DNA of 64,000 nucleotides, from positions 124,001-188,000 of the forward strand of contig CADBBH010000002.1 in NCBI GenBank assembly GCA_902792905.1, written 5' to 3'. Every line of letters starts with the position of its first letter. Position 1 is the stretch's first letter. The notes below the pieces were generated by a model that worked only from the letters and a program-made list of their open reading frames with translations, did not search any database and was not told the DNA's origin. The stretch comes from Oscillospiraceae bacterium. GTDB taxonomy: Bacteria > Bacillota > Clostridia > Oscillospirales > Acutalibacteraceae. The position numbers and the translations under genes were made by a program. This document shows positions 1-64,000 of the stretch, piece by piece.

Positions 1-1
1 T

Positions 2-589
2 GAAGGAATACTCAGAGTAATAATTTTTGTTGTGTATATGTTCATCACATCAAAGATGAAGGAGATACACCGCGTCTATATGTATCACGGTGCAGAGCAC
101 AAGACCATTTTCTGCTTCGAGCACGGTCATGAGCTTACTCCCGAAAATGTAATGAAAGAGAAGCGTTTCCATCCGCGCTGCGGAACCAGTTTCATTTTTG
201 TAACGATAATCCTCAGCATTCTCATTTCGTCGATTGTGGCGATAGTCTGGAAGGATATAACCAAAATCAGACCCGTATGGATTCTTGTTAAACTTCTGCT
301 TCTGCCGATAATTATGGGCGTAGGTTTTGAATTCATACAGCTTGCGGGCAAATACCCCAATAAATTCACAATGGCGCTCTCGGCTCCCGGTCTCGCCATG
401 CAGAGAATAACAACCGCCGAGCCCGATGAGGCGATATGCGAAGTTGCCATAGCTGCAATGAACGCCGCGCTGACCGGCGAAGTCCCCGTGAAGGAAGAGC
501 CGGCTTCGGATGAAACTGCGCAGAGCGAAGAATCCGGAAAAGAAGAAGCGGAGCCGGAGCAGGCGGAAGTTACCGATGACGCTGAGTGA
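2..589 (+). CDS. DUF1385 membrane protein (YqhQ-like), 5' truncated
   Basis: The reading frame is open from the first bases of the window, so the N-terminus lies outside it; 195 residues are visible. The YqhQ/DUF1385 signature is clear: YHGAEHK followed by HPRCGTSF, with conserved His and Cys residues. Hydrophobic segments lie near visible residues 8-18, 63-80 and 93-115. The last 35 residues are an acidic Glu/Ala-rich tail. The family is a predicted metal-dependent integral membrane protein of unknown function. In Firmicutes it is often found just upstream of prmC, as here, where the stop overlaps the prmC start. Family assignment is firm; function is not known. Confidence 0.88.
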   Translation, partial: EGILRVIIFVVYMFITSKMKEIHRVYMYHGAEHKTIFCFEHGHELTPENVMKEKRFHPRCGTSFIFVTIILSILISSIVAIVWKDITKIRPVWILVKLLLLPIIMGVGFEFIQLAGKYPNKFTMALSAPGLAMQRITTAEPDEAICEVAIAAMNAALTGEVPVKEEPASDETAQSEESGKEEAEPEQAEVTDDAE

Positions 590-1412
590 ACTTCAGCAAA
601 AGGGAACGCAGATTCTCTTTGATTCGGGAACGGAAAACGCCGCCAATGAAGCAAGATGGCTTCTGGAAAACGATTCGGGGCTGACAGGCGCTCAGCTGAT
701 TCTCAGAGCGGATGAAACCGTATCCGCCGCCGTTGAAGAGAAATACTTCTCTCATATATCCGAAAGAGTGTCCGGCAGACCGCTTCAGTATATTCTCGGT
801 TCATGGCAGTTTTACGGCAGGGATTTCCTTGTCGGCGACGGAGTGCTTATTCCGAGACCCGAGACCGAGCAGCTCTGCGACATCGCTCTGGATTTTATAA
901 AAGACATTCCTTCGCCGAAAGTAATCGATCTTTGCGCGGGTTCCGGCTGCATAGGGCTGACAATTGCAAGAGAGAGACCGGACAGCTCGGTGCTCCTGGT
1001 TGAAAAATACAACGATGCGCTTTTCTGGCTCAGAAAGAATAAAGATTATCTAGGCGCTGAAAATGCCGCGATACTTCAGGCGGATATTCTCAGAACCGGC
1101 GAACTTATCCTGCCCCGCGCGGATTTAATAGTGACCAATCCGCCTTATATCCCATCGTCGGAAATACCCGGCCTGCAGAGCGAGGTCCATTATGAGCCCT
1201 CAACCGCGCTTGACGGCGGAGAGGACGGACTGGTATTCTACCGCGCAATCAAAGAGATATCTGCAGCTCTCGGCAACTGCCCCGTCATTGCGGAATGCGG
1301 AGAGAATCAGACGCAGGGATTAAAAGAATTATTCGGCAAGGTAAAAATGATAAAAGACTTTGCCTCAATCGAAAGAATAATGGTTTATTCAGGAGAAACA
1401 AATGATACTTGA
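576..1412 (+). CDS. prmC: Release factor glutamine methyltransferase PrmC
   Basis: This enzyme methylates the glutamine of the GGQ motif of peptide-chain release factors using S-adenosylmethionine. The SAM-binding motif VIDLCAGSGCIGL is followed by the diagnostic catalytic NPPY at residues 188-191 (TNPPYIPS). The product of 278 residues matches the usual family length. I chose the ATG at 576 because it gives the expected N-terminus MTLSELQQ; a longer in-frame start at 510 would add 22 basic residues read inside the preceding gene. The start overlaps the preceding stop by 14 nt, which suggests translational coupling. Confidence 0.93.
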   Translation: MTLSELQQKGTQILFDSGTENAANEARWLLENDSGLTGAQLILRADETVSAAVEEKYFSHISERVSGRPLQYILGSWQFYGRDFLVGDGVLIPRPETEQLCDIALDFIKDIPSPKVIDLCAGSGCIGLTIARERPDSSVLLVEKYNDALFWLRKNKDYLGAENAAILQADILRTGELILPRADLIVTNPPYIPSSEIPGLQSEVHYEPSTALDGGEDGLVFYRAIKEISAALGNCPVIAECGENQTQGLKELFGKVKMIKDFASIERIMVYSGETNDT

Positions 1413-2088
1413 TTTATTCAGAGACGGTTTTTCAACGCAGACGCTTGTGAATCTGCTTGTCAGGGTATTCACCGTATTCTGCGTTTTGCCCATTCACGAA
1501 TATGCGCATGCCCTGACTGCAACAAAGCTCGGCGATGATACGCCTCGACTTCAGGGCAGACTTTCGCTCAATCCTCTCGCGCATCTCGATATATTCGGCT
1601 CGCTTATGATTCTGCTCTGCGGATTCGGCTACGCGAAGCCTGTCGGTGTGAACCCCCGTAACTTCAAAAACCCGAAGGGCGGTATGGCGCTGACAGCGCT
1701 TGCAGGTCCCGGTTCAAACCTTCTTATGTCGCTGATATTCGCCCTGCTCGCAAACTGCGTGAATATCGCTTATGTGAATAACGGCTTAACGGTCGCTTAT
1801 GTTGCAGTGATATTCTTTATGTATGCGGCGCTTATCAATGTGAGTCTTGCACTGTTTAATCTCATTCCTATTCCTCCGCTTGACGGCTCACGAATTCTCA
1901 ATATCATCCTGCCGGCGAAATACTATTTCCAGATAATGAAATATGAGCGCTATATCGTTATCGGCATTTTTATTCTTATGGTAACCGGTATTTTCTCGAG
2001 ACCTTTCAGCATTCTCTGCAGTCTGGTGATGCGTCTTATATTCACACTTGTCGGATTACCTTTCGGAAATTACGCAGTAACTTTTTAA
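1402..2088 (+). CDS. Site-2 protease family (M50) intramembrane metalloprotease
   Basis: This is a multipass membrane protein of 228 residues with the zinc-binding HEYAH motif at residues 32-36. The second conserved motif is NLIPIPPLDG near residue 153-162, whose Asp supplies the third zinc ligand. This short YwhC/Rip3-like branch, without a PDZ domain, is common in Firmicutes and often lies next to scpA, as here. Substrates are unknown. The ATG at 1402 follows a good AGGAG and overlaps the end of prmC by 11 nt. Confidence 0.9.
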   Translation: MILDLFRDGFSTQTLVNLLVRVFTVFCVLPIHEYAHALTATKLGDDTPRLQGRLSLNPLAHLDIFGSLMILLCGFGYAKPVGVNPRNFKNPKGGMALTALAGPGSNLLMSLIFALLANCVNIAYVNNGLTVAYVAVIFFMYAALINVSLALFNLIPIPPLDGSRILNIILPAKYYFQIMKYERYIVIGIFILMVTGIFSRPFSILCSLVMRLIFTLVGLPFGNYAVTF

Positions 2089-2102
2089 CAGGAGTTTTCA
2101 CT

Positions 2103-2834
2103 TTGGAACAGATTCAGTATAAAATTGAAGTGTTTGAAGGTCCTATGGACCTGCTTCTTCAGTTGATAAGCAAAAAGCAGGTGAGCATAAACGATGTTCC
2201 CATCCTCGAGCTCATAGAGCAGTATCTTGAATATGTCAGCAGGATGCAGGAAGAGGACCTCGACGTTTCGAGCGAATTTCTCGAAATGGCGGCGCGCCTT
2301 ATATATATCAAAACAGTATCGCTTCTGCCTGTCCGTGAGGAGGCGGAGCAGCTGGTGGAGGAGCTTCGCGGCGAGCTTATCGAATACCGCGACTGCAAAC
2401 TTGTTGCAGGCAAGCTCCGCGAATCGACCGACGGCTTTGACTATATGATCCGCGAGCCCGAGAAGATTGAGGTCGATATGACCTATACGAGAATTCACGA
2501 GCCCTATGATATATTCAAGGCATACATAGCCGCTGTCGGAAAAGGCCTCAGACGCCTGCCGCCGCCCGTAGAGGCTTTCAGCGGAATTGTCGCTCACAAG
2601 ATAGTGTCTGTCACATCGAGGGTTCAGGTTATAATTGACAGATTCAAGAGCGGAAAGAAACAGAAGTTTTCCAGCTTCTTTGAAAAATCTGAATCCCGTT
2701 CCGAAATGGTTGCCACCTTTCTCGCTATTCTGTCGATGGTTAAGGCGAAGCGAATCAGAGTGGACGGAGATTTTGAGAATCCCGATATAACCCTGCTGCA
2801 GGGAAGAGGGGAGGAAATAGAAATTGACGAATGA
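2103..2834 (+). CDS. scpA: Segregation and condensation protein A (kleisin)
   Basis: ScpA is the kleisin subunit of the bacterial SMC-ScpAB condensin complex, which loads at origin-proximal sites and helps resolve sister chromosomes. The N-terminal FEGPMDLLLQLI block is the hallmark of the family and contacts the SMC neck. The C-terminal winged-helix region is also present, in a protein of 243 residues. Translation most likely begins at TTG 2103 behind CAGGAG; no in-frame ATG fits. It overlaps scpB by 11 nt, the usual ScpA-ScpB arrangement. Confidence 0.95.
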   Translation: MEQIQYKIEVFEGPMDLLLQLISKKQVSINDVPILELIEQYLEYVSRMQEEDLDVSSEFLEMAARLIYIKTVSLLPVREEAEQLVEELRGELIEYRDCKLVAGKLRESTDGFDYMIREPEKIEVDMTYTRIHEPYDIFKAYIAAVGKGLRRLPPPVEAFSGIVAHKIVSVTSRVQVIIDRFKSGKKQKFSSFFEKSESRSEMVATFLAILSMVKAKRIRVDGDFENPDITLLQGRGEEIEIDE

Positions 2835-3480
2835 TGAAACAAGAGCGGCAATAGAGGCGATACTCTTCGCTTCGGGTGAGCCGCTTGAAATAACAAGAAT
2901 AGCCGAAGCACTCGAGCTCGATGTCGATACCGTAAGAGGTTATATCTTTGAAATCGGCGCTCTGCTCGATTCAAGAAGCAGCGGAATCTGTCTTCTGCGG
3001 CTCGGTGACAAATATCAGCTCTGCTCAAGGACGGAATACGCTCCGCTGATAAGAGCTGTGCTGGATATAAAAAAGAATATACCGCTGTCAAATGCGGCGC
3101 TTGAGGTGCTCGCCGTAGTCGCATACAATCAGCCGGTAACAAAAGCTTATGTTGAGCAGGTCAGAGGCGTTGACTGCTCGGGAGTAGTGAATACTCTCTG
3201 TCAGAAGGGCCTTCTTGAAGAGAGAGGCCGTCTCGATTTACCGGGCAGACCGCTCTTATACGGCACAACCCCGAACTTCCTCAGATGCTTCTGTCTGACA
3301 ACTCTCGCCGATCTGCCCGAGCTTCCGGAAAAGCCCGGCGAAATGAGCCTGGCGGATACCGATGACGAGATAGACAGCACTCAGGGCGAGCAGATACGCA
3401 ACTTCTTCCAGGCGGAGCTTGAAAAGGCAGAGTCGGAAGATGAAAACGAAACTCCGCCGGATGACGGCGCCGAAGAATAA
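2824..3480 (+). CDS. scpB: Segregation and condensation protein B
   Basis: ScpB forms a winged-helix dimer that binds ScpA in the SMC condensin complex. The sequence shows the family opening AIEAILFASGEPL, the NAALEVLAVVAYNQPVTKAYVEQVRG block and LPGRPLLYGTT. The product is 218 residues with an acidic C-terminal tail of about 35 residues. The start is TTG 2824 behind a GGGAGGA stretch; no ATG is available at the right place. It lies directly downstream of, and overlaps, scpA. Confidence 0.95.
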   Translation: MTNDETRAAIEAILFASGEPLEITRIAEALELDVDTVRGYIFEIGALLDSRSSGICLLRLGDKYQLCSRTEYAPLIRAVLDIKKNIPLSNAALEVLAVVAYNQPVTKAYVEQVRGVDCSGVVNTLCQKGLLEERGRLDLPGRPLLYGTTPNFLRCFCLTTLADLPELPEKPGEMSLADTDDEIDSTQGEQIRNFFQAELEKAESEDENETPPDDGAEE

Positions 3481-3495
3481 ACGGGAGGTGAAAAT

Positions 3496-4218
3496 TTGCC
3501 GGCATTGTATATAATTCTCGGCATTATTCTCTTCTTCGTATTGATACTGTCGATTAAAGTCAAGGTGACGGTTCATTCCGAAGACGGCGTTTCCCTCTCG
3601 GTCGGCTGGCTTTTTTTGAAATTCAATATTCTTCCAAAACACGAGAAGGCGGAAAAGAAGCCGAAAAAGAAGAAAGAGAAGAAACCCGAAAAGGACGAAG
3701 AAAAGAAGGACGAGAAAATAAAAGAGCCCAAGGACAATCCGTTCATCACCTTCTATCACAATAACGGTGTTGAAGGCGTGGTTGATCTTGTGAAAAGGCT
3801 TTCAATTTCGCTCGGCGGCTTGTTCAGAAGGATATACAGGTCTTTTACCATTGAAGATCTTGCAATTTCTCTTCTGGTAGCCGGAGGAGACAGCGCCGAT
3901 ACGGCGCTAAAATACGGAAAGACCTGTTCCGTTTTCTTCCCTGCAATCGGCTTTGTGGTCGATACGATGAGGGTTAAGAAATATATGGTCGAGGCTAACC
4001 CCGATTTTGCTTTCGGAAAAAACGAGGCAAAGCTGCATGCGGTGATTTCCTTAATCCCGCGCAGACTGATAAACGCAATAATAATTGTCGCCTTCAGTCT
4101 GATATTCAGAGTAGGAATTAAATTTCTCAAAGGGCTTAAAAAATCGCCCAAGGCAGAAATTAAAGAAAAATCCATAAATCAGGTAAACGAAGCGGCAGCG
4201 TCGGTTACCGAAAACTGA
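3496..4218 (+). CDS. DUF2953 domain protein
   Basis: This is a 240-residue membrane-anchored protein of the DUF2953 family, with function unknown. It has an N-terminal transmembrane helix (residues 3-20), a very Lys/Glu-rich segment (about residues 54-82), a central conserved region starting VVDLVKRLSISLGG, and a second hydrophobic helix near residues 195-210. The start is TTG 3496 behind GGGAGGTG. In spore-forming Firmicutes, DUF2953 genes commonly sit beside gerW (ytfJ), and that gene follows here, so a link to sporulation or germination is plausible but unproven. Confidence 0.82.
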   Translation: MPALYIILGIILFFVLILSIKVKVTVHSEDGVSLSVGWLFLKFNILPKHEKAEKKPKKKKEKKPEKDEEKKDEKIKEPKDNPFITFYHNNGVEGVVDLVKRLSISLGGLFRRIYRSFTIEDLAISLLVAGGDSADTALKYGKTCSVFFPAIGFVVDTMRVKKYMVEANPDFAFGKNEAKLHAVISLIPRRLINAIIIVAFSLIFRVGIKFLKGLKKSPKAEIKEKSINQVNEAAASVTEN

Positions 4219-4235
4219 GAAAGGTGTAAAAAGAA

Positions 4236-4679
4236 ATGAAAGACAAATCAGCAGCAGCAGACATTCTCGGCACTTCAATCGACAGAATCAAGGATCTCGT
4301 AAATGTTAACACCATTATCGGCGATCCCATCCAGATCAGCGAATCCATCAAAATTATCCCCGTTTCAAAGGTCACCTACGGCTTTGCTTCGGGCGGCAGC
4401 GATTTCCCCAACAAGGGCAATAAGGAACTCTTCGGCGGCGGCGGCGGAGCCGGCATCACCATCATCCCCGTTGCTTTCCTCGTAGTCAATAACGGCAGCG
4501 TATCCATCAGATACATCGATTCCGCCGAGGGCTCTGTTGAGAGAGTTATCGGTATGGTTCCCGATATTGTTGACAAGGCGTCCGATGTTATTTCCCGTTT
4601 CAAGAATAAGGATGCGGATACAGCTATCGACGAAGCAATCGCAGAGTATTCCGACAATAAACCCGAGGCAGTCGAATAA
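4236..4679 (+). CDS. gerW: GerW/YtfJ family sporulation-associated protein
   Basis: The 147-residue product matches the GerW (YtfJ) family. It has the conserved VNVNTIIGDPI segment, VSKVTYGFASGGSDF, a glycine-rich GGGGGAGITIIPVAFLV core, and a C-terminal helical tail. In Bacillus the protein is found in forespores and is needed for proper spore germination with some germinants. Its presence suggests, but does not prove, a spore-forming lineage, since homologs also occur in Clostridia not known to sporulate. It follows the DUF2953 gene by 17 nt. Confidence 0.9.
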   Translation: MKDKSAAADILGTSIDRIKDLVNVNTIIGDPIQISESIKIIPVSKVTYGFASGGSDFPNKGNKELFGGGGGAGITIIPVAFLVVNNGSVSIRYIDSAEGSVERVIGMVPDIVDKASDVISRFKNKDADTAIDEAIAEYSDNKPEAVE

Positions 4680-4697
4680 TCAACCGAGGTGAAAACC

Positions 4698-5444
4698 GTG
4701 CCGGACAATAAAATGAGACTGCAGAAATTTCTCTCGGAAGCGGGAGTGGCTTCAAGGCGCAAGAGTGAGGAGCTTATTGCGCAGGGCCTTGTGCGCGTCA
4801 ATAACAGGACGGCAAAGATAGGCGACAGCGTTGATCCCAAAAAGGATACGGTCACAGTCAGCGGTAAAAGAGTGAATAAGGCGAAGAATCTCTATTATAT
4901 TCTGCTCAATAAACCCAGAGGATATGTCACAACCACCGATGATGACCTCGGCCGCAAATGCGTCACCGAGCTTGTTTCGGATATCAAGGCTCGAATCTAT
5001 CCGGTCGGACGGCTTGACCGCGTCTCCGAAGGTGCGCTTCTGCTGACCAATGACGGCAATTTCGCAAATGCCATGATGCATCCCTCTCACCATGTTCCCA
5101 AGACCTACCGCGTGACCGTGCGCTCCGAAATAATGAAGAGCCAGGCGGAGAAACTTGCTTCGGGTATTGAACTCGACGGCAGGATGACTGCTCCCGCAGA
5201 GGTCAATATAATTGACAAGGCGGAGGGAAGAAGCGTTGTTGAGATAGTTCTCTATGAGGGCCGCAACAGGCAGATTCGCCGCATGTGCGAGGCAATAGGG
5301 CTCGAGGTTTCGCGTCTCAAAAGGACCGCAATCGGCAATGTCCGTCTCGGTACTCTGCCGGTCGGCAAATACCGGGAGCTCACCGAGAAAGAGGTCCATT
5401 CCCTTCTTGTGCTTTCCGGCGCAGTCAAGGATAAAACGGAGTGA
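4698..5444 (+). CDS. rluB: RsuA/RluB-family rRNA pseudouridine synthase
   Basis: A 248-residue pseudouridine synthase with an N-terminal S4 RNA-binding domain (MRLQKFLSEAGVASRR) and the catalytic GRLDRVSEGALLLTNDG motif, whose Asp107 is the presumed nucleophile. RluB-type enzymes modify helix 89 of 23S rRNA; assignment to RluB rather than RsuA or RluE rests on gene context with scpAB. The GTG at 4698 is preferred over GTG 4689, because GAGGTG at 4686-4691 is then the ribosome-binding site at proper spacing. Confidence 0.9.
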   Translation: MPDNKMRLQKFLSEAGVASRRKSEELIAQGLVRVNNRTAKIGDSVDPKKDTVTVSGKRVNKAKNLYYILLNKPRGYVTTTDDDLGRKCVTELVSDIKARIYPVGRLDRVSEGALLLTNDGNFANAMMHPSHHVPKTYRVTVRSEIMKSQAEKLASGIELDGRMTAPAEVNIIDKAEGRSVVEIVLYEGRNRQIRRMCEAIGLEVSRLKRTAIGNVRLGTLPVGKYRELTEKEVHSLLVLSGAVKDKTE

Positions 5445-5449
5445 TACCA

Positions 5450-6328
5450 ATGATAAAGAGTATGACCGGCTACGGCAGGCAGCAGGCCGCCGTGGACGGA
5501 ATGAATATTACGGTTGAAATCAAGAGCGTAAACCACCGCTATTTTGAATTCAACTCGCGCCTTCCCCGTAATTACGGTTTTCTGGATGAAAAGCTTAAAA
5601 ACTATTTCACCGGAAAGATTACAAGGGGAAAGACGGAATGCTATGTTTCGATAGAGGCGACCGATGAGCCCGATATCGTCGTTGAGGTGAATACGCCTCT
5701 CGTCAGCAGCTATCTGAAAGCATATAAAGAAATCGAAGAGACCTTCGCTCTCGAAAATGATGTGAAGGTTTCCGATATAGTCAAAGCCCCCGACGCATTG
5801 CTCATCCGTAAGCAGGAGGCAGACGAGGAAAGAATCTGGGCGGCTGTCGAGCAGGTCGCAGGTGAAGCGCTTGCAAAATTCCTCTCAATGCGCGAAAAAG
5901 AGGGCGAAAGGCTCAGAGCGGATGTGAATTCGCGCCTTGATACCATTCTCGAGAGAGTCGCATTTGTCGAGGAGCGTTCACCCGAAACTGTCAAAGAATA
6001 TAATGAGAAACTTCTCGCCCGTCTCAACGAGCTTCTCGGCGACGTGCATATCGATGAGCAGAGGATTCTGACGGAAGCTGCCATATTCGCCGATAAGATA
6101 GCGGTTGCCGAGGAGACGGTAAGGCTTCGCAGCCATATCGACCAGATGCGCGTGTTCCTCGATTCCGATGAGGCAATCGGCAAGAAGATGGATTTCCTCG
6201 TTCAGGAGATGAACAGGGAGGCAAATACCATCGGCTCCAAGGCAAACGATGTTGAAATTGCCCGCACGGTGGTCGATATCAAAGCGGAGATCGAAAAAAT
6301 CCGCGAGCAGATTCAGAATATTGAGTAG
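5450..6328 (+). CDS. YicC family protein (putative endoribonuclease)
   Basis: The product of 292 residues begins MIKSMTGYGR, the invariant start of YicC/YloC proteins. The C-terminal DUF1732 region (KMDFLVQEMNREANTIGSKA) is also intact. E. coli YicC is reported to be a metal-dependent endoribonuclease involved in small-RNA turnover. The ATG at 5450 is chosen over the upstream in-frame GTG 5441, because GGAG lies 8 nt before it. It starts 5 nt after rluB and leads into remA-gmk-rpoZ, the standard Firmicutes order. Confidence 0.93.
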   Translation: MIKSMTGYGRQQAAVDGMNITVEIKSVNHRYFEFNSRLPRNYGFLDEKLKNYFTGKITRGKTECYVSIEATDEPDIVVEVNTPLVSSYLKAYKEIEETFALENDVKVSDIVKAPDALLIRKQEADEERIWAAVEQVAGEALAKFLSMREKEGERLRADVNSRLDTILERVAFVEERSPETVKEYNEKLLARLNELLGDVHIDEQRILTEAAIFADKIAVAEETVRLRSHIDQMRVFLDSDEAIGKKMDFLVQEMNREANTIGSKANDVEIARTVVDIKAEIEKIREQIQNIE

Positions 6329-6337
6329 GGTGGTAAA

Positions 6338-6595
6338 GTGAAACTTATCAATATCGGCTACGGAAATATGGTCAATGCCGACAGAGTAGTTGCGGTTGTC
6401 AGCCCCGAATCCGCACCCGTGAAGCGTATGATTCAGGAAGCTAAAGCGGCGGGCACGATAATCGATGCCACTCACGGCAGAAAGACGATGTCTGTTATCA
6501 TAACCGACAGCGATCATATAATTCTGACCTATTTCCCGAGCGAAAAGGTTGCGGACCGCATTCACGATACCGATACAGGAAACGAGGAGGATTAA
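6338..6595 (+). CDS. remA: RemA-like extracellular matrix regulatory protein (DUF370)
   Basis: An 85-residue member of the DUF370/RemA family, starting [22 protein letters not shown]. In Bacillus subtilis RemA is a DNA-binding activator of biofilm matrix and osmoprotection genes that assembles into oligomeric rings. The RATHGRKT-like segment of the family appears here as [10 protein letters not shown]. The start is GTG 6338 behind a GGGTGG stretch. The gene sits between yicC and gmk, its conserved position in Firmicutes. Confidence 0.92.
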
Positions 6596-6596
6596 G

Positions 6597-7211
6597 ATGG
6601 CAGATAAACAGGGGATTCTCATAGTCCTTTCGGGTCCGTCCGGCAGCGGCAAGGATACGGTTCTGAGAAAACTAATAGAGAAGAATGATGACATCAAAGT
6701 CTCAATCTCAATGACGACCAGATCTATGCGAGACGGTGAGATTGACGGCGCGGATTACTATTTTGTCACGACCGACTATTTTGAGAAAAAGATTGCGGAC
6801 GGCGAAATGCTCGAATACGCGCAGTATGCCGGCAATTATTACGGAACTCCCAAAGCGCCCGTGGATGAAATGCTCAGGGCGGGAATAAATGTAGTGCTGG
6901 AAATTGAGGTTCAGGGTGCGGAAAAAATCCGCAAGATATATCCCGATGCCGTTTCGGTATTTCTTATGCCTCCGTCAATCCCGGTTCTTGAGGAACGCCT
7001 GCGCCTGAGAGGCACAGAGGATGACGAAGCGCTCTCGCACCGTCTTTTCATAGCGGAGCAGGAGATACGCAGAGCCGGCGAATTCAACTATATCGTCGTC
7101 AACGATTCCATCGAACACGCGGTCAGCGATTTCGAGACGGTCATCAAAGCGGAAAAAATGCGTTTTTCACGCAATAAGAATATAATCAGTGAGGTAATCA
7201 ACAATGTTTAA
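6597..7211 (+). CDS. gmk: Guanylate kinase
   Basis: Guanylate kinase phosphorylates GMP to GDP. The P-loop GPSGSGKDTVLRKL is near the N-terminus, followed by STTRSMRDGEIDGADYYF-like GMP-binding residues (seen as SMTTRSMRDGEIDG) and VVLEIEVQGA. The product of 204 residues is the normal size. ATG 6597 gives MADKQGILIVLSGPSG; a longer frame from 6549 reads into remA and is not needed. It overlaps the start of rpoZ by 8 nt. Confidence 0.95.
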   Translation: MADKQGILIVLSGPSGSGKDTVLRKLIEKNDDIKVSISMTTRSMRDGEIDGADYYFVTTDYFEKKIADGEMLEYAQYAGNYYGTPKAPVDEMLRAGINVVLEIEVQGAEKIRKIYPDAVSVFLMPPSIPVLEERLRLRGTEDDEALSHRLFIAEQEIRRAGEFNYIVVNDSIEHAVSDFETVIKAEKMRFSRNKNIISEVINNV

Positions 7212-7413
7212 TCCCGATTTAAGCGGCGTACTTCAGAATCATCTGAGCCGCTATTCACTTGTAACAGCTACTGCGAAGAGAGCCAGAGAAATTGCCGAGG
7301 AGGCAAATGATGACGGTGAGATTCTTACCGAAAAGCCTGTTTCTCTTGCGCTTGACGAAATTCTCGACGGAGAATACGTTATCGTAGAGCCGGAAGAAAT
7401 CAGAAATCTTTAA
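7204..7413 (+). CDS. rpoZ: DNA-directed RNA polymerase omega subunit
   Basis: A 69-residue omega subunit, which helps fold and stabilise the beta-prime subunit of RNA polymerase. The conserved block SRYSLVTATAKRAREIAEEA is present, and KPVSLALDEILDGE matches the usual KPVSLALEEI signature. Position after gmk is the standard arrangement, and the start overlaps gmk. It is at the short end of the family but looks complete. Confidence 0.93.
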   Translation: MFNPDLSGVLQNHLSRYSLVTATAKRAREIAEEANDDGEILTEKPVSLALDEILDGEYVIVEPEEIRNL

Positions 7414-7449
7414 TAAGCGTCTGTATTGCCGCAGAGCGGGGGTGAGTAA

Positions 7450-9894
7450 ATGAAGTATGCAAAAGTTGCGGTTGAGGCCGCGAATTATTCCTTTGATACC
7501 GAGTTTACTTATATCATCCCGGGTGAGCTTACGGATATGGTTATGCCCGGATGCAGGGTGACCGTCCCCTTCGGCAGCGGCAACAGAAAGTCTCTCGGCA
7601 TAGTTTTTGAGGTGACGGATGAGCGCCCCGAGGGGAAGCTAAAAAGGATTTCGGAGCTCAGGGATGAAACCCCTCTTCTCAGCGAAGAGATGCTTGCTCT
7701 TGCAAGGAATATAGCGGATAAAACCTTCTGCACTCTCTATGAGGCCGCGAAGGCTATGCTTCCCGCAGGAATAAACTGCAGGATTGTGAAGTTTTATGCC
7801 GCAAATCCCGATGCGTCTCAGAAGAAGCTTGAAAAGCTTGAAGGAGCAGAGAAGGAAGTTTATGACTTTTTGCTCGCAAGAGGAGAATTTGTCAGGGAGG
7901 ATCTGATTTTCAAGAATCTTTCTCTTAAACCGGAAACGGTCTCTCTTGATTCGCTTGCAAAAAAAGAACTGCTTCTTTCACGCGCCGATGCCGTGAGAAA
8001 CCTCGGCGACCTTACCGCGAAAATGGTCAGGGCTTTTCCCGAGGATGATTTTGAGACAAAGCTCAGCAAGAAGCAGAAGGAGGTCTACGACCTGCTCTGC
8101 GATACAGGTCCCGCGTCTGTCAGAGAGATATGCTATTTTACCGGCTATACGCCCGCCGTTGTCAATGCTCTTGTGAAAAACGGCGCGGCAGAATTCTTTG
8201 AGGCAGAAATTGATTTTTTCGCAAATGCCGATATTAACGAAGGTGTCAGAAATCCGATCAATCTCACCGCCGAGCAGCAGGAAGCTTCCGATAAGCTTGT
8301 TTCTCTCGCGTTTTCGGGCAAACGCTCGACCGCACTGCTTTACGGAGTTACAGGCAGCGGAAAGACATCGGTCTATATCAGTGTAATTGACAAGGTGCTC
8401 GATGCCGGCAAAACCGTAATCCTGCTTGTGCCCGAAATCGGGCTTACTCCGCAGGCGCTCGGTATATTCTGCTCCCGTTACGGCAGCGATGTTGCGGTGT
8501 TTCATTCCGCTCTCTCAATCAGAGAGAGAAGCGAGCAGTGGAAGAGCGTAAAAAAAGGCGAGAAGAAAATTGTTATCGGCACAAGAAGCGCGATTTTTGC
8601 CCCGCTTGAGAATATCGGCCTGATAATTATCGACGAGGAGCAGGAGCATACATATAAATCCGAGCAGACTCCGAGATACGATGCGGCGGATGTCGCAAAA
8701 TTCAGATGTGCTTACAATAATTCCCTGCTTATACTCGCCTCGGCAACGCCGAGAGTTGAGAGTTATGCAAATGCCCTTAAGGGAAAATATGAGCTCTGCC
8801 GTCTGACATCCAGATACGGGAGCGCGGTTATGCCCGATGTGCTGACAGTCGATATGCGCTCAAGTGAAAAGATGAAGGATTGCAGCGAAGTCAGCAGAGA
8901 CTTATATGAGGCAATCAATTCAAATATGCAAAACGGCAAGCAGTCCATACTGCTTATCAACCGCAGAGGATATAACACCTTCGCGGTCTGCGATGCCTGC
9001 GGCAAGGTCATCACCTGCCCGCATTGCAGTATATCGTTGACATATCACAGAGCAAACAACCGTCTGATATGTCATTATTGCGGGTATTCAGCGCCGTTTA
9101 CCGGCGAATGCCCCGAGTGCCGTGAGCAGTCCGTGAGATATGCGGGCTTCGGTACTCAGAAGATTCAGGATGAGCTTTCAAAACTGTTTCCTGATGCCCG
9201 TATTCTGCGTATGGACGCGGATACTACCGGCTCAAAGGACAGTCACGAAAAGCTTTTCCACGCCTTCGAGCAGGGCGATTACGATATAATGCTCGGAACC
9301 CAGATGGTAGCCAAGGGACTTGATTTTCCGAATGTCACGCTGGTTGGGGTAATATCGATAGACCAGCAGCTGTATAACGACGATTTCAGGTCGCTCGAAA
9401 AGACATTTTCACTTCTGACCCAGGTTATAGGCAGAAGCGGAAGGGGAGAGAGCAGGGGCACGGCGATAGTGCAGACCCTGACTCCCGAAAATGAAATAAT
9501 ACGTCTTGCCGCAAAGCAGGATTATGATGAGTTTTTCAATACCGAAATCAGAATCCGCAAAGCGATGATTTATCCTCCCTATTGTGATCTGTGTGTTCTC
9601 GGATTTACCGGGAGCGATGAGCAGAAGGTCAGAATTGCGGCGAGGGAGACCGTCAATGTCATCAGAGAGATGGCGGGCGGCGAATACAAAGGTGAAAAAA
9701 TAATCGTGCTCGGTCCGGTCCCCGCGAGGGTATCAAAGATAGCGGGCAGATACAGATACAGAATAATTATCAAATGCAGAAATTCCGCACGCTTCAGGTC
9801 AATGATTTCAGGTTTGCTGAAGCTTACGGGAACGGATGCAAGATTCAGAAGCGTTACGGTTTATGCGGATATGAATCCCGATACCGTGCTATGA
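7450..9894 (+). CDS. priA: Primosomal protein N' (PriA helicase)
   Basis: PriA recognises stalled forks and reloads the replicative helicase. The 814 residues contain an N-terminal 3'-end-binding domain (EVAVEAANYSFD-like start, seen as KVAVEAANYSFDTEF), Walker A GVTGSGKT at 299-306, a Walker B box DEEQ at 395-398, a zinc-binding insertion of paired CxxC motifs (about residues 514-565, CDACGK, CPHC, CHYCG, CPEC), and helicase motif VI (TQVIGRSGRG). The Walker B Gln replaces the His of the textbook DEEH box. It begins the priA-def-fmt run. Confidence 0.95.
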   Translation: MKYAKVAVEAANYSFDTEFTYIIPGELTDMVMPGCRVTVPFGSGNRKSLGIVFEVTDERPEGKLKRISELRDETPLLSEEMLALARNIADKTFCTLYEAAKAMLPAGINCRIVKFYAANPDASQKKLEKLEGAEKEVYDFLLARGEFVREDLIFKNLSLKPETVSLDSLAKKELLLSRADAVRNLGDLTAKMVRAFPEDDFETKLSKKQKEVYDLLCDTGPASVREICYFTGYTPAVVNALVKNGAAEFFEAEIDFFANADINEGVRNPINLTAEQQEASDKLVSLAFSGKRSTALLYGVTGSGKTSVYISVIDKVLDAGKTVILLVPEIGLTPQALGIFCSRYGSDVAVFHSALSIRERSEQWKSVKKGEKKIVIGTRSAIFAPLENIGLIIIDEEQEHTYKSEQTPRYDAADVAKFRCAYNNSLLILASATPRVESYANALKGKYELCRLTSRYGSAVMPDVLTVDMRSSEKMKDCSEVSRDLYEAINSNMQNGKQSILLINRRGYNTFAVCDACGKVITCPHCSISLTYHRANNRLICHYCGYSAPFTGECPECREQSVRYAGFGTQKIQDELSKLFPDARILRMDADTTGSKDSHEKLFHAFEQGDYDIMLGTQMVAKGLDFPNVTLVGVISIDQQLYNDDFRSLEKTFSLLTQVIGRSGRGESRGTAIVQTLTPENEIIRLAAKQDYDEFFNTEIRIRKAMIYPPYCDLCVLGFTGSDEQKVRIAARETVNVIREMAGGEYKGEKIIVLGPVPARVSKIAGRYRYRIIIKCRNSARFRSMISGLLKLTGTDARFRSVTVYADMNPDTVL

Positions 9895-9902
9895 GGTGAA
9901 AT

Positions 9903-10391
9903 ATGGCAACGAGAAATATAGTGAAAGTCGGCGACGATATTCTCAGAAAGAAGTCGCGTCCGGTTGAAAAATTCGATAAACGCCTGTGGCAGCTGCTCGA
10001 TGATATGAAGGAGACTATGTACCTCGCGAACGGAGTCGGCCTCGCCGCGGTGCAGGTCGGAGTTCTCAGGAGAGTGGTTGTGCTTGATTGCTCTCAGGAC
10101 AGAAGCGATTATCTTGAACTGATAAATCCCGAGATTATCGATACCGAAGGCGAGCAGCGCGAACAGGAGGGATGCCTTTCCCTGCCCGGTGAATGCGGAA
10201 TAACTCTTAGGCCCGCAGTGGTCAGAGTCAAGGCTCAGGACAGAGACGGCAACTGGTGCGTTTACAAGGGCGAAGGTCTCAAGGCGAGATGCTTCTGCCA
10301 TGAAATAGACCATCTTGACGGCATTCTTTTTACCGACAGGGAAATAAAGGATGTCTCCGAAATACAGAATGAAACGGGTAGCGGTCAATGA
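9903..10391 (+). CDS. def: Peptide deformylase
   Basis: Peptide deformylase removes the formyl group from nascent N-terminal methionine. All three catalytic motifs are present in the 162-residue product: GVGLAAVQVG, EGCLSLP (metal-binding Cys) and HEIDHLDG (HExxH metal site with catalytic Glu). The start follows GAGGTG and lies 8 nt after priA. The stop overlaps the fmt ATG, pairing removal and addition of the formyl group in one transcript. Confidence 0.97.
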   Translation: MATRNIVKVGDDILRKKSRPVEKFDKRLWQLLDDMKETMYLANGVGLAAVQVGVLRRVVVLDCSQDRSDYLELINPEIIDTEGEQREQEGCLSLPGECGITLRPAVVRVKAQDRDGNWCVYKGEGLKARCFCHEIDHLDGILFTDREIKDVSEIQNETGSGQ

Positions 10392-11308
10392 GAATTGTTT
10401 TTATGGGAACTCCCGATTTTGCCGTTCCCTGCCTTCAGCGTCTGATAGATACAGGGCACGAGGTGGCGGGAGTATTCACGCAGCCTGATAAGCCGAAGGG
10501 CAGGCACGGCACTCTCACGCCTCCTCCGGTAAAGGAACTGGCGCTTAAATACGATATTCCCGTTTTTCAGCCCGTTAAAATGAAAGACGGCACGGCTCTT
10601 GAAATGCTCAGGAGCGTTTCACCCGAGCTTGTTATAGTTGTTGCTTACGGCAAGATTCTTCCTCCCGAAATCCTTCATCTTCCGGAATACGGCTGTATAA
10701 ACATCCATGCCTCGCTTCTTCCGGAACTCAGAGGCGCGGCCCCGATACAGTGGGCTATTCTCAACGGCTTTGATAAGACGGGCGTGACATCAATGCAGAT
10801 GGATGAAGGCCTTGATACGGGCGATATGCTTATAAAGGCTGAGATCCCGATCGGTGAAAACATGAATGCCGAAGAGCTGCACGATGCGCTCTCCGCTCTC
10901 GGAGCCGATGTTATGGAAAAGACAATCAGTGCTCTGATTGAAGGAAAACTCGTTCCCGAGAAGCAGAGCGGAGAATCCTCCTACGCTTCAATGCTTTCGA
11001 AGGATCTTTCTCCGATAGACTGGAATAAATCGGCGCTTGAAGTTCATAACCATATCAGAGGTCTTTACGGCTGGCCGTGCGCGAGCGCGAAACTCGGCGG
11101 TAAGACAGTCAAGATTCACCGCAGCGTAATTGACGGTGAAACAGATAAGAAGCCCGGAGAGATAATTCAGAAAGACGGCTGTCTCAAGGTCGCCTGCGGC
11201 GACGGCAGGGCAATCGGGATTCTCAACCTTCAGGCAGAGAATAAGAAATCGATGAGCACCGCCGATTATCTCAGAGGCAATCCGATAAGCGAAGACAGAT
11301 TTGATTGA
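10388..11308 (+). CDS. fmt: Methionyl-tRNA formyltransferase
   Basis: Fmt transfers a formyl group from 10-formyl-tetrahydrofolate to initiator Met-tRNA. The N-terminal MRIVFMGTPDFAVPCL and the folate-binding/catalytic HASLLPELRGAAPIQWAI motif, including the family Asn-His-Asp triad region, are clear. The C-terminal OB-fold domain is present (total 306 residues). The ATG overlaps the def stop codon by 4 nt. Confidence 0.97.
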   Translation: MRIVFMGTPDFAVPCLQRLIDTGHEVAGVFTQPDKPKGRHGTLTPPPVKELALKYDIPVFQPVKMKDGTALEMLRSVSPELVIVVAYGKILPPEILHLPEYGCINIHASLLPELRGAAPIQWAILNGFDKTGVTSMQMDEGLDTGDMLIKAEIPIGENMNAEELHDALSALGADVMEKTISALIEGKLVPEKQSGESSYASMLSKDLSPIDWNKSALEVHNHIRGLYGWPCASAKLGGKTVKIHRSVIDGETDKKPGEIIQKDGCLKVACGDGRAIGILNLQAENKKSMSTADYLRGNPISEDRFD

Positions 11309-11321
11309 GAGGTGAATACCT

Positions 11322-12029
11322 ATGTTTTGGGGCTTTGACCCGTTGTATTTCATACTAGTCGTACCGTTTATCATTGTATCGGTAATAGCGCAATATAAAG
11401 TCAAATCGACTTATAATAAGTATTCGCAGGTTCGCAATACCCGAGGCCTGACCGGAGCTCAGGCGGCGCAGGAGATTCTTGCCTATTACGGTGTCACCGA
11501 TGTAGCCATACAGGCGATAGGCGGCACGTTGACAGATAATTTTAATCCGAAGACGAGAGTGATTTCTCTTTCTCAGGATGTTTACAGCGGCACTTCTATC
11601 GCCGCGGTCGGAGTTGCATGCCACGAAGCGGGACACGCCGCGCAGTATGCCGAGAATTATGCGCCCATCAAGTTGCGTAATTCGATAATACCCATCTGTA
11701 ATATCGGCTCGACAATATCTATCCCGCTGATTATACTCGGCTTTTTCCTTGCTTCGAGAGTTGCGTCGTTTTTCAGCGTCCTTATCACGATAGGCATTCT
11801 GCTCTATGCGACCGTATTCGTTTTCCAGCTTGTTACGCTGCCTGTTGAATTCAACGCGAGCGCAAGGGCGATAAAAGTTATCAGCGAAACGAATCTCCTC
11901 TATGATGAGGAAGTTTCGGGCGCCAAAAAAGTGCTCGGAGCCGCCGCTATGACCTATGTTGCCGCGATGCTCGTATCCCTCGCAAACCTTCTGAGAATCA
12001 TAATCAGATTCTCCGGCAGAAGAAACTGA
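11322..12029 (+). CDS. YugP-type membrane zinc metallopeptidase
   Basis: This 235-residue membrane protein belongs to the YugP neutral zinc metallopeptidase family (Peptidase M-like HEXXH). An N-terminal membrane helix (residues 8-24) is followed by the zinc site HEAGH in VACHEAGHAAQYAENY, and two to three further hydrophobic helices (about 130-172, 205-230). The LPVEFNASARA segment is typical of the family. Substrates are unknown. Its place between fmt and rsmB is a common Clostridia arrangement. Confidence 0.9.
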   Translation: MFWGFDPLYFILVVPFIIVSVIAQYKVKSTYNKYSQVRNTRGLTGAQAAQEILAYYGVTDVAIQAIGGTLTDNFNPKTRVISLSQDVYSGTSIAAVGVACHEAGHAAQYAENYAPIKLRNSIIPICNIGSTISIPLIILGFFLASRVASFFSVLITIGILLYATVFVFQLVTLPVEFNASARAIKVISETNLLYDEEVSGAKKVLGAAAMTYVAAMLVSLANLLRIIIRFSGRRN

Positions 12030-12053
12030 GGCTTACCGCCTAAGGAGTTATAA

Positions 12054-13379
12054 ATGAAAAATCCCCGTCAGATTGCCTTTGAGGCATTGCTGAAAATTCA
12101 TAAAGAGGGCGCGTATTCAAACCTTGTGCTCGACAGTATGCTCAGCGCGAATCCGGAACTTGATGAGAGAGACAGGGCGTTTATCTCAAATCTTGTTTAC
12201 GGCTCGCTCGATCATATGATTATTATCGATTATAATCTGAGCCTGTATCTCAATCAGCCTTCAAAGAAGCTCAAGCCCGAGCTTCATACGATTCTGGTTC
12301 TGGGAGCTTATCAGATTCTGTTTATGGACAGAGTGCCCAATCATGCCGCGGTCAGCGAGAGCGTTCAGCTTGCGAAGGTCAATAAATCCTCGTTTTCCGC
12401 TTCGCTTGTAAATGCGGTTCTCAGGAGAGTTTCGGAAAATGGTCTGAAGTATCCCGAGAAGAAAGAGAATTCAGCGGAATATCTTTCAATCAGGTATTCC
12501 TGCCCGCAGTGGCTTATTGAGCTGTGGGTTGAATCATACGGATTTGAAAACGCCGAAGGTCTTGCTTCAAAAGCTCTAGAGGCGCCGGGCGTTACAATCA
12601 GAGCGAATAATCTCAGAACCACTCCCGATGACCTTATGTGGAAACTCGCGGAGGAGGGCGTGGTGGCGCAGACGCTTCCCGCTCCCGAAAACGCGATGAA
12701 GCTTACCGCTTCCGTCGCGGTGGATAATCTGAATGCTTACGCGGACGGCCTCTTTCACGTTCAGGATCTTTCCTCGCAGCTCTGCTGCCTTGCCCTTGAT
12801 CCGAAAGAAACCGATACGGTATTCGATATGTGCGCTGCCCCGGGCGGCAAGACCTTCACGCTTGCCGAAATGATGGGCGGGAAGGGTACGGTCAAAGCGT
12901 TCGACATATATCAGTCCAGAGTTGAGTTGATAAAATCGGGCGCGAAACGTCTCGGACTCGATAACGTGAGAACATACTTTTCCGACGCGCAGTTTTTTAA
13001 TTCCAATTACGGTCAGGCGGATAAGATTCTCTGCGATGTTCCTTGTTCGGGGCTCGGAATCATCAGGCGCAAGCCCGAAATCCGCTTCAAGAATAAAACC
13101 GAAATTGACAAACTCCCCGAACTTCAATACAAGATTCTTTCCAATGCAGTGAATTATCTTAAACCGGGAGGCAGGCTCGTCTATTCAACCTGCACTCTGA
13201 ATCCCGCCGAAAACGATTCGGTATGCAATAAGTTCCTCGCGGAGCATTCCGACTTCGTTGCGGTTCAGTTCCTCCCTCAGGTAAAGAGATACGGCAGCAA
13301 TGACAGATACCTTACCCTTATGCCCCATATTCACGGGACGGACGGTTTCTTTATAGCAGTATTTGAACGCATCAATTGA
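12054..13379 (+). CDS. rsmB: 16S rRNA (cytosine-967-C5)-methyltransferase RsmB
   Basis: This m5C methyltransferase of 16S rRNA has an N-terminal NusB-like RNA-binding domain (residues 1-130) and a Rossmann SAM domain with DMCAAPGGKTFTLAE. Both Cys residues used in the m5C reaction are visible: one in CDVPCSGLGIIRRKPE and one in VYSTCTLNPAEN. The 441-residue length is standard. A good AGGAG precedes the ATG at 12054. It lies between the YugP gene and rlmN. Confidence 0.95.
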   Translation: MKNPRQIAFEALLKIHKEGAYSNLVLDSMLSANPELDERDRAFISNLVYGSLDHMIIIDYNLSLYLNQPSKKLKPELHTILVLGAYQILFMDRVPNHAAVSESVQLAKVNKSSFSASLVNAVLRRVSENGLKYPEKKENSAEYLSIRYSCPQWLIELWVESYGFENAEGLASKALEAPGVTIRANNLRTTPDDLMWKLAEEGVVAQTLPAPENAMKLTASVAVDNLNAYADGLFHVQDLSSQLCCLALDPKETDTVFDMCAAPGGKTFTLAEMMGGKGTVKAFDIYQSRVELIKSGAKRLGLDNVRTYFSDAQFFNSNYGQADKILCDVPCSGLGIIRRKPEIRFKNKTEIDKLPELQYKILSNAVNYLKPGGRLVYSTCTLNPAENDSVCNKFLAEHSDFVAVQFLPQVKRYGSNDRYLTLMPHIHGTDGFFIAVFERIN

Positions 13380-13393
13380 TTTACGGAGATTAT

Positions 13394-14428
13394 ATGGATA
13401 TTCTTTCCGCCGGCTTTGACGAACTGTCACAGGCTTTCAAGGAAAATTCAATACAGGCCTTCAGGGCAAAGCAGGTATGGGAATGGCTTCATAAGCATCT
13501 TGTGCTCGATTATGCCGATATGCTCAATCTCCCGAAGTCCCTTCGTGAAGAGCTCGCGGAAAAGTTCCCGATTTCCGCCTGCCGCGTAAAAGGCAAGCAG
13601 GTCGCTTCCGACGGCACGGTAAAAATGCTCTATGAGCTTCCCGACGGCGACTATGTTGAATGCGTGATTATGAAGTATAGATACGGCAATTCAATCTGCG
13701 TTTCCACCGAGGTCGGCTGCAAGATGGGTTGCGCTTTCTGCGCTTCGACCATCGGAGGGTTCAAAAGGAAACTGTCAGCGGGCGAAATGCTTTCGGAAGT
13801 CTATCTCGCCCAAAAAGAGACGGGAGAGAGAATCTCCCACATAGTTCTAATGGGAATGGGCGAGCCGCTTGATAATTTCGATAATGTAATGCGTTTCATA
13901 TCGCTTGTTACCGATGAAGGCGGACTGAATATTTCGATGAGAAATATCTCGCTCTCCACCTGCGGTCTTGTGCCCGAAATCGGGAAACTTATGCAAAAGC
14001 ATCTTCAGCTTACCCTTTCGGTTTCTCTCCACGCGCCAAATAACGAAATCAGAAACAGAATTATGCCTGTCAACAGTCGGTATCCCGTCGAGGAACTCCT
14101 TGACGCGTGCCGTGAATATACATCAAAAACCTCGCGCAGGATTTCATTTGAATATTCAATGCTCTCGGGCGTGAATGATTCGGATGAATGCGCACGGGAG
14201 CTCGCTTCAAAGTTGAGGGGTATGCTCTGCCACGTGAATCTCATTCCCGTCAATGAGGTTGAGGGCAGTCCTTTCAGGCCAAGCAGCTCCGAAAGAATAA
14301 AGAAATTCACCGAAATTCTGGAAAAGAACGGAATAAACGCTACCGTCAGGCGAAAGCTCGGTTCGGATATCGATGCCTCCTGCGGTCAGCTCCGTCTCAA
14401 GGAGAAGAAAAAGGGGGAATTGATATGA
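13394..14428 (+). CDS. rlmN: Dual-specificity 23S rRNA/tRNA adenine-C2 methyltransferase RlmN
   Basis: RlmN is a radical SAM enzyme that methylates A2503 of 23S rRNA and A37 of some tRNAs. The CxxxCxxC cluster motif is visible in EVGCKMGCAFCAS, as is VLMGMGEPLDNFDNV. The conserved C-terminal Cys appears in DIDASCGQLRL. The ATG at 13394 (344 residues) follows ACGGAG and fits the family start; an upstream TTG at 13376 lies inside the rsmB end. Its stop overlaps the prpC start. Confidence 0.96.
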   Translation: MDILSAGFDELSQAFKENSIQAFRAKQVWEWLHKHLVLDYADMLNLPKSLREELAEKFPISACRVKGKQVASDGTVKMLYELPDGDYVECVIMKYRYGNSICVSTEVGCKMGCAFCASTIGGFKRKLSAGEMLSEVYLAQKETGERISHIVLMGMGEPLDNFDNVMRFISLVTDEGGLNISMRNISLSTCGLVPEIGKLMQKHLQLTLSVSLHAPNNEIRNRIMPVNSRYPVEELLDACREYTSKTSRRISFEYSMLSGVNDSDECARELASKLRGMLCHVNLIPVNEVEGSPFRPSSSERIKKFTEILEKNGINATVRRKLGSDIDASCGQLRLKEKKKGELI

Positions 14429-15159
14429 TACTCGCCGCTAAAACGGATACGGGTCATGTCAGAAAAGACAATCAGGATTCCTACTCGCTCGGCGAACTCA
14501 CTCCGGGCACCTGCTACGCGATTATATGCGACGGTATGGGCGGTGCCGCAGAGGGACAGATTGCCTCGGGAGAATGCGTAAGAATAGTACGCGAGAGGAT
14601 AAAAAGCGGATATTATGACGGAATGAGCGATATTTCTATAAGGTCACTTTTGTTCACCGCCGTCGAATATGCCAATAAATACATTTACCAGCTTTCGCTT
14701 ACCGAGAAAAAGTATGAGGGAATGGGTACTACGGTGGTCGCCGCGATTGTGACAGGCGAATTCGTCTATGTTGTTCACGCGGGGGACAGCCGCGCATATC
14801 TTATAAATCCCCCGAAGGGCGAAATAATTCAGCTCACCCGCGATCACTCAGTGGTTCAGCGAATGGTTGATGACGGCCAGATTACCGCCGAGGAAGCAAA
14901 GGATCACCCGAAGAAAAACTGGATTACCCGCGCTGTCGGAGTTGACAGCGAGGTGCGAACCGATTTCTGTCAGGAAGATGTAGCTTCGGGCGATATAATA
15001 CTGCTGTGTACGGACGGCCTTACAAATTATGTTCCCGTTGAAGGCCTTGTTAATCTCGCAGTGAATACTCCGCTTGAGGAATATGTCGGCAAACTTGTTG
15101 AAACAGCAAACAATAACGGCGGCAGAGATAATGTGACCGCAGTTGCTATAACAGTCTGA
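14425..15159 (+). CDS. prpC: PP2C-family Ser/Thr protein phosphatase (PrpC/Stp)
   Basis: A 244-residue PPM/PP2C phosphatase that reverses phosphorylation by the adjacent PASTA kinase. The metal-binding motifs are complete: KDNQDSY, CDGMGGAAEGQ, HAGDSRAYL, LCTDGLTNYV and GGRDNVTAVAI. No membrane segment is present, so it is cytoplasmic. The start overlaps the rlmN stop by 4 nt, and the gene is followed after 20 nt by prkC, the universal Firmicutes arrangement. Confidence 0.96.
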   Translation: MILAAKTDTGHVRKDNQDSYSLGELTPGTCYAIICDGMGGAAEGQIASGECVRIVRERIKSGYYDGMSDISIRSLLFTAVEYANKYIYQLSLTEKKYEGMGTTVVAAIVTGEFVYVVHAGDSRAYLINPPKGEIIQLTRDHSVVQRMVDDGQITAEEAKDHPKKNWITRAVGVDSEVRTDFCQEDVASGDIILLCTDGLTNYVPVEGLVNLAVNTPLEEYVGKLVETANNNGGRDNVTAVAITV

Positions 15160-15179
15160 TTTGAAAGGAATTTTGTGTT

Positions 15180-17432
15180 ATGGATGATTATACCGGTAAA
15201 AGACTGGACGGTCGATATGAGATTCAGGAGGTCATGGGCGTCGGCGGAATGGCGGTCGTCTATAAGGCCTATGACAATATTGACGACAGAATAGTTGCAG
15301 TCAAAATCTTGAAGGACGAATTCCTTGCAAATGAGGAGTTCCGCCGCAGATTCAAGAATGAATCCAAGGCAATTTCACTGCTGTCGCATCCCAATATTGT
15401 TAAGATCTATAATGTTAACTACGGCGACAGGCTGCAGTATATTGTCATGGAATATGTTGAGGGTATTACTCTCAAGGAATACATTGAGCAGCAGGGGCAT
15501 CTCGGCATCAAGGAGACCATTCATTTCACGATGCAGATTCTCCGCGCTCTTCAGCACGCTCACGATAAGGGCATCATTCACCGCGACATAAAACCGCAGA
15601 ATATTATGCTTCTTTCAAACGGCAGTATTAAGGTCACGGATTTCGGTATTGCGCGTTTTTCATACAGCACCGCCACCATGACCGATTCGGCCATCGGCTC
15701 CGTGCATTATATCAGCCCGGAGCAGGCGAGAGGAAACTCAATTGATGAGCGTACCGATATTTATTCTGTCGGCGTTGTGATGTATGAAATGCTCACCGGC
15801 CGCCTGCCCTTCGTCTCTGAAAACAGCGTGTCGGTCGCTCTTATGCAGCTTCAGACAGAGCCCAAGCGTATCAGCGAAATCAATCCCAATATTCCGGTCG
15901 GTCTCGAGCAGATAGTGAACAGGGCTATGGCGAAGGATACAAAATCAAGATATCAGACTGCCAGCGAAATGCTTCTCGATATTGAGGAATTCAAGAGAAA
16001 CCCGAATGTCAAATTCGAGCAGAGCTATTTTGTTGATACCGACCCTACAAAATTTGCGAGCAAAGCCACACCCGAGCCGCAGCTCCCGCCACAGATCAGC
16101 CGTCAGCCTGTCTCTCAGCCGCCGATAGTTCTGCCGGGCGATGAGGATGATGACGATGAACCCAAGAGCAAGGCAGGGCCGATTATTGCGGGTATTATTA
16201 TAGGTCTTATAGTTCTTGCCGGACTTGCCGCGGGCGCACTGGCGCTGTTTCATATAAATCCGTTTACTCTCTTTGCCAAGGAATTCACAGTGGTTCCAGA
16301 ATTTGTCGGCAAGAATTATGCCGAAGAAATCGAGAATAATTCGGATTACAGGAAGAATTTCAAATTCACGGTTATCAAAGAGGCAAACAGTCTCTACGAA
16401 GACGGTATCGTTGCCGCTCAGGATCCCGCTGACGGCACAAAGATTACCTCCACTCCCGTTGAAATCGTTCTTACGGTTGTTGACAATACCGCCCCGGTAG
16501 TGATTCCCGATGTCAGCGGAATGAACTGGGAAAAAGCTCAGACAACCCTTGAAAATAAAGGATTCAAGGTGAATCTCCTTCCCGTCACGACAACGGTGGA
16601 GGATTACGGTACGGTTATTAAGACAATTCCTGCGGCAAATACCCAGGCGGCAAGCGGCGATATAGTCACGATTTATTACGCGAGCGATGATGAACTCATT
16701 GAGGTTCCGAGCCTTGTAGGATGGAATGTCGCGACAGCCAAAGAAAAGCTTGAGTCGATGAATCTCACGCTCAATGAGAATTATCAGACCGAGGATTCCT
16801 CGCTTCCGAAGGGTCAGATAATTTCTCAGAATCCCATTGAGGGTGATAAGGTAATACCGGGCTCGAGGATAACGGTAGTTGTCTCAAGCGGTGTTCCCGA
16901 GAACGCAAGCGCCAACATCACCATCAGACTTCCGAGCACCAATACCGAGCAGACCTTTGTGGTCTATGTCAATAACGAATCCCAGATAAATACCAGAAAA
17001 CTTATGGACGGTGTCACCTACACCTTCTCTGTCAGGGGAAGCGGTTCGGGTGTTCCCGTAAAAGTCCATATCGGCGGCAGCGAATATTATTCCTGCACGG
17101 TTGATTTCACCACGAATCCCGGCACCGTCTCGAACCCGTTCTATTCATCCACGGGCTCAAGTTCACCCTCCTCTCTTCTGCCCAATGTTGTAGGCATGAC
17201 CTATGAGGAAGCTACAAGCGCTTTGCGCGGCAGAGGTTTCACCAATGTCAGTACCACCTATACGCCGACGAGCGATTCAAGCCAGAACGGCAAGGTAATA
17301 AGCCAGTCTCCTCAGGGAAGCAACGGTTCTATTATTGGCTCAATCGGAGCGCTCTATCCCACGAATACTCAGGTTACAATAGTTATCGGTCAGGTAGAAG
17401 GAGTAGGCACGAGTGAACAGACAACCGGTTGA
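15180..17432 (+). CDS. prkC: PASTA-domain Ser/Thr protein kinase (PrkC/Stk)
   Basis: A membrane-spanning Ser/Thr kinase that senses peptidoglycan fragments or lipid II through extracellular PASTA domains. The cytoplasmic kinase domain (residues 1-270) has the glycine loop GVGGMAVVYKA, HRDIKPQN catalytic loop and DFGIAR. A Pro-rich and acidic linker precedes one transmembrane helix (about 333-358). Outside are three PASTA repeats (about 370-575), a roughly 75-residue beta-rich segment that looks Ig-like (about 576-652), then a fourth PASTA unit from about residue 666. Length is 750 residues. It pairs with PrpC and precedes rsgA. Confidence 0.95.
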   Translation: MDDYTGKRLDGRYEIQEVMGVGGMAVVYKAYDNIDDRIVAVKILKDEFLANEEFRRRFKNESKAISLLSHPNIVKIYNVNYGDRLQYIVMEYVEGITLKEYIEQQGHLGIKETIHFTMQILRALQHAHDKGIIHRDIKPQNIMLLSNGSIKVTDFGIARFSYSTATMTDSAIGSVHYISPEQARGNSIDERTDIYSVGVVMYEMLTGRLPFVSENSVSVALMQLQTEPKRISEINPNIPVGLEQIVNRAMAKDTKSRYQTASEMLLDIEEFKRNPNVKFEQSYFVDTDPTKFASKATPEPQLPPQISRQPVSQPPIVLPGDEDDDDEPKSKAGPIIAGIIIGLIVLAGLAAGALALFHINPFTLFAKEFTVVPEFVGKNYAEEIENNSDYRKNFKFTVIKEANSLYEDGIVAAQDPADGTKITSTPVEIVLTVVDNTAPVVIPDVSGMNWEKAQTTLENKGFKVNLLPVTTTVEDYGTVIKTIPAANTQAASGDIVTIYYASDDELIEVPSLVGWNVATAKEKLESMNLTLNENYQTEDSSLPKGQIISQNPIEGDKVIPGSRITVVVSSGVPENASANITIRLPSTNTEQTFVVYVNNESQINTRKLMDGVTYTFSVRGSGSGVPVKVHIGGSEYYSCTVDFTTNPGTVSNPFYSSTGSSSPSSLLPNVVGMTYEEATSALRGRGFTNVSTTYTPTSDSSQNGKVISQSPQGSNGSIIGSIGALYPTNTQVTIVIGQVEGVGTSEQTTG

Positions 17433-18297
17433 CGGAATTATTATCAAAGGCATCGGCGGCTTCTATTATGTCGAGGCTGCCGACGGCGAAATATATGAAT
17501 GCAAGGCGAAGGGGATTTTTCGCAAAAAAGGAATCACTCCGCTCGCCGGCGACAGAGTAATAATCTCAGTTAACGAAAACGCGGAGAATACTATAGACGA
17601 AATCAAAGAGCGGAAAAGCGAGATGCTCCGCCCGCCCGTAGCTAATGTCGACCGCCTGTTTATCGTTTCGTCCACCGTTGAGCCGAAACCGGTGCTGTTC
17701 ATTATCGATAAGCTCACCGTTCTCGCCGAGGACAGGGGAATAGAGCCTGTAGTCGTTTTTACAAAATGCGATATGTCACCCGGTGATGAATATGCCGCAA
17801 TCTACCGTAAAATCGGCATCAAGGCTTTTTGCGTATCAAATAAAACAGGTGAAGGGGCGGATGAGGTCGCCGCCGAATTTACGGGACACATCAGTGCCTT
17901 GTGCGGTAATTCGGGAGTCGGAAAATCTTCTCTTCTGAATTCGATATTTCCTCATCTCGATCTGAAAACCGCCGAAATCAGTGAAAAACTCGGCAGAGGC
18001 AGACACACTACGCGTCACAGTGAGCTCTTCAAGGTTAACGGCGGATATGTTGCCGATACACCCGGTTTTGCCTCGATAGTATCCGAAGACAGTGAGAATA
18101 TTATTCCCGAAAATCTGCCTTTTGCCTTCAGGGAATTCGTACCGTATCTCGGCAAATGCAAATTCTCCACCTGCACTCACGTAAAAGACAAGGGCTGCAG
18201 GATTCTCGAGGCTGTTGAAAACGGGATTATTCCCGCGTCACGCCATGAGAGCTACTGCCTTATGCTTGAGCAGGCGAAGAAGATTAAAAAGTATTGA
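17413..18297 (+). CDS. rsgA: Ribosome small-subunit-dependent GTPase RsgA
   Basis: RsgA is a circularly permuted GTPase that assists late 30S assembly. The 294 residues contain an N-terminal OB-fold, the permuted G motifs with G1 GNSGVGKSSLLNS after the NKTGEG-type G4/G5 region (TKCD), and the C-terminal zinc knuckle CKFSTCTHVKDKGC. Start at GTG 17413 behind AAGGAG; it overlaps the prkC end by 20 nt, and no good ATG is available nearby. The usual next gene, rpe, is not here but lies about 31 kb downstream. Confidence 0.94.
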   Translation: MNRQPVDGIIIKGIGGFYYVEAADGEIYECKAKGIFRKKGITPLAGDRVIISVNENAENTIDEIKERKSEMLRPPVANVDRLFIVSSTVEPKPVLFIIDKLTVLAEDRGIEPVVVFTKCDMSPGDEYAAIYRKIGIKAFCVSNKTGEGADEVAAEFTGHISALCGNSGVGKSSLLNSIFPHLDLKTAEISEKLGRGRHTTRHSELFKVNGGYVADTPGFASIVSEDSENIIPENLPFAFREFVPYLGKCKFSTCTHVKDKGCRILEAVENGIIPASRHESYCLMLEQAKKIKKY

Positions 18298-18326
18298 TAA
18301 GCTGTATTATAGACCGCTGAAATCTT

Positions 18327-18355
18327 TTGACTTTAAGGCGGGTTTATGATAAAAT
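18327..18355 (+). promoter_or_regulatory. Vegetative-type promoter for the malate dehydrogenase-malic enzyme pair
   Basis: TTGACT (18327-18332) and TAAAAT (18350-18355) are separated by exactly 17 nt. The AGGAGG ribosome-binding site and ATG of the next gene follow within 40 nt. This separates the metabolic pair from the upstream housekeeping run. An alternative TATAAT at 18355-18360 has a poor 22-nt spacing. Confidence 0.75.
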
Positions 18356-18392
18356 ATAATTTGTGAAAATATATTTTTAGGAGGAATTTTCA

Positions 18393-19505
18393 ATGGAAAC
18401 AAGACCTTATGTACCCTGGGAACTGGTTAACTCTTTTATGATTGACGTTTTCAAGGCCTACGGAGTACCCGAAGAGGACGCAAAAATCTGCGCGGATGTT
18501 CTCCTCGAATCCGACCGCCGCGGTATTGAGAGCCACGGCTGCAACAGATTCAAGCCCATCTACCTTGACAGAATCGACAACGGCACTCTGCTCCCCGTAA
18601 CCAAAATCGACATCGTCAAAGAGACCCCGACCACAGTAGTTATGGACGCTAACAACGGTATGGGTATGGTAGCGAGCTACCGTATGATGGAGATGCTTAT
18701 CGCCAAGGCGAAGGAATACGGCATGGCAGGCGGCGCTATTTATAATTCAACCCATTACGGAATTGCCGGTTACTGGACCACGATGGCCGAGAAGGCCGGT
18801 ATGATCGGCGTATCGGGCACAAACGCCCGTCCTTCAGTAGCACCCACCTGGGGTATTGAGCCGATGATGGGCACCAATCCCTTCACTTTCACAATGCCTA
18901 CCGACGAAGAGTTCCCGTTCAATTTCGACTGCGCGACAAGTATCGTTCAGAACGGCAAAATCGAGTATTATGAGAGAAGCGGCAAAGAGACTCCCGCAGG
19001 CCTTGTAGTTACCAAAGACGGCGGCACAATGACCGATTCCGGCAAGATTCTCAAGGATATGCGTGCGGGCAACTGCGCTCTGCTTTCAATTGGCGGCATC
19101 GGCGAAGCAACCGGCGGCTATAAGGGCTACGGCTTCACCACTATCGTTGAAATTCTCTCCGCGGCTCTCGCGGGCGGCCCGTTCATGAAGGCGCTCAGCG
19201 GCAAGGATGCCGACGGCAACAATGCTTTCTACAGACTCGGTCACTTCTTCTTTGTTATCAATCCCGAATTCTTCATGGGTCTCGATACCTTCAAGAAGAC
19301 TGCGGGCGATATCTGCAGAGGCCTTCGCAATTCCGAAAAAGCTCCCGGTGCGGACCGTATCTACACCGCAGGCGAAAAAGAGTGGGATGCATGGCAGGAT
19401 CGCAAAGATAAGGGCGTTCCCGTAGGCGAGACCATTCAGAAGGAATTCATCGCTCTTCGCGACAGATTCAATCTCGATTATAAATTCCCGTTTGAGGAGG
19501 CATAA
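18393..19505 (+). CDS. LDH2/MDH2-family NAD(P)-dependent malate/lactate dehydrogenase
   Basis: A 370-residue oxidoreductase of the LDH2 superfamily (AllD/YbiC/ComC type), unrelated in fold to classical lactate dehydrogenase. Family markers are RRGIESHGCNRF, the catalytic-His region STHYGIAGYWTTMA and MMGTNPFTFTMPT. The immediate neighbour is malic enzyme, so interconversion of oxaloacetate and malate is the best guess. Other 2-hydroxyacid substrates such as lactate or ureidoglycolate-like acids cannot be excluded. A strong AGGAGG precedes the ATG, and a good promoter lies just upstream. Confidence 0.88.
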   Translation: METRPYVPWELVNSFMIDVFKAYGVPEEDAKICADVLLESDRRGIESHGCNRFKPIYLDRIDNGTLLPVTKIDIVKETPTTVVMDANNGMGMVASYRMMEMLIAKAKEYGMAGGAIYNSTHYGIAGYWTTMAEKAGMIGVSGTNARPSVAPTWGIEPMMGTNPFTFTMPTDEEFPFNFDCATSIVQNGKIEYYERSGKETPAGLVVTKDGGTMTDSGKILKDMRAGNCALLSIGGIGEATGGYKGYGFTTIVEILSAALAGGPFMKALSGKDADGNNAFYRLGHFFFVINPEFFMGLDTFKKTAGDICRGLRNSEKAPGADRIYTAGEKEWDAWQDRKDKGVPVGETIQKEFIALRDRFNLDYKFPFEEA

Positions 19506-19511
19506 AATATT

Positions 19512-20684
19512 ATGGATTACGCAAAAGAATCATTACGTTTACACGGCGAATGGAAAGGCAAGATTGAAGTAATCTCCACCGTTCCCGTAGCAACCAAAGA
19601 AGATCTTTCCCTCGCTTATACCCCCGGTGTCGCTCAGCCCTGCCTTGAAATCCAGAAGGACATCGAAAAGAGCTATGAACTTACCAGAAGACATAATCTC
19701 TGCGCTGTTATTACAGACGGTACAGCGGTTCTCGGCCTCGGCGATATCGGTCCCGAAGCCGGTATGCCCGTTATGGAGGGCAAATGTGTTCTCTTCAAGT
19801 CTTTCGGCGATGTTGATGCATTCCCGCTTTGCATCAAGAGCAAGGACGTTGATGAAATAGTAAATACTATCTATCTCATTTCCGGTTCATTCGGCGGCAT
19901 CAACCTCGAGGATATAGCGGCTCCCCGCTGCTTCGAAATCGAGCGTAAACTCAAAGAGAAGTGCGATATCCCCATTTTCCACGATGACCAGCACGGCACA
20001 GCCATCATCACCCTTGCCGGTCTTACCAACGCTCTCAAGGTTGTCGGCAAGAAGAAGGAAGATGTCAAGGTCGTTACCTCCGGCGCAGGCGCTGCGGCTA
20101 TTTCAATCACCAAGCTTCTTCTCTCCGCAGGCTTCACCAATATCGTTATGACTGACAGAAAAGGCGCAATTTATAAGGGCAGAGAAGGTCTCAACTGGAT
20201 TAAGGAAGAGATGGCAGAGGTTACCAATCTTAATGGCGAGAAGGGTACTCTTGCAGACGTAATCAAGGGCGCTGACGTATTTATCGGCGTTTCCGCTCCC
20301 GGCACCGTTACCGTTGATATGGTTAAGTCGATGAATAAGGACGCTATCGTATTTGCCTGCGCGAATCCGACTCCCGAAATCTTCCCCGAAGACGCAAAAG
20401 CAGGCGGAGCCAGAGTTATCTCCACCGGCAGAAGCGACTATCCCAACCAGATTAATAACGTTCTCGCGTTCCCCGGCGTATTCCGCGGTACGTTCGATGT
20501 CCGCGCAAGCGACATCAATGAAGAGATGAAGATGGCAGCGGCTGAAGCGCTCTCAAACCTTATCTCCGACGAAGAGCTCAACGAGGATTACATTATCCCG
20601 AAGGCATTCGATCCCAGAGTAGGTCCCGCAGTTGCCAAGGCAGTTGCCGAAGCAGCCCGCAAGAGCGGCGTTGCCAGAATCTGA
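19512..20684 (+). CDS. Malic enzyme (oxidative decarboxylation of malate to pyruvate)
   Basis: A 390-residue prokaryotic malic enzyme producing pyruvate, CO2 and NAD(P)H. Conserved blocks are TPGVAQPCLEI, TDGTAVLGLGDIGPEAGMPV, the metal/active-site FHDDQHGTAIITLAGL and the nucleotide-binding VTSGAGAAAISITKLL. The C-terminal phosphotransacetylase-like domain of long MaeB proteins is absent, so this is the short form common in Firmicutes. It follows the dehydrogenase by 6 nt and ends just before a strong hairpin. Cofactor preference cannot be read from the sequence. Confidence 0.93.
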   Translation: MDYAKESLRLHGEWKGKIEVISTVPVATKEDLSLAYTPGVAQPCLEIQKDIEKSYELTRRHNLCAVITDGTAVLGLGDIGPEAGMPVMEGKCVLFKSFGDVDAFPLCIKSKDVDEIVNTIYLISGSFGGINLEDIAAPRCFEIERKLKEKCDIPIFHDDQHGTAIITLAGLTNALKVVGKKKEDVKVVTSGAGAAAISITKLLLSAGFTNIVMTDRKGAIYKGREGLNWIKEEMAEVTNLNGEKGTLADVIKGADVFIGVSAPGTVTVDMVKSMNKDAIVFACANPTPEIFPEDAKAGGARVISTGRSDYPNQINNVLAFPGVFRGTFDVRASDINEEMKMAAAEALSNLISDEELNEDYIIPKAFDPRVGPAVAKAVAEAARKSGVARI

Positions 20685-20717
20685 GAACACAGATTATAGT
20701 AGTTTTATAATAAACAA

Positions 20718-20742
20718 GCCCGCAAGGTTTTACCTTGCGGGC
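20718..20742. terminator. Bidirectional intrinsic terminator
   Basis: A perfect 10-bp GC-rich stem (GCCCGCAAGG/CCTTGCGGGC) with a 5-nt loop. The flanks are T-rich when read in either direction. It sits between the convergent malic enzyme gene and the DUF1667 gene and probably serves both. Confidence 0.9.
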
Positions 20743-20763
20743 ATTTCGTTATTATATTGTATT

Positions 20764-21129
20764 TTATTTTGCAGGGCAGTGATTTGTCGCTACAATGTCA
20801 ATTCCCGTACCGCAGATGTTTTCAAGCAACACATCTCCGAGCTTTACAGGAGCGTTAACCCTCGCTTCGTTTACCGCTTTCATGCATTCAAAAATCTTTT
20901 CCTTCGGCAGATCCTCCGAGGATTTGCAGGGGACAACGTTATAAATTCCACCGTTTACCCTGACCGTTGTTGCAAGACTTCTGGCAGGATGGGTGACTTC
21001 GTTTTTTGCATAGGTTTCGCCGCGTTTGCAGGTGTTTCCGCTGACGGAAATCACCTCGCCTGCATCGTTTATCTCAACTGTTATGCTGCAGCCCATGGGG
21101 CATGTTACGCATGTTATATTTCTTGTCAT
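20764..21129 (-). CDS. DUF1667 protein, third gene of the GlpA/GlpB-like operon
   Basis: A 121-residue protein with an N-terminal CVTCPMGC cysteine cluster (C7, C10, C14) and a further TCKRGE cysteine, typical of DUF1667. The family is almost always encoded beside a GlpA-like and a GlpB-like flavoprotein in anaerobic Firmicutes, as here, and is thought to carry an iron-sulfur centre in an electron-transfer complex. That role is inference. It starts 4 nt after the preceding gene and ends before a hairpin terminator. Confidence 0.88.
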   Translation of the reverse strand: MTRNITCVTCPMGCSITVEINDAGEVISVSGNTCKRGETYAKNEVTHPARSLATTVRVNGGIYNVVPCKSSEDLPKEKIFECMKAVNEARVNAPVKLGDVLLENICGTGIDIVATNHCPAK

Positions 21130-21133
21130 ATCT

Positions 21134-22387
21134 TCACGCCTCCACAGTTATTTCTATTACGCCGCCCTCGGCAAAGGTTTTGAGCATATCGTTTTTGATG
21201 GTTACATTCTCCATTTCACCGGGTGCGAGGCGGGGCCTCTTGCGGCTGATGAGTTCTGTTCCGTTATAGCTGACCTTGACCGTCGCGTTTTTGAAGGTGG
21301 AGCCGACTCTGAAGAAGAGCTTGACATCGCCTTCGTTATTTATGTTGACTTTCTGGGGAACTATATATCGGACTGCGCCGACGCCCTTTGTTGATATATA
21401 GGCGGGCTTGCCTTTTTTGCCCTGAATATATCTTGCCGCTCCCTCGCCCGCTATCTGACTCTCCTGAGTGACAAAATCAACCAGATCGTGAACGTGAAGC
21501 ACATTGCCGCAGGCAAAGATTCCTTCATGGTCCGTTTCCCTGTATTCATCGACTACCGCGCCGTTTGTGACTCTGTCGAGCCCGATGCCGACATTTTTGG
21601 TAAGCTCATTTTCGGGAATAAGGCCAACCGAGAGGAGCAGGGTGTCGCACTCGATGTTTCTCTCTGTGCCGGGAATCGGCTGACGGTTTTCGTCAACACT
21701 CGCAATTGTAACGCCTGTGACTCTGTCTTTTCCCTGAATATCAATTACGGTTGTGCTCAGATACAGGGGAATATCAAAATCCTCAAGGCACTGGACGATA
21801 TTTCTTGTAAGTCCGCTTGAATAGGGCATCAGTTCGCATACGCATTCAACCTTTGCGCCCTCCAGAGTCATGCGGCGTGCCATAATAAGCCCTATATCGC
21901 CGGAGCCGAGTATGACTACCTTTTTGCCGGGCATATAGCCGTCGATATTGACATATTTTTGCGCTGTGCCGGCGGTCATGATACCGCTCGCTCTTGTGCC
22001 GGGGATATTAAGAGCACCTCTGGGCCTCTCTCTGCATCCCATAGCGAGGATGACCGCTTTTGCCTTTATTTCAAGCAATCCGTCCTTTTTATTGACGGCA
22101 TAGACTGTTTTATCTTCGGTAACATCGAGCACCATAGTATCGGTCTTATACTCGATATTCATTTCTTTGACCTGCTCTATGAATCTGTCGGCATATTCGG
22201 GGCCCGAAAGCTGCTCGCCGAAATATTGCAGGCCGAAGCCGGTATGAATGCATTGCTCAAGAATACCGCCGAGAGTCTCAGCCCTTTCGAGAATGAGGAT
22301 GCTGTCAATGCCGCATTCTCTTGCTTTTATTGCCGCCGCCATGCCTGCAGGGCCGCCGCCGACTACTACCAGATCATAATTAAGCAT
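21134..22387 (-). CDS. FAD/NAD(P)-dependent oxidoreductase, GlpB-like
   Basis: A 417-residue pyridine nucleotide-disulfide reductase-type flavoprotein. The FAD dinucleotide site VVVGGGPAGMAAAIKARECG is at the N-terminus, and a second NAD(P)-binding GxGxxG (VVILGSGDIGLIMARRM) lies near residue 145-165. There is no redox CxxxxC. The last 70 residues form a small beta-rich domain. In the three-gene clusters of Clostridia it partners a GlpA-like dehydrogenase and probably passes electrons to NAD(P) or another acceptor. A strong GGAGG precedes the ATG. Confidence 0.88.
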   Translation of the reverse strand: MLNYDLVVVGGGPAGMAAAIKARECGIDSILILERAETLGGILEQCIHTGFGLQYFGEQLSGPEYADRFIEQVKEMNIEYKTDTMVLDVTEDKTVYAVNKKDGLLEIKAKAVILAMGCRERPRGALNIPGTRASGIMTAGTAQKYVNIDGYMPGKKVVILGSGDIGLIMARRMTLEGAKVECVCELMPYSSGLTRNIVQCLEDFDIPLYLSTTVIDIQGKDRVTGVTIASVDENRQPIPGTERNIECDTLLLSVGLIPENELTKNVGIGLDRVTNGAVVDEYRETDHEGIFACGNVLHVHDLVDFVTQESQIAGEGAARYIQGKKGKPAYISTKGVGAVRYIVPQKVNINNEGDVKLFFRVGSTFKNATVKVSYNGTELISRKRPRLAPGEMENVTIKNDMLKTFAEGGVIEITVEA

Positions 22388-22402
22388 TGCCGTTCCTCCT
22401 TC

Positions 22403-23833
22403 TCACTTTGTTCTCTCATAGAGTATTTTTGATTCGCCGCCGAATTTGGTAATCTCGTTGATTTCAACGCCGAGCTCCTTCGCAAGCAGTTCGACTACTT
22501 TTGAACCGCAGAAACCGCCCTGACATCTGCCCATTCCCGCGCGGGTTCTTCTCTTGACGCCGTCAACATCCCTGGCTCCCGCCGGGGCGCGTATTGCATC
22601 AAGAATTTCGCCCTCGGTAATCGTCTCGCAACGGCAGATGATTCTGCCGTAAGCGGGATTCTTCTCAACCAGTGCTTTGCGTTCTTCATTTGAAAGGTGT
22701 CTGAATCTGACCGGTGCCTTCCTTTCGGGATTGAAATCACTCTTCTTTTCGGCACCGTATTCCGAAACTATCATATCGGCTACATACTGACCGACAGCGG
22801 GCGCGGAAGAGAGACCGGGCGATTCAATGCCGGCAACATTTATGAATTTATCGTTTGCCTTGCTCTTTTCAATGATGAAATCGTCGCATTCAAGATGCGC
22901 TCTGAGTCCGGCAAATGAAGTGATAACTTCTCTTGTCGTGAGCGAGGGAACGCTCTTTTTCGCTGTTTCCAGAATGGAGGCGAGAGTTGATGCAGTGGTA
23001 TCCGTATTCTCTTTATCCTCAATGTCAATCGCGCTCGGACCTATGAGCAGGTTTCCGTCAACCGTCTGAGTGACGAGAACGCCTTTGCCCATTTTGTTAG
23101 GGCATTGGAAGATAGTATGATTTACTGTGTTTCCGACCGATTTATCGCAGAGCATGTATTCGCCTTTTCTCGCGATTGTATGAAGTGAATTGTCTCCTGC
23201 CATAGCGGCGATTTCATCGCAGAATACACCGGCAGCGTTGACAACATAAGTTGCTTTTATGCAGTTTTCTCCGCTTTTTACGGTGAACTCATTGCCGTCG
23301 TAATCGATAGCGTCAACCGCAAAATTGCGTATGAATTCCACGCCGTTTGAAACCGCGTTTTCGGCAGCGCCGATAGTCAGCTCATATGGGCAGACTATGC
23401 CCGCCGTAGGGGCCCAGAGTGCCGCAACAGCGTCTTCGTTGAGCGCGGGCTCAACCTCGTGAAGCTTTGCTGTATCGTAGATTTCAAGGCCGGGAACTCC
23501 GTTTGCTTCACCTCTCGCTTTAAGCATATCAAGTGTTTTGAGCTCTTCATCGCAGAATGCCACAAGCAAGGAGCCGATTGGCTTGAACGGAACGTTCAAC
23601 TCCTTGCAGACTTCCGGCATCAGTGACGTTCCCTTGACATTGAGCTTTGCTTTGAGAGTGCCGGGAATTGCGTCAAATCCCGAGTGGACTATGCCCGAAT
23701 TCGCCTTGGATGTCCCCATGGCAAGGTCGTTGCATTTCTCAAGCAGAGCAATTTTAAGTTTATATCGGCTGAGCTCGCGCGCTATGAATGCGCCCGAAAC
23801 ACCTGCGCCGATAATCGCAACATCGTAGTTCAT
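22403..23833 (-). CDS. FAD-dependent glycerol-3-phosphate dehydrogenase-like protein (GlpA type)
   Basis: A 476-residue DAO-family flavoprotein with N-terminal FAD site AIIGAGVSGAFIAREL and NSGIVHSGFDA, the signature of GlpA/L-2-hydroxyglutarate oxidase-like enzymes. A C-terminal BFD-like [2Fe-2S] domain carries two pairs of cysteines (CRCETITEGE and GRCQGGFCG). Glycerol 3-phosphate oxidation is the favoured activity because of the operon partners. No glpK or glpF is visible nearby, so another 2-hydroxyacid remains possible. It is first in a three-gene operon with its own promoter. Confidence 0.88.
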   Translation of the reverse strand: MNYDVAIIGAGVSGAFIARELSRYKLKIALLEKCNDLAMGTSKANSGIVHSGFDAIPGTLKAKLNVKGTSLMPEVCKELNVPFKPIGSLLVAFCDEELKTLDMLKARGEANGVPGLEIYDTAKLHEVEPALNEDAVAALWAPTAGIVCPYELTIGAAENAVSNGVEFIRNFAVDAIDYDGNEFTVKSGENCIKATYVVNAAGVFCDEIAAMAGDNSLHTIARKGEYMLCDKSVGNTVNHTIFQCPNKMGKGVLVTQTVDGNLLIGPSAIDIEDKENTDTTASTLASILETAKKSVPSLTTREVITSFAGLRAHLECDDFIIEKSKANDKFINVAGIESPGLSSAPAVGQYVADMIVSEYGAEKKSDFNPERKAPVRFRHLSNEERKALVEKNPAYGRIICRCETITEGEILDAIRAPAGARDVDGVKRRTRAGMGRCQGGFCGSKVVELLAKELGVEINEITKFGGESKILYERTK

Positions 23834-23868
23834 AAATGGCCTCCGTCTTCTCTTTTTTACAAAATATA

Positions 23869-23897
23869 ATTATAGCACCAGATTAGACTTATATCAA
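23869..23897 (-). promoter_or_regulatory. Promoter of the GlpA-like operon
   Basis: On the minus strand, TTGATA (23897-23892) and TATAAT (23874-23869) are separated by 17 nt. The ACGGAGG ribosome-binding site and ATG of the GlpA-like gene follow about 35 nt downstream. It separates this operon from the upstream sirtuin gene. Confidence 0.8.
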
Positions 23898-23934
23898 TAG
23901 TAAATAATCAACTTGTAGAATATTTTTGTGCAGA

Positions 23935-24657
23935 TTATACTGAAATCTTGCTCATAACCTCTCCGAGACTTCCTTTGATTACAAGCCCGAACATATCGTC
24001 CATAGGAGTGGAATCACGGTTGATGAGAACGAGATTGTCGCCCTTGAAATACCTGATGAATCCCGCGGCGGGATATACTCTGAGCGAGGTGCCGGCGACT
24101 ATCAGCATATCGGCGTTCGAGATTGCGCTTACTGCCCCCGATATTACCTGCTCGTCAAGTGATTCTTCATACAGCACCACATCGGGTTTGACGGTGCCTC
24201 CGCAGGAGCAGACCGGAACACCTTCGCTGTCCACTATGTAGTTGATATCATAGCTTTTGCCGCATCTCATGCAGTAATTCCGGAGCACCGAGCCGTGCAG
24301 CTCATACACTTTTTTACTTCCGGCCGCAGTGTGCAGACCGTCGATGTTCTGTGTCACGACAGCGCTGAGTTTTCCTGCTTTTTCAAGCTTTGCGAGCTTT
24401 ATATGCGTGATATTCGGCTTAGCATCGGGGTAGTAAAAATATTTCTTGTAAAATTCAAAAAACTCCTTCGGATGAGCGTCAAAAAAGCTTCTGCTGATTA
24501 TCTCCTCCGGGGGATATTTATAGTTCATCATATAGATTCCGTCAGCCGAGCGGAAATCGGGGATGCCGCTCTCAGTCGATACGCCTGCCCCGCCGAAAAA
24601 GACGATTTTGCTGCTGCTTTTTATCATTTCGTTGAGCTTTTCGATTTTTTTGTCCAC
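23935..24657 (-). CDS. cobB: NAD-dependent protein deacylase, sirtuin family
   Basis: A 240-residue Sir2 protein that removes acyl groups from lysines using NAD. Markers: GAGVSTESGIPDFRS, the catalytic TQNIDGLHTAAG and ELHGSVLRNYC, and a zinc site with CMRC and CSCGG. The start is GTG 24657, since TGAGGTG is placed well before it. The frame remains open 21 codons further upstream, but that region contains the promoter -35/-10 and cannot be translated from this transcript. Confidence 0.92.
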   Translation of the reverse strand: MDKKIEKLNEMIKSSSKIVFFGGAGVSTESGIPDFRSADGIYMMNYKYPPEEIISRSFFDAHPKEFFEFYKKYFYYPDAKPNITHIKLAKLEKAGKLSAVVTQNIDGLHTAAGSKKVYELHGSVLRNYCMRCGKSYDINYIVDSEGVPVCSCGGTVKPDVVLYEESLDEQVISGAVSAISNADMLIVAGTSLRVYPAAGFIRYFKGDNLVLINRDSTPMDDMFGLVIKGSLGEVMSKISV

Positions 24658-24676
24658 AAAAATCACCTCAAAATAT

Positions 24677-24705
24677 ATTTTATCACTATAAATAGTGTAT
24701 TTCAA
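24677..24705 (-). promoter_or_regulatory. Promoter of the sirtuin gene
   Basis: Minus-strand TTGAAA (24705-24700) and TAAAAT (24682-24677), 17 nt apart. The spacer holds a small inverted repeat CACTAT-AA-ATAGTG at 24684-24697, a possible operator. It is back to back with the ftsK promoter. Confidence 0.72.
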
Positions 24706-24738
24706 CATAGTGAGTAACAAAATATTGTTTATTTTATA

Positions 24739-24767
24739 TTGATTTAATATATATATAGTGTTATAAT
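24739..24767 (+). promoter_or_regulatory. Promoter of ftsK
   Basis: TTGATT (24739-24744) and TATAAT (24762-24767) with a 17-nt AT-rich spacer. Transcription would start near 24774, leaving a leader of roughly 70 nt before the TTG start at 24847. The 24658-24846 intergenic stretch holds this promoter, the divergent sirtuin promoter and the leader; I see nothing else in it. Confidence 0.8.
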
Positions 24768-24846
24768 ATAAATGTATAGTCTAATTTTGTCGCATCTGCG
24801 GCAGTATAATTGCTCACAAATCAGATTACTCAGGAGGGAAACTCAA

Positions 24847-27800
24847 TTGGCAAACACTCCAAGGAAAAAAACGTCAGCCGGCTCTGCGAAATCAAACAAA
24901 GCTAAGGAGCCGGATATTCCGAAAAAACCGGCGGCAAAGACGGCTCCGAAGACCGCCGCTGCGGGAAAGCAAACAGGCGTCAAGGCGCCGGCAAAAACCG
25001 CGGCCAAACCAAGCACAAAGAATTCTGCTCCCGTGCCGGAGGATAATTTCGGCAGGAGGCAGGGTGCATCCATTGCGTTTTTCTGCCTTGCGGCTTTTAC
25101 GGCGGCAATCATCATACTCGAAGGTGAGAGTGTATGGAATGTAATCCATAACGCTCTTTTCGGGATTTTCGGATTTACTGCATTCATAGTTCCGCTTATA
25201 TTCGTTTATCTCGGAATCGTTTCCGCGCGCAACAAGGAGGTAAAGAGCGCCGCGTTCAATCTCGCTTTTTCGGGTATATTTGTTGTGTTCTTCTCATCGA
25301 TGATTCATATCATTAAAAGCCTGCCGGAGTATCTCAAAGATACGGAACTTTTCGTTCAGGTTCACGATGTATGGATTGACCCGAATTCCAAATGGAGCGG
25401 CGGTGCAATCGGCTCTTTTATCGGCGGCGCAATCGCCAAGCTCTTCGGCAGATCCGGTGCGTTGATTACGGTTATAATTCTCGCTTTTGCGGCGTTTATG
25501 TTCATGACCGGAATCACTATACCCGGAATCGTGCGTTTCTTTGCCCGTATGGGAAGAAAGAGCAAGGATAATTATACCCGTCTCGCGCAGGAGAGAGAGC
25601 AGAAAAGACTCGAGAGAGAGGCGGAGGAAGAGGAGAAAAGACGTATCGAGCAAGAGGAGACCGAGCGCGCTCTTGCCGAGGAATCAAGACGCAGAGCGGC
25701 AATTCCGCCTGAACTTCTCGCGGATGACAGCAGAAAAGAAACGCCCGGTGAATTTGTTTCGGGCAGTGATATATCAATTAAAATTCCGACCGTACCCGGT
25801 GCGGGCGGCGGAGCGCTCGTTGAGCCCGCAATGCCCGTCGTGGTTGATACAGGTGCGGCCGCAGTTGCGGTTCCCGCAAGTCTGACTGTTGCCGGCGCGG
25901 CCGAAAAGGCCGCAGAAACCGCGGCAGATGCCGTTAAGGTTCCCGGTAAACTCGCCAAAAAGGCAAAAGAAAAGAAAGCGGAGAAGACCGAAAAGACTGA
26001 GAAGGCCGCCCCCAAAGAGGAGAAACCTGCCGCTCCCGATATCCGCAAGGTCAATAAAGAGGAATATATCATGCCTCCGATTGATTTGCTTGAACGCCCA
26101 TCATCCGATTTCTCTGCCGCCAATCTTGCGGAGAGACAGCTTGAGGGAGCAAATAAGCTTATTGCCACTCTCGAAAGTTTCAAGATAAGAGCCCAGATTA
26201 CCAATATCGTCAGAGGCCCTTCGGTCACAAGATACGAGCTTGTGCCGGAGGCGGGCGTGCGTATTTCAAGAATTACCTCACTTGCCGACGATATCGCAAT
26301 GCGCCTCGCCGCAAAGAGCGTGCGTATCGAAGCGCCCATACCCGGCAAATCCGCTATAGGTATTGAGGTGCCCAACGAAGCCAAGTCTATGGTTACAATG
26401 CGTGAACTCGTTGATACGGACGAATTCAGAAGAGCCAGTGCAAAGAGCAAGCTCAGCGTCGCTCTGGGCAAGGATATCACGGGCAAGCTGATTATCGCCG
26501 ATATAGCCAAAATGCCGCATCTGCTTGTTGCGGGCACCACCGGCTCCGGTAAATCCGTCTGCCTCAATTCAATGATTGTTTCGATTCTTTACAATGCAAC
26601 ACCCGACGAAGTCAAGCTCGTAATGATTGACCCGAAACAGGTTGAGTTTACCGTGTATAACGGCATCGGACACCTTGAAATACCGGTTGTTTCAAATCCC
26701 CGCAAGGCAACCGGCGCGCTCGGTTGGGCGGTCAGCGAGATGGAGAGAAGATACAGGGTATTCTCCGAGCAGGGCGTCAGGGATATTGCCGGCTTCAATA
26801 AACTCTGCAGAAGCAATAAAGATCTTGAGAAGATGCACCGCATAGTCATATTTATCGATGAGCTTTCCGATCTTATGATGACCGCGCCGAAAGAGGTTGA
26901 GGATTCTATCTGCCGCCTTGCCCAGATGGCGCGTGCCGCGGGAATTCACCTTGTTATCGCAACCCAGAGACCGACCGTAGATGTTATCACGGGCCTTATC
27001 AAAGCTAATATTCCTTCGAGGATCGCTCTGTATGTTTCACAGGCCAACGATTCCCGAATTATAATAGACAGAGGCGGTGCCGAGAAACTTCTCGGTAACG
27101 GCGATATGCTCTTCTCACCTGTCGGCTCGGGCAGCCCTACCAGAGTTCAGGGCTGTTATATAGCCGATGATGAGGTTGAGAGAATTGTTGCGCATATCAA
27201 ATCGCAGTCCGAAGCGAATTACAGCGATGATATCATCCGTGAAATCGATGCCAAAGCTGCCGCTACAGAAGGCAAGCACGCTGCCGATACCGACGGCGAC
27301 GATACGCTTGATCCGATGTATAATCAGGCGGCCGAATGTGTGATTCAGGCAGGTCAGGCATCAACCACAATGCTCCAGAAAAAGCTCAAGCTCGGTTATG
27401 CCAGGGCTTCGAGAGTTATGGATCAGCTCGAGGAAACGGGGATTGTAGGTCCCGCGGAGGGCGCAAAGCCCAGACAGGTGCTTATGACCTCCCAGGAATG
27501 GTATGAGCGCCAGGCCCTTGCGGAGAGCACCGGCAAACAGCCGCATAATATCCAGATGAGTTTCTCCGATATCGATAAGAAGCCGGAGCCCGTTGCGCAG
27601 GAAATCCCCGATGACGATTACGATGATGATATCGAAGAAGATGAATACGAGGAAGAGAACGGCTTCGCGGATATAATCGAAGAGGATGAAGATTCCGAAG
27701 AAGAAACCGAAGCTGTTTCCGATGAATACGAAGAGGAAGAAAACGGCTTTTCCGATATTATTGAAGAGGATGAAGAGACTTCCGAAGAAGCGGAAGAAGT

Positions 27801-28128
27801 AGAGATTGTATTCATTCCCGATGACGGCGTAGCGGCTGAGCCCGAAGAACCTGAGAATTCTGCGGATGAAAGCGAAGAACTTCCCGAAGAAGTCGAACTC
27901 GGTGTCACTGACCCGGATGAACCGGAGGAGGTAATTCTTGAAACCGGCGAAGAAGCCGGTGAAACAGATGAAGAAACTCCGGCAGAGGCTGCTTCTGCCG
28001 TATCGGAAGATTCCGGCGATTCAGACGATGTATATTACGATGACGACGATGATTATACCGATCCGCTTCTGAATATTGACGATATTTTCGCGGATGACAG
28101 TGCATCGTCGGATGATGACGAATTCTGA
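24847..28128 (+). CDS. ftsK: FtsK/SpoIIIE DNA translocase with long acidic C-terminal tail
   Basis: A septum-located, ATP-driven DNA pump of 1093 residues. In order: a basic Lys/Ala/Pro-rich N-terminal tail (about 1-60), four membrane helices (about 70-225), a charged linker, the RecA-like motor with Walker A GTTGSGKS near residue 563, and the winged-helix gamma domain (about 823-890) that reads polar DNA motifs. Unusually about 200 further residues follow, almost entirely Glu/Asp, including a tandem repeat. TTG 24847 follows AGGAGGG by 8 nt; the ATG at 24772 overlaps the promoter's start site and is rejected. Confidence 0.93.
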   Translation: MANTPRKKTSAGSAKSNKAKEPDIPKKPAAKTAPKTAAAGKQTGVKAPAKTAAKPSTKNSAPVPEDNFGRRQGASIAFFCLAAFTAAIIILEGESVWNVIHNALFGIFGFTAFIVPLIFVYLGIVSARNKEVKSAAFNLAFSGIFVVFFSSMIHIIKSLPEYLKDTELFVQVHDVWIDPNSKWSGGAIGSFIGGAIAKLFGRSGALITVIILAFAAFMFMTGITIPGIVRFFARMGRKSKDNYTRLAQEREQKRLEREAEEEEKRRIEQEETERALAEESRRRAAIPPELLADDSRKETPGEFVSGSDISIKIPTVPGAGGGALVEPAMPVVVDTGAAAVAVPASLTVAGAAEKAAETAADAVKVPGKLAKKAKEKKAEKTEKTEKAAPKEEKPAAPDIRKVNKEEYIMPPIDLLERPSSDFSAANLAERQLEGANKLIATLESFKIRAQITNIVRGPSVTRYELVPEAGVRISRITSLADDIAMRLAAKSVRIEAPIPGKSAIGIEVPNEAKSMVTMRELVDTDEFRRASAKSKLSVALGKDITGKLIIADIAKMPHLLVAGTTGSGKSVCLNSMIVSILYNATPDEVKLVMIDPKQVEFTVYNGIGHLEIPVVSNPRKATGALGWAVSEMERRYRVFSEQGVRDIAGFNKLCRSNKDLEKMHRIVIFIDELSDLMMTAPKEVEDSICRLAQMARAAGIHLVIATQRPTVDVITGLIKANIPSRIALYVSQANDSRIIIDRGGAEKLLGNGDMLFSPVGSGSPTRVQGCYIADDEVERIVAHIKSQSEANYSDDIIREIDAKAAATEGKHAADTDGDDTLDPMYNQAAECVIQAGQASTTMLQKKLKLGYARASRVMDQLEETGIVGPAEGAKPRQVLMTSQEWYERQALAESTGKQPHNIQMSFSDIDKKPEPVAQEIPDDDYDDDIEEDEYEEENGFADIIEEDEDSEEETEAVSDEYEEEENGFSDIIEEDEETSEEAEEVEIVFIPDDGVAAEPEEPENSADESEELPEEVELGVTDPDEPEEVILETGEEAGETDEETPAEAASAVSEDSGDSDDVYYDDDDDYTDPLLNIDDIFADDSASSDDDEF
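27640..27804 (+). repeat. Tandem acidic repeat inside the ftsK tail
   Basis: Two adjacent units of about 27-28 codons (27640-27720 and 27721-27804). Each begins with DEYEEE and continues NGF-A/S-DIIEEDE. The units differ at many third positions, so the duplication is not recent or is under protein-level selection. Confidence 0.75.
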
Positions 28129-28129
28129 T

Positions 28130-29971
28130 ATGAGTTTTCTGCCTGTAACAAAAGAGGATATGAACGCGCGCGGATGGGACGAGGTCGATTTCGTTTATGT
28201 GAGCGGCGACGCTTATGTTGATCATCCTTCTTTCGGCGCGGCATTAATTACCAGAGTGCTCGAAAACGCGGGCTTCAGGGTTGCGTTCCTTGCGCAGCCC
28301 GATTGGAGAAGCGCCGCCGATTTCGGGCGCTTCGGCAAACCCAGGCTCGGTTTTATGGTCACGAGCGGAAATATTGATTCTATGGTCGCTCACTATACAG
28401 TTGCGAAAAAGCCGAGAAACAAAGACTTTTATTCACCTGGCGGCAGAACGGGCCTCAGACCCGACCGCGCCGTTATTGTCTATTGCAACAGAATCCGCGA
28501 GTTGTACGGCTCGATACCCATCATAATAGGTGGCCTCGAAGCGTCTCTCAGACGTTTTGCGCACTATGATTACTGGGATGATAAAATCCGCCGCTCGATT
28601 CTTCTTGACTCGGGAGCAGATCTGCTTTCGTTCGGGATGGGAGAACGCTCTGTGGTCGAAATCGCGAACCGTCTCGCCTCCGGCGAAGACATATCGCAGA
28701 TAAGAGATATCAGAGGAACCTGCTACAGTGTGGATGTGCGCGAAACCCCATGGCAGGGCGCGGAGTGCCCCTCATTTGAAAATGTAGTGAATTCAAAAAA
28801 AGAATATGCGGTTTCCTGCAGAATTCAGCAGGATGAGCAGGATTTCTTCAGAGGCAAGGTAATCAAGCAGAAGCACGGGAACCGGATGCTCGTTCAGAAT
28901 CCGCCCGCGATGCCGCTTTCGACCGAAGAACTTGATGCTGTTTATGCTTTGCCGTTTGAGCGAACATATCACCCGATGTATGAGAAGGACGGAGGAGTGC
29001 CGGGAATTGAGGAAGTGCGCTTTTCAATCGCCCATAACCGCGGGTGCTTCGGCGGCTGCAATTTCTGTTCCCTCGCTTTTCATCAGGGCAGATACATAAC
29101 TGTCCGGAGCAAAGAATCTATTATCAAAGAAGCTGAACTGCTCACAAAACTGCCCGATTTCAAGGGCTATATTCACGATATAGGCGGACCGACCGCAAAT
29201 TTCCGCCGTCCGTCCTGCGACGGTCAGGAGGAGAGAGGACTCTGTAAGGGAAAGCATTGCCTTGCTCCCGTTCCCTGCCCGAATCTCAAAGCGGACCACA
29301 GCGAATATCTCGATATTCTCAGAGAAGTCCGCTCTCTGCCCGGCGTCAAAAAAGTCTTTATCCGCTCGGGTATAAGATATGATTATCTTCTGCAGGATAA
29401 GGACGACAGCTTTTTGAAAGAGCTGGTGAAATATCATGTCAGCGGTCAGCTGAAAGTAGCCCCCGAGCATTGCTCCGCCGCTGTACTTGATAAGATGGGA
29501 AAACCGCATATCGAGGCATATATCGAGTTTTCAAAGAAGTACTTTTCACTCAGCGGAAAAGCAGGCAAGGAGCAGTATCTCGTTCCGTACCTTATGTCAT
29601 CTCACCCCGGAAGCACGATGAAGGAAGCAGTTGAGCTCGCGGCTTTCCTCAAAAAAATGGGGATAAGACCGGAGCAGGTGCAGGATTTTTATCCGACTCC
29701 CGGAACGATTTCGACCTGTATGTATTATACCGGGCTCGATCCCTACACAATGAAAGAGGTTTATGTTGCCCGCAATCCGCACGAAAAAGCACTTCAGCGC
29801 GCACTGCTTCAGTATTATATTCCCGAAAACGCTGCCTCTGTGCGCGAGGCCCTTATTTCTGCCGGAAGGCGGGATCTGATTGGTTATGGACCGCAGTGCC
29901 TTGTAACACCGTCGGCTCCAAAAAAACAGAATTCCAATAAAGGTAAAAATGCAGGAAGAAAGAAAAAGTAA
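28130..29971 (+). CDS. YgiQ family radical SAM protein
   Basis: A 613-residue UPF0313/YgiQ radical SAM protein. The family N-terminus (FLPVTKEDMNARGWDEVDFV) fits the ATG at 28130, right after the ftsK stop. The cluster-binding CxxxCxxC appears in GCFGGCNFCSLAFHQGR, and the C-terminal DUF3362 region with QVQDFYPTPGTISTCMYYTG is present. The biochemical role of YgiQ is not established. The frame extends upstream within ftsK, but that part does not resemble the family. Confidence 0.92.
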   Translation: MSFLPVTKEDMNARGWDEVDFVYVSGDAYVDHPSFGAALITRVLENAGFRVAFLAQPDWRSAADFGRFGKPRLGFMVTSGNIDSMVAHYTVAKKPRNKDFYSPGGRTGLRPDRAVIVYCNRIRELYGSIPIIIGGLEASLRRFAHYDYWDDKIRRSILLDSGADLLSFGMGERSVVEIANRLASGEDISQIRDIRGTCYSVDVRETPWQGAECPSFENVVNSKKEYAVSCRIQQDEQDFFRGKVIKQKHGNRMLVQNPPAMPLSTEELDAVYALPFERTYHPMYEKDGGVPGIEEVRFSIAHNRGCFGGCNFCSLAFHQGRYITVRSKESIIKEAELLTKLPDFKGYIHDIGGPTANFRRPSCDGQEERGLCKGKHCLAPVPCPNLKADHSEYLDILREVRSLPGVKKVFIRSGIRYDYLLQDKDDSFLKELVKYHVSGQLKVAPEHCSAAVLDKMGKPHIEAYIEFSKKYFSLSGKAGKEQYLVPYLMSSHPGSTMKEAVELAAFLKKMGIRPEQVQDFYPTPGTISTCMYYTGLDPYTMKEVYVARNPHEKALQRALLQYYIPENAASVREALISAGRRDLIGYGPQCLVTPSAPKKQNSNKGKNAGRKKK

Positions 29972-30878
29972 AGCGAAAAAATCAATAAAAATCATTCTGG
30001 CGGTTGTCCTTATTGCGGCGGCCGCCGTTGCGGTATGGTTCATTCTCGGAGGAAAAGATGCGTTTGACGGCCTGGAAAATACAGTCGGAATTTCAGACAC
30101 GGCCGTTTCGGAAACCGATGGCCTGACAATCACTTATTTTGATGTCGGTCAGGGAGACTGCGCTCTCATCGCCTGCGATGGAAAGACTGTGCTGATCGAC
30201 GCGGGCGAGGCTGTCTATTCCGAGAAAATTATACGTGCCTTGAATTTACTCGGAATCAGAGAACTTGATTATGCGGTCTGCTCGCATTTTCATTCAGATC
30301 ACATCGGTTCAATGCCGGCTGTTATTGAAGAATTCGCCCCTTCGCAAATTATCATGCCTGCTCTTTCTCCCGAATACGTGCCCGATACGTATATCTACGG
30401 AAAACTGCTGGAATCCACAGAGGAGTGTAATGCTGAGATTATCAATCCGTTGCCCGGCGACAGCTTTACGCTCGGCACTGCGAAATTCACCGTGCTCGGC
30501 CCTCTGAATGAGTTGACCGAAAATCAGAACGATATTTCGCTCGTGATAAAACTGACTTACGGTGAAAGAAGTCTCCTTTTTACGGGCGACGCCGAAAAGG
30601 ACGAGGAGAAGGATATAGTTGATTCCGGCGCTGACCTTGAATCCGACGTGCTGAAAGTCGGGCATCACGGCTCATCGAATTCGTCATCGCTTGAATTCCT
30701 TGCCGCCGTAAAGCCTTCGTTTTGTATAATCTCCGTCGGCAAAGACAACGACTACGGCCATCCTCACGAAAAAACAATCAATAATATCATGCGTTACACA
30801 GATAAAATCTACCGCACCGATATCTGCGGCGACATTCACCTGACCTGCGACGGTAAAGAAATCAAGATTGAATATTGA
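29949..30878 (+). CDS. ComEC/Rec2-like metallo-beta-lactamase hydrolase, membrane-anchored
   Basis: A 309-residue protein with one N-terminal transmembrane helix (about 12-33) and an extracytoplasmic metallo-beta-lactamase domain. The domain opens ITYFDVGQGDCALI, carries the metal site SHFHSDHIG, then LLFTGDAEKDE and VGHHGSSNSSS. This matches the stand-alone version of the ComEC C-terminal domain, a putative nuclease or phosphodiesterase. No competence genes are visible nearby, so a role in DNA uptake is not supported by context. It overlaps the YgiQ gene by 23 nt. Confidence 0.88.
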   Translation: MQEERKSKAKKSIKIILAVVLIAAAAVAVWFILGGKDAFDGLENTVGISDTAVSETDGLTITYFDVGQGDCALIACDGKTVLIDAGEAVYSEKIIRALNLLGIRELDYAVCSHFHSDHIGSMPAVIEEFAPSQIIMPALSPEYVPDTYIYGKLLESTEECNAEIINPLPGDSFTLGTAKFTVLGPLNELTENQNDISLVIKLTYGERSLLFTGDAEKDEEKDIVDSGADLESDVLKVGHHGSSNSSSLEFLAAVKPSFCIISVGKDNDYGHPHEKTINNIMRYTDKIYRTDICGDIHLTCDGKEIKIEY

Positions 30879-30906
30879 GATTCTCTTAAACAAAATTAAT
30901 AAGAAA

Positions 30907-30953
30907 CGGCGCCGATTATTGTTCAATTTACCCTTGAATAATACGGCGCTTTA
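30907..30953 (+). terminator. Intrinsic terminator after the ftsK-ygiQ-MBL run
   Basis: Inverted repeat with a GCGCCG/CGGCGC base, a partly paired ATTATT/AATAAT upper stem and a loop, followed by TTTATT. Its 3' arm overlaps the -35 and spacer of the miaB promoter. Confidence 0.7.
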
Positions 30954-30962
30954 TTATATAAT
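30934..30962 (+). promoter_or_regulatory. Promoter of the miaB-mutSL run
   Basis: TTGAAT (30934-30939) and TATAAT (30957-30962), 17 nt apart. The -35 box and spacer lie in the 3' half of the upstream terminator hairpin. The AGGAGGTGAG ribosome-binding site for miaB follows about 18 nt downstream. Confidence 0.75.
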
Positions 30963-30992
30963 AATATAGTTATTTGAGCAGGAGGTGAGAAT

Positions 30993-32411
30993 GTGAGCGA
31001 AGGCAGATTTTCCGTATCGCAGGATGAAGCCGCAAAGCAAAAAGAATATACCGAACTCGTGCGGGAAATAATAGATACCCGATTCTCGGAAAAACCGCTC
31101 GCGTTCGTACACACCTACGGCTGTCAGGGCAACGTCTCCGACGGCGAGTATATCAAGGGTATGCTTGAGCAGATGGGTTACGGCCTTACGGATTCTCTCG
31201 ATAATGCCTCTTTGATTCTCTATAATACCTGCGCCGTGCGCGAGCACGCGGAAGACAGAGTCTTCGGCAACGTCGGCGCTCTCAAAAGCAGAAAGCTTGC
31301 GGATAAGAATCTGAAGATATTTCTCTGCGGCTGTATGATGCAGCAGGTGCATATAGCCGAAAAGATAAGAAAGAGTTATTCTTTTGTTGATGTCATATTC
31401 GGCACCAACGTTATACACCGCCTGCCGGAATTTGTTTACCGCTCTCTTTCGGAGGGTAAAAAGATAGTTGAAATTCCCGGAGGTGACGGGGTTATTGCCG
31501 AGAATCTGCCGATTCACCGCGATTCAGATTTCAAGGCCTGGCTCCCGATTATGTACGGCTGCAATAATTTCTGCACCTATTGTATCGTGCCGTATGTCAG
31601 GGGCAGGGAGAGAAGCCGCCCGCCCGAGGTGATAATAGCCGAGGCGGAGGAACTGGTTAAAAACGGATACAAAGAAATCACCCTGCTCGGCCAGAATGTC
31701 AATTCCTACGGCAAGTCACCCGATTACGGCATGAATTTCGCCCAGCTTCTCGAGAGGATAAACGGAATTGAGGGCGATTTCAGAATACGCTTTATGACCT
31801 CTCATCCAAAGGACTGCACTCATGAACTGCTTGATACCATGGCCCGTTGCGAAAAGGTTGCGAAGCATCTCCATCTGCCTTTCCAGAGCGGAAGCGACAG
31901 AATTCTCAAAGCAATGAACAGAGGCTATACCGCAGAGAAATACTGTTCGCTCGTTGACTATGCATATAAAGTCATGCCCGGTCTATCAATTACCGCCGAT
32001 GTAATTGTCGGCTTCCCGGGCGAAACGTATGAGGACTTCCGCAAGACGGTTGACCTTGTCGAAAAATGCGGATTTACTTCGATGTTCACTTTTATATATT
32101 CTCCGCGTGAGGGCACTCCCGCCGCGAAGCTTCCGGATCCCGTATCGGCCGAAGAAAAGGGAACCTGGTTCAGAGAGCTTCTCAAGGCGCAGGAGAGTGT
32201 CGCGGCAAAGAGAACTGCCGGAAGTGTCGGCGAAACCTACCGCGTGCTCTGCGAGGGAGTCAGCAAAGGCGGACTTATCGAAGGCAGGACCGAAGGAAAT
32301 ATCATAATCGAATTTCCCGGAGACCAAAACCTCATAGGCAAATATCAGGATGTTACGGTAACAGAATCGCTGACCTGGATTTTAAGGGGAAGAGCGGTTG
32401 AAAATAATTAA
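30993..32411 (+). CDS. miaB: tRNA-2-methylthio-N6-dimethylallyladenosine synthase MiaB
   Basis: A radical SAM methylthiotransferase that adds the 2-methylthio group to i6A37 of tRNAs. The 472 residues hold the UPF0004 domain with three auxiliary-cluster cysteines (starting HTYGCQGN), the radical SAM CxxxCxxC (YGCNNFCTYCIVPYVRGRE) and a C-terminal TRAM domain. The start is GTG 30993 behind a near-perfect Shine-Dalgarno. The miaA gene, which makes the substrate, lies 5 kb downstream in the same run. Confidence 0.96.
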   Translation: MSEGRFSVSQDEAAKQKEYTELVREIIDTRFSEKPLAFVHTYGCQGNVSDGEYIKGMLEQMGYGLTDSLDNASLILYNTCAVREHAEDRVFGNVGALKSRKLADKNLKIFLCGCMMQQVHIAEKIRKSYSFVDVIFGTNVIHRLPEFVYRSLSEGKKIVEIPGGDGVIAENLPIHRDSDFKAWLPIMYGCNNFCTYCIVPYVRGRERSRPPEVIIAEAEELVKNGYKEITLLGQNVNSYGKSPDYGMNFAQLLERINGIEGDFRIRFMTSHPKDCTHELLDTMARCEKVAKHLHLPFQSGSDRILKAMNRGYTAEKYCSLVDYAYKVMPGLSITADVIVGFPGETYEDFRKTVDLVEKCGFTSMFTFIYSPREGTPAAKLPDPVSAEEKGTWFRELLKAQESVAAKRTAGSVGETYRVLCEGVSKGGLIEGRTEGNIIIEFPGDQNLIGKYQDVTVTESLTWILRGRAVENN

Positions 32412-32431
32412 AAGAAACAGGAGAAAGAACT

Positions 32432-32845
32432 ATGGATTTAATCGAAATGACAAGACAGCTCGGCGCTGCCCTTCAGCAGGATGAACGCGTCGTAAAGTTC
32501 AGAGAGGCCCAGAAGGTAAACGAAGAGGATACAGCTCTCAACGAGCTTATCGCGAAGCTTCAGCTCTGCCAGATGCAGTTCCAGCAGGAAGCATCAAAGG
32601 AAGACAAAGACGAAGCAAAGCTTCAGCAGATTGATACTGAATACGGTCAGATTTACAATCAGATTATGGCCAGCAAAAATATGCAGGAATATGACGCGGC
32701 AGTCAAAGAGGTTGATAAGCTTATGAAATATATCAACGGCATTCTTTCTCTCTGCCTTCAGGGCGAGGACCCCGCCACCTGTGAGCCGCATATTCATGAG
32801 CATGACTGCTCCTGCGGATGCGATTCCTGTTCCGGCTGCGAATAA
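32432..32845 (+). CDS. YlbF/YmcA family protein with Cys/His-rich C-terminal tail
   Basis: A 137-residue, largely helical com_ylbF-family protein. In Bacillus, YlbF, YmcA and YaaT form a complex that carries iron-sulfur clusters and FAD and works with RNase Y in mRNA maturation. Position between miaB and mutS matches the ymcB-ymcA-mutS order of Bacillus. The last 21 residues contain six Cys and three His (C117, C126, C128, C130, C133, C136), which could bind a cluster or metal. YlbF versus YmcA cannot be decided by eye. Confidence 0.88.
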   Translation: MDLIEMTRQLGAALQQDERVVKFREAQKVNEEDTALNELIAKLQLCQMQFQQEASKEDKDEAKLQQIDTEYGQIYNQIMASKNMQEYDAAVKEVDKLMKYINGILSLCLQGEDPATCEPHIHEHDCSCGCDSCSGCE

Positions 32846-32867
32846 TAATTGAAGAAGGATTGAAACA

Positions 32868-35471
32868 ATGGCGGAATTCACTCCCATGATGAAGCAATAT
32901 TTTGAAGTCAAGAAGCAGTATCCCGATACGATTCTCATGTTCCGTCTCGGTGATTTCTATGAAATGTTTTTTGACGACGCAAAGACTGCGTCTGCGGAGC
33001 TCGAGCTTGTGCTTACAGGCAGAGACTGCGGGCAGGCGGAGCGCGCCCCTATGTGTGGCATTCCGTATCATGCGGCGGATTCATATATTGCCCGCCTTGT
33101 TTCCAAAGGGTATAAGGTTGCCGTCTGCGAGCAGCTTGAGGATCCCGCACTCGCTAAAGGAATCGTCAAGAGGAATGTCACTCGTGTTCTTACTCCCGGA
33201 ACCGTTATTGAGAGCAATATGCTCGATGAGGGCAGGAACAATTATCTCGGCTGCATATGCGCCGCCGGCGACAAAGCGGGTTTATGCTTTGCCGATGTTT
33301 CGACGGGCGCGTTTCACGTCACCTCATATCCTCTGAAGAATTCCTCAAAGAGCATTATAAACGAACTCGGCAAATTCTCACCGAGAGAGGTAATTATAAA
33401 TTCCGATGTTCTCAAGCTGACCGAGGTTACCGATTTTATAAAAACCAGACTCGATTCCGCGTCTTGCGAGCTTCTTGATGATGAAAAATTCGATTTTGAT
33501 GAAGCGTCGCGGATTCTTGCTTCGCATTTCGGAGTATCATCTGTTTCCGAAGCAATGCCGGCCGATTCAAAAGCCGCAGTCTGTGCTGCAGGCGCCGTGA
33601 TGGGTTATCTCAGAAGCGTGCAGAAAAACGAGCTTGAGAATATCAGGAGCGTTGATTTTTACGGTGAGGGCAGCTTTATGCGCCTCGATGTGTCCGCGCG
33701 AAGAAATCTTGAAATCACGGAAACACTACGCACCCGCGAAAAGAAGGGAACCCTTCTCTGGGTGCTTGATAAAACAGAGACTTCCATGGGCAAGCGTATG
33801 CTCCGTTCATGGATTGAGCAGCCGCTTATGAGTATCGGCGGAATAACGAAGCGTCATAACGCCGTGAAGGAACTTACCGAATCGCCCACGCTCTGTGAAG
33901 ACATTACCGAACTTCTAGACGGATGTCAGGATATAGAGCGGTTGATTACCCGCATATCTTACGGTACTGCCAATGCCCGTGATTTAAGAGCACTCGCGTT
34001 TACTTTACAGCGTATGCCCGCGCTGAAGAATACAATAGCTCCGTGCAGAAGCGCAATGTTCGCTTCCGTATCGGCGGATATTTCTGATTTGTCCGGGCTG
34101 ACGTCTCTTATTGAAAATGCAATAGTCGAGGAACCGCCGTTTACCGTGCGCGAGGGCGGAATGATAAATGCAGGATTTAATACCGAACTCGACGAGCTCC
34201 GCGATATCGTCACAAACGGCAAAGGCTACCTTGCGGATATTCAGGCGAGGGAGCAGGAGAGAACAGGCATAAAGAAACTCAAAATCGGCTACAACCGGGT
34301 TTTCGGTTATTATATCGAGGTTTCAAATTCCTTCAGGGAACTCGTTCCGGATGATTATATACGCAAGCAGACTCTCGTAAACTGCGAGCGCTTTATAACT
34401 CAGGAGCTCAAGGAGCTTGAAGCGAAAGTGCTCGGAGCACAGGAGAGAATCGGGAAACTCGAATTTGAGATTTTTGATTCTGTAAGAAAAAAAGCGGCAG
34501 ACAAGCTTTTTGAAATCCAGAAGACAGCATCCGCCGCGGCAACTCTCGACGCTCTCTGTTCGTTCGCACGTGTTGCGGTTGAGAATAACTATATCTGCCC
34601 GGAAATGAACGCGGGCAGTGAGATACATATTGCCGACGGCAGGCATCCTGTTGTTGAGAAGATGATAGATTATCCGTTTGTTCCCAATGATACCGTGCTT
34701 GACGCTGATGAAAACCGCTGCGCGATTATTACGGGACCGAATATGGCAGGTAAATCAACCTATATGAGGCAGGTAGCGCTTATATGCCTGATGGCTCAGG
34801 CGGGCTCTTTCGTTCCCGCGTCATCCGCACGCCTGTGTGTCGTTGACGGCATTTATACGAGAATCGGAGCTTCCGATGACCTCGCCTCCGGCTCATCAAC
34901 CTTTATGGTTGAAATGAGCGAGGTTGCCGATATTTTAAAAAACGCCACTTCCTCGAGCTTGATTATTTTTGACGAAATCGGAAGAGGCACTTCCACTTAT
35001 GACGGAATGAGTATTGCGAGAGCAGTTCTTGAGTTTGCCGCCGATAAGCGCAAACTCGGAGCGAAGACCTTGTTTGCAACCCATTATCATGAGCTCACCG
35101 ATCTTGAGAATAAAGTCTCCGGCGTGAAGAATTACAACATCTCGGTCAAGAAGAGGGGAGACAATATCACTTTCCTTCGCCGCATTGTTCCCGGCTGTGC
35201 GGACGGCAGCTACGGAATAGAAGTAGCTAAGCTTGCCGGTGTGCCGAATTCCGTAGTCGAGCGCGCGAAGGTCGTTCTCGGAGAGATTATCAGCGAGAGC
35301 GGCAGACCGATAGTTATCGGGGATAAATCCGGTTCCTCCGATAATCAGATTTCATTCGCCAGCACAAATGACGACGAAATCAGAGCCAAGCTCAAAAAAA
35401 TTGACATTAACACTTTGACGCCTATTGAGGCGATGCAGATTCTTTATGAACTGATTTCTCTGACAGATTGA
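32868..35471 (+). CDS. mutS: DNA mismatch repair protein MutS
   Basis: MutS recognises mismatches and small loops. The 867 residues include the mismatch-contacting FYE in RLGDFYEMFFDDA near residue 28, the core/clamp regions, Walker A GPNMAGKSTYMRQV, Walker B IFDEIGRGTSTYDG and the C-terminal dimerisation segment. Length matches MutS1 rather than MutS2. It is followed by mutL after 34 nt. Confidence 0.97.
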   Translation: MAEFTPMMKQYFEVKKQYPDTILMFRLGDFYEMFFDDAKTASAELELVLTGRDCGQAERAPMCGIPYHAADSYIARLVSKGYKVAVCEQLEDPALAKGIVKRNVTRVLTPGTVIESNMLDEGRNNYLGCICAAGDKAGLCFADVSTGAFHVTSYPLKNSSKSIINELGKFSPREVIINSDVLKLTEVTDFIKTRLDSASCELLDDEKFDFDEASRILASHFGVSSVSEAMPADSKAAVCAAGAVMGYLRSVQKNELENIRSVDFYGEGSFMRLDVSARRNLEITETLRTREKKGTLLWVLDKTETSMGKRMLRSWIEQPLMSIGGITKRHNAVKELTESPTLCEDITELLDGCQDIERLITRISYGTANARDLRALAFTLQRMPALKNTIAPCRSAMFASVSADISDLSGLTSLIENAIVEEPPFTVREGGMINAGFNTELDELRDIVTNGKGYLADIQAREQERTGIKKLKIGYNRVFGYYIEVSNSFRELVPDDYIRKQTLVNCERFITQELKELEAKVLGAQERIGKLEFEIFDSVRKKAADKLFEIQKTASAAATLDALCSFARVAVENNYICPEMNAGSEIHIADGRHPVVEKMIDYPFVPNDTVLDADENRCAIITGPNMAGKSTYMRQVALICLMAQAGSFVPASSARLCVVDGIYTRIGASDDLASGSSTFMVEMSEVADILKNATSSSLIIFDEIGRGTSTYDGMSIARAVLEFAADKRKLGAKTLFATHYHELTDLENKVSGVKNYNISVKKRGDNITFLRRIVPGCADGSYGIEVAKLAGVPNSVVERAKVVLGEIISESGRPIVIGDKSGSSDNQISFASTNDDEIRAKLKKIDINTLTPIEAMQILYELISLTD

Positions 35472-35505
35472 GAATCTGATAAACTATGAATGAAAGGAGT
35501 TCACT

Positions 35506-37389
35506 ATGGCAAAGATAAATGTAATGCCCAAGCACCTGGCGGAGCTTATTGCCGCCGGTGAGGTTGTTGAGAGACCGGCTTCAATTGTCAAGGAACTCCT
35601 TGAAAACGCAGTCGATGCGGGAGCCAATACCGTAACTCTTGAAATAAGGCAGGGCGGTATCTCATATATCCGTATCAGCGACAACGGTTCTGGTATTGAG
35701 CGCGACGATATAAGGAATGCGTTCGTGAGCCACGCCACAAGCAAGATAAAATCCGCCGATGATCTCAATTCCATTCTCACTCTCGGCTTCAGAGGTGAGG
35801 CACTCGCCAGTATAGCGGCGGTTGCAAAAGTTGAGGTCCTGACCGCGGTTAAAAGCGAAAAAACAGGCACAAGATATTCGATAGAATACGGCGAGGAAAT
35901 CCTGCTTGATGACGCAGGCTGCCCCGCCGGCACAACAATTACCGTGCGGGATTTATTTCTGAAAACTCCCGCCAGAATGAAATTTCTCAAGAAAGACGTG
36001 ACAGAAGCAAATGCCGTCGCTTCGGCAGTTGACAGAATTGCCCTCTCGCATCCCGAAGTGTCATTCAGATTTATAAGAGACGGCAAACAGGCGCTTATGA
36101 CAAGCGGCAAAGGCGATCTTCTGACCTGTATACGCGAGGTTTTCGGAAAAGAATTCGCGTCAGGGCTTATTCCGTGCGAGAATCAGGGCTCCGGCGTAAA
36201 AGTAAGCGGCTATATTTCGAAGCCGCAGTATTCAAGACCTAACAGAAATATGCAGTTCTTTTTCCTCAACGGCAGATTCATCCGCACGGGCACGGGCTCT
36301 GCGGCGCTCTCCGAGGGTTACAGAAACAGCATTATGGTCGGCAAGTTTCCATCATGCGTAATCAATCTTGAAATCAATCCGTCACTCGTTGACGTTAATG
36401 TTCACCCCGCCAAGACCGAGGTCCGTTTCAGCGATGAGAAGCCCGTATTCAACGCGGTGTTCGGTGCGGTTAAAACCGCTCTTGACGAGGGCGATACCAG
36501 AATACAGGCGGAGCATATTCCGTCACCGTATCAGAGCGCAAAACCTTTCACGTTCCCGGTTTCTTATACCGATAAGCCCCGGGTTCTCGATGAACAGATC
36601 AAACTGAATGATACTCCAAAGCCGGCCGACCCCGTTCCATTCAGACCGAAGACTGAATTTGTTGCAAACGCTCCGTCCGAAAAGCTTGAGGATGAGAGCG
36701 AGGCGGAAACCGACGAGGATATTCTTCTCAATTCCCCTTCATCCGCTCCGAAAAACGATTATCGCGGGGAGACCGTTACGGAAGTTCCGCTTCCGATTAA
36801 TTCCGATGAATTTGAGGAAGAGCAGTTCCGTCTTATAGGCGAAGCGTTCATGACATATATAATCTGCGAATACAAGAATAAACTTGTAATCATTGATAAG
36901 CACGCCGCTCACGAAAGAATCATTTATGAGCGCCTTAAAAAGAGCGAAGGGGAGAGAACGGGTCAACTTCTGCTCTCGCCCGTCACGGTGAATCTCCCGA
37001 AGGATGAATATGCGGCAGTGCTTGACAATCTTGCAATTATCAACAGTTCCGGATTTGACGTCGAGGATTTCGGAGGCGGTTCGGTGCTTGTCCGCGAGTG
37101 TCCTATGGAACTGAGCTTTGACGACGTTCCCGATATCATTGCCGAAATCGCCGGCAGATTTGTCGAAAAAAGGCAGGATGTGATGTTTGAAAAGCTGGAT
37201 TGGATTTTCCATTCCGTTGCCTGCAGAAGCGCAATAAAGGCAGGAAATGTTACATCAAGGCTTGAAATGGAGAAGTTTGCAAAGCAGCTTCTTTCAATGC
37301 CCGAAATCCGCTATTGTCCGCACGGCAGACCCGTATTGATTGAAATGACGCAAAGAGAGTTGGAAAAGAATTTTGGCAGAATACAGTAA
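35506..37389 (+). CDS. mutL: DNA mismatch repair protein MutL with endonuclease motif
   Basis: A 627-residue MutL. The N-terminal GHKL ATPase shows IAAGEVVERPASIVKELLENA and DNGSGI; a variable acidic linker lies at about 360-430; the C-terminal domain has the metal-dependent endonuclease motif DKHAAHERIIYE (consensus DQHAx2Ex4E) and CPHGRPV. This is the nicking type of MutL found in bacteria without MutH. It overlaps miaA by 17 nt. Confidence 0.96.
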   Translation: MAKINVMPKHLAELIAAGEVVERPASIVKELLENAVDAGANTVTLEIRQGGISYIRISDNGSGIERDDIRNAFVSHATSKIKSADDLNSILTLGFRGEALASIAAVAKVEVLTAVKSEKTGTRYSIEYGEEILLDDAGCPAGTTITVRDLFLKTPARMKFLKKDVTEANAVASAVDRIALSHPEVSFRFIRDGKQALMTSGKGDLLTCIREVFGKEFASGLIPCENQGSGVKVSGYISKPQYSRPNRNMQFFFLNGRFIRTGTGSAALSEGYRNSIMVGKFPSCVINLEINPSLVDVNVHPAKTEVRFSDEKPVFNAVFGAVKTALDEGDTRIQAEHIPSPYQSAKPFTFPVSYTDKPRVLDEQIKLNDTPKPADPVPFRPKTEFVANAPSEKLEDESEAETDEDILLNSPSSAPKNDYRGETVTEVPLPINSDEFEEEQFRLIGEAFMTYIICEYKNKLVIIDKHAAHERIIYERLKKSEGERTGQLLLSPVTVNLPKDEYAAVLDNLAIINSSGFDVEDFGGGSVLVRECPMELSFDDVPDIIAEIAGRFVEKRQDVMFEKLDWIFHSVACRSAIKAGNVTSRLEMEKFAKQLLSMPEIRYCPHGRPVLIEMTQRELEKNFGRIQ

Positions 37390-38320
37390 CGAACTGATTG
37401 CGGTTGTCGGCCCGACCGCTTCGGGAAAGACCGCTCTCGGAGTTGAAATCTGCAGAGAATTCGGCGGCGAGGTTGTCTCCTGCGATTCCATGCAGATTTA
37501 TAAGGGTATGGATATTTCCACTGCGAAGCCGACATCCGGGGAAATGCGCGGTATTCCGCATCATCTTATCGGGTTCGCCGGTTCCGACAAAAAATTCAGC
37601 GTAGCGGAGTATTGCGGACTCGCCAAAGATGTTATTGCGGATATTCATTCGCGCGGAAAAGTACCGGTGCTTGTCGGCGGGACGGGACTGTATTATTCCT
37701 CTCTCGTTGACAATATCAGTTTCATTGAGGAAGAAACCGATTTTGAATATCGTGAATTCCTCAAAAAGCGGGCGGAAACCGAAGGCGCAAAAGCTCTGCT
37801 TGACGAGCTTGCCGGAATCGATCCCGAAGCCGCAGCCGGCTTTCATGAGAATAATCTCGGAAGGATTATCCGCTCGCTCGAGATTTATCATTCCACGGGA
37901 AAGACCAAGACAGAGCAGGAGAAATTAAGCCGTCTTGAACCGTCGCCATATCGCCTTGTTGCGATAGGTCTCGATGCGAGGGACAGGAATTATTTATATG
38001 AGAGAATCAACCGCAGAGTTGATATAATGCTTGAAAACGGACTTCTCGATGAGGCAAAGAGGTTCTTTGAGAGCCATCCCTCCGGCACGGCTGTTCAGGC
38101 AATCGGATGCAAAGAACTCAAACCGTTCATTGACGGAAAGGCGAGTCTTGAAGAATGCGTTGAGAATCTCAAAATGCAGACCAGGCGGTACGCAAAGCGG
38201 CAGCTCACCTGGTTCAGACGGGATGAAAGAATACATTTTTTATACATTGACGATTACGGTTCCGCCGGTGAACTCGTTGAAGCGGCGGAAAACTACATAA
38301 GAAAGGAGCGTGAGCGATGA
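37373..38320 (+). CDS. miaA: tRNA dimethylallyltransferase MiaA
   Basis: MiaA transfers the dimethylallyl group to A37 of tRNAs reading UNN codons, the substrate for MiaB. The 315 residues show the P-loop VVGPTASGKTALGVEI, SCDSMQIYKGMDISTAKP and VLVGGTGLYYSSLVD. TTG 37373 is the likely start, since the P-loop begins 12 residues later and no ATG is closer. The overlap with mutL mirrors the mutL-miaA order of many bacteria. Confidence 0.95.
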   Translation: MAEYSNELIAVVGPTASGKTALGVEICREFGGEVVSCDSMQIYKGMDISTAKPTSGEMRGIPHHLIGFAGSDKKFSVAEYCGLAKDVIADIHSRGKVPVLVGGTGLYYSSLVDNISFIEEETDFEYREFLKKRAETEGAKALLDELAGIDPEAAAGFHENNLGRIIRSLEIYHSTGKTKTEQEKLSRLEPSPYRLVAIGLDARDRNYLYERINRRVDIMLENGLLDEAKRFFESHPSGTAVQAIGCKELKPFIDGKASLEECVENLKMQTRRYAKRQLTWFRRDERIHFLYIDDYGSAGELVEAAENYIRKERER

Positions 38321-39534
38321 AGCCCGAAAAATTAATAAGAATTCTCGCGGGGGCGGCGGTTGTTATCTTTCTCGGATATTTTGCCATAAGCGTCTATCGC
38401 AGTTCAGGCAATAACTACAAGACCTCAACTGCCTATGTACAGACTGTTTCGGCAACGGTTGATGCCGATATGTATATCATCCGTGAAGAGCAGATTATTA
38501 CATCCGATTCATCCGGCGTTGTCGTGTCGCTCGCGCAGAACGGCGGAAAAGTCGCCGGCGGCAGTGAGATTGCCGCGATTTTCAGGAATGAGAAGGATGC
38601 CGAGAATTATTCGAATGCCCTCTCGCTTAAGAAAAAACTTGAGACATATAAAAAGATTGAGGGGCAGGTCAGACTTGCAAACCTTGATCTCGGCAAACTC
38701 AACGGCGAAATCGACCGCAATTTCTTTTCGATGCTGGATGCAGTCTATTATAACGATTATCTCAATCTGTCATCGGACGAACTGACATTCAGCGAGAATT
38801 TTTCGAGAAAGAATATCTCGCTCGGATATGACGTTGATTGTTCGGCGCAGATAGAAAAGCTCGAAAAGCAGATTGCAAAGCTCACGGCTGTCAAGCCGTC
38901 GGGCATTATAACAACCGACATCGCGGGTTATTATGTCAGCAGACCGGACGGATTTGAGAGTACTCTTACTGCCGATAAGATAGATGAACTCACGGCGGAA
39001 GAGCTCGAAAAGGCGCTCAAAGCCGATAAGGGAAAGATTCCGAAGAATGCCATCGGCAAAGTTATAAACGGCTTCGAGTGGTATGCTGCGTGTATAGTTC
39101 CCTCCGAGAGACTTACCGGCATTGAGGTCGGAAAGCGTATTCAGCTGATGCTCGGTGACAGTGACCGCGAAACAATCTGGGCAAGGCTTTATTCCAAAGA
39201 ATTGCTTGACAAAGGCAAATGCCTTGCAGTATTCAAATGCTCGGATATGAACGAGGAACTTTCGGGCTTGCGAAAGGCTTCGGGCAAGATTATTCTCCGC
39301 GAATACACCGGCATCAAAATCCGTAAGGACGCTGTCAGATTTAACGATAAAAACGAAGCGGGTGTATATATCAAAGAGGGCAACCTCATTAAATTCAACC
39401 GCATTGAAGAAATATACTCCGATGAGAATTTCGTCATTGCGCAGGATAAGAGCGGTACTCCCGGTTGGCTCGCGCAGTATGATGAAATCGTGATTTCGGG
39501 AAAGGAGCTCGCCAATGGAAAAGTCATTGATTGA
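38317..39534 (+). CDS. HlyD-like membrane adaptor protein
   Basis: A 405-residue protein with one N-terminal transmembrane helix (about 7-27) and a long extracytoplasmic part. The segment VDADMYIIREEQIITSDSSG and following GGKVAGGSEIAAIF resembles a biotinyl/lipoyl-like hairpin of HlyD/MacA-type adaptors, with a helical region at about 95-200. No ABC transporter lies beside it. Proteins of this kind commonly precede yggS-sepF in Clostridia, so a role in cell envelope or division is possible but unproven. Confidence 0.72.
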   Translation: MKPEKLIRILAGAAVVIFLGYFAISVYRSSGNNYKTSTAYVQTVSATVDADMYIIREEQIITSDSSGVVVSLAQNGGKVAGGSEIAAIFRNEKDAENYSNALSLKKKLETYKKIEGQVRLANLDLGKLNGEIDRNFFSMLDAVYYNDYLNLSSDELTFSENFSRKNISLGYDVDCSAQIEKLEKQIAKLTAVKPSGIITTDIAGYYVSRPDGFESTLTADKIDELTAEELEKALKADKGKIPKNAIGKVINGFEWYAACIVPSERLTGIEVGKRIQLMLGDSDRETIWARLYSKELLDKGKCLAVFKCSDMNEELSGLRKASGKIILREYTGIKIRKDAVRFNDKNEAGVYIKEGNLIKFNRIEEIYSDENFVIAQDKSGTPGWLAQYDEIVISGKELANGKVID

Positions 39535-40249
39535 TATCGAATTTGAGAATATTACGGAGAATCTCAAGGTTATCCGCGAAAGAGTTTCAAAGGCGGCTCT
39601 TGCCTCCGGCAGAGGCGAAGATGAAGTCAAATTGATGGCAGTTACCAAAACCATCGATCCCGCCCGTATCAATTACGCGATTTCGCAGGGTGTTGATCTT
39701 ATCGGTGAAAACAGAGTGCAGGAGTTTCAGTCCAAGATTGACGAGCTTGATATGACTGCCTGCAAAGCTCACCTTATCGGCCACCTGCAGTCAAACAAGG
39801 CAAAGAAAATTGTCGGTGAGGTTGATGTTATTCAGTCTGTCGATACCGTATCAATCGCAAAAGAAATTGCAAAGCATGCGCTGAACAGAGGAATATCTCA
39901 AAAAGTCCTGCTTGAAGTCAATATCGGATGCGAGTGGAGCAAATTCGGATTTGATATTTCTGAGGTTCCGGAGAGGGCGGCCGAGATATCGGAAATCAAC
40001 GGTGTCAAAGTAAAGGGCCTTATGTGCGTCGCTCCGATATGCGAAGACGAAAAAAAATTATTAAATATTTTTGAAAATATGCATAAGCTTTATATTGACA
40101 TTTGTAATAAAAAAATAGATAATATAGATATGGAATTTCTGTCCATGGGAATGAGCGGTGATTATGAGACCGCAATTCTCGGCGGCGCAAACCTCGTCAG
40201 AGTCGGCTCGGCAATATTCGGTCCGAGAATCTACTCCGACAAGCATTGA
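39515..40249 (+). CDS. YggS family PLP homeostasis protein
   Basis: A 244-residue PLP-binding TIM-barrel protein (YggS/PROSC/YlmE) that maintains free pyridoxal phosphate and amino acid balance. The PLP lysine lies in LMAVTKTIDPARI, and GENRVQEFQSK, LIGHLQSNKAKK, GLMCVAPI and LSMGMSGDYETAI match the family. It heads the ylm division cluster and overlaps the adaptor gene by 20 nt. A short AT-rich stretch at about 40050-40130 encodes a poorly conserved loop and contains a promoter-like sequence. Confidence 0.94.
   Translation: MEKSLIDIEFENITENLKVIRERVSKAALASGRGEDEVKLMAVTKTIDPARINYAISQGVDLIGENRVQEFQSKIDELDMTACKAHLIGHLQSNKAKKIVGEVDVIQSVDTVSIAKEIAKHALNRGISQKVLLEVNIGCEWSKFGFDISEVPERAAEISEINGVKVKGLMCVAPICEDEKKLLNIFENMHKLYIDICNKKIDNIDMEFLSMGMSGDYETAILGGANLVRVGSAIFGPRIYSDKH
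40095..40123 (+). promoter_or_regulatory. Probable internal promoter within yggS, ahead of sepF
   Basis: TTGACA (40095-40100) and GATAAT (40118-40123) spaced by 17 nt inside an AT-rich patch of yggS. It would drive sepF-divIVA-lspA independently of the long upstream operon. The consensus -35 makes it more than a chance hit, but coding sequence can produce such matches. Confidence 0.5.
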
Positions 40250-40304
40250 AATTATTTATGTAAACAATCGCCCAGGCGGTCTGATAATTAAGGAGGATTT
40301 TACC

Positions 40305-40793
40305 ATGAGCTTCAAAGACAAAATCCAGAGTTGGATTAACGTTACTGAGGATGAACCCGAAATAATTGATGAGGGCTTCGATTTTGCCCCCGGCATGTCC
40401 GATCCCGAACCTGAGGAGCAGCCGGAAGTCAGGCCTCAGAAGTCTGCCTTTACCCGCGCTAAAGACAGGAATTCGAATGTTGTGAATATCAATTCCGGAA
40501 AGCCTGCTCAGACTTCAAAACCAAGAGTCGTTTTCCAGAAGATAGACCGCTTTGCGGATGTCAATAAGGTTGCCGATATTCTCAAGACAATGAGGATTGT
40601 CGTTCTCAATCTTGAAACTTGTCCCAATGATGAGGCCCAGAGGATTATCGACGTTCTCTACGGTGTATCCTATTCCAATGACGGCGATTTCAAAAAGATT
40701 GCCGACAGAGCTTATATCATCACACCCAATAATGTACCTGTCAGCGGTGAACTCGGCGATGAGATCACCAGCGCTCCCGAAGAAGAATTTTAA
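40305..40793 (+). CDS. sepF: Cell division protein SepF
   Basis: SepF polymerises into rings, binds the FtsZ tail and anchors the Z-ring to the membrane. The 162-residue product has an N-terminal amphipathic helix (MSFKDKIQSWINV), an acidic linker and the C-terminal SepF domain beginning VVFQKIDRFADVNKVADIL and including the LNLE and DVLYGVSYSNDG segments. ATG 40305 follows AGGAGG; the longer open frame upstream lies in yggS. It is followed directly by divIVA. Confidence 0.95.
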   Translation: MSFKDKIQSWINVTEDEPEIIDEGFDFAPGMSDPEPEEQPEVRPQKSAFTRAKDRNSNVVNINSGKPAQTSKPRVVFQKIDRFADVNKVADILKTMRIVVLNLETCPNDEAQRIIDVLYGVSYSNDGDFKKIADRAYIITPNNVPVSGELGDEITSAPEEEF

Positions 40794-40809
40794 GAGAGGG
40801 GAATAACCA

Positions 40810-41958
40810 ATGCTCAGACCCGAACAGATATCAAATGCGAGATTTACCCCCGTCAGCACCGGCACTTACAGCGCCGAAGAAGTTGACGCATTCCTTTCGG
40901 TCGTTGCCGAAGCATACAGCGAGCAGCTCGAAAAAAATGCGGAGCTTGTCAAGAAAATCAGCATCCTCGCGGAGAAAGTTGAGACTTACCGCAAGGACGA
41001 GGATGCCATAAAATCCGCTCTGCTTGACGCTCATAAGCTTGCCGATAACGTGACCAAGGTCTCCAAGGAAAACGCTCAGGCAACACTTTCCGAAGCTAAT
41101 TCGCAGGCTACCGAAATAAAGTCAAAGGCCGAAAACGAAGCGGCTGAGGTCAAGAACGCAGCCCGCAGCGAAGCTGCTGAAATAGTTACCAACGCCAAGA
41201 ACGCTGTTGCTTCGATTCAGGACAGAGCAAACCGCGAAGCAAATGAAAAGATACAGATAGCGAAGGCTCAGGCAGACGGTATTATTGCCGACGCACAAAA
41301 GCAGAGCACCGCAATAGTCGGAAGCAGCAAGAGGGAATTTGAATTCTACACCGAAGAGCTTAAAAAGGTCAAGGCCGAGCTCCAGCAGTTCAGAACTATG
41401 GTCGAAATGCTCTGCAACGGCGAAAAGAAGCCCGAGGAGATTCCGGAAATTCCTGCCGAACCGGATATACCTGATTTCAAGTCCGCTCCCGCTCCTGCGG
41501 CCGAAGCGCCTGCAGCTGTTGCCGAAGAACCCGCTCCCGTGGTTGAAGAGCCCGCAGCAGAGATTCCTTCGGAGCCTGTAGCTCCCGCTGCCGATAAAGA
41601 GGAAGATATCGACGATCTTCTCGGTCTGTTTGATGACGGCGACGATGATTCCGATATTTCCGCAGACCTCGACAGTCTCATTCCCGAGGTTCCCGCGCCC
41701 GATATCGAAACTCCCGCTCCCGCAGTCGAGGAGCCCGCAGCAGAGATTTCCGCACAGTCCGAGGCGGTTGAAGAACCTGCAGATGAACCGGCGGTTCCCG
41801 TTATCCCCGCTGAAGAGGATGAAGCCGGAGACGATACCGATGATTTCTTTGCCGATTTCACAGAGGATATTGACGATCTTGAGATTCCGGGCGAAGGCGC
41901 GGATGATGACGACGATGACGATGATATTTCATCCCTCTTTGATTCGCTTTTCGATTGA
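40810..41958 (+). CDS. divIVA: DivIVA domain protein with long acidic C-terminus
   Basis: DivIVA proteins bind negatively curved membrane at septa and poles and recruit division or sporulation factors. The N-terminal domain is conserved (ISNARFTPVSTGTYSAEEVDAFL), followed by a long coiled coil (about 35-200) rich in Ala/Glu/Lys. From about residue 210 the sequence becomes Pro/Ala/Glu and then Asp-rich, ending in a run of six aspartates near the C-terminus. At 382 residues it is much longer than Bacillus DivIVA; the low-complexity tail accounts for the difference. Confidence 0.92.
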   Translation: MLRPEQISNARFTPVSTGTYSAEEVDAFLSVVAEAYSEQLEKNAELVKKISILAEKVETYRKDEDAIKSALLDAHKLADNVTKVSKENAQATLSEANSQATEIKSKAENEAAEVKNAARSEAAEIVTNAKNAVASIQDRANREANEKIQIAKAQADGIIADAQKQSTAIVGSSKREFEFYTEELKKVKAELQQFRTMVEMLCNGEKKPEEIPEIPAEPDIPDFKSAPAPAAEAPAAVAEEPAPVVEEPAAEIPSEPVAPAADKEEDIDDLLGLFDDGDDDSDISADLDSLIPEVPAPDIETPAPAVEEPAAEISAQSEAVEEPADEPAVPVIPAEEDEAGDDTDDFFADFTEDIDDLEIPGEGADDDDDDDDISSLFDSLFD

Positions 41959-41964
41959 TAATCG

Positions 41965-42477
41965 ATGTTTCAGATAATAAGCATTCTTGCTGTCGCTCTG
42001 CTCGTTTTTCTTGACAGGATTTCAAAAATTGCCGCTGTTGCGGCATTCGGAGCAGGGGATACAAAAGAATTTCTTTTCGGCTTGTTTCAGTTCAGATACA
42101 CCGAAAATACCGGCGCCGCGTTCAGCTCATTTGCCGATAACAAAAGCATACTGATAGTTTTTACGGCGCTGGTTATCATATTATGTCTGTTTGTCCTGCT
42201 TGCAAAAAAGGTGAAAGCGAAGATTCCCGTTGTATGCCTTGTCCTGATTGTATCAGGCGGCATAGGCAATCTCATAGACAGAATCGCCAAAGGCTATGTG
42301 GTTGATTTCATTGAACCTCTGTTTATGAATTTTGCGGTTTTCAATGTTGCGGATATTTTCATAACCTGCGGAGCGATTCTGCTTATGTGCTATGAAGTCG
42401 CGACGCTCATCAGAGAAAAGCAGGCGGGCAGATCCGGCGAAAAGGAAGACGGTAAGGCGGACGACAATGATCGATAA
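41965..42477 (+). CDS. lspA: Lipoprotein signal peptidase II
   Basis: LspA is an aspartyl membrane protease that removes signal peptides from prolipoproteins. The 170-residue protein has four membrane helices and the conserved motifs FLDRISK, RYTENTGAAF, GNLIDRIAKGYVVDF and FNVADIFI, which carry the catalytic aspartates (the last at D129). A hydrophilic tail of about 25 residues follows. It starts 6 nt after divIVA and overlaps rluD. Confidence 0.95.
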   Translation: MFQIISILAVALLVFLDRISKIAAVAAFGAGDTKEFLFGLFQFRYTENTGAAFSSFADNKSILIVFTALVIILCLFVLLAKKVKAKIPVVCLVLIVSGGIGNLIDRIAKGYVVDFIEPLFMNFAVFNVADIFITCGAILLMCYEVATLIREKQAGRSGEKEDGKADDNDR

Positions 42478-43414
42478 AATAAGTTCATTTGAATACGGCG
42501 AGCCTGTTTCCTTCGTAGTCGATGAAAGCTTTGCGCAGGAGAGAGTTGATAAGATTCTCTCCTTTGTGTTAGATAACCGTTCCCGTTCGTTCGTACAGGG
42601 ACTTTTTGAAAAGGATCTCGTTACCTGTCGAGGAAAGGTTATTCAGAAGAATTTCAGGCCCAAGGCGGGGGACGCGATTGAATTCACGGTTCCCGAGCCG
42701 GAGGATCTGGAGATAAAAAAAGAGAATATACCTCTTGATGTCGTCTATGAGGATTCTTCTCTGCTCGTTGTGAATAAGCCCCGCGGAATGGTGGTTCATC
42801 CCGCTCCGGGCAACTATACCGGCACTCTGGTCAACGCCCTCTTATGGCATTGCGGAGATTCCCTCTCCGGTATCAACGGAGTAATACGCCCCGGAATTAT
42901 TCACAGGATCGATAAGGATACCAGCGGCCTGCTTCTCGTTGCGAAAACAGATGAGGCTCATGTCGCTCTGTCAGCTCAGATTAAAGAGCATTCGCTTGAC
43001 CGCGAGTATCTCGCAGTGATTCACGGTTCGCTCAAAGAGCTGAGCGGCACGGTTGACGCACCGATTGGAAGGAACGCGGTTGACCGCAAAAAAATGTGTG
43101 TGACGGATAAGAATTCAAAAAATGCCGTCACCCACTATGAGGTTCTTGAAGAATTCGGAACCTTTTCATTTGTAAGATGTGTACTGGAAACCGGGCGCAC
43201 ACACCAGATAAGAGTGCATATGGCTTATCTCGGCCATCCGGTTGCAGGGGACCCGGTTTACGGTCCCGGAGGGAAACCCGCGATAGAAGGCGGTCAGTGT
43301 CTTCACGCTGCCGTACTCGGATTCACTCACCCTGTTTCGGGTGAAAGAATGCGCTTTGAAGCACCGCTTCCCGAATATTTTGAAACTTTTCTAACCCGAT
43401 TAAGGAGTAAGTAA
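42467..43414 (+). CDS. rluD: RluA/RluD-family 23S rRNA pseudouridine synthase
   Basis: A 315-residue enzyme with an N-terminal S4 domain and the catalytic HRIDKDTSGLLLVAK motif, where the Asp is the nucleophile. VNKPRGMVVHPAPGNYTGTLVNAL and GRTHQIRVHMAYLGHPVAGD are also diagnostic. Adjacent lspA supports the RluD/YlyB type, which modifies 23S rRNA helix 69 in E. coli. ATG 42467 gives the proper N-terminus and overlaps lspA by 11 nt. Confidence 0.93.
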   Translation: MIDKISSFEYGEPVSFVVDESFAQERVDKILSFVLDNRSRSFVQGLFEKDLVTCRGKVIQKNFRPKAGDAIEFTVPEPEDLEIKKENIPLDVVYEDSSLLVVNKPRGMVVHPAPGNYTGTLVNALLWHCGDSLSGINGVIRPGIIHRIDKDTSGLLLVAKTDEAHVALSAQIKEHSLDREYLAVIHGSLKELSGTVDAPIGRNAVDRKKMCVTDKNSKNAVTHYEVLEEFGTFSFVRCVLETGRTHQIRVHMAYLGHPVAGDPVYGPGGKPAIEGGQCLHAAVLGFTHPVSGERMRFEAPLPEYFETFLTRLRSK

Positions 43415-44256
43415 TGAACGGCGAATTACCGTATTCATCGTGGCTTGTAGCCTCGGATATAGATTCAACGCTCAATAACAAAAAGCGCGAACTGCCGCCT
43501 GAGAATCTCAAGGCGGTTCAGGATTTCGTAGCCAAAGGCGGTAAATTCACCCTCGCTTCCGACAGAAATCCCGAGCTTATGACGGGGCATTTCGATAAGC
43601 TCCCAATTAGCGGCACTCCCGCTGTTGTTATGGGCGGCGCAGGCATTTATGATTTTACCGAGCGTAAGCTCCTCCGTTTCAAGCCGCTGAGCGCGGCATC
43701 TGTTGAAGCGGCAGTAAATATAGCCAAGAAATTCCCCACGCTCGATTTTATTATTGATACGAAGGATAAGCAGTATATAGCGGGCATCGGCTTCTGGGCG
43801 CATTTTTATCTGCGCAAGAGCCATGCCACACATGAGTATTTCAGAAGAATTGAGGATGTTCCCCGCGAGGACTGGGGCAAAATAGTTTTCTTCGGACCGA
43901 TGTGGAGGGCGAGGCAGATTGGCAAGGCTCTCAGAGCGGTCGAGGGCAGAGAATACAGTGTAATTGATTCTTCTATCGTCAGCGTTCAGATTCAGGCAAA
44001 GGGCGCCAATAAAGGCACCGCGGTTATGGAAATAGCCGAGATGCTCGGAATCGCACCCGATCACACTGCCGCAATCGGAGATTATTACAATGATTATCAG
44101 ATGATATCATTGGTTGAGATCTCCGGATGCACGGCATCGGCTCCCAAAGAGCTTAAAGAAAAAGCCGATTACGTCGCCTGCCATTGCAACAAAGGCGCGG
44201 TAGCTGACTTTCTCGGCTATCTTACAGAGAAAATAAAGAAAATCAAGAATAACTGA
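43414..44256 (+). CDS. Cof-type HAD-superfamily phosphatase
   Basis: A 280-residue HAD hydrolase with a type IIB cap. Motif I reads SDIDSTLNN, so the DxD nucleophile/acid pair is intact while the usual DGT is DST. Motif III/IV appear as KGANKGTAVMEIAEMLGI and AAIGDYYNDYQMI. These enzymes dephosphorylate sugar phosphates or flavin/pyridoxal phosphates; the substrate cannot be read. The ATG overlaps the rluD stop, and the gene precedes split transketolase. Confidence 0.9.
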   Translation: MNGELPYSSWLVASDIDSTLNNKKRELPPENLKAVQDFVAKGGKFTLASDRNPELMTGHFDKLPISGTPAVVMGGAGIYDFTERKLLRFKPLSAASVEAAVNIAKKFPTLDFIIDTKDKQYIAGIGFWAHFYLRKSHATHEYFRRIEDVPREDWGKIVFFGPMWRARQIGKALRAVEGREYSVIDSSIVSVQIQAKGANKGTAVMEIAEMLGIAPDHTAAIGDYYNDYQMISLVEISGCTASAPKELKEKADYVACHCNKGAVADFLGYLTEKIKKIKNN

Positions 44257-44272
44257 ACCGGAGGTGGCTGTT

Positions 44273-45115
44273 ATGGATGCAGCAATCAGAAAACAGTTGA
44301 AAATCACGGCATGCAAAGCAAGGATGGGTATAATCGAAGGCGTTTTCAACGCCAAATCGGGCCATCCGGGCGGAGCGCTCTCCTGCGTTGACATCATTAC
44401 CTATCTCTATTTCAATCACATGAATGTCAACCCAGCGGATCCCAAGGATGAAAACAGAGACCGTTTTGTTCTCTCAAAGGGCCATGCGGCTCCCGCACTT
44501 TATGCAGTACTTGCTCTCAAAGGCTACTTCCCTGAGGAATGGATAAAAACTCTCAGAAAGAGTGATTCCAACCTCCAAGGTCACCCCAGCATCAAATATA
44601 CTCCCGGCATCGATATGTGTACCGGCTCGCTCGGTCAGGGAATCTCCGCCGCCTGCGGAATGGCGCTCGGAGCAAAGCTTTCGGGCAAGAGCTACAGGAC
44701 CTACACTGTTCTCGGTGACGGAGAAATCCAGGAAGGCCAGGTCTGGGAGGCGGCTATGTACGCATCCGCCAAAGGCCTCGATAATCTTGTTGCCGTTGTT
44801 GACAACAATAATCTTCAGATTGACGGCACCTGCGCCGAGGTCAATTCTCCATATCCGATTCCCGAGAAATTCAAGGCATTCGGCTGGAACGTAATCGAAA
44901 TAGATGCTCATTCTTTCGATGAAATCGACGCTGCTTTTGCCGCCGCAAAGGAATTCAAGGGCAAGCCGACCGCAATTATTGCCAAGAGCATCAAGGGCAA
45001 GGGCGTTTCCTATATGGAAAATGAAGTTGGCTGGCACGGCAAAGCTCCCAATGCCGAAGAATATGAGCAGGCAATGACCGAACTCAAAGCGGCTCTCGCA
45101 GAGCTTGAAGCATAA
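44273..45115 (+). CDS. Transketolase, N-terminal subunit
   Basis: The thiamine diphosphate-binding half of a split transketolase (280 residues). Features are SGHPGGALSCVDIITYLYF, SKGHAAPALYA, GSLGQGISAACGMALGAKL and the ThDP motif GDGEIQEGQVWEAAMYA...NNNLQIDG. It acts in the non-oxidative pentose phosphate pathway with the adjacent subunit. ATG 44273 is preferred over GTG 44264, which overlaps the GGAGGTG ribosome-binding site. Confidence 0.95.
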   Translation: MDAAIRKQLKITACKARMGIIEGVFNAKSGHPGGALSCVDIITYLYFNHMNVNPADPKDENRDRFVLSKGHAAPALYAVLALKGYFPEEWIKTLRKSDSNLQGHPSIKYTPGIDMCTGSLGQGISAACGMALGAKLSGKSYRTYTVLGDGEIQEGQVWEAAMYASAKGLDNLVAVVDNNNLQIDGTCAEVNSPYPIPEKFKAFGWNVIEIDAHSFDEIDAAFAAAKEFKGKPTAIIAKSIKGKGVSYMENEVGWHGKAPNAEEYEQAMTELKAALAELEA

Positions 45116-45131
45116 GGAAGGGGTGTAAACA

Positions 45132-46082
45132 ATGGCTGATATTATCAAAATGGCAACCCGTGACGCTTACGGCAAAGCTCTTGCCGAGCTCGGAGAAAAA
45201 AATGATAAGGTAGTCGTTCTTGACGCCGACCTTGCAGCAGCAACAAAGACCGGAATGTTCAAGAAGGTGTTCCCCGACAGATTCATTGATTCCGGTATTC
45301 AGGAAAGCAATATGATGGGCGTTGCCGCAGGCCTCGCCACGACAGGTTACACCGTATTCGCCAGCACATTCGCTATGTTCGCGGCCGGCAGAGCCTTTGA
45401 GCAGGTCAGGAATTCAATAGGTTACCCGCACCTCAATGTTAAAATAGGTGCAACTCACGCGGGTATTTCCGTCGGTGAAGACGGCGCGAGCCACCAGTGC
45501 TGCGAAGATATAGCTCTTATGAGAAGTATACCCGGTATGGTTATTATCAATCCTGCCGATGGTGTTGAAGCAAGAGCGGCTGTTCTTGCGGCGGCGGAAT
45601 ATGAAGGCCCGGTATATATGAGATTCGGCAGACTTGCCGTTCCCTGCATTTTTGATGAGAGTTATAAATTCGAGTGGGGCAAGGCTGTTGTTCTCTCAGA
45701 AGGAGCGGATGTTACAATCTGCGCCACCGGTCTTATGGTAAATGAAGCCCTTGAAGCGAAGAAAATCCTTGCAGAAGAAGGCATCAACGCAGAGATTATA
45801 AATGTTCATACCATCAAACCGCTCGATGCGGAAACAATCTGCGCATCTGCGGCGAAGACGGGCTGTGTTGTTACGGCTGAGGAGCATAATATCATCGGCG
45901 GTCTCGGCAGCGCTGTTGCCGAAGCTGTCTGCGAGAGCGGAACATGTGTGCCCGTAGTCAGAGTCGGCGTAAATGATGTGTTCGGCAAATCAGGTCCCGC
46001 GGTCGAGCTGCTTCATATCTACGGCCTTGACGCCGCAAATATCGCCGATAAGGCAAAGAGAGCAATTTCATTAAAGAAATAA
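45132..46082 (+). CDS. Transketolase, C-terminal subunit
   Basis: The pyrimidine-binding and C-terminal half of the split transketolase (316 residues). Visible are VVLDADLAAATKTGMF, DSGIQESNMMGVAAGLA with the essential Glu, THAGISVGEDGASHQC and the C-terminal domain with AEEHNIIGGLGSAVAE. With the N-terminal subunit it forms the active heterotetramer; split versions are common in Clostridia. Gap to the first subunit is 16 nt. Confidence 0.95.
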   Translation: MADIIKMATRDAYGKALAELGEKNDKVVVLDADLAAATKTGMFKKVFPDRFIDSGIQESNMMGVAAGLATTGYTVFASTFAMFAAGRAFEQVRNSIGYPHLNVKIGATHAGISVGEDGASHQCCEDIALMRSIPGMVIINPADGVEARAAVLAAAEYEGPVYMRFGRLAVPCIFDESYKFEWGKAVVLSEGADVTICATGLMVNEALEAKKILAEEGINAEIINVHTIKPLDAETICASAAKTGCVVTAEEHNIIGGLGSAVAEAVCESGTCVPVVRVGVNDVFGKSGPAVELLHIYGLDAANIADKAKRAISLKK

Positions 46083-46091
46083 GGTTATATA

Positions 46092-46634
46092 ATGAATAAT
46101 GACAGATTATTGAAAAAATCGCTTTTCGGCGGCTTCAGACGAGAGGACGTGCTTGATTATATAGAAAAGCTTCAGAGCGAGAATGTTGCCCTTGCGGATG
46201 AACTTCGCGAAAAGAGCGCGGAGTGCGCCGAAGGAGTATCGGCAGAAGCGTTCGAAGCAATTCAAGCTGAAAATGAAGAACTGAAAGCGGAAATCGAGAA
46301 TCTCAAATCTCAGATTCAGGCTCTTGAAGAAAAGACGGTCACGGAGCAATCCGATTATGATAAATTCTCGGGTGAGACGTCGGGTGCGCTTATTCAGGAT
46401 GCTATGAAGTATTCGGATTCGCTTGTGAACGGAGCAAAGGAAACTGCCGGTAAAGCTCTTGAAACCGCAGGTTCTTCAATTAAAACCGCAGCATCGGATA
46501 TCCGCACGGCAGGCGAGAGGGTAACCACTGCTCAGGTCAACCTGAATTATTCGCTGGATGCCATAAAGCAGAGTGTCGATTCGCTGATAGAGGAGCTCGG
46601 CTCCGTATCTGAAAAAATCTGTCCCGGAGAATAA
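46092..46634 (+). CDS. Coiled-coil protein with a DivIVA/GpsB-like N-terminus
   Basis: I do not recognise a named family. The 180-residue product opens LLKKSLFGGFRREDVLDYIEKL, which resembles the start of DivIVA/GpsB proteins (a hydrophobic turn followed by DVxxYI). A Glu/Ala-rich coiled coil follows (about 28-90), and then a segment with heptad-like Ala/Thr/Ser repeats (about 105-165). There is no signal peptide or membrane helix. It lies 9 nt after transketolase and just before the fumarase-like gene. A scaffold role at the membrane is only a guess. Confidence 0.65.
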   Translation: MNNDRLLKKSLFGGFRREDVLDYIEKLQSENVALADELREKSAECAEGVSAEAFEAIQAENEELKAEIENLKSQIQALEEKTVTEQSDYDKFSGETSGALIQDAMKYSDSLVNGAKETAGKALETAGSSIKTAASDIRTAGERVTTAQVNLNYSLDAIKQSVDSLIEELGSVSEKICPGE

Positions 46635-46635
46635 A

Positions 46636-47169
46636 ATGTCATTATTTGAATTTAACCTAAAAGATATAAGAGAACATATACCCGAGCTTAAAGCGGGCGA
46701 TATGGTAAAATTGAGCGGAATCTGCTATACTGCAAGAGATGCCGCACATAAAAGACTCTTTTCCCTGCTCGATGAGGGCAGGGATTTGCCCATTGATATA
46801 AAGGATGCCTGCATCTATTTTGCAGGTCCGACTCCCGCTCCCGAGAATCTGCCGATAGGCAGCTGCGGGCCGACAACTTCAGGCAGGATGGATCCATATT
46901 CGCCCCGCCTTCTCGATCTGGGACTTGCCGCAATGATAGGTAAAGGTGAGAGAAGCGAAGAGGTCAGGCAGGCTGTTATACGCAATAAGGCTGTCTATTT
47001 CTGCGCTGTCGGCGGTGCGGGCGCTCTCTGCGCAAAGCACATCAAGGCGTATGAGGAAATCGCTTTTCCCGAACTCGGCTGTGAAAGTATAAAAAGACTT
47101 GAGCTCGAGAATTTCCCTGTATTTGTAGGTATAGACTGCCTCGGAAAAACTCTTTTTAAGGATAAATAA
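46636..47169 (+). CDS. Class I fumarate hydratase beta-type (C-terminal domain) subunit, alone
   Basis: A 177-residue protein matching the C-terminal domain of class I fumarase/L(+)-tartrate dehydratase beta subunits. It shows LSGICYTARDAAHKRL, YFAGPTPAPENLPIGSCGPTTSGRMD, MIGKGERS and the YFCAVGGAGALCAKHIK segment. In two-subunit enzymes the alpha subunit carries the iron-sulfur cluster and is normally the adjacent upstream gene; here the upstream gene is a coiled-coil protein. The partner must be elsewhere or the protein acts differently. Confidence 0.9.
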   Translation: MSLFEFNLKDIREHIPELKAGDMVKLSGICYTARDAAHKRLFSLLDEGRDLPIDIKDACIYFAGPTPAPENLPIGSCGPTTSGRMDPYSPRLLDLGLAAMIGKGERSEEVRQAVIRNKAVYFCAVGGAGALCAKHIKAYEEIAFPELGCESIKRLELENFPVFVGIDCLGKTLFKDK

Positions 47170-47172
47170 TCT

Positions 47173-47940
47173 ATGATAATTACCGCTGCTATGCTTATCC
47201 CCGCAGTCCTGGCAATTGTTCCGGCTGTGTTTCTGCTGATAAAAGTCTACAGAGCAGATAAACTTGATAAAGAGCCGAAAGGTCTGCTTGTTTCCCTTGT
47301 GTTCCTGGGAATCCTGTCAACCTTCGCCGCTTTGATAACCGAATTAATCGGCGGAAAGATACTGCTTGCCTTCTTTTCCGAAGAATCAATTATATATATG
47401 ATTCTTGAGAATTTTATAGTGGTTGCGGTTTCGGAAGAAGGATTCAAGTATATGCTACTGAAAAAGCGTACCTGGAAATCTCAGTTTTTCAACTGCTCTT
47501 TTGACGGTGTCGTCTATGCGGTATTCGTTTCGCTTGGTTTTGCCCTTTGGGAAAATATTTGTTATGTATATGAGTTTGGCTTAACCACGGCGATTGTCAG
47601 AGCCGTGACCGCGGTTCCGGGTCACGCCTGTTTCGGTGTGTTTATGGGGATCTGGTATTCGGCGGCGAAACGCTGGAGCTACAGAGGAAATGAGAGTAAA
47701 TCCGCTTTCTGCAGATTCAAGGCGGTTCTGATTCCGGTTCTGCTCCACGGCGCATATGATTTTCTTGCCACATTAGGCGGATACATCAGCACAATCATCT
47801 GGGCTGTTTTTGTTATCGCAATGTTCATAGTCGCTTTCAGAAGAGTCAAAGCCAACAGCCGCAACGATAATTATATTGATTATAATCATTTTGAAAACGA
47901 GATTGATAATTTCACCGGTCAGTTTATCCAATATCAATAA
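47173..47940 (+). CDS. PrsW family intramembrane glutamic protease
   Basis: A 255-residue multipass membrane protein of the PrsW family. In Bacillus subtilis, PrsW cuts anti-sigma factor RsiW to release sigma-W. Conserved elements are EEGFKYMLL (the EExxK motif), GFALWENICYVYEFG, PGHACFGVFMGIWYS and LLHGAYDF. About seven hydrophobic helices can be drawn. No sigma or anti-sigma gene is nearby, so the substrate is unknown. It ends just before a strong hairpin. Confidence 0.9.
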   Translation: MIITAAMLIPAVLAIVPAVFLLIKVYRADKLDKEPKGLLVSLVFLGILSTFAALITELIGGKILLAFFSEESIIYMILENFIVVAVSEEGFKYMLLKKRTWKSQFFNCSFDGVVYAVFVSLGFALWENICYVYEFGLTTAIVRAVTAVPGHACFGVFMGIWYSAAKRWSYRGNESKSAFCRFKAVLIPVLLHGAYDFLATLGGYISTIIWAVFVIAMFIVAFRRVKANSRNDNYIDYNHFENEIDNFTGQFIQYQ

Positions 47941-47946
47941 AAGTCA

Positions 47947-47971
47947 AGCCCTCTCCGTTTTGGAGAGGGCT
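47947..47971. terminator. Intrinsic terminator between convergent genes
   Basis: A perfect 10-bp stem AGCCCTCTCC/GGAGAGGGCT with a GTTTT loop, flanked by AT-rich sequence. It lies between the PrsW gene (+) and the SDR gene (-) and may serve both. Confidence 0.88.
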
Positions 47972-48005
47972 TATATAATAATTATCGATTGAACCGATTT
48001 CCCGA

Positions 48006-48782
48006 TTACATGCAGGTATAACCGCCGTCAACAGCGATATTCTGGCCGTTGACATAGCTTGAAGCGGGAGACGCAAGGAAGATAGCAGTGCTGTCAAGCT
48101 CGCCTTCGTTACCGTATCTTGCAAGCGGAATCATAGTCTTTGCGTAGTTCTGGAAAAATTCCGAATTGAGAGTTTCCTCGGTGAGCGGAGTGTAGAAATA
48201 ACCGGGGCAAATGGAATTGACATTGATGCCTTTGTCGCCCCATTCTGCTGCGAGTGCTCTTGTGAGGTTGACAACGCCGCCCTTAGCCGCATGATAGCAG
48301 GCTGTCGGAGCAATTTTATTGCCTACAAGACCGTACATTGAAGCGATGTTGATAATTCTGCCGTATTTCGCGGGGATCATCGCTTTTTTTGCGACCGCTC
48401 TGGCTACTTTGAAGGTGCCGAAAAGGTCGATATTCATTTCATTTGCAAATGTTTCATCGGGCATATCCTCTGCGGGATGGACTCCGCCGGTGCCTGCGTT
48501 GTTGATAAGTATATCGATTCTGCCGAATTCCTTGAGAGCTGCGTCAACTGCCGCCTCAACGCTTTCGGTATCGGTGATATCGCAGCGAATGCCGATTGCC
48601 TTAACGCCGTATTCCTTCTCGATTTCGGCGGCGACTTCATCAATGAGATTCTGTCTGCGGGCCATTGCAACGATGTTGCAGCCCTGATTTGCGAGTGCCT
48701 TTGCCATCTGGACTCCGAGACCTGTTGAAGCTCCTGTTACGATTGCTACCTGACCTGTAAGGTCGAAATAATTCTTTGCCAT
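48006..48782 (-). CDS. SDR family oxidoreductase (gluconate 5-dehydrogenase-like)
   Basis: A 258-residue classical short-chain dehydrogenase. The NAD(P) motif TGASTGLG, NNAG at about residue 90-95, and catalytic Ser-Tyr-Lys (Tyr and Lys in CYHAAKGGVVNL) are complete. The ending GQNIAVDGGYTCM is typical of sugar-acid dehydrogenases such as gluconate 5-dehydrogenase, but SDR substrate cannot be assigned from sequence. It is a single-gene transcript on the minus strand, with its own promoter and a palindrome near the transcription start. Confidence 0.88.
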   Translation of the reverse strand: MAKNYFDLTGQVAIVTGASTGLGVQMAKALANQGCNIVAMARRQNLIDEVAAEIEKEYGVKAIGIRCDITDTESVEAAVDAALKEFGRIDILINNAGTGGVHPAEDMPDETFANEMNIDLFGTFKVARAVAKKAMIPAKYGRIINIASMYGLVGNKIAPTACYHAAKGGVVNLTRALAAEWGDKGINVNSICPGYFYTPLTEETLNSEFFQNYAKTMIPLARYGNEGELDSTAIFLASPASSYVNGQNIAVDGGYTCM

Positions 48783-48808
48783 GTTTCTTCTCCTTTATTA
48801 CACTTTGG

Positions 48809-48822
48809 AATATAGCTATATT
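48809..48822. promoter_or_regulatory. Palindrome next to the SDR promoter, possible operator
   Basis: AATATAGCTATATT is a perfect 14-bp palindrome immediately downstream of the SDR -10 box, covering the expected transcription start. An outer pair TACACT (48799-48804) and AGTGTA (48835-48840) flanks it. A repressor site is plausible. Confidence 0.45.
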
Positions 48823-48851
48823 ATTTTATCATTTAGTGTATCATTAGTCAA
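48823..48851 (-). promoter_or_regulatory. Promoter of the SDR gene
   Basis: Minus-strand TTGACT (48851-48846) and TAAAAT (48828-48823) with 17-nt spacing; the GGAG ribosome-binding site and ATG at 48782 follow about 40 nt downstream. Confidence 0.78.
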
Positions 48852-48884
48852 GCAGATAAAATGCAGTTTATTTTATCAAAATAA

Positions 48885-48913
48885 TTGACCTGTTTTTTAT
48901 ATTATGATATAAT
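48885..48913 (+). promoter_or_regulatory. Promoter of the rpe-rnf-like-folate run
   Basis: TTGACC (48885-48890) and TATAAT (48908-48913), 17 nt apart, about 55 nt upstream of the rpe ATG. The AT-rich divergent region 48783-48969 holds this and the SDR promoter and nothing else I can support. Confidence 0.82.
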
Positions 48914-48969
48914 CTATTAAATATAATTAATATTGGGTTATTATATTCATTTTGAAACGGAGAACTCAT

Positions 48970-49629
48970 ATGATTAAAATTTCACCGTCTGTCCTCGCAA
49001 GCGATTTTTCAAAGCTAGGTTCTGAAGCAATGAGAATGCAGCAGGGTGGAGCTGACTGGCTTCATCTCGATGTTATGGATGGGCATTTTGTCCCGAATAT
49101 CAGTTTCGGAGCACCGGTAATCAAGGCGATACGACCGCTTGTCGATATGGTCTTCGATGTTCATCTTATGATATCTGAGCCGGTTAAATATATTGAGGAT
49201 TTTGTTTCTGCCGGTGCGGATATAATTACTTTTCATTACGAGAGCGATTCTGATACCGATGAAGTTATAGATAAGATTCATTCACTCGGTAAAAAGGCCG
49301 GAATCAGTCTCAAACCCGGTACTCCCGCAAGCGCGGTTTTTCCTTTTCTGAATAAGGTGGAAATGGTGCTTGTGATGACGGTTGAGCCCGGCTTCGGCGG
49401 TCAGTCATTTATGTATGATATGATGGAAAAGGTAACCGCTGTAAGAAACGAAGCCGACAGACTCGGCCTCAATCTTGATATTCAGGTTGACGGCGGCATC
49501 AATAAGGAAACCGTCGCAGTTGCCGCAAAGGCGGGCGCGAATGTATTCGTTGCCGGCAGTGCGGTCTTCAAAGCGGAAAACGCCGCTGAAATGATAAAAA
49601 CTTTAAGGCAGAATGCAAAGACCGAATAA
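48970..49629 (+). CDS. rpe: Ribulose-phosphate 3-epimerase
   Basis: A 219-residue TIM-barrel enzyme interconverting ribulose 5-phosphate and xylulose 5-phosphate, which feeds the split transketolase encoded 4 kb upstream. Diagnostic parts: ISPSVLASDFSKLG, WLHLDVMDGHFVPNISFG with metal-binding His/Asp, DVHLMISEP, MTVEPGFGGQSF and VDGGINKET. ATG 48970 behind CGGAGA is preferred over TTG 48952. It is the first gene of a long tightly packed run on the plus strand. Confidence 0.96.
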   Translation: MIKISPSVLASDFSKLGSEAMRMQQGGADWLHLDVMDGHFVPNISFGAPVIKAIRPLVDMVFDVHLMISEPVKYIEDFVSAGADIITFHYESDSDTDEVIDKIHSLGKKAGISLKPGTPASAVFPFLNKVEMVLVMTVEPGFGGQSFMYDMMEKVTAVRNEADRLGLNLDIQVDGGINKETVAVAAKAGANVFVAGSAVFKAENAAEMIKTLRQNAKTE

Positions 49630-49644
49630 TCCGGAGGTAACCCC

Positions 49645-50607
49645 TTGGCGACCGAAAACAGATCTGCAAATAAAAAATCTTTGAATATTTTCGGCGATTA
49701 TCTGCTGATGCTTATTTTTCCCTGTGTGCTTTCAATCTGGTATTACGGGGCGGCTGCGGTGCGCACTCTCGCGGTCTGTATCGTGACAGGTTTTGTATGC
49801 GACTTTTTCGGCAGCATTATCATATATAAAAAATATTATGCCGCGGATTTAAGTTCCCTTTGCTCGAGTATTATGATTGCGCTTATGATGCCGGCAGATA
49901 TTTCGTTTTATATTCCTATGATCGCATGCGCTTTTTCGGTTTTTGTTATCAAGATTCCGTTCGGAGGCGGAATGAAGGTTCCGTTTGTCCCGGCGGCAGC
50001 AGGTTTTGCGTTTATGGCGGCGTGCTTCAAAGAGGAGATATTTGCCTATACCCCTGGAAGACCGTTTATGACAGGTGTCTCGCTCGGTTCTGCTCTCATG
50101 CACGGCGGCTCAATGAGAATGAACGGAGCTAATATTCTTGATATCATCACCGGCAATATCTGCGGCCCTATGGGCACAGGCTGTATTATTGTATTCGTTG
50201 CGTGCATAGTTTTTCTGCTCTTCCGCAGGAGAGAGGCGCTCCTCGCTACTGCCGGCTTTATCGGCGCGTGTATTCTCTTTGCCCTTCTGCTTCCGCGCTC
50301 GAACGGCAGCCGTATTTCATCCGTGATTATGGAACTCTCCTCAGGTTCACTTATGTTTGCGGCAGTGTTCCTCCTTACGGATTATTCAACCCTTCCCGCT
50401 TCAAAGAGAGATAAGTTGGTTTACGGCGTTTTCTGCGGTATAATCTGCATGTCAATGAGAAAACTCGGCGTATTTGAGGAACCGGTATGTTTCGCAGTTC
50501 TGCTCGCGAACGCATTCAGCCCTCTGCTTGATATATTGACAAGGCGTGTAATGGCTTTCATTACTCCCCGCATAAATAAAGGCAGGGAGGTGGTAGCCGA
50601 TGGATGA
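49645..50607 (+). CDS. RnfD/NqrB-like membrane protein with altered flavin motif
   Basis: A 320-residue multipass protein resembling RnfD. Support: the family-like FGDYLLMLIFPCVLSIWYYG opening, helices throughout, a GMKVPFVPAAAGFAFM segment, and the late FAAVFLLTDYSTLP corresponding to RnfD's FFMATDPVTSP. The loop expected to carry covalent FMN (consensus DxxTxATPL) aligns without gaps to TGVSLGSAL at residues 143-151: the acceptor Thr is Ser149 and the leading Asp is Thr. TTG 49645 follows CCGGAGG. Two more Rnf-like genes follow with overlaps. Homology is likely; function is unknown. Confidence 0.75.
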   Translation: MATENRSANKKSLNIFGDYLLMLIFPCVLSIWYYGAAAVRTLAVCIVTGFVCDFFGSIIIYKKYYAADLSSLCSSIMIALMMPADISFYIPMIACAFSVFVIKIPFGGGMKVPFVPAAAGFAFMAACFKEEIFAYTPGRPFMTGVSLGSALMHGGSMRMNGANILDIITGNICGPMGTGCIIVFVACIVFLLFRRREALLATAGFIGACILFALLLPRSNGSRISSVIMELSSGSLMFAAVFLLTDYSTLPASKRDKLVYGVFCGIICMSMRKLGVFEEPVCFAVLLANAFSPLLDILTRRVMAFITPRINKGREVVADG

Positions 50608-51388
50608 GAATAAACGCTTTTCTTTCAGAGAGGCAATAACCGAGAATCCGGTGCTGTTTCAGTGCGTAGGACTCTGCTCCATTATTGCGGGCACATCCAC
50701 TTTGAAGGATTCGCTTTTCATAGCGGTTATGATTGCTGCAGACCTGATTATTACCTGCACTCTCGCCAGCTTGTTTTTCAAGAAGATACCACGCTACGTG
50801 AGAATCGCTCTCTATCTTGTCATAGGACTCGCGATTATTTATCCCGTGTTATGGTATATTGAAACCCGCACTCTGATTGAAGTTAGTCTAGGTATGAGAA
50901 TTATAATTCCGCTTATAGCCGTCAATTCGGTTACGGCGGTTCACTGCGAGACTTATTCGGTTAAGCACAGTGTCGGTTCAGCTCTTGCAGACGCTCTTTC
51001 CGCCGCGTTCGGCACCGCGCTTGTTGCCGTCATATGCGGAACAATCCGCGAAATCATCGGCAAAGGGACTGTCGGCGGTTATACGCTTGATATGAAGTTT
51101 ACAATGAGCACTATGTCTATGCCGTTCGGATGTCTGGTTCTGCTCGGATTCCTTGCGGCTATAATCAAGGCGCTGATAAGTCTTAACAGAAGGAGCAGAA
51201 ACGTATCCTCAGAGACCGAGGCCCCCGAGCAGCCTGAGGAAATAGATCTCGGCATAGAACAGAGTGAAGCTCCCGAGACGGTCGATATGATAATCGCCGA
51301 TTATGATGATATTGACAGCATTCTCTCTTCCACCGACGAATTCTTAAGAAGCCTCAACGGTTATGAAGACGGAGGTGATGAGCAATGA
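50600..51388 (+). CDS. RnfE/NqrD-like membrane protein, one cluster Cys missing, acidic tail
   Basis: A 262-residue protein of the RnfE/RnfA (NqrD/NqrE) family. ENPVLFQCVGLCSIIA matches the conserved first helix with Cys26. The second conserved Cys, in the VNC motif of the family, is Ser110 here (PLIAVNSVTAVHC), although a non-canonical Cys116 follows. The GTIREIIGKGTVGG loop is strongly RnfE-like. After about residue 195 there is a soluble acidic tail of some 65 residues that RnfE normally lacks. It overlaps the RnfD-like gene by 8 nt and the next by 4 nt. Confidence 0.75.
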   Translation: MDENKRFSFREAITENPVLFQCVGLCSIIAGTSTLKDSLFIAVMIAADLIITCTLASLFFKKIPRYVRIALYLVIGLAIIYPVLWYIETRTLIEVSLGMRIIIPLIAVNSVTAVHCETYSVKHSVGSALADALSAAFGTALVAVICGTIREIIGKGTVGGYTLDMKFTMSTMSMPFGCLVLLGFLAAIIKALISLNRRSRNVSSETEAPEQPEEIDLGIEQSEAPETVDMIIADYDDIDSILSSTDEFLRSLNGYEDGGDEQ

Positions 51389-51969
51389 AAATGATTTCAG
51401 GATTATTGATTACTGCTCTTTACACCGTATTCGTGCAGAATCTTGTCATGACATCGGGCCTCGGTATGAGCGAGGCAATGCGCATATCTCCACGCCCGAA
51501 TACCTTTGTTAAACTGTCTGTTATGATTTCGGGCTTTTCAACCGTGACAAGTATTCTCTGCAATCTGATTGCTTCGCGCACCGCCACGGTTGAATCTTAC
51601 GCGGCAAAGGCACTCATCTACGGCGCCGTACTCGCGAGCGTATATATCGCAGTTGCATTTATAGCTAATATAATAGTCAAAGATAAAGAAATTATCGGTA
51701 TTCTCGGAATCGCGGCGCTCAACACGCTCGTATTTGCCGTGCCGTATATCAATGATTCCGCGGCCTATTCTCTCTTTGACTGCATAGGTTCCGGTCTCGG
51801 CGCGGGCTTCGCATTTGTGCTTGCCGCCGCGCTTATCGGAAGCGGCGCGAGAGTTATCGAAAAAAATAAATATATTCCGCCGATATTCAAGGGAACTCCC
51901 GCGATGTTCTTTTATGTTGCTATGATTTCTCTGGGATTTGTAGGATTCACCGGCACACAATTATTCTGA
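51385..51969 (+). CDS. RnfA/NqrE-like membrane protein lacking both cluster cysteines
   Basis: A 194-residue six-helix protein. VFVQNLVMTSGLGMSEAM aligns with RnfA's NNFVLVQFLGICPFLG, with Ser29 at the Cys position; GIAALNTLVFA aligns with the TNCAVLG motif, with Thr114 at the second Cys. The C-terminus FKGTPAMFFYVAMISLGFVG matches RnfA's FKGxPIxFIxxGLMALAFMGF closely. So the fold is retained while the iron-sulfur ligands are gone. It is the third of three overlapping Rnf-like genes. Confidence 0.75.
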   Translation: MKMISGLLITALYTVFVQNLVMTSGLGMSEAMRISPRPNTFVKLSVMISGFSTVTSILCNLIASRTATVESYAAKALIYGAVLASVYIAVAFIANIIVKDKEIIGILGIAALNTLVFAVPYINDSAAYSLFDCIGSGLGAGFAFVLAAALIGSGARVIEKNKYIPPIFKGTPAMFFYVAMISLGFVGFTGTQLF

Positions 51970-51983
51970 TATTAAGGAAACTT

Positions 51984-52262
51984 ATGAAAAAGAACAGCTA
52001 TAAAAAAGCGCTCAAGCCCTCACAGCGCGAGAGCATAACTGAATATTCTTCCAGATTCGGAATGCTCAAGGGCAATGAAGGTAAGATGCTCGGCAAGAGA
52101 ATCGCGATAATCACAGCGATTGTTGTCTCTGTTCTCGCCCTCATTTATATCGGGTATTTTCTGACCGAAATGATAATCGGAATCACTGAATTACCCGTAG
52201 CAATTCAATTCTTTCCGGAGGAAACCCGAGCATGGATTTTATCCCTTTCAATTCACGGCTGA
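51984..52262 (+). CDS. Small single-pass membrane protein downstream of the Rnf-like genes
   Basis: I do not recognise this 92-residue protein. It has a basic N-terminal cytoplasmic part of about 40 residues (KKNSYKKALKPSQRES...), one strong transmembrane helix (about 38-62, IAIITAIVVSVLALIYIGYF) and a C-terminal stretch with a second weakly hydrophobic part. It starts 14 nt after the RnfA-like gene and overlaps the GH13 start by 31 nt, so it is surely in the same transcript. It may be an accessory subunit of the Rnf-like module. Confidence 0.7.
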   Translation: MKKNSYKKALKPSQRESITEYSSRFGMLKGNEGKMLGKRIAIITAIVVSVLALIYIGYFLTEMIIGITELPVAIQFFPEETRAWILSLSIHG

Positions 52263-54085
52263 GCTGGCATAAATCTCCCTTCGGCGCCGTCGGGAACGGC
52301 ACTGAGGTTACGCTCAGAATAATTCTTCCTGCAGGCTTTTACTGTGAATGGGCGAAGATTATCGTGCATCGCGATGACGAGTGCTTTTCATACCCGATGT
52401 ATTATGAATACACCCAGCAAAACGGTGAAATCTGGTGGCGCGGGAGCTTTATACCCGATAAGCCCGGCCTGTATTTCTATACTTTTCTGCTTATGACCGG
52501 TTACGGTGAAATTCCGATTACCTGTTACGATAATTCCACCGGCAGAATCGCCGCGGGCGGAGGAGAATTTCAGCTGACCGTTTATGATAAGAACTTCAGG
52601 ACTCCCGACGATATAAAGGGTTCTGTAATATATCAGATTTTTCCCGACCGTTTCTGCTTCTCGGGAAATAAGAAGGATAATCCGTTTCCCGAAAGAATCA
52701 TCAGGGATGACTGGGGCGGAGAGCCGCGCTGGAAACCGGATAAAAACGGGAGAATTACTCAGTATGATTTCTTTCAGGGAGATTTTGAGGGTATAAAGAG
52801 CCGCCTGGATTATCTCTCTTCGCTCGGAGTCGGCTATATATATCTGAATCCGATATTTGAGGCTCATTCCAATCACCGGTATGATACGGCGGATTATGAA
52901 AAACCCGATCCTCTTCTGGGTACCGAGAAGGAATTCTCCGAACTCTGCAAAGAGGCTGAATCGCGCGGTATAAAGATTATTCTTGACGGCGTATTCAGCC
53001 ATACAGGGAGCGACAGCATTTATTTTAATAAAGAGGGTCGCTACGGTAACGGCGGAGCATATAACAGTAAAGAATCGCCGTATTACGGCTGGTATAAGTT
53101 CGGCGAATGGCCTGATGAATACGACAGCTGGTGGGGAGTGGATATTCTCCCCGAAATCGACGAGACTGATGACAGCTATATAAAATACATAGGCGGCATT
53201 CTTAAAAAGTGGCAGACGCTCGGCGCAGGCGGCTGGCGGCTGGATGTTGCGGACGAGCTTCCCGATAAATTTCTTGACGCGCTTCGTGAATATGTCAAGT
53301 CACAGGATAATGATGCAATCATCATCGGAGAAGTCTGGGAAGACGCTTCCAATAAAATAAGTTACGGCAGCAGAAGACGATATCTTACCGGCAGGCAGCT
53401 TGATTCGGTTATGAACTATCCCTTCGCCGAGGTGCTTATCAGATTCGGCATTACCGGCACTGCAGAGGGCTTTAACGATAAGATAGCGGAAGTCTGCGAG
53501 AATTATCCGAAATGCGTTGTCGACTGCCTTATGAATCATATCGGCACTCATGATACCTGCCGCGTTCTTAATCGTCTCGGAACTCTTGACTGCTATGTGA
53601 GCGACCCTGTTCATCGTTATAAGGGCGGCCTTGATGATGAGGAACGCGAGAGAGGAATACGCCTTCTTAAACTGATTTCTTCCATGCAGTTCACACTGCC
53701 GGGCGTACCTTGTATCTATTACGGCGATGAAGCCGGGACCGACGGGGGAGTCGATCCCTTCAACAGAGGTTGTTTCCCTTACGGCAGAGAGAACGAAGAA
53801 CTCCTTGCGCATTACCGCCTTTTAGGCAGAATCCGCAGAGAGCATCCCGCCCTCAAAGACGGCGAATTCATTCCGATTTCATCCGTTCTCGGTTGTGTCT
53901 GTTATGAGAGACGAGGCAGGGGAGAGCGGATTATCACGGTTGCTAACAGAAACAGCCATCCCATAGCTTATGCCCTGCCGAATGAGGGCTTCATTTCGCT
54001 GACAGGTCAGCAAGTCAGCGGCAGAGTTATCTATCTTAACGCCGAAGAAACGGCGATTACATATATGAGTTGTGATCGAAAATGA
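52232..54085 (+). CDS. GH13 alpha-amylase family enzyme (neopullulanase/cyclomaltodextrinase-like)
   Basis: A 617-residue glycoside hydrolase. An N-terminal beta-sandwich (about 1-120) precedes the catalytic barrel, which begins VIYQIFPDRF. The catalytic residues are visible: nucleophile Asp338 in GGWRLDVADE, acid/base Glu367 in IIGEVWED and Asp441 in GTHDT. No signal peptide, so it acts on imported maltooligosaccharides or stored glycogen. ATG 52232 follows GGAGG and begins inside the preceding small gene. Exact specificity (neopullulanase, alpha-glucosidase) is not resolvable. Confidence 0.9.
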   Translation: MDFIPFNSRLSWHKSPFGAVGNGTEVTLRIILPAGFYCEWAKIIVHRDDECFSYPMYYEYTQQNGEIWWRGSFIPDKPGLYFYTFLLMTGYGEIPITCYDNSTGRIAAGGGEFQLTVYDKNFRTPDDIKGSVIYQIFPDRFCFSGNKKDNPFPERIIRDDWGGEPRWKPDKNGRITQYDFFQGDFEGIKSRLDYLSSLGVGYIYLNPIFEAHSNHRYDTADYEKPDPLLGTEKEFSELCKEAESRGIKIILDGVFSHTGSDSIYFNKEGRYGNGGAYNSKESPYYGWYKFGEWPDEYDSWWGVDILPEIDETDDSYIKYIGGILKKWQTLGAGGWRLDVADELPDKFLDALREYVKSQDNDAIIIGEVWEDASNKISYGSRRRYLTGRQLDSVMNYPFAEVLIRFGITGTAEGFNDKIAEVCENYPKCVVDCLMNHIGTHDTCRVLNRLGTLDCYVSDPVHRYKGGLDDEERERGIRLLKLISSMQFTLPGVPCIYYGDEAGTDGGVDPFNRGCFPYGRENEELLAHYRLLGRIRREHPALKDGEFIPISSVLGCVCYERRGRGERIITVANRNSHPIAYALPNEGFISLTGQQVSGRVIYLNAEETAITYMSCDRK

Positions 54086-54933
54086 GTAAAAATGTTACAT
54101 TCAGAACGCAGAGAAAATCAAAGAATTCCAATAAAAATAAAATAACAATTATCATAACGCTTGCTCTGCTTCTGCTTGTGTTCGTCTCGTTTTTTGCAGT
54201 GCTTAAAAGCAGCGATTTTGATCTGCGCACCGCACTCGGCGGCGACCCGGGAGTGACGGCAGGAGAGCAGGAAGAGACAAATCAGGTTGAGAAATCCGAC
54301 AGGTGTTTCCTCTTCTGGTGCAAGGATTCCGTTTCGAATGATCTGCAGTTTCTCTGGATTACGAGAATCGTCATGCCAAAGGGCAAATACATAATATATT
54401 CACCGTCGGTTGATGAGAGTATAGAATATCGCGGCGAATACAAATCTATAGGAAACATCTATTATCTTTACGGTATAGAAGGGCTTGAAGAGGCGCTTGA
54501 GCTGTTTTGCAACATTGAGATTATTCATCATATCGGCTCCGATACAGAGGCGTTCAAGCAGATGGTCAACAATTTCGGTTCGGTTACGGTTGAACTTAAT
54601 GAGAGCATTAATTATAAAGGATCATTCAATCTCATCCTCCCGCGCGGCAGCAATGTTATCAAGGGAGATACGCTCTATAAATATCTGGTATATACCAATT
54701 TTAACCATGTTCAGTCTGAAAAACTGCGAGCAGACGCGTTTGAGCAGGTACTGAGAAACGTGATAAATGAGGAAAATACCGACAGTATTGAAAAGATTTA
54801 TTCCCGAATTGCCAATCTATTATATACAGATATAACTATCGTCGGATTTTCTGAAATGCGCAGTTATATCACTGATTTATTCAATACCGGGGTCAAAGAA
54901 GTTGTTGCGGCAACCAAATCCACCCAGATTTAA
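54082..54933 (+). CDS. Degenerate LytR-CpsA-Psr (LCP) domain protein
   Basis: A 283-residue protein with a basic N-terminal tail, one transmembrane helix (about 21-41) and an extracellular LCP-like domain. The pattern GIEGLEEALELFCNIEIIHH followed by DTEAFKQMVNNFGSVTVELN matches the LCP core (GG..L...VE..LGI.I......DFEAF..LVDALGGV.V..). LCP enzymes attach polymers to peptidoglycan, but the conserved Arg-Asp motif after the second strand (PRD) is SPSV here at residues 107-110, so catalysis may be lost. Its ATG overlaps the GH13 stop. Confidence 0.68.
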   Translation: MSKNVTFRTQRKSKNSNKNKITIIITLALLLLVFVSFFAVLKSSDFDLRTALGGDPGVTAGEQEETNQVEKSDRCFLFWCKDSVSNDLQFLWITRIVMPKGKYIIYSPSVDESIEYRGEYKSIGNIYYLYGIEGLEEALELFCNIEIIHHIGSDTEAFKQMVNNFGSVTVELNESINYKGSFNLILPRGSNVIKGDTLYKYLVYTNFNHVQSEKLRADAFEQVLRNVINEENTDSIEKIYSRIANLLYTDITIVGFSEMRSYITDLFNTGVKEVVAATKSTQI

Positions 54934-54948
54934 CCGAGAGGATACGAA

Positions 54949-56115
54949 ATGAAAAAACGAACGGTAATGCTCCTGATAGTTTTCGCCCTCGTCGCAGCGG
55001 CTGTGGGAGTTTTTCAGGTGAAAAACAACTTCCCCGATTTAGAGGCGCCGATTATCAATCGTTACATAGGAGATGTTGAGGAGTCGTCGTCCGGTTCAAG
55101 ATATAAGACTTATTTCTTCGATTTATCGCCTATAGAGAAGCAGGCCTATAATCTTATCCTCGCGGATATTTATAATATGCCCGAGCGGATACTTGTTCCG
55201 GATCTTTCCGAGAAACAGCTCGATGAGGTTTTCAGAGCCCTGCTCAATGATAATCCCGATCTGATTTTTCTCGGACGGAAATGCCGCCTTACCAGCGAAT
55301 TATGGAACAATTACATCTCCTTCGATTATATCATGACAAAAGAGGAGTATGAGCAGGCGGACAGAAAAATCAGAGAGAAGAGAGACCTTATTATCGCTTC
55401 GCTCTCCGATTTAACCGACGAATACCGGTGCGAACTTGAAATTCACGATTATATAATTACAAATTGCATATATGAATTAAAGGATAACGAATACTATTAT
55501 TCTTCTGCATACGGTGCGCTCATCAACGGCAAAGCGGCGTGCGAGGGATACTCCAAGGCGGCAAAGTTCATATTTGACAAGGTCGGTATAGAGAGCGCTC
55601 TTGTCAGCGGAAAAGCGGATTCCGAGGGCAACAAGGGCGGCGACCATATGTGGAATATCGTTAAAATAAACGGTAATTACTATCATCTTGACCTGACTTG
55701 GGATGATCCGGTCAGTAAGAATTCATCCGCAATGAGCATCCATACTTATTTCAATCTTACCGATGAGGCAATAGGCGTCAACCACCGCGATTATTCATAC
55801 AATCCCGGCTGCACCTCGACCGATGAGAATTACTATGTCAAAAACGGCCTGAGATTTGAGAATTACAGCAGAAATAACGAGACAAAGCTGCGCGACCTGA
55901 TGGTAAAGCAGTTCAATGCGGGCGAGAGATGTATCCAGATTAGCTTTGTCAACAAGGAATCCTATGACAGCGCGTTCAAGGATCTTATTACAGACAGCAG
56001 AATTTACAAAGTCTTATCGGGAGTCAAATCTTCAAGAGGAAGCTCGCTCTCAAATTCCCTTACGGGGTATTATGAGGATAAAAGTTTTTATACATTGACT
56101 TTCATTTTCAAATAA
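54949..56115 (+). CDS. Secreted/anchored transglutaminase-like domain protein
   Basis: A 388-residue protein with an N-terminal signal anchor (about 5-23). A transglutaminase/protease-like core has the Cys-His-Asp triad: Cys198 in [13 protein letters not shown], His233 in GGDHMWNIV and Asp248 in [10 protein letters not shown]. Bacterial members are usually peptidases or structural modifiers of the envelope rather than crosslinkers. It stands between the LCP-like gene and the folate genes, which suggests work at the cell surface together with the LCP-like neighbour. Confidence 0.85.
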
Positions 56116-56129
56116 AGCAGGTGATACCA

Positions 56130-56693
56130 TTGGATAAAGAGAGAATAGAAAAAGCGGTCAGGGAAATACTGTCCGCAGTTGGCGAGGATCCCGACAGGCC
56201 CGGTCTTGTCGAAACGCCGGCGAGGGTTGCCAGAATGTATGAGGAGATATTCTCAGGCCTTGACGATAATCCGGAAAGGCACCTTAAGCTGTTTGACGAG
56301 GGCAGTGAGGAAATGGTCATAGTCAGGGATATTCCTCTCTACTCAATGTGCGAACATCATCTCCTGCCGTTCATCGGTAAGGCGCATATTGCTTATATTC
56401 CTTCCGACGGCAAGGTTATCGGTCTCTCGAAGCTGGCAAGGATAGTCGACAGCTTTGCAAAGAGACCTCAGCTTCAGGAGCGCCTGACCATGCAGATAGC
56501 GGATTTTCTGGACGAGAGTCTTCATCCCATGGGCGTAGCTGTAGTGATTGAAGCCGAGCATCTTTGTATGACTATGCGCGGAGCGAGAGCTTCGGGCTCG
56601 CAGACAAGGACATCGGCGCTCAGAGGAATCATGCGTAATGATTCAAGAACAAGAGCCGAGGCGCTCTCACTTCTTACCGGAGGCAGAAACTGA
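56130..56693 (+). CDS. folE: GTP cyclohydrolase I
   Basis: FolE converts GTP to dihydroneopterin triphosphate, the first step of folate synthesis. The 187 residues include the zinc/catalytic motifs [41 protein letters not shown] and [22 protein letters not shown] 56130 is chosen because AGCAGGTG sits 6-8 nt ahead; the in-frame GTG 56121 is part of that ribosome-binding site. It heads a folE-folP-folB-folK block. Confidence 0.95.
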
Positions 56694-57481
56694 TGAAAAC
56701 CCTGATTATGGGAATTCTCAATTATACTCCGGACTCCTTTTCCGACGGGGGAAAGTATTTTACTCCCTTGCTTGCCGCCGAGCACGCGAAGGAAATGCAG
56801 AATCTGGGTGCGGATATAATTGATATAGGCTGTAATTCAACGCGCCCGGGAAGTGAAATTCTCGGTGAAGCAGAGGAACTGGCGAGACTGAAAGAAGCGC
56901 TTCCTGCCATAAAGAATGAAGTCAGCGTGCCTGTATCGGTTGATACATTCTATCCCGAATGCGCACGGTTTGCTCTCGTAAACGGGGCGGAAATAATCAA
57001 CGATGTAAGCGGCGAATTCAATAAAAAGACGGCCGAGCTCGTTAAAGCAGCAGGCGCAAAGTATGCGGTTATGCATAACCCGTGCGGAGCTGATAAAGTC
57101 GCCGATTATCCCGAAGGCGTAGTAAAAGCAGTCCGGGAATTTTTTGAGAAAAGTATCCTGCTCGCAAATGAGATGGGAATAGCTCCCGGTAATTTCTGGC
57201 TGGACCCCGGGTTCGGATTCGGGAAAAGCAAAGAGCAGAACTATGAGCTTCTCGCAAATCTTTCAAAGCTGAAGATTCAGGGCTTCCCGCTTCTGGTCGG
57301 AGTTTCAAGAAAGAGATTCATAAGAACCGGAAAAGCTGGTGATGCGGACTTTGCGACATGCGCGGCAAACACCCTTGCAATTCTCTCGGGGGCAGATATA
57401 ATAAGAGTCCACAACGTGTCTGCGGCCGTCGAAATCAGACGTGTTTCGCAGAAAACTATCAGGGGGCAGAGAAATGGATAA
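56693..57481 (+). CDS. folP: Dihydropteroate synthase
   Basis: FolP condenses p-aminobenzoate with hydroxymethyl-dihydropterin pyrophosphate; it is the sulfonamide target. The 262-residue TIM barrel has MGILNYTPDSFSDGG, DIGCNSTRPGSE, NDVSGEF and DPGFGFGKSKEQNYELL, and GVSRKRFI. The start overlaps the folE stop by one base and the end overlaps folB by 8 nt. Confidence 0.96.
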   Translation: MKTLIMGILNYTPDSFSDGGKYFTPLLAAEHAKEMQNLGADIIDIGCNSTRPGSEILGEAEELARLKEALPAIKNEVSVPVSVDTFYPECARFALVNGAEIINDVSGEFNKKTAELVKAAGAKYAVMHNPCGADKVADYPEGVVKAVREFFEKSILLANEMGIAPGNFWLDPGFGFGKSKEQNYELLANLSKLKIQGFPLLVGVSRKRFIRTGKAGDADFATCAANTLAILSGADIIRVHNVSAAVEIRRVSQKTIRGQRNG

Positions 57482-57833
57482 AATCATCGTAAAAGGATTA
57501 AAGATTTTCGCTTATCACGGCGTGAATCCCGAAGAAAAGGTCAACGGTCAGAATTTCATTCTCGACATAACTGCAACAATTGACCTCACAAAGGCCTGTG
57601 TTACCGATAAGCTCAGCGATACGGTAAGCTATTCGGCAATCATAAAAGAGGCAAAAAAGATATTCCTCGCCCAGAGAGATGACCTTATTGAAAGAGCCGC
57701 CATGCGGGTCGCGGACGGCCTTTTCGCACAATTCAAGGAACTGAAATCGGTCACGGTGCTTCTCAAGAAACCCGAAGCGCCTATTGACGCCGATTTTGAA
57801 TACACGGCAGTTGAGATAACTGTCGGCAAATGA
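57474..57833 (+). CDS. folB: Dihydroneopterin aldolase
   Basis: FolB splits dihydroneopterin into hydroxymethyl-dihydropterin and glycolaldehyde. The 119-residue product shows the expected FAYHGVNPEEKVNGQNF start region, SDTVSYSAIIKEA and the final KKPEAPIDADFEYTAVEI. ATG 57474 follows AGGGGG and gives the normal length; the upstream in-frame ATG 57441 lies well inside folP. Confidence 0.95.
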   Translation: MDKIIVKGLKIFAYHGVNPEEKVNGQNFILDITATIDLTKACVTDKLSDTVSYSAIIKEAKKIFLAQRDDLIERAAMRVADGLFAQFKELKSVTVLLKKPEAPIDADFEYTAVEITVGK

Positions 57834-57848
57834 GAAGGAGATGATTGA

Positions 57849-58361
57849 ATGAGTCAGGCAGTAATCGGAATCGGAACAAATATGGGCGACCGAATCGGCA
57901 ATATAAATATGGCTATCAGGGCGATTTCGCGCCTTCCGAATGTTAAGGTGGTTGCAGGCTCGGCTGTTTATGAAACGGATCCCCTCGGCAATTCCGATCA
58001 GGGCAGGTTTTATAACGCAGTAGTTCTTGTGCAGACCACGGCATCGCCTCACACGCTTCTCGGAGGATGTCTCGGCATAGAAGCGGCTATGGGCAGGGTC
58101 AGAACGGAACGCAACGGTCCGCGCCTTATCGACCTTGACCTGCTGATTTATGAGAATTATAAAAGCGAAACATTTGAGCTTTTCCTTCCGCATCCGAGGA
58201 TGATGGAACGAGCCTTCGTGCTCAGACCTCTTATGGATATCTTCCCGTCCGGCAGGGCGCTCGGAGTGCTTTTCGGGCCTGCTCTGCGCGAACTCGGCGA
58301 TCAGGGCGTGGATAAGACAAAGTATGAGATGATTATTCCCGAGCAGAGTGATTTATTATGA
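57849..58361 (+). CDS. folK: 2-amino-4-hydroxy-6-hydroxymethyldihydropteridine pyrophosphokinase
   Basis: FolK (HPPK) pyrophosphorylates hydroxymethyl-dihydropterin to make the FolP substrate. The 170 residues include IGIGTNMGDRIGNINMAI, YETDPLGNSDQGRFYNAVV and the signature GPRLIDLDLLIYEN, followed by LPHPRMMERAFVLRPL. It closes the folE-P-B-K set; folate completion would still require p-aminobenzoate and FolC from elsewhere. The stop overlaps the small gene that follows. Confidence 0.96.
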   Translation: MSQAVIGIGTNMGDRIGNINMAIRAISRLPNVKVVAGSAVYETDPLGNSDQGRFYNAVVLVQTTASPHTLLGGCLGIEAAMGRVRTERNGPRLIDLDLLIYENYKSETFELFLPHPRMMERAFVLRPLMDIFPSGRALGVLFGPALRELGDQGVDKTKYEMIIPEQSDLL

Positions 58362-58528
58362 TTTGCGACAACTGCGCGTATTATGATTATGATGACGAGA
58401 ACGAAATGTATTTCTGTCAGGTGAATCTTGACGAGGATGAGCTTTACAGATTCATGCAGGGTGGGAATTTCAGCTGCCCCTATTACTCGCCTTATGATGA
58501 GTATAAAATAGTCGAGAAACAAAATTGA
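58358..58528 (+). CDS. 56-residue cysteine-bearing protein, DUF6472-like
   Basis: A short gene of 56 codons starting at the ATG that overlaps the folK stop. It begins MICDNCAYYDYDDENEMYFC and continues LDEDELYRF, then CPYYSPYDEYKIVEKQN. Four cysteines (C3, C6, C20 and C40) in CxxC...C...C spacing suggest a small metal-binding protein. I believe it matches DUF6472, found next to folate genes in Clostridia, from memory. Overlap with folK and a clean run of codons make it a real gene; function is unknown. Confidence 0.8.
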   Translation: MICDNCAYYDYDDENEMYFCQVNLDEDELYRFMQGGNFSCPYYSPYDEYKIVEKQN

Positions 58529-58551
58529 AATAAATTGAGAGAGGTATAACT

Positions 58552-59490
58552 ATGGAGATTATCAGAAAAGAATACACCGTTCATTCAACCTCGGGTCTTG
58601 CGGATCTTTTTGTCCGTGTCTGGCAGCCGGACGGCGAAATCAAAGCTATCTTCCAGATGACTCATGGTATGGCGGAGCACGGCGAGAGATATGAGGAATT
58701 CGCCTCACGCCTTTGCGCCAAGGGCTTTGCGGTCTGTCTTCACGATAACGAAGGTCACGGCAAATCTGTCAGAAACGATTCCGAACTTGGATTTTTCGGA
58801 GATAAAGACGGCTGGAACTCGCTTGTTGAGGATGTAAGACTGGTTGCCGATATGATTGAAAAGGAAATTCCTGATGTTCCCGTAATATATTACGGCCACA
58901 GCATGGGCTCCTTCATTGCGCGTGAATATATCCGCCGCTACGGTACCGATCCGCGCCTCAAAGGCGCAATCATCTGCGGTACAAGCGGTGCAAATCCCGC
59001 CGCTGCAGCAGGTATCCTTCTTTCAAATATCATAGCAAAGGCAAAGGGAAATCTGCATAAGAGCGAAACGATAAATAAAATTGCTTTCGGCACTTATCTT
59101 AAACAGATTCCTTCACCGCGTACGGTATTTGACTGGCTGACCTATGATAATGCCATAGTCGATAAATACATTGCCGATCCCTACTGCGGCTTCCTCTTCA
59201 GCGCGACGGGTTACAGAGACCTCTTCACTCTGCTTAAAACGGTCTCCGCTGAGGATTGGTATGAGCAGGTTCCCAAGACCCTGCCGCTCCTTATCACCGC
59301 AGGCGAGGAAGATCCCGTCGGCGCTTACGGAAAAGGTCCCAAGGAAGTCGCATCCAAGCTCAGAGCTCAGGGCTGCTACGATGTAACGCTCAAACTCTAT
59401 CCCGGTATGCGCCACGAGATTCATAACGAAGTTGACCGTGAAACCGTCTATGAAGATATCGGCGAATGGGCGCTTTCGAAGTTGAAATAA
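58552..59490 (+). CDS. Alpha/beta hydrolase, lysophospholipase/monoacylglycerol lipase-like
   Basis: A 312-residue serine hydrolase. QMTHGMAEHGERYEEFASRL and CLHDNEGHGKS are typical of monoglyceride lipase-like (Hydrolase_4) proteins. The nucleophile elbow is GHSMGSFIAREY, the acid region ITAGEEDPVGAYG and the histidine YPGMRHEIHNE. No signal peptide. Lipid monoesters are likely substrates. It ends the long plus-strand run just before a bidirectional hairpin. Confidence 0.9.
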   Translation: MEIIRKEYTVHSTSGLADLFVRVWQPDGEIKAIFQMTHGMAEHGERYEEFASRLCAKGFAVCLHDNEGHGKSVRNDSELGFFGDKDGWNSLVEDVRLVADMIEKEIPDVPVIYYGHSMGSFIAREYIRRYGTDPRLKGAIICGTSGANPAAAAGILLSNIIAKAKGNLHKSETINKIAFGTYLKQIPSPRTVFDWLTYDNAIVDKYIADPYCGFLFSATGYRDLFTLLKTVSAEDWYEQVPKTLPLLITAGEEDPVGAYGKGPKEVASKLRAQGCYDVTLKLYPGMRHEIHNEVDRETVYEDIGEWALSKLK

Positions 59491-59499
59491 TAAAAATTA

Positions 59500-59523
59500 A
59501 GCCCGCAGATTGCTCTGCGGGTT
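59500..59523. terminator. Bidirectional intrinsic terminator
   Basis: CCCGCAG/CTGCGGG 7-bp stem with a 6-nt loop, extended by weaker pairs, and a T-rich flank on the minus strand (TTAATTTTTA). It separates the convergent hydrolase gene and the minus-strand sulfatase operon. Confidence 0.8.
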
Positions 59524-59526
59524 AAT

Positions 59527-60300
59527 CTATATCTCTATTGTTTCGCCTGCCGAAAGGTAGGCGAGATTTTTCATATACGGCTTCATGAATTCATATCGGT
59601 CGGTGCCGGTGCAGTGACAGGTATAGTACATTGCGGGAGACTTTCCCAGAATTCTTGCATTTTCCGCAAGCGTTTCATCCATCTTCAACTTTGAATAATG
59701 GAATCCGCCGATGAGAATATCGGGATTGAACCATTCTGCAATATTGAGAATTCCGTTATGCGAGCAGCCGCTGAATAGAATTCTCTTTTTGTTCTCGGTT
59801 ACCAGCATGAACTGTTCGTGCCTGAAATCATCCGGGAGAAGCTTTCCGCTTTGCATCATGTTCAGTCCGCATGAATCTGAATCATATTTCTTTTCACGCC
59901 CTTCGGGAGAGAGAAGGTTAATTCCGCCTGCAATTTCACTGTTTCCGCAGGTGAAAACAATCCTGCCGTTGTCTTTCAGCAAAAGATCGAGACCGATATA
60001 TCTTTCTCCGTTATAGTGCGGCTCGAATGCGTGTCGGCTCATATAAACCGGTGCGGTTTTATTGATTTCAAAGAACTTTTTCAGTCCGCCTCCGTGGTCG
60101 TAGTGACCGTGGGAAATAACGCAGATATCAACGCTTGAAATATCAATCCCGAGTTTTCGGGCATTTACCGAGAATAAATCTGTCTGACCGGTGTCAAAAA
60201 GAATACGTTTGCCCTGCGTTTCAATATACAGGCTGAGCCCGTGCTCGCAGGCTATGTTTTCAATATGGGAAGTGTTTTCGGTAAGTGCGGTAATTCTCAT
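59527..60300 (-). CDS. Metallo-beta-lactamase fold hydrolase
   Basis: A 257-residue MBL-fold protein of the type annotated as beta-ribofuranosylaminobenzene-phosphate synthase-related or MptE-like. The metal site is VISHGHYDHGGGL, followed by MSRHAF, a LFSGCSHNGILN metal-binding segment and YYTCHCTG near the C-terminus. The actual substrate is unknown. It is the last gene of the minus-strand operon, and its ATG overlaps the preceding stop by 4 nt. Confidence 0.88.
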   Translation of the reverse strand: MRITALTENTSHIENIACEHGLSLYIETQGKRILFDTGQTDLFSVNARKLGIDISSVDICVISHGHYDHGGGLKKFFEINKTAPVYMSRHAFEPHYNGERYIGLDLLLKDNGRIVFTCGNSEIAGGINLLSPEGREKKYDSDSCGLNMMQSGKLLPDDFRHEQFMLVTENKKRILFSGCSHNGILNIAEWFNPDILIGGFHYSKLKMDETLAENARILGKSPAMYYTCHCTGTDRYEFMKPYMKNLAYLSAGETIEI

Positions 60301-61013
60301 TTTTTCTCCGTAAGTTTAATCTTAAGGGTTTTCAGGTATTCCTTCTGCTCGGCTGTGATCCGGTAACTCTCAACCGCCTTCTGTATGGTTTTATTATGAG
60401 TCCACGCGTCGAGCTTCCGGCTCTCAATAAAAGGCAATACCGCATCATATTGCTTCGCGAGGGCAGTGGCAAAATACCAGGCGATCATCATATTTATATA
60501 GTACTCATCCGAGCGGATTTTTGCGACTGCCTCCGGATAAGAAATATCAAAATCCTCATCGAGAAAATGTTCCATCAGCATACCGATTCCGAAACGCACA
60601 GTGTATGTCTTATCAGAGCGAAGCCATTGTGAAATGAGCTTTTTCAGCTCTTTTCTGTGCTTTTTGAATATTTTAGGCGACATCTGATCGCAGGTTGCCC
60701 AGTTATCAACAAAAGGAAGGAAGCGTGCAAGCTGCTCGATGCATTCGTCATAATCCTTTATGCCCGAGATAATGAATGCGTGAAGCTGGTTTTCCTCAAA
60801 GTATTTATGCGGAAGGTTTTCGAGAAAAACATCCGTATTCTCCTTATCTGTTGAAATCTCCTTTGCCAGAGCTCTGAGCGCCGGAGTTCTTACGCCGATA
60901 ACCGTTTTCGGATCAACTGTCGGTATCAGCTTTGAATTGAATTCTTTATATGATTCGTCACGCAGGGCGAAAACCTTATCCTGTATCGATTTAATGATTT
61001 GTTTCTTATTCAT
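60297..61013 (-). CDS. AlkD-like DNA alkylation repair protein
   Basis: A 238-residue HEAT-repeat-like helical protein of the AlkD/DNA alkylation repair family. Conserved segments are GVRTPALRALAKEI, LPFVDNWATCDQM and YYINMMIAWYFATALAKQ. AlkD glycosylases remove bulky alkylated bases without base flipping; many relatives have no shown activity. Its presence in a sulfatase operon is not explained by function. The ATG overlaps the preceding stop. Confidence 0.9.
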   Translation of the reverse strand: MNKKQIIKSIQDKVFALRDESYKEFNSKLIPTVDPKTVIGVRTPALRALAKEISTDKENTDVFLENLPHKYFEENQLHAFIISGIKDYDECIEQLARFLPFVDNWATCDQMSPKIFKKHRKELKKLISQWLRSDKTYTVRFGIGMLMEHFLDEDFDISYPEAVAKIRSDEYYINMMIAWYFATALAKQYDAVLPFIESRKLDAWTHNKTIQKAVESYRITAEQKEYLKTLKIKLTEKK

Positions 61014-61651
61014 TTTATTAACCGTTTTATTTCCGATTTTACTTTTTCAATATCACTGTTTGTAAGAAGCGGAATAAGAGAATTGATTTCCGCGATATCT
61101 TTATCCCACCACCTGAATTTCAAAAGCAAAGCAATCATCTCATCATCAAAACGTTTTCTTATGGGCTTTGCCGGATTGCCTGCAACAATTGTATATGGCT
61201 CAACATCACTGCCGATCACGCTGTTCGCGCCGATAATCGCTCCGTCAGAGACGCGGACTCCCGGGAGAATAACCGCATTTTGTCCTATCCATACATCGTT
61301 GCCGATAACAGTGTTGCCTTTAAGCGGCATATCCGAGACGGCGGGAGGCTCCATATCCCAGCCATCCAGCGTATAGAACGGAAATGTCGTGACGGCATTC
61401 ATCTGATGATTTGCGCCGTTCATCACGAATTCAACTCCTGCCGCAATCTGACAGAATTTTCCGATTATCAGCTTGTCGCCGTTCCAAGAATATAGATGAG
61501 TTACATGACTTTCAAATTCAGAGTCTGCAATATATGTGAAATCCCCGACAATTATATTCGGATTCTTTATCGTTGGTTTTACATATATTTCATTATTGTA
61601 TCCTGCTATCGGATGAATCATCCCGGGATTCGGGAGCTTTCCGTCTCTCAT
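61010..61651 (-). CDS. Vat-like xenobiotic O-acetyltransferase (left-handed beta-helix)
   Basis: A 213-residue hexapeptide-repeat acyltransferase resembling Vat streptogramin A and CatB acetyltransferases. IGKFCQIAAGVEFVMNGANH holds the probable catalytic His in the GANHQM loop; GNTVIGNDVWIGQNAVILPG and the following repeats form the beta-helix, ending with VAGNPAKPIRKRF. The ATG at 61651 is chosen because GGGAGG lies 6 nt ahead, directly after the sulfatase stop. Family members acetylate drugs or unknown sugars, so resistance cannot be claimed. Confidence 0.86.
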   Translation of the reverse strand: MRDGKLPNPGMIHPIAGYNNEIYVKPTIKNPNIIVGDFTYIADSEFESHVTHLYSWNGDKLIIGKFCQIAAGVEFVMNGANHQMNAVTTFPFYTLDGWDMEPPAVSDMPLKGNTVIGNDVWIGQNAVILPGVRVSDGAIIGANSVIGSDVEPYTIVAGNPAKPIRKRFDDEMIALLLKFRWWDKDIAEINSLIPLLTNSDIEKVKSEIKRLIK

Positions 61652-61662
61652 ACAATGCCTCC

Positions 61663-62994
61663 CTATGTCAGACTTGTATAATTCTTTTCGAAATTTTCCT
61701 TCCATGTGTTCTCTATCCCGGCTCTCCATTTCAAAGCCGCTTCTTTAAGCTCGGCACAGAGTTCGGGCAATTCATCGGCAAGGTTATGCTTTTCACCGGG
61801 ATCGTTTTCAAGATCGGAGAGGAATACGCTTGCTCTCGGCTCTTCACCTTCGTCGGTGCGCCCGTTAAGAACAAGCTTATATTTACCTTTTCGAACAGCG
61901 GTTTGATCCTCCATTTCCCAGAAGATGTAATCGTGAACTGCTTTTTCGTTTGAGCAGATCATTCCCTTGAGGCTGATACCGTCAAGCTCATATTCATCGG
62001 GATTGCCGCCGCAGAGCTCGAGAATTGTCGGGAATATATCGGTTGCAATGTGCGGGGCGTCAACTACTTCGCCGGCAATCTTTCCTTTCCAGAAAAGAAG
62101 TGACGGGACGCGGATGCCTCCTTCGAAGAGACTGAATTTATGCCCGCTGAAAATACCGGTGCTGCCGCCGTAATATAAATCTTCGGTGCCGTCAAGCCAG
62201 TTTCTGGATTCCCTTGAAGGTCCGTTATCACTCTGAAAATAAATGATTGTATTCTCAAGCAATCCGCGGCGCTCGAGTTCCGCCCTGATTTCGCCCACTC
62301 CGTCATCAACAGCGCTTATCATTGCCGCCATAAGCTGACGGTCCTTAGGCAGATGGGCAAAGCGGCGCATATATTTTTCGGGTGCGTGCATCGGATAGTG
62401 AGGCGCATTATAGGCAACATAGAGGAAAAACGGCCTGTCTTCGTTTCTCTGAATGAATTCAATGCTCTTTTGAGTAATGCGCTCCGTCATATATTCGCCG
62501 TTGTCATATACTTCTGTTTCATTTTCCCAGAGATCGTGGACCGGATTTGTGTTGCCGTCCGCCATGCCCCAGTAAAATATATGTGAATAGTAATCAACAC
62601 AGCCCGCAAGGAAGCCGTTGAATTCATCGAATCCGTTGCTGTTGGGTCTGCATTCGTTTCTGAGGCCGAGATGCCATTTACCGGAAATTCCGGTATGATA
62701 GCCGAGCTTTTTCAAAGCTGTGGCAATGGTCGGAACGGCAGGCGTAAGGCCGCTGGCTTTCCTGTGCCCCGCAAGTATTGCGCGCACACCGGCATTCGCA
62801 GGATACCTGCCCGTCAGAAGCGCCGCTCTCGAAGGCGAGCAGACAGGAGACGCGGAATACATTGAGGTAAAGCGAATTCCCTCTTCGGCGATTGCATCGA
62901 GGTGAGGCGTTCTGAAATCTTCGGCGCCCATACAGCTCAGATCTCCGTATCCCTGGTCATCGGTCATTATAATAATTACGTTCGGCTTTTTCAT
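61663..62994 (-). CDS. Sulfatase (Cys-type, formylglycine-dependent), no signal peptide
   Basis: A 443-residue type I sulfatase. The formylglycine site is Cys52 in VCSPSRAALLTGR (C-x-P-S-R), metal ligands include the N-terminal MTDDQGYGD and the later SDNGPSRES. The Cys needs oxidation by a maturase, which is encoded two genes upstream. There is no signal peptide: the protein starts directly with KKPNVIIIMTDDQ, so it is probably cytoplasmic. ATG 62994 is preferred over ATG 63000, which is too close to GGGAG. Likely substrates are sulfated sugars. Confidence 0.93.
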   Translation of the reverse strand: MKKPNVIIIMTDDQGYGDLSCMGAEDFRTPHLDAIAEEGIRFTSMYSASPVCSPSRAALLTGRYPANAGVRAILAGHRKASGLTPAVPTIATALKKLGYHTGISGKWHLGLRNECRPNSNGFDEFNGFLAGCVDYYSHIFYWGMADGNTNPVHDLWENETEVYDNGEYMTERITQKSIEFIQRNEDRPFFLYVAYNAPHYPMHAPEKYMRRFAHLPKDRQLMAAMISAVDDGVGEIRAELERRGLLENTIIYFQSDNGPSRESRNWLDGTEDLYYGGSTGIFSGHKFSLFEGGIRVPSLLFWKGKIAGEVVDAPHIATDIFPTILELCGGNPDEYELDGISLKGMICSNEKAVHDYIFWEMEDQTAVRKGKYKLVLNGRTDEGEEPRASVFLSDLENDPGEKHNLADELPELCAELKEAALKWRAGIENTWKENFEKNYTSLT

Positions 62995-63009
62995 TTTCAT
63001 CTCTCCCGA

Positions 63010-63786
63010 TTAAATAATGTATTTTATTATGTTGAAAATGCACAGAAGCAGAATCAAAATCTGTACGGCAATAAAGCACCAGTTTACCGTTTTATTGCTA
63101 GCTTTTCTGTTAAGCGTTCTGCCGATCAAGGCGCCGCAAAGCCCTGTTAAAACTATGAATGGGAGCAATTTAATGTTAAAAGAAGATATATCTCTGATTG
63201 CGACTGAAATCAGCTTCGCACTCTGTGAAAAGAGAATTGACATTAAGCTGCATACTACGGCGGTCTTGATTTCAAATCCGAAAACAAGCGAAATAACCGC
63301 GATATTTATGGGTCCTCCGCCAATGCCGAGAAAAGCGGCAATTGCGCCGAGAAAGAGACCGGTGATGATACCGATGACAGGGCTTTTGCAGCCGAGTGAT
63401 TTCCGGTCTTCTTTTCGCATATATACAATAACAAAAACTATCAGTATAAGCAGGATGATATTCTGTATGATTTTTACGCTCGAATCAGCCTTTGTAACCA
63501 GTGAAAAGATATATTCTCCGAGGCACCCGCCCGCCGCCGATCCGATAGCAATCGAAAGAACGGCTTTGTTCTCGTTTTTGTTTTGCCTTATACGCTTTGC
63601 TCCCATCAGAATTGACAGCAGAGACATTGCAAATACGGCGCACGAAGACATTACGGAGATTTCACCCACCGTGTATTCGCCGAAGGCGTCAAAAACCGGC
63701 TTTATTATCACCCCGCCGCCTATTCCGGCAAGGGCTCCGATAGTGGTGGCAAAAAGAACCACGGCGCAGTAAACAAAATAGCTCAT
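63010..63786 (-). CDS. TauE/SafE family permease
   Basis: A 258-residue multipass protein with the TauE/SafE arrangement of two repeats, each with a GIGGGxI-type motif: LAGIGGGVIIKPVF near the N-terminus and AAFLGIGGGPINIAVI in the middle. Relatives export sulfite or move sulfonated compounds. In this operon, between maturase and sulfatase, transport of sulfate, sulfite or a sulfated product is a reasonable inference. Its ATG overlaps the maturase stop by 4 nt. Confidence 0.88.
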   Translation of the reverse strand: MSYFVYCAVVLFATTIGALAGIGGGVIIKPVFDAFGEYTVGEISVMSSCAVFAMSLLSILMGAKRIRQNKNENKAVLSIAIGSAAGGCLGEYIFSLVTKADSSVKIIQNIILLILIVFVIVYMRKEDRKSLGCKSPVIGIITGLFLGAIAAFLGIGGGPINIAVISLVFGFEIKTAVVCSLMSILFSQSAKLISVAIRDISSFNIKLLPFIVLTGLCGALIGRTLNRKASNKTVNWCFIAVQILILLLCIFNIIKYII

Positions 63787-64000
63787 TTCAGGCTCCTTGC
63801 TGTTGATAGCATTCTTTCATAAGAGTATTCAAAGAAATTACGGTACGCCTTGCAAAATCTGTTTTCCGAGAATCCGTTTATTCTGTCTGCTTTGCATCCG
63901 CCCCGGCAGAGAAAATGATATCTGCATTCCCGGCAATTTGAGTGAATTATTCTTGATTCATCAATGAAGGCACGATGTTTATCGTTTGATTCAAACGGCT
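63783..64000 (-). CDS. Anaerobic sulfatase-maturating enzyme (radical SAM/SPASM), C-terminal end only
   Basis: The frame enters from the right edge of the window and ends with TGA at 63783-63785; 71 residues are visible. The text CRECRYHFLCRGGCKADR followed by ENRFCKAYRNFFEYSYERM is the closing SPASM cysteine region of anSME proteins. These enzymes turn the sulfatase active-site Cys or Ser into formylglycine without oxygen. Radical SAM core lies outside the window. It is the first visible gene of the minus-strand operon. Confidence 0.88.
   Translation of the reverse strand, partial: PFESNDKHRAFIDESRIIHSNCRECRYHFLCRGGCKADRINGFSENRFCKAYRNFFEYSYERMLSTARSLK

Follow-up and report, generated by a model that had tools for sequence, protein, structure and literature searches.

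The overlapping genes D', E' and A' encode what we are confident is a conserved Rnf membrane core without the Rnf cofactor sites. Judging from sequence, the chances are about even that this core has been neofunctionalised and would work without the Rnf redox chain. The window, meaning the whole stretch of 64,000 nucleotides that was analysed (C2:124001-188000), comes from a 2.07-Mb genome in 24 contigs that is 84% complete. Cores of the kind found there are called silent here, as against canonical Rnf sets.

An earlier note on this DNA had picked out an overlapping trio resembling RnfD, RnfE and RnfA, and the open reading frames lie where it placed them (Table 1). D' and E' overlap by 8 bp and E' and A' by 4 bp. 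D' matches PF03116 (2.8e-54), E' and A' match PF02508 (4.5e-25 and 1.1e-16), and all three align to the chains of solved Rnf complexes, so that the membrane core of Rnf is recognised by both Pfam and PDB sequences. The NCBIfam cut-offs are missed by far, at 122 versus 207 bits for rnfD, 72 versus 213 for rnfE and 43 versus 229 for rnfA. The closest named relatives of D' include a Clostridia MAG from water-buffalo rumen (93%) and an uncultured Clostridia MAG (95% over D' residues 108-320).

Table 1. Positions in the window of the genes at the locus and of the codons discussed in the text
Feature	Position	Strand	Remarks
rpe	48952..49629	+	presumably ribulose-phosphate 3-epimerase (named from sequence); ends 15 bp upstream of D'
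D'	49645..50607	+	RnfD/NqrB homolog, 320 aa, TTG start
D' Ser149	50089-50091		aligned to the residue of FMN attachment
E'	50600..51388	+	RnfE homolog, 262 aa, acidic C-terminal tail
E' Cys26	50675-50677		aligned to RnfE Cys26, kept
E' Ser110	50927-50929		aligned to RnfE Cys109
E' Cys116	50945-50947	+	new cysteine, clade-conserved
A'	51385..51969	+	RnfA homolog, 194 aa
A' Ser29	51469-51471		aligned to RnfA Cys25
A' Thr114	51724-51726		aligned to RnfA Cys113
X	51984..52262	+	92-aa single-TM protein without a Pfam match; starts 14 bp past the end of A'

Ligand positions were read against the Rnf chains of C. tetanomorphum (PDB 7zc6), with the cysteine numbering given in the accessible part of PMC9588780. 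The silent sample from f1, the family of the window, comprised 64 loci (the window, L011-L013 and 60 picked from the matches), which gave 63 rows each for D' and E' and 64 for A', only A' being found at L107. They fall into two architectures, D'E'A' alone (DEA-only, 45 rows, the kind in the window) and mostly C'D'E'A' (CDEA, 18 rows with all three genes). The 22 canonical controls were the own genome, E. coli and 20 others from f1, these 20 being picked among high-scoring PF03116 matches and representing typical canonical Rnf.

The window set retains one of the four cluster cysteines. The reading by eye, in which Ser29 and Thr114 of A' and Ser110 of E' stand in place of ligands and only Cys26 is left, is thus upheld by the alignment to 7zc6. 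The multiple alignment that the earlier note had proposed as a check places these changes across the clade and in none of the 22 controls: at the positions E1, E2, A1 and A2, cysteine is present in 42/63, 0/63, 0/64 and 4/64 silent rows and in 22/22 canonical rows at each of the four. The flavinylation motif had likewise been described as replaced by TGVSLGSAL (D' residues 143-151), and so it is; the canonical controls read (A/S)(T/S)P(L/T/V/M) there, a motif found in the aligned region of all 22 controls and of none of the 63 silent rows. Because the aligned FMN residue is Ser or Thr in only 23 of the 45 DEA-only rows, there is no conserved attachment residue. That the losses are an artefact of alignment by eye is ruled out by the 22 controls, which keep every site.

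Elsewhere in the same genome, profile searches find a complete canonical rnfCDGEAB operon on contig C1; an apbE-like gene (named from sequence) lies near it. D'E'A' is therefore a paralog, a divergent second set. Genome-wide there are one FMN_bind match and one full-length RnfC. The matches to rnfG and rnfB (E 1e-20) lie on C1 only, and rnfC gives the full match on C1 plus two weak matches below cut-off, on C1 and C3. No rnfB, rnfC or rnfG was found in the window, as the earlier note had reported, and full-length matches to them are confined to the canonical operon. An RnfC hidden elsewhere to serve the window set was considered and rejected, since the sole full RnfC belongs to that operon. 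The note had named, as jointly telling against its reading, a separate complete rnf operon and retention of the cluster cysteines and the FMN site; the operon exists, and the residues are not kept.

The three-gene set is conserved among relatives. A match to D' (40-100% identity) occurs in 41 of 45 genomes of the genus, three of which (76-87% complete) have D' without a canonical D; the remaining four (G009, G030, G036, G037) have only a canonical D, judged by score. Silent sets were read in three families of the order. An order-wide search matched 49 of 394 genomes at 1e-15, and the 20 loci read comprised 14 silent ones in f26, one silent in f5 (in a 55% complete genome), one silent in f1 (L201), three canonical (L193, L195, L196) and L194, taken up below. 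In f26 all 14 rows are without Cys at E1 and A1, and likewise at E2 where aligned (there is a gap in L186), and the A2 Cys is kept in seven. By eye none of the 14 has a motif of the ATPL/ASPL type, L200 reading STTPAS, and all 14 genomes also have a canonical-scoring RnfD. In a class-wide search with an f26 A protein, a query close to canonical A, 25 of the matches were read and proved to be mostly canonical A. The three silent ones all come from f26; the other 22, made up of the own genome's canonical A and 21 loci from outside the order, have both A cysteines.

In a concatenated D+E+A tree the 63 silent rows lie on one side of a branch with SH-aLRT support of 100; the 45 DEA-only rows group together with support of 99 and the CDEA rows with 72. 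C' was found at 14 of the 18 CDEA loci. By eye, all 14 C' have two CxxCxxCxxxC motifs, and all 14 are without the GGAGFPT loop of canonical RnfC, which we take to be part of the NADH/FMN site. Across L095-L113 in f1, these cysteine motifs are kept beside a membrane core stripped of its cofactor sites. Four loci were grouped as CDEA without a C' being found (L104, L111, L112 and, at a contig edge, L105). Of these, L104 and L111 form a divergent silent-core pair with neither a C' nor a DUF4015 gene found, and L104 has a DUF368-like gene (by eye) two genes upstream of its core.

Intact frames had led to the view that this is not a simple decayed operon, and the wider sample bears this out. All three genes are open at 63 of the 64 f1 loci (in L012, D' is cut by a contig edge), the silent rows form a clade of their own, and dN/dS is 0.015-0.24 over 33 pairwise gene estimates, many of the pairs showing partial saturation at synonymous sites. 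A lone decayed operon is ruled out by the second rnf set, the genus-wide occurrence of D' and the purifying selection.

The former ligand sites of A' are, moreover, strongly constrained. Over the 45 DEA-only rows the mean entropy of the 18 columns around them is 0.78, versus 1.71 elsewhere (p 2e-5). Canonical RnfA shows the same trend (0.06 around the ligands versus 0.96 elsewhere), and because this region is the most conserved in canonical Rnf too, the low entropy is partly inherited; it is therefore the new invariants that carry the argument for rewriting. The residue at position +1 (Glu30) is Glu in 45/45 DEA-only rows versus Pro in 22/22 canonical ones, that at +4 (Arg33) is Arg in 43/45 versus Gly in 22/22, and the Asn preceding the second ligand position is kept in 45/45 DEA-only rows. 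These invariants around the lost ligands indicate that the A' pocket is rewritten, not decayed. The ligand sites of E' show a weaker trend (1.39 versus 2.00, p 0.0013). Of 19 CDEA rows, 13 have Arg at the +1 position of A', so the subclades would not share a substrate if they had one. Three cysteines are conserved in the DEA-only rows, namely E' Cys26 (39/45) and the new E' Cys116 (44/45) and A' Cys59 (42/45), and this conservation is absent in the CDEA rows.

Silent cores also occur where a canonical RnfD does not appear. In eight f1 genomes PF03116 matches only once, at 170-258 bits; canonical-type matches in that search score 328 or more. Four of them (G146, G094, G212, G120; loci L102, L100, L108, L112; 93-99% complete) were read by residue and are silent, and the PF03116 search found no canonical RnfD in them; the other four (G230, G199, G133, G237) were judged by PF03116 score. 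A search for rnfB at 1e-20 matched 117 of 200 genomes and none of these eight, although it is insensitive, missing G061, G065 and G097 despite their canonical-scoring D. The independence from canonical Rnf thus rests on RnfD. With the losses shared across the clade, the purifying selection, the separate clade and the status of sole RnfD-type core in four genomes, the reading in the earlier note of a redox-silent derivative gains support.

Which part of the core could be at work is suggested by D'. According to the accessible part of PMC9588780, the proposed Na+ path of RnfD runs by Asp248, Asn124 and Asn90 with a hydrophobic gate that includes Phe244. The D' of the window retains the equivalents of Asp248 and Phe244 (Asp246 and Phe242) and has Met81 and Val115 in place of Asn90 and Asn124. 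Among DEA-only rows the gate Phe is present in 42/45 and the Asp248 equivalent in 33/45; the Asn90 position is Met or Leu in 37/45 (Asn in 21/22 canonical rows) and the Asn124 position Val in 35/45 (Asn in 22/22). The CDEA rows keep Asn124 in 15/18. This loss of polar residues of the Na+ path argues against simple Na+ conduction through D' and leads us to favour the rewritten centre of A'E' as the place where the core would work.

The two architectures differ further in the tail of E' past its domain, with a median of 86 aa (range 33-492) in DEA-only rows versus 8.5 (range 2-83) in CDEA rows. Acidic C-terminal tails are seen in the window (51180-51388), in L074-L094 and in L114-L133, and some tails have at their end a short stretch that looks amphipathic and might be a docking peptide. 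A motif for the tail end matched 20/45 rows and was not used.

Among the 80 silent loci read (65 in f1, 14 in f26 and one in f5), the next gene after the core encodes a TM-anchored DUF4015 (PF13200-type) protein in 28, that is, in 14/14 of f26, in the one of f5 (cut by a contig edge) and in 13 of f1; the last are 11 DEA-only loci, one with a short partial match, and two of the 18 CDEA rows. A Pfam run on six next-gene proteins (L091, L109, L183, L184, L185, L191) returned PF13200 for all. In the genus of the window, X is a short TM protein at 21 of 24 loci (the window, L011-L013 and L114-L133), the exceptions being L125, with a long X, and L012 and L116, which gave no clear X; the DUF4015 domain is missing at these short-X loci. 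A short TM protein also stands at the X position in the DEA-only loci L079, L084, L086 and L087. By position and layout, X appears to be the bare anchor of the TM-DUF4015 protein of other lineages. Its topology is that of RnfG, with one TM segment and the domain outside, and X may stand in RnfG's place. The DUF4015/short-anchor neighbour after silent cores is new here.

A recurrent arrangement in f1 runs rpe, divergent mecA-like gene, core, X; it is also seen by eye in f26 and f5, and Pfam confirms MecA at L120. Within f1, rpe lies less than 7 kb away at 47/64 loci and is probably a position marker. After X (window 52232-56115) come GH13-like (named from sequence), LytR_cpsA_psr-like and transglutaminase-like genes, a stretch of envelope/glycan flavour that recurs past X in most of the genus loci read.

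The origin of the silent cores may be glimpsed in the family f3, where 9/9 genomes have one match to the A protein of L194, and all nine loci were read. Three (L214, L216, L218) have the complete C-D-G-E-A-B operon with all cluster cysteines and the D FMN motif, and a DUF4015 gene comes next; L215 is like them up to A, where its contig ends. At the five g171 loci (L194, L212, L213, L217, L219) the T-P-L of the D motif is kept, and of the cluster ligands E2 is Gly in 5/5, A1 and A2 are lost in 5/5 and E1 is kept in 4/5; their RnfC has GGSxxP instead of GGAxFP. No RnfB was found in the operon at L217 and no RnfG in that at L219. Three g171 operons have all of C-D-G-E-A-B, and a DUF4015 gene follows each of the five, as it does 8/9 of the f3 loci (Pfam was run on L194). 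A pattern for the RnfG motif was uninformative, as it matched 4/8 f3 RnfG and missed three intact operons.

An enlarged tree of 86 rows joins the silent clade (52 rows, support 100) to the Rnf of f3 and f17 (96), not to f1 canonical Rnf. The AU test speaks against a derivation of the silent set from f1 canonical rnf (p 0.0175, for a group named post hoc and with long branches). The best tree favours two independent losses of the cluster ligands; because one loss shared by the silent clade and g171 is not rejected (AU p 0.381), we do not claim independent losses. We tentatively propose, at somewhat less than even chances, that a DUF4015-associated Rnf branch in one Clostridia order turned stepwise into a redox-independent membrane machine. 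On this route the A-E cluster ligands would go first, at a stage (that of g171) which still has the FMN motif and, for the most part, B, C and G; B, G and the FMN site would go next, and C last, the cluster pocket meanwhile becoming a new binding site. One A' homolog outside the aligned loci (L161, in G167) has an in-frame TGA.

The most likely reading, and the one we favour, is a redox-independent module linked to the envelope, for transport or for conformational change or signalling; that transport goes through, or is gated by, the A'E' pair is conceivable but falls a little short of probable. The assembly of D', E' and A' would still resemble that of RnfD-E-A. In A' and E', the broken helices in which the cluster once sat would now form a polar or charged centre, with Ser29-Glu30-Arg33 and Asn113-Thr114 of A' and Cys26 and Asn109-Ser110 of E' as its putative residues; this centre might bind a substrate or an ion, with A' and E' acting as an alternating-access pair. 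D' could be related to the ammonium/urea-transporter fold but shut or plugged, and X would lie next to the core, in the place that RnfG takes in Rnf. Points that tell against this reading are the missing DUF4015 domain in the genus of the window, the rarity of a DUF4015 gene after CDEA cores and the presence of canonical Rnf in most carriers.

The long E' tails of DEA-only rows, set against the short ones of CDEA, and the regular presence of a short TM protein at X in the window's genus would suit a scaffold that moves nothing and serves as a platform for X outside and, through the acidic tail, for a cytosolic partner inside. This seems rather unlikely, as it leaves the new charged invariants at the A' ligand site, in the centre of the membrane, unexplained. 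It is less probable still that the core remains redox-active, either through another metal site, for which E' Cys26, E' Cys116 and A' Cys59 would be candidates in DEA-only rows, or by taking electrons from canonical Rnf, which most silent-core carriers also have. Those cysteines are not conserved in CDEA rows, D' is without the FMN motif, and the four inspected genomes have a silent core with no canonical-scoring RnfD and no match in the insensitive rnfB search. Gradual decay, or survival as an inert relic owing to the position beside rpe, would account for the missing B, G and C, for the lone A' at L107 and for the TGA in G167; it is very improbable given the open genes and low dN/dS in f1, the near-universal D' in the genus and the new invariants of the A' pocket.

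A redox-independent core of this kind can be placed beside several known systems. With the Rnf of 7zc6 it shares three homologous membrane subunits, in the D-E-A order of its own genome's rnfCDGEAB, and, for the most part, the gate Phe and the Asp248 equivalent; it differs in being without B, C, G, three of the four cluster cysteines and the FMN motif, and in having new charged residues at the A' site and the neighbour X. In Na+-NQR, NqrB, NqrD and NqrE are homologs of D', E' and A'. As far as the accessible parts of the sources go, NQR has been proposed to stem from an rnf duplication with loss of rnfB (PMC4014512) and retained the core cofactors while gaining NqrF (PMC12174285); D'E'A', by contrast, has lost these sites and has no reductase gene next to it. 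NqrF with NqrA and NqrC is absent beside the set, whose neighbours are rpe, X and the GH13-like, LytR_cpsA_psr-like and transglutaminase-like genes. The NQR/RNF-like flavinylated systems, in what is accessible of PMC8238504, also have an RnfD/NqrB-type protein outside canonical Rnf/Nqr, but with a flavinylation-associated cluster and a D-NqrF fusion, neither of which is at the window locus. RnfD/NqrB is reported to be structurally related to ammonium/urea transporters (PMC12174285, accessible part); D' would be akin to that fold through this kinship and, in difference, still travels with E' and A'. Among the literature matches listed, which are mostly open-access, including the accessible portions of a 2025 review (PMC12174285) and of PMC4014512, there is no report of cores of this kind.

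The accessible part of PMC12174285 sets out several mechanisms by which redox reactions may drive ions in Rnf/Nqr. A natural core without cofactor sites, together with apparent intermediates, would help to distinguish the part that moves ions or solutes from the redox contribution. In practical terms, genes annotated RnfD, RnfE and RnfA may be non-redox paralogs, and counting silent genes can mislead energy models built on Rnf for such Clostridia. More generally, these cores suggest that a part of a respiratory pump has evolved into something that does without electrons.
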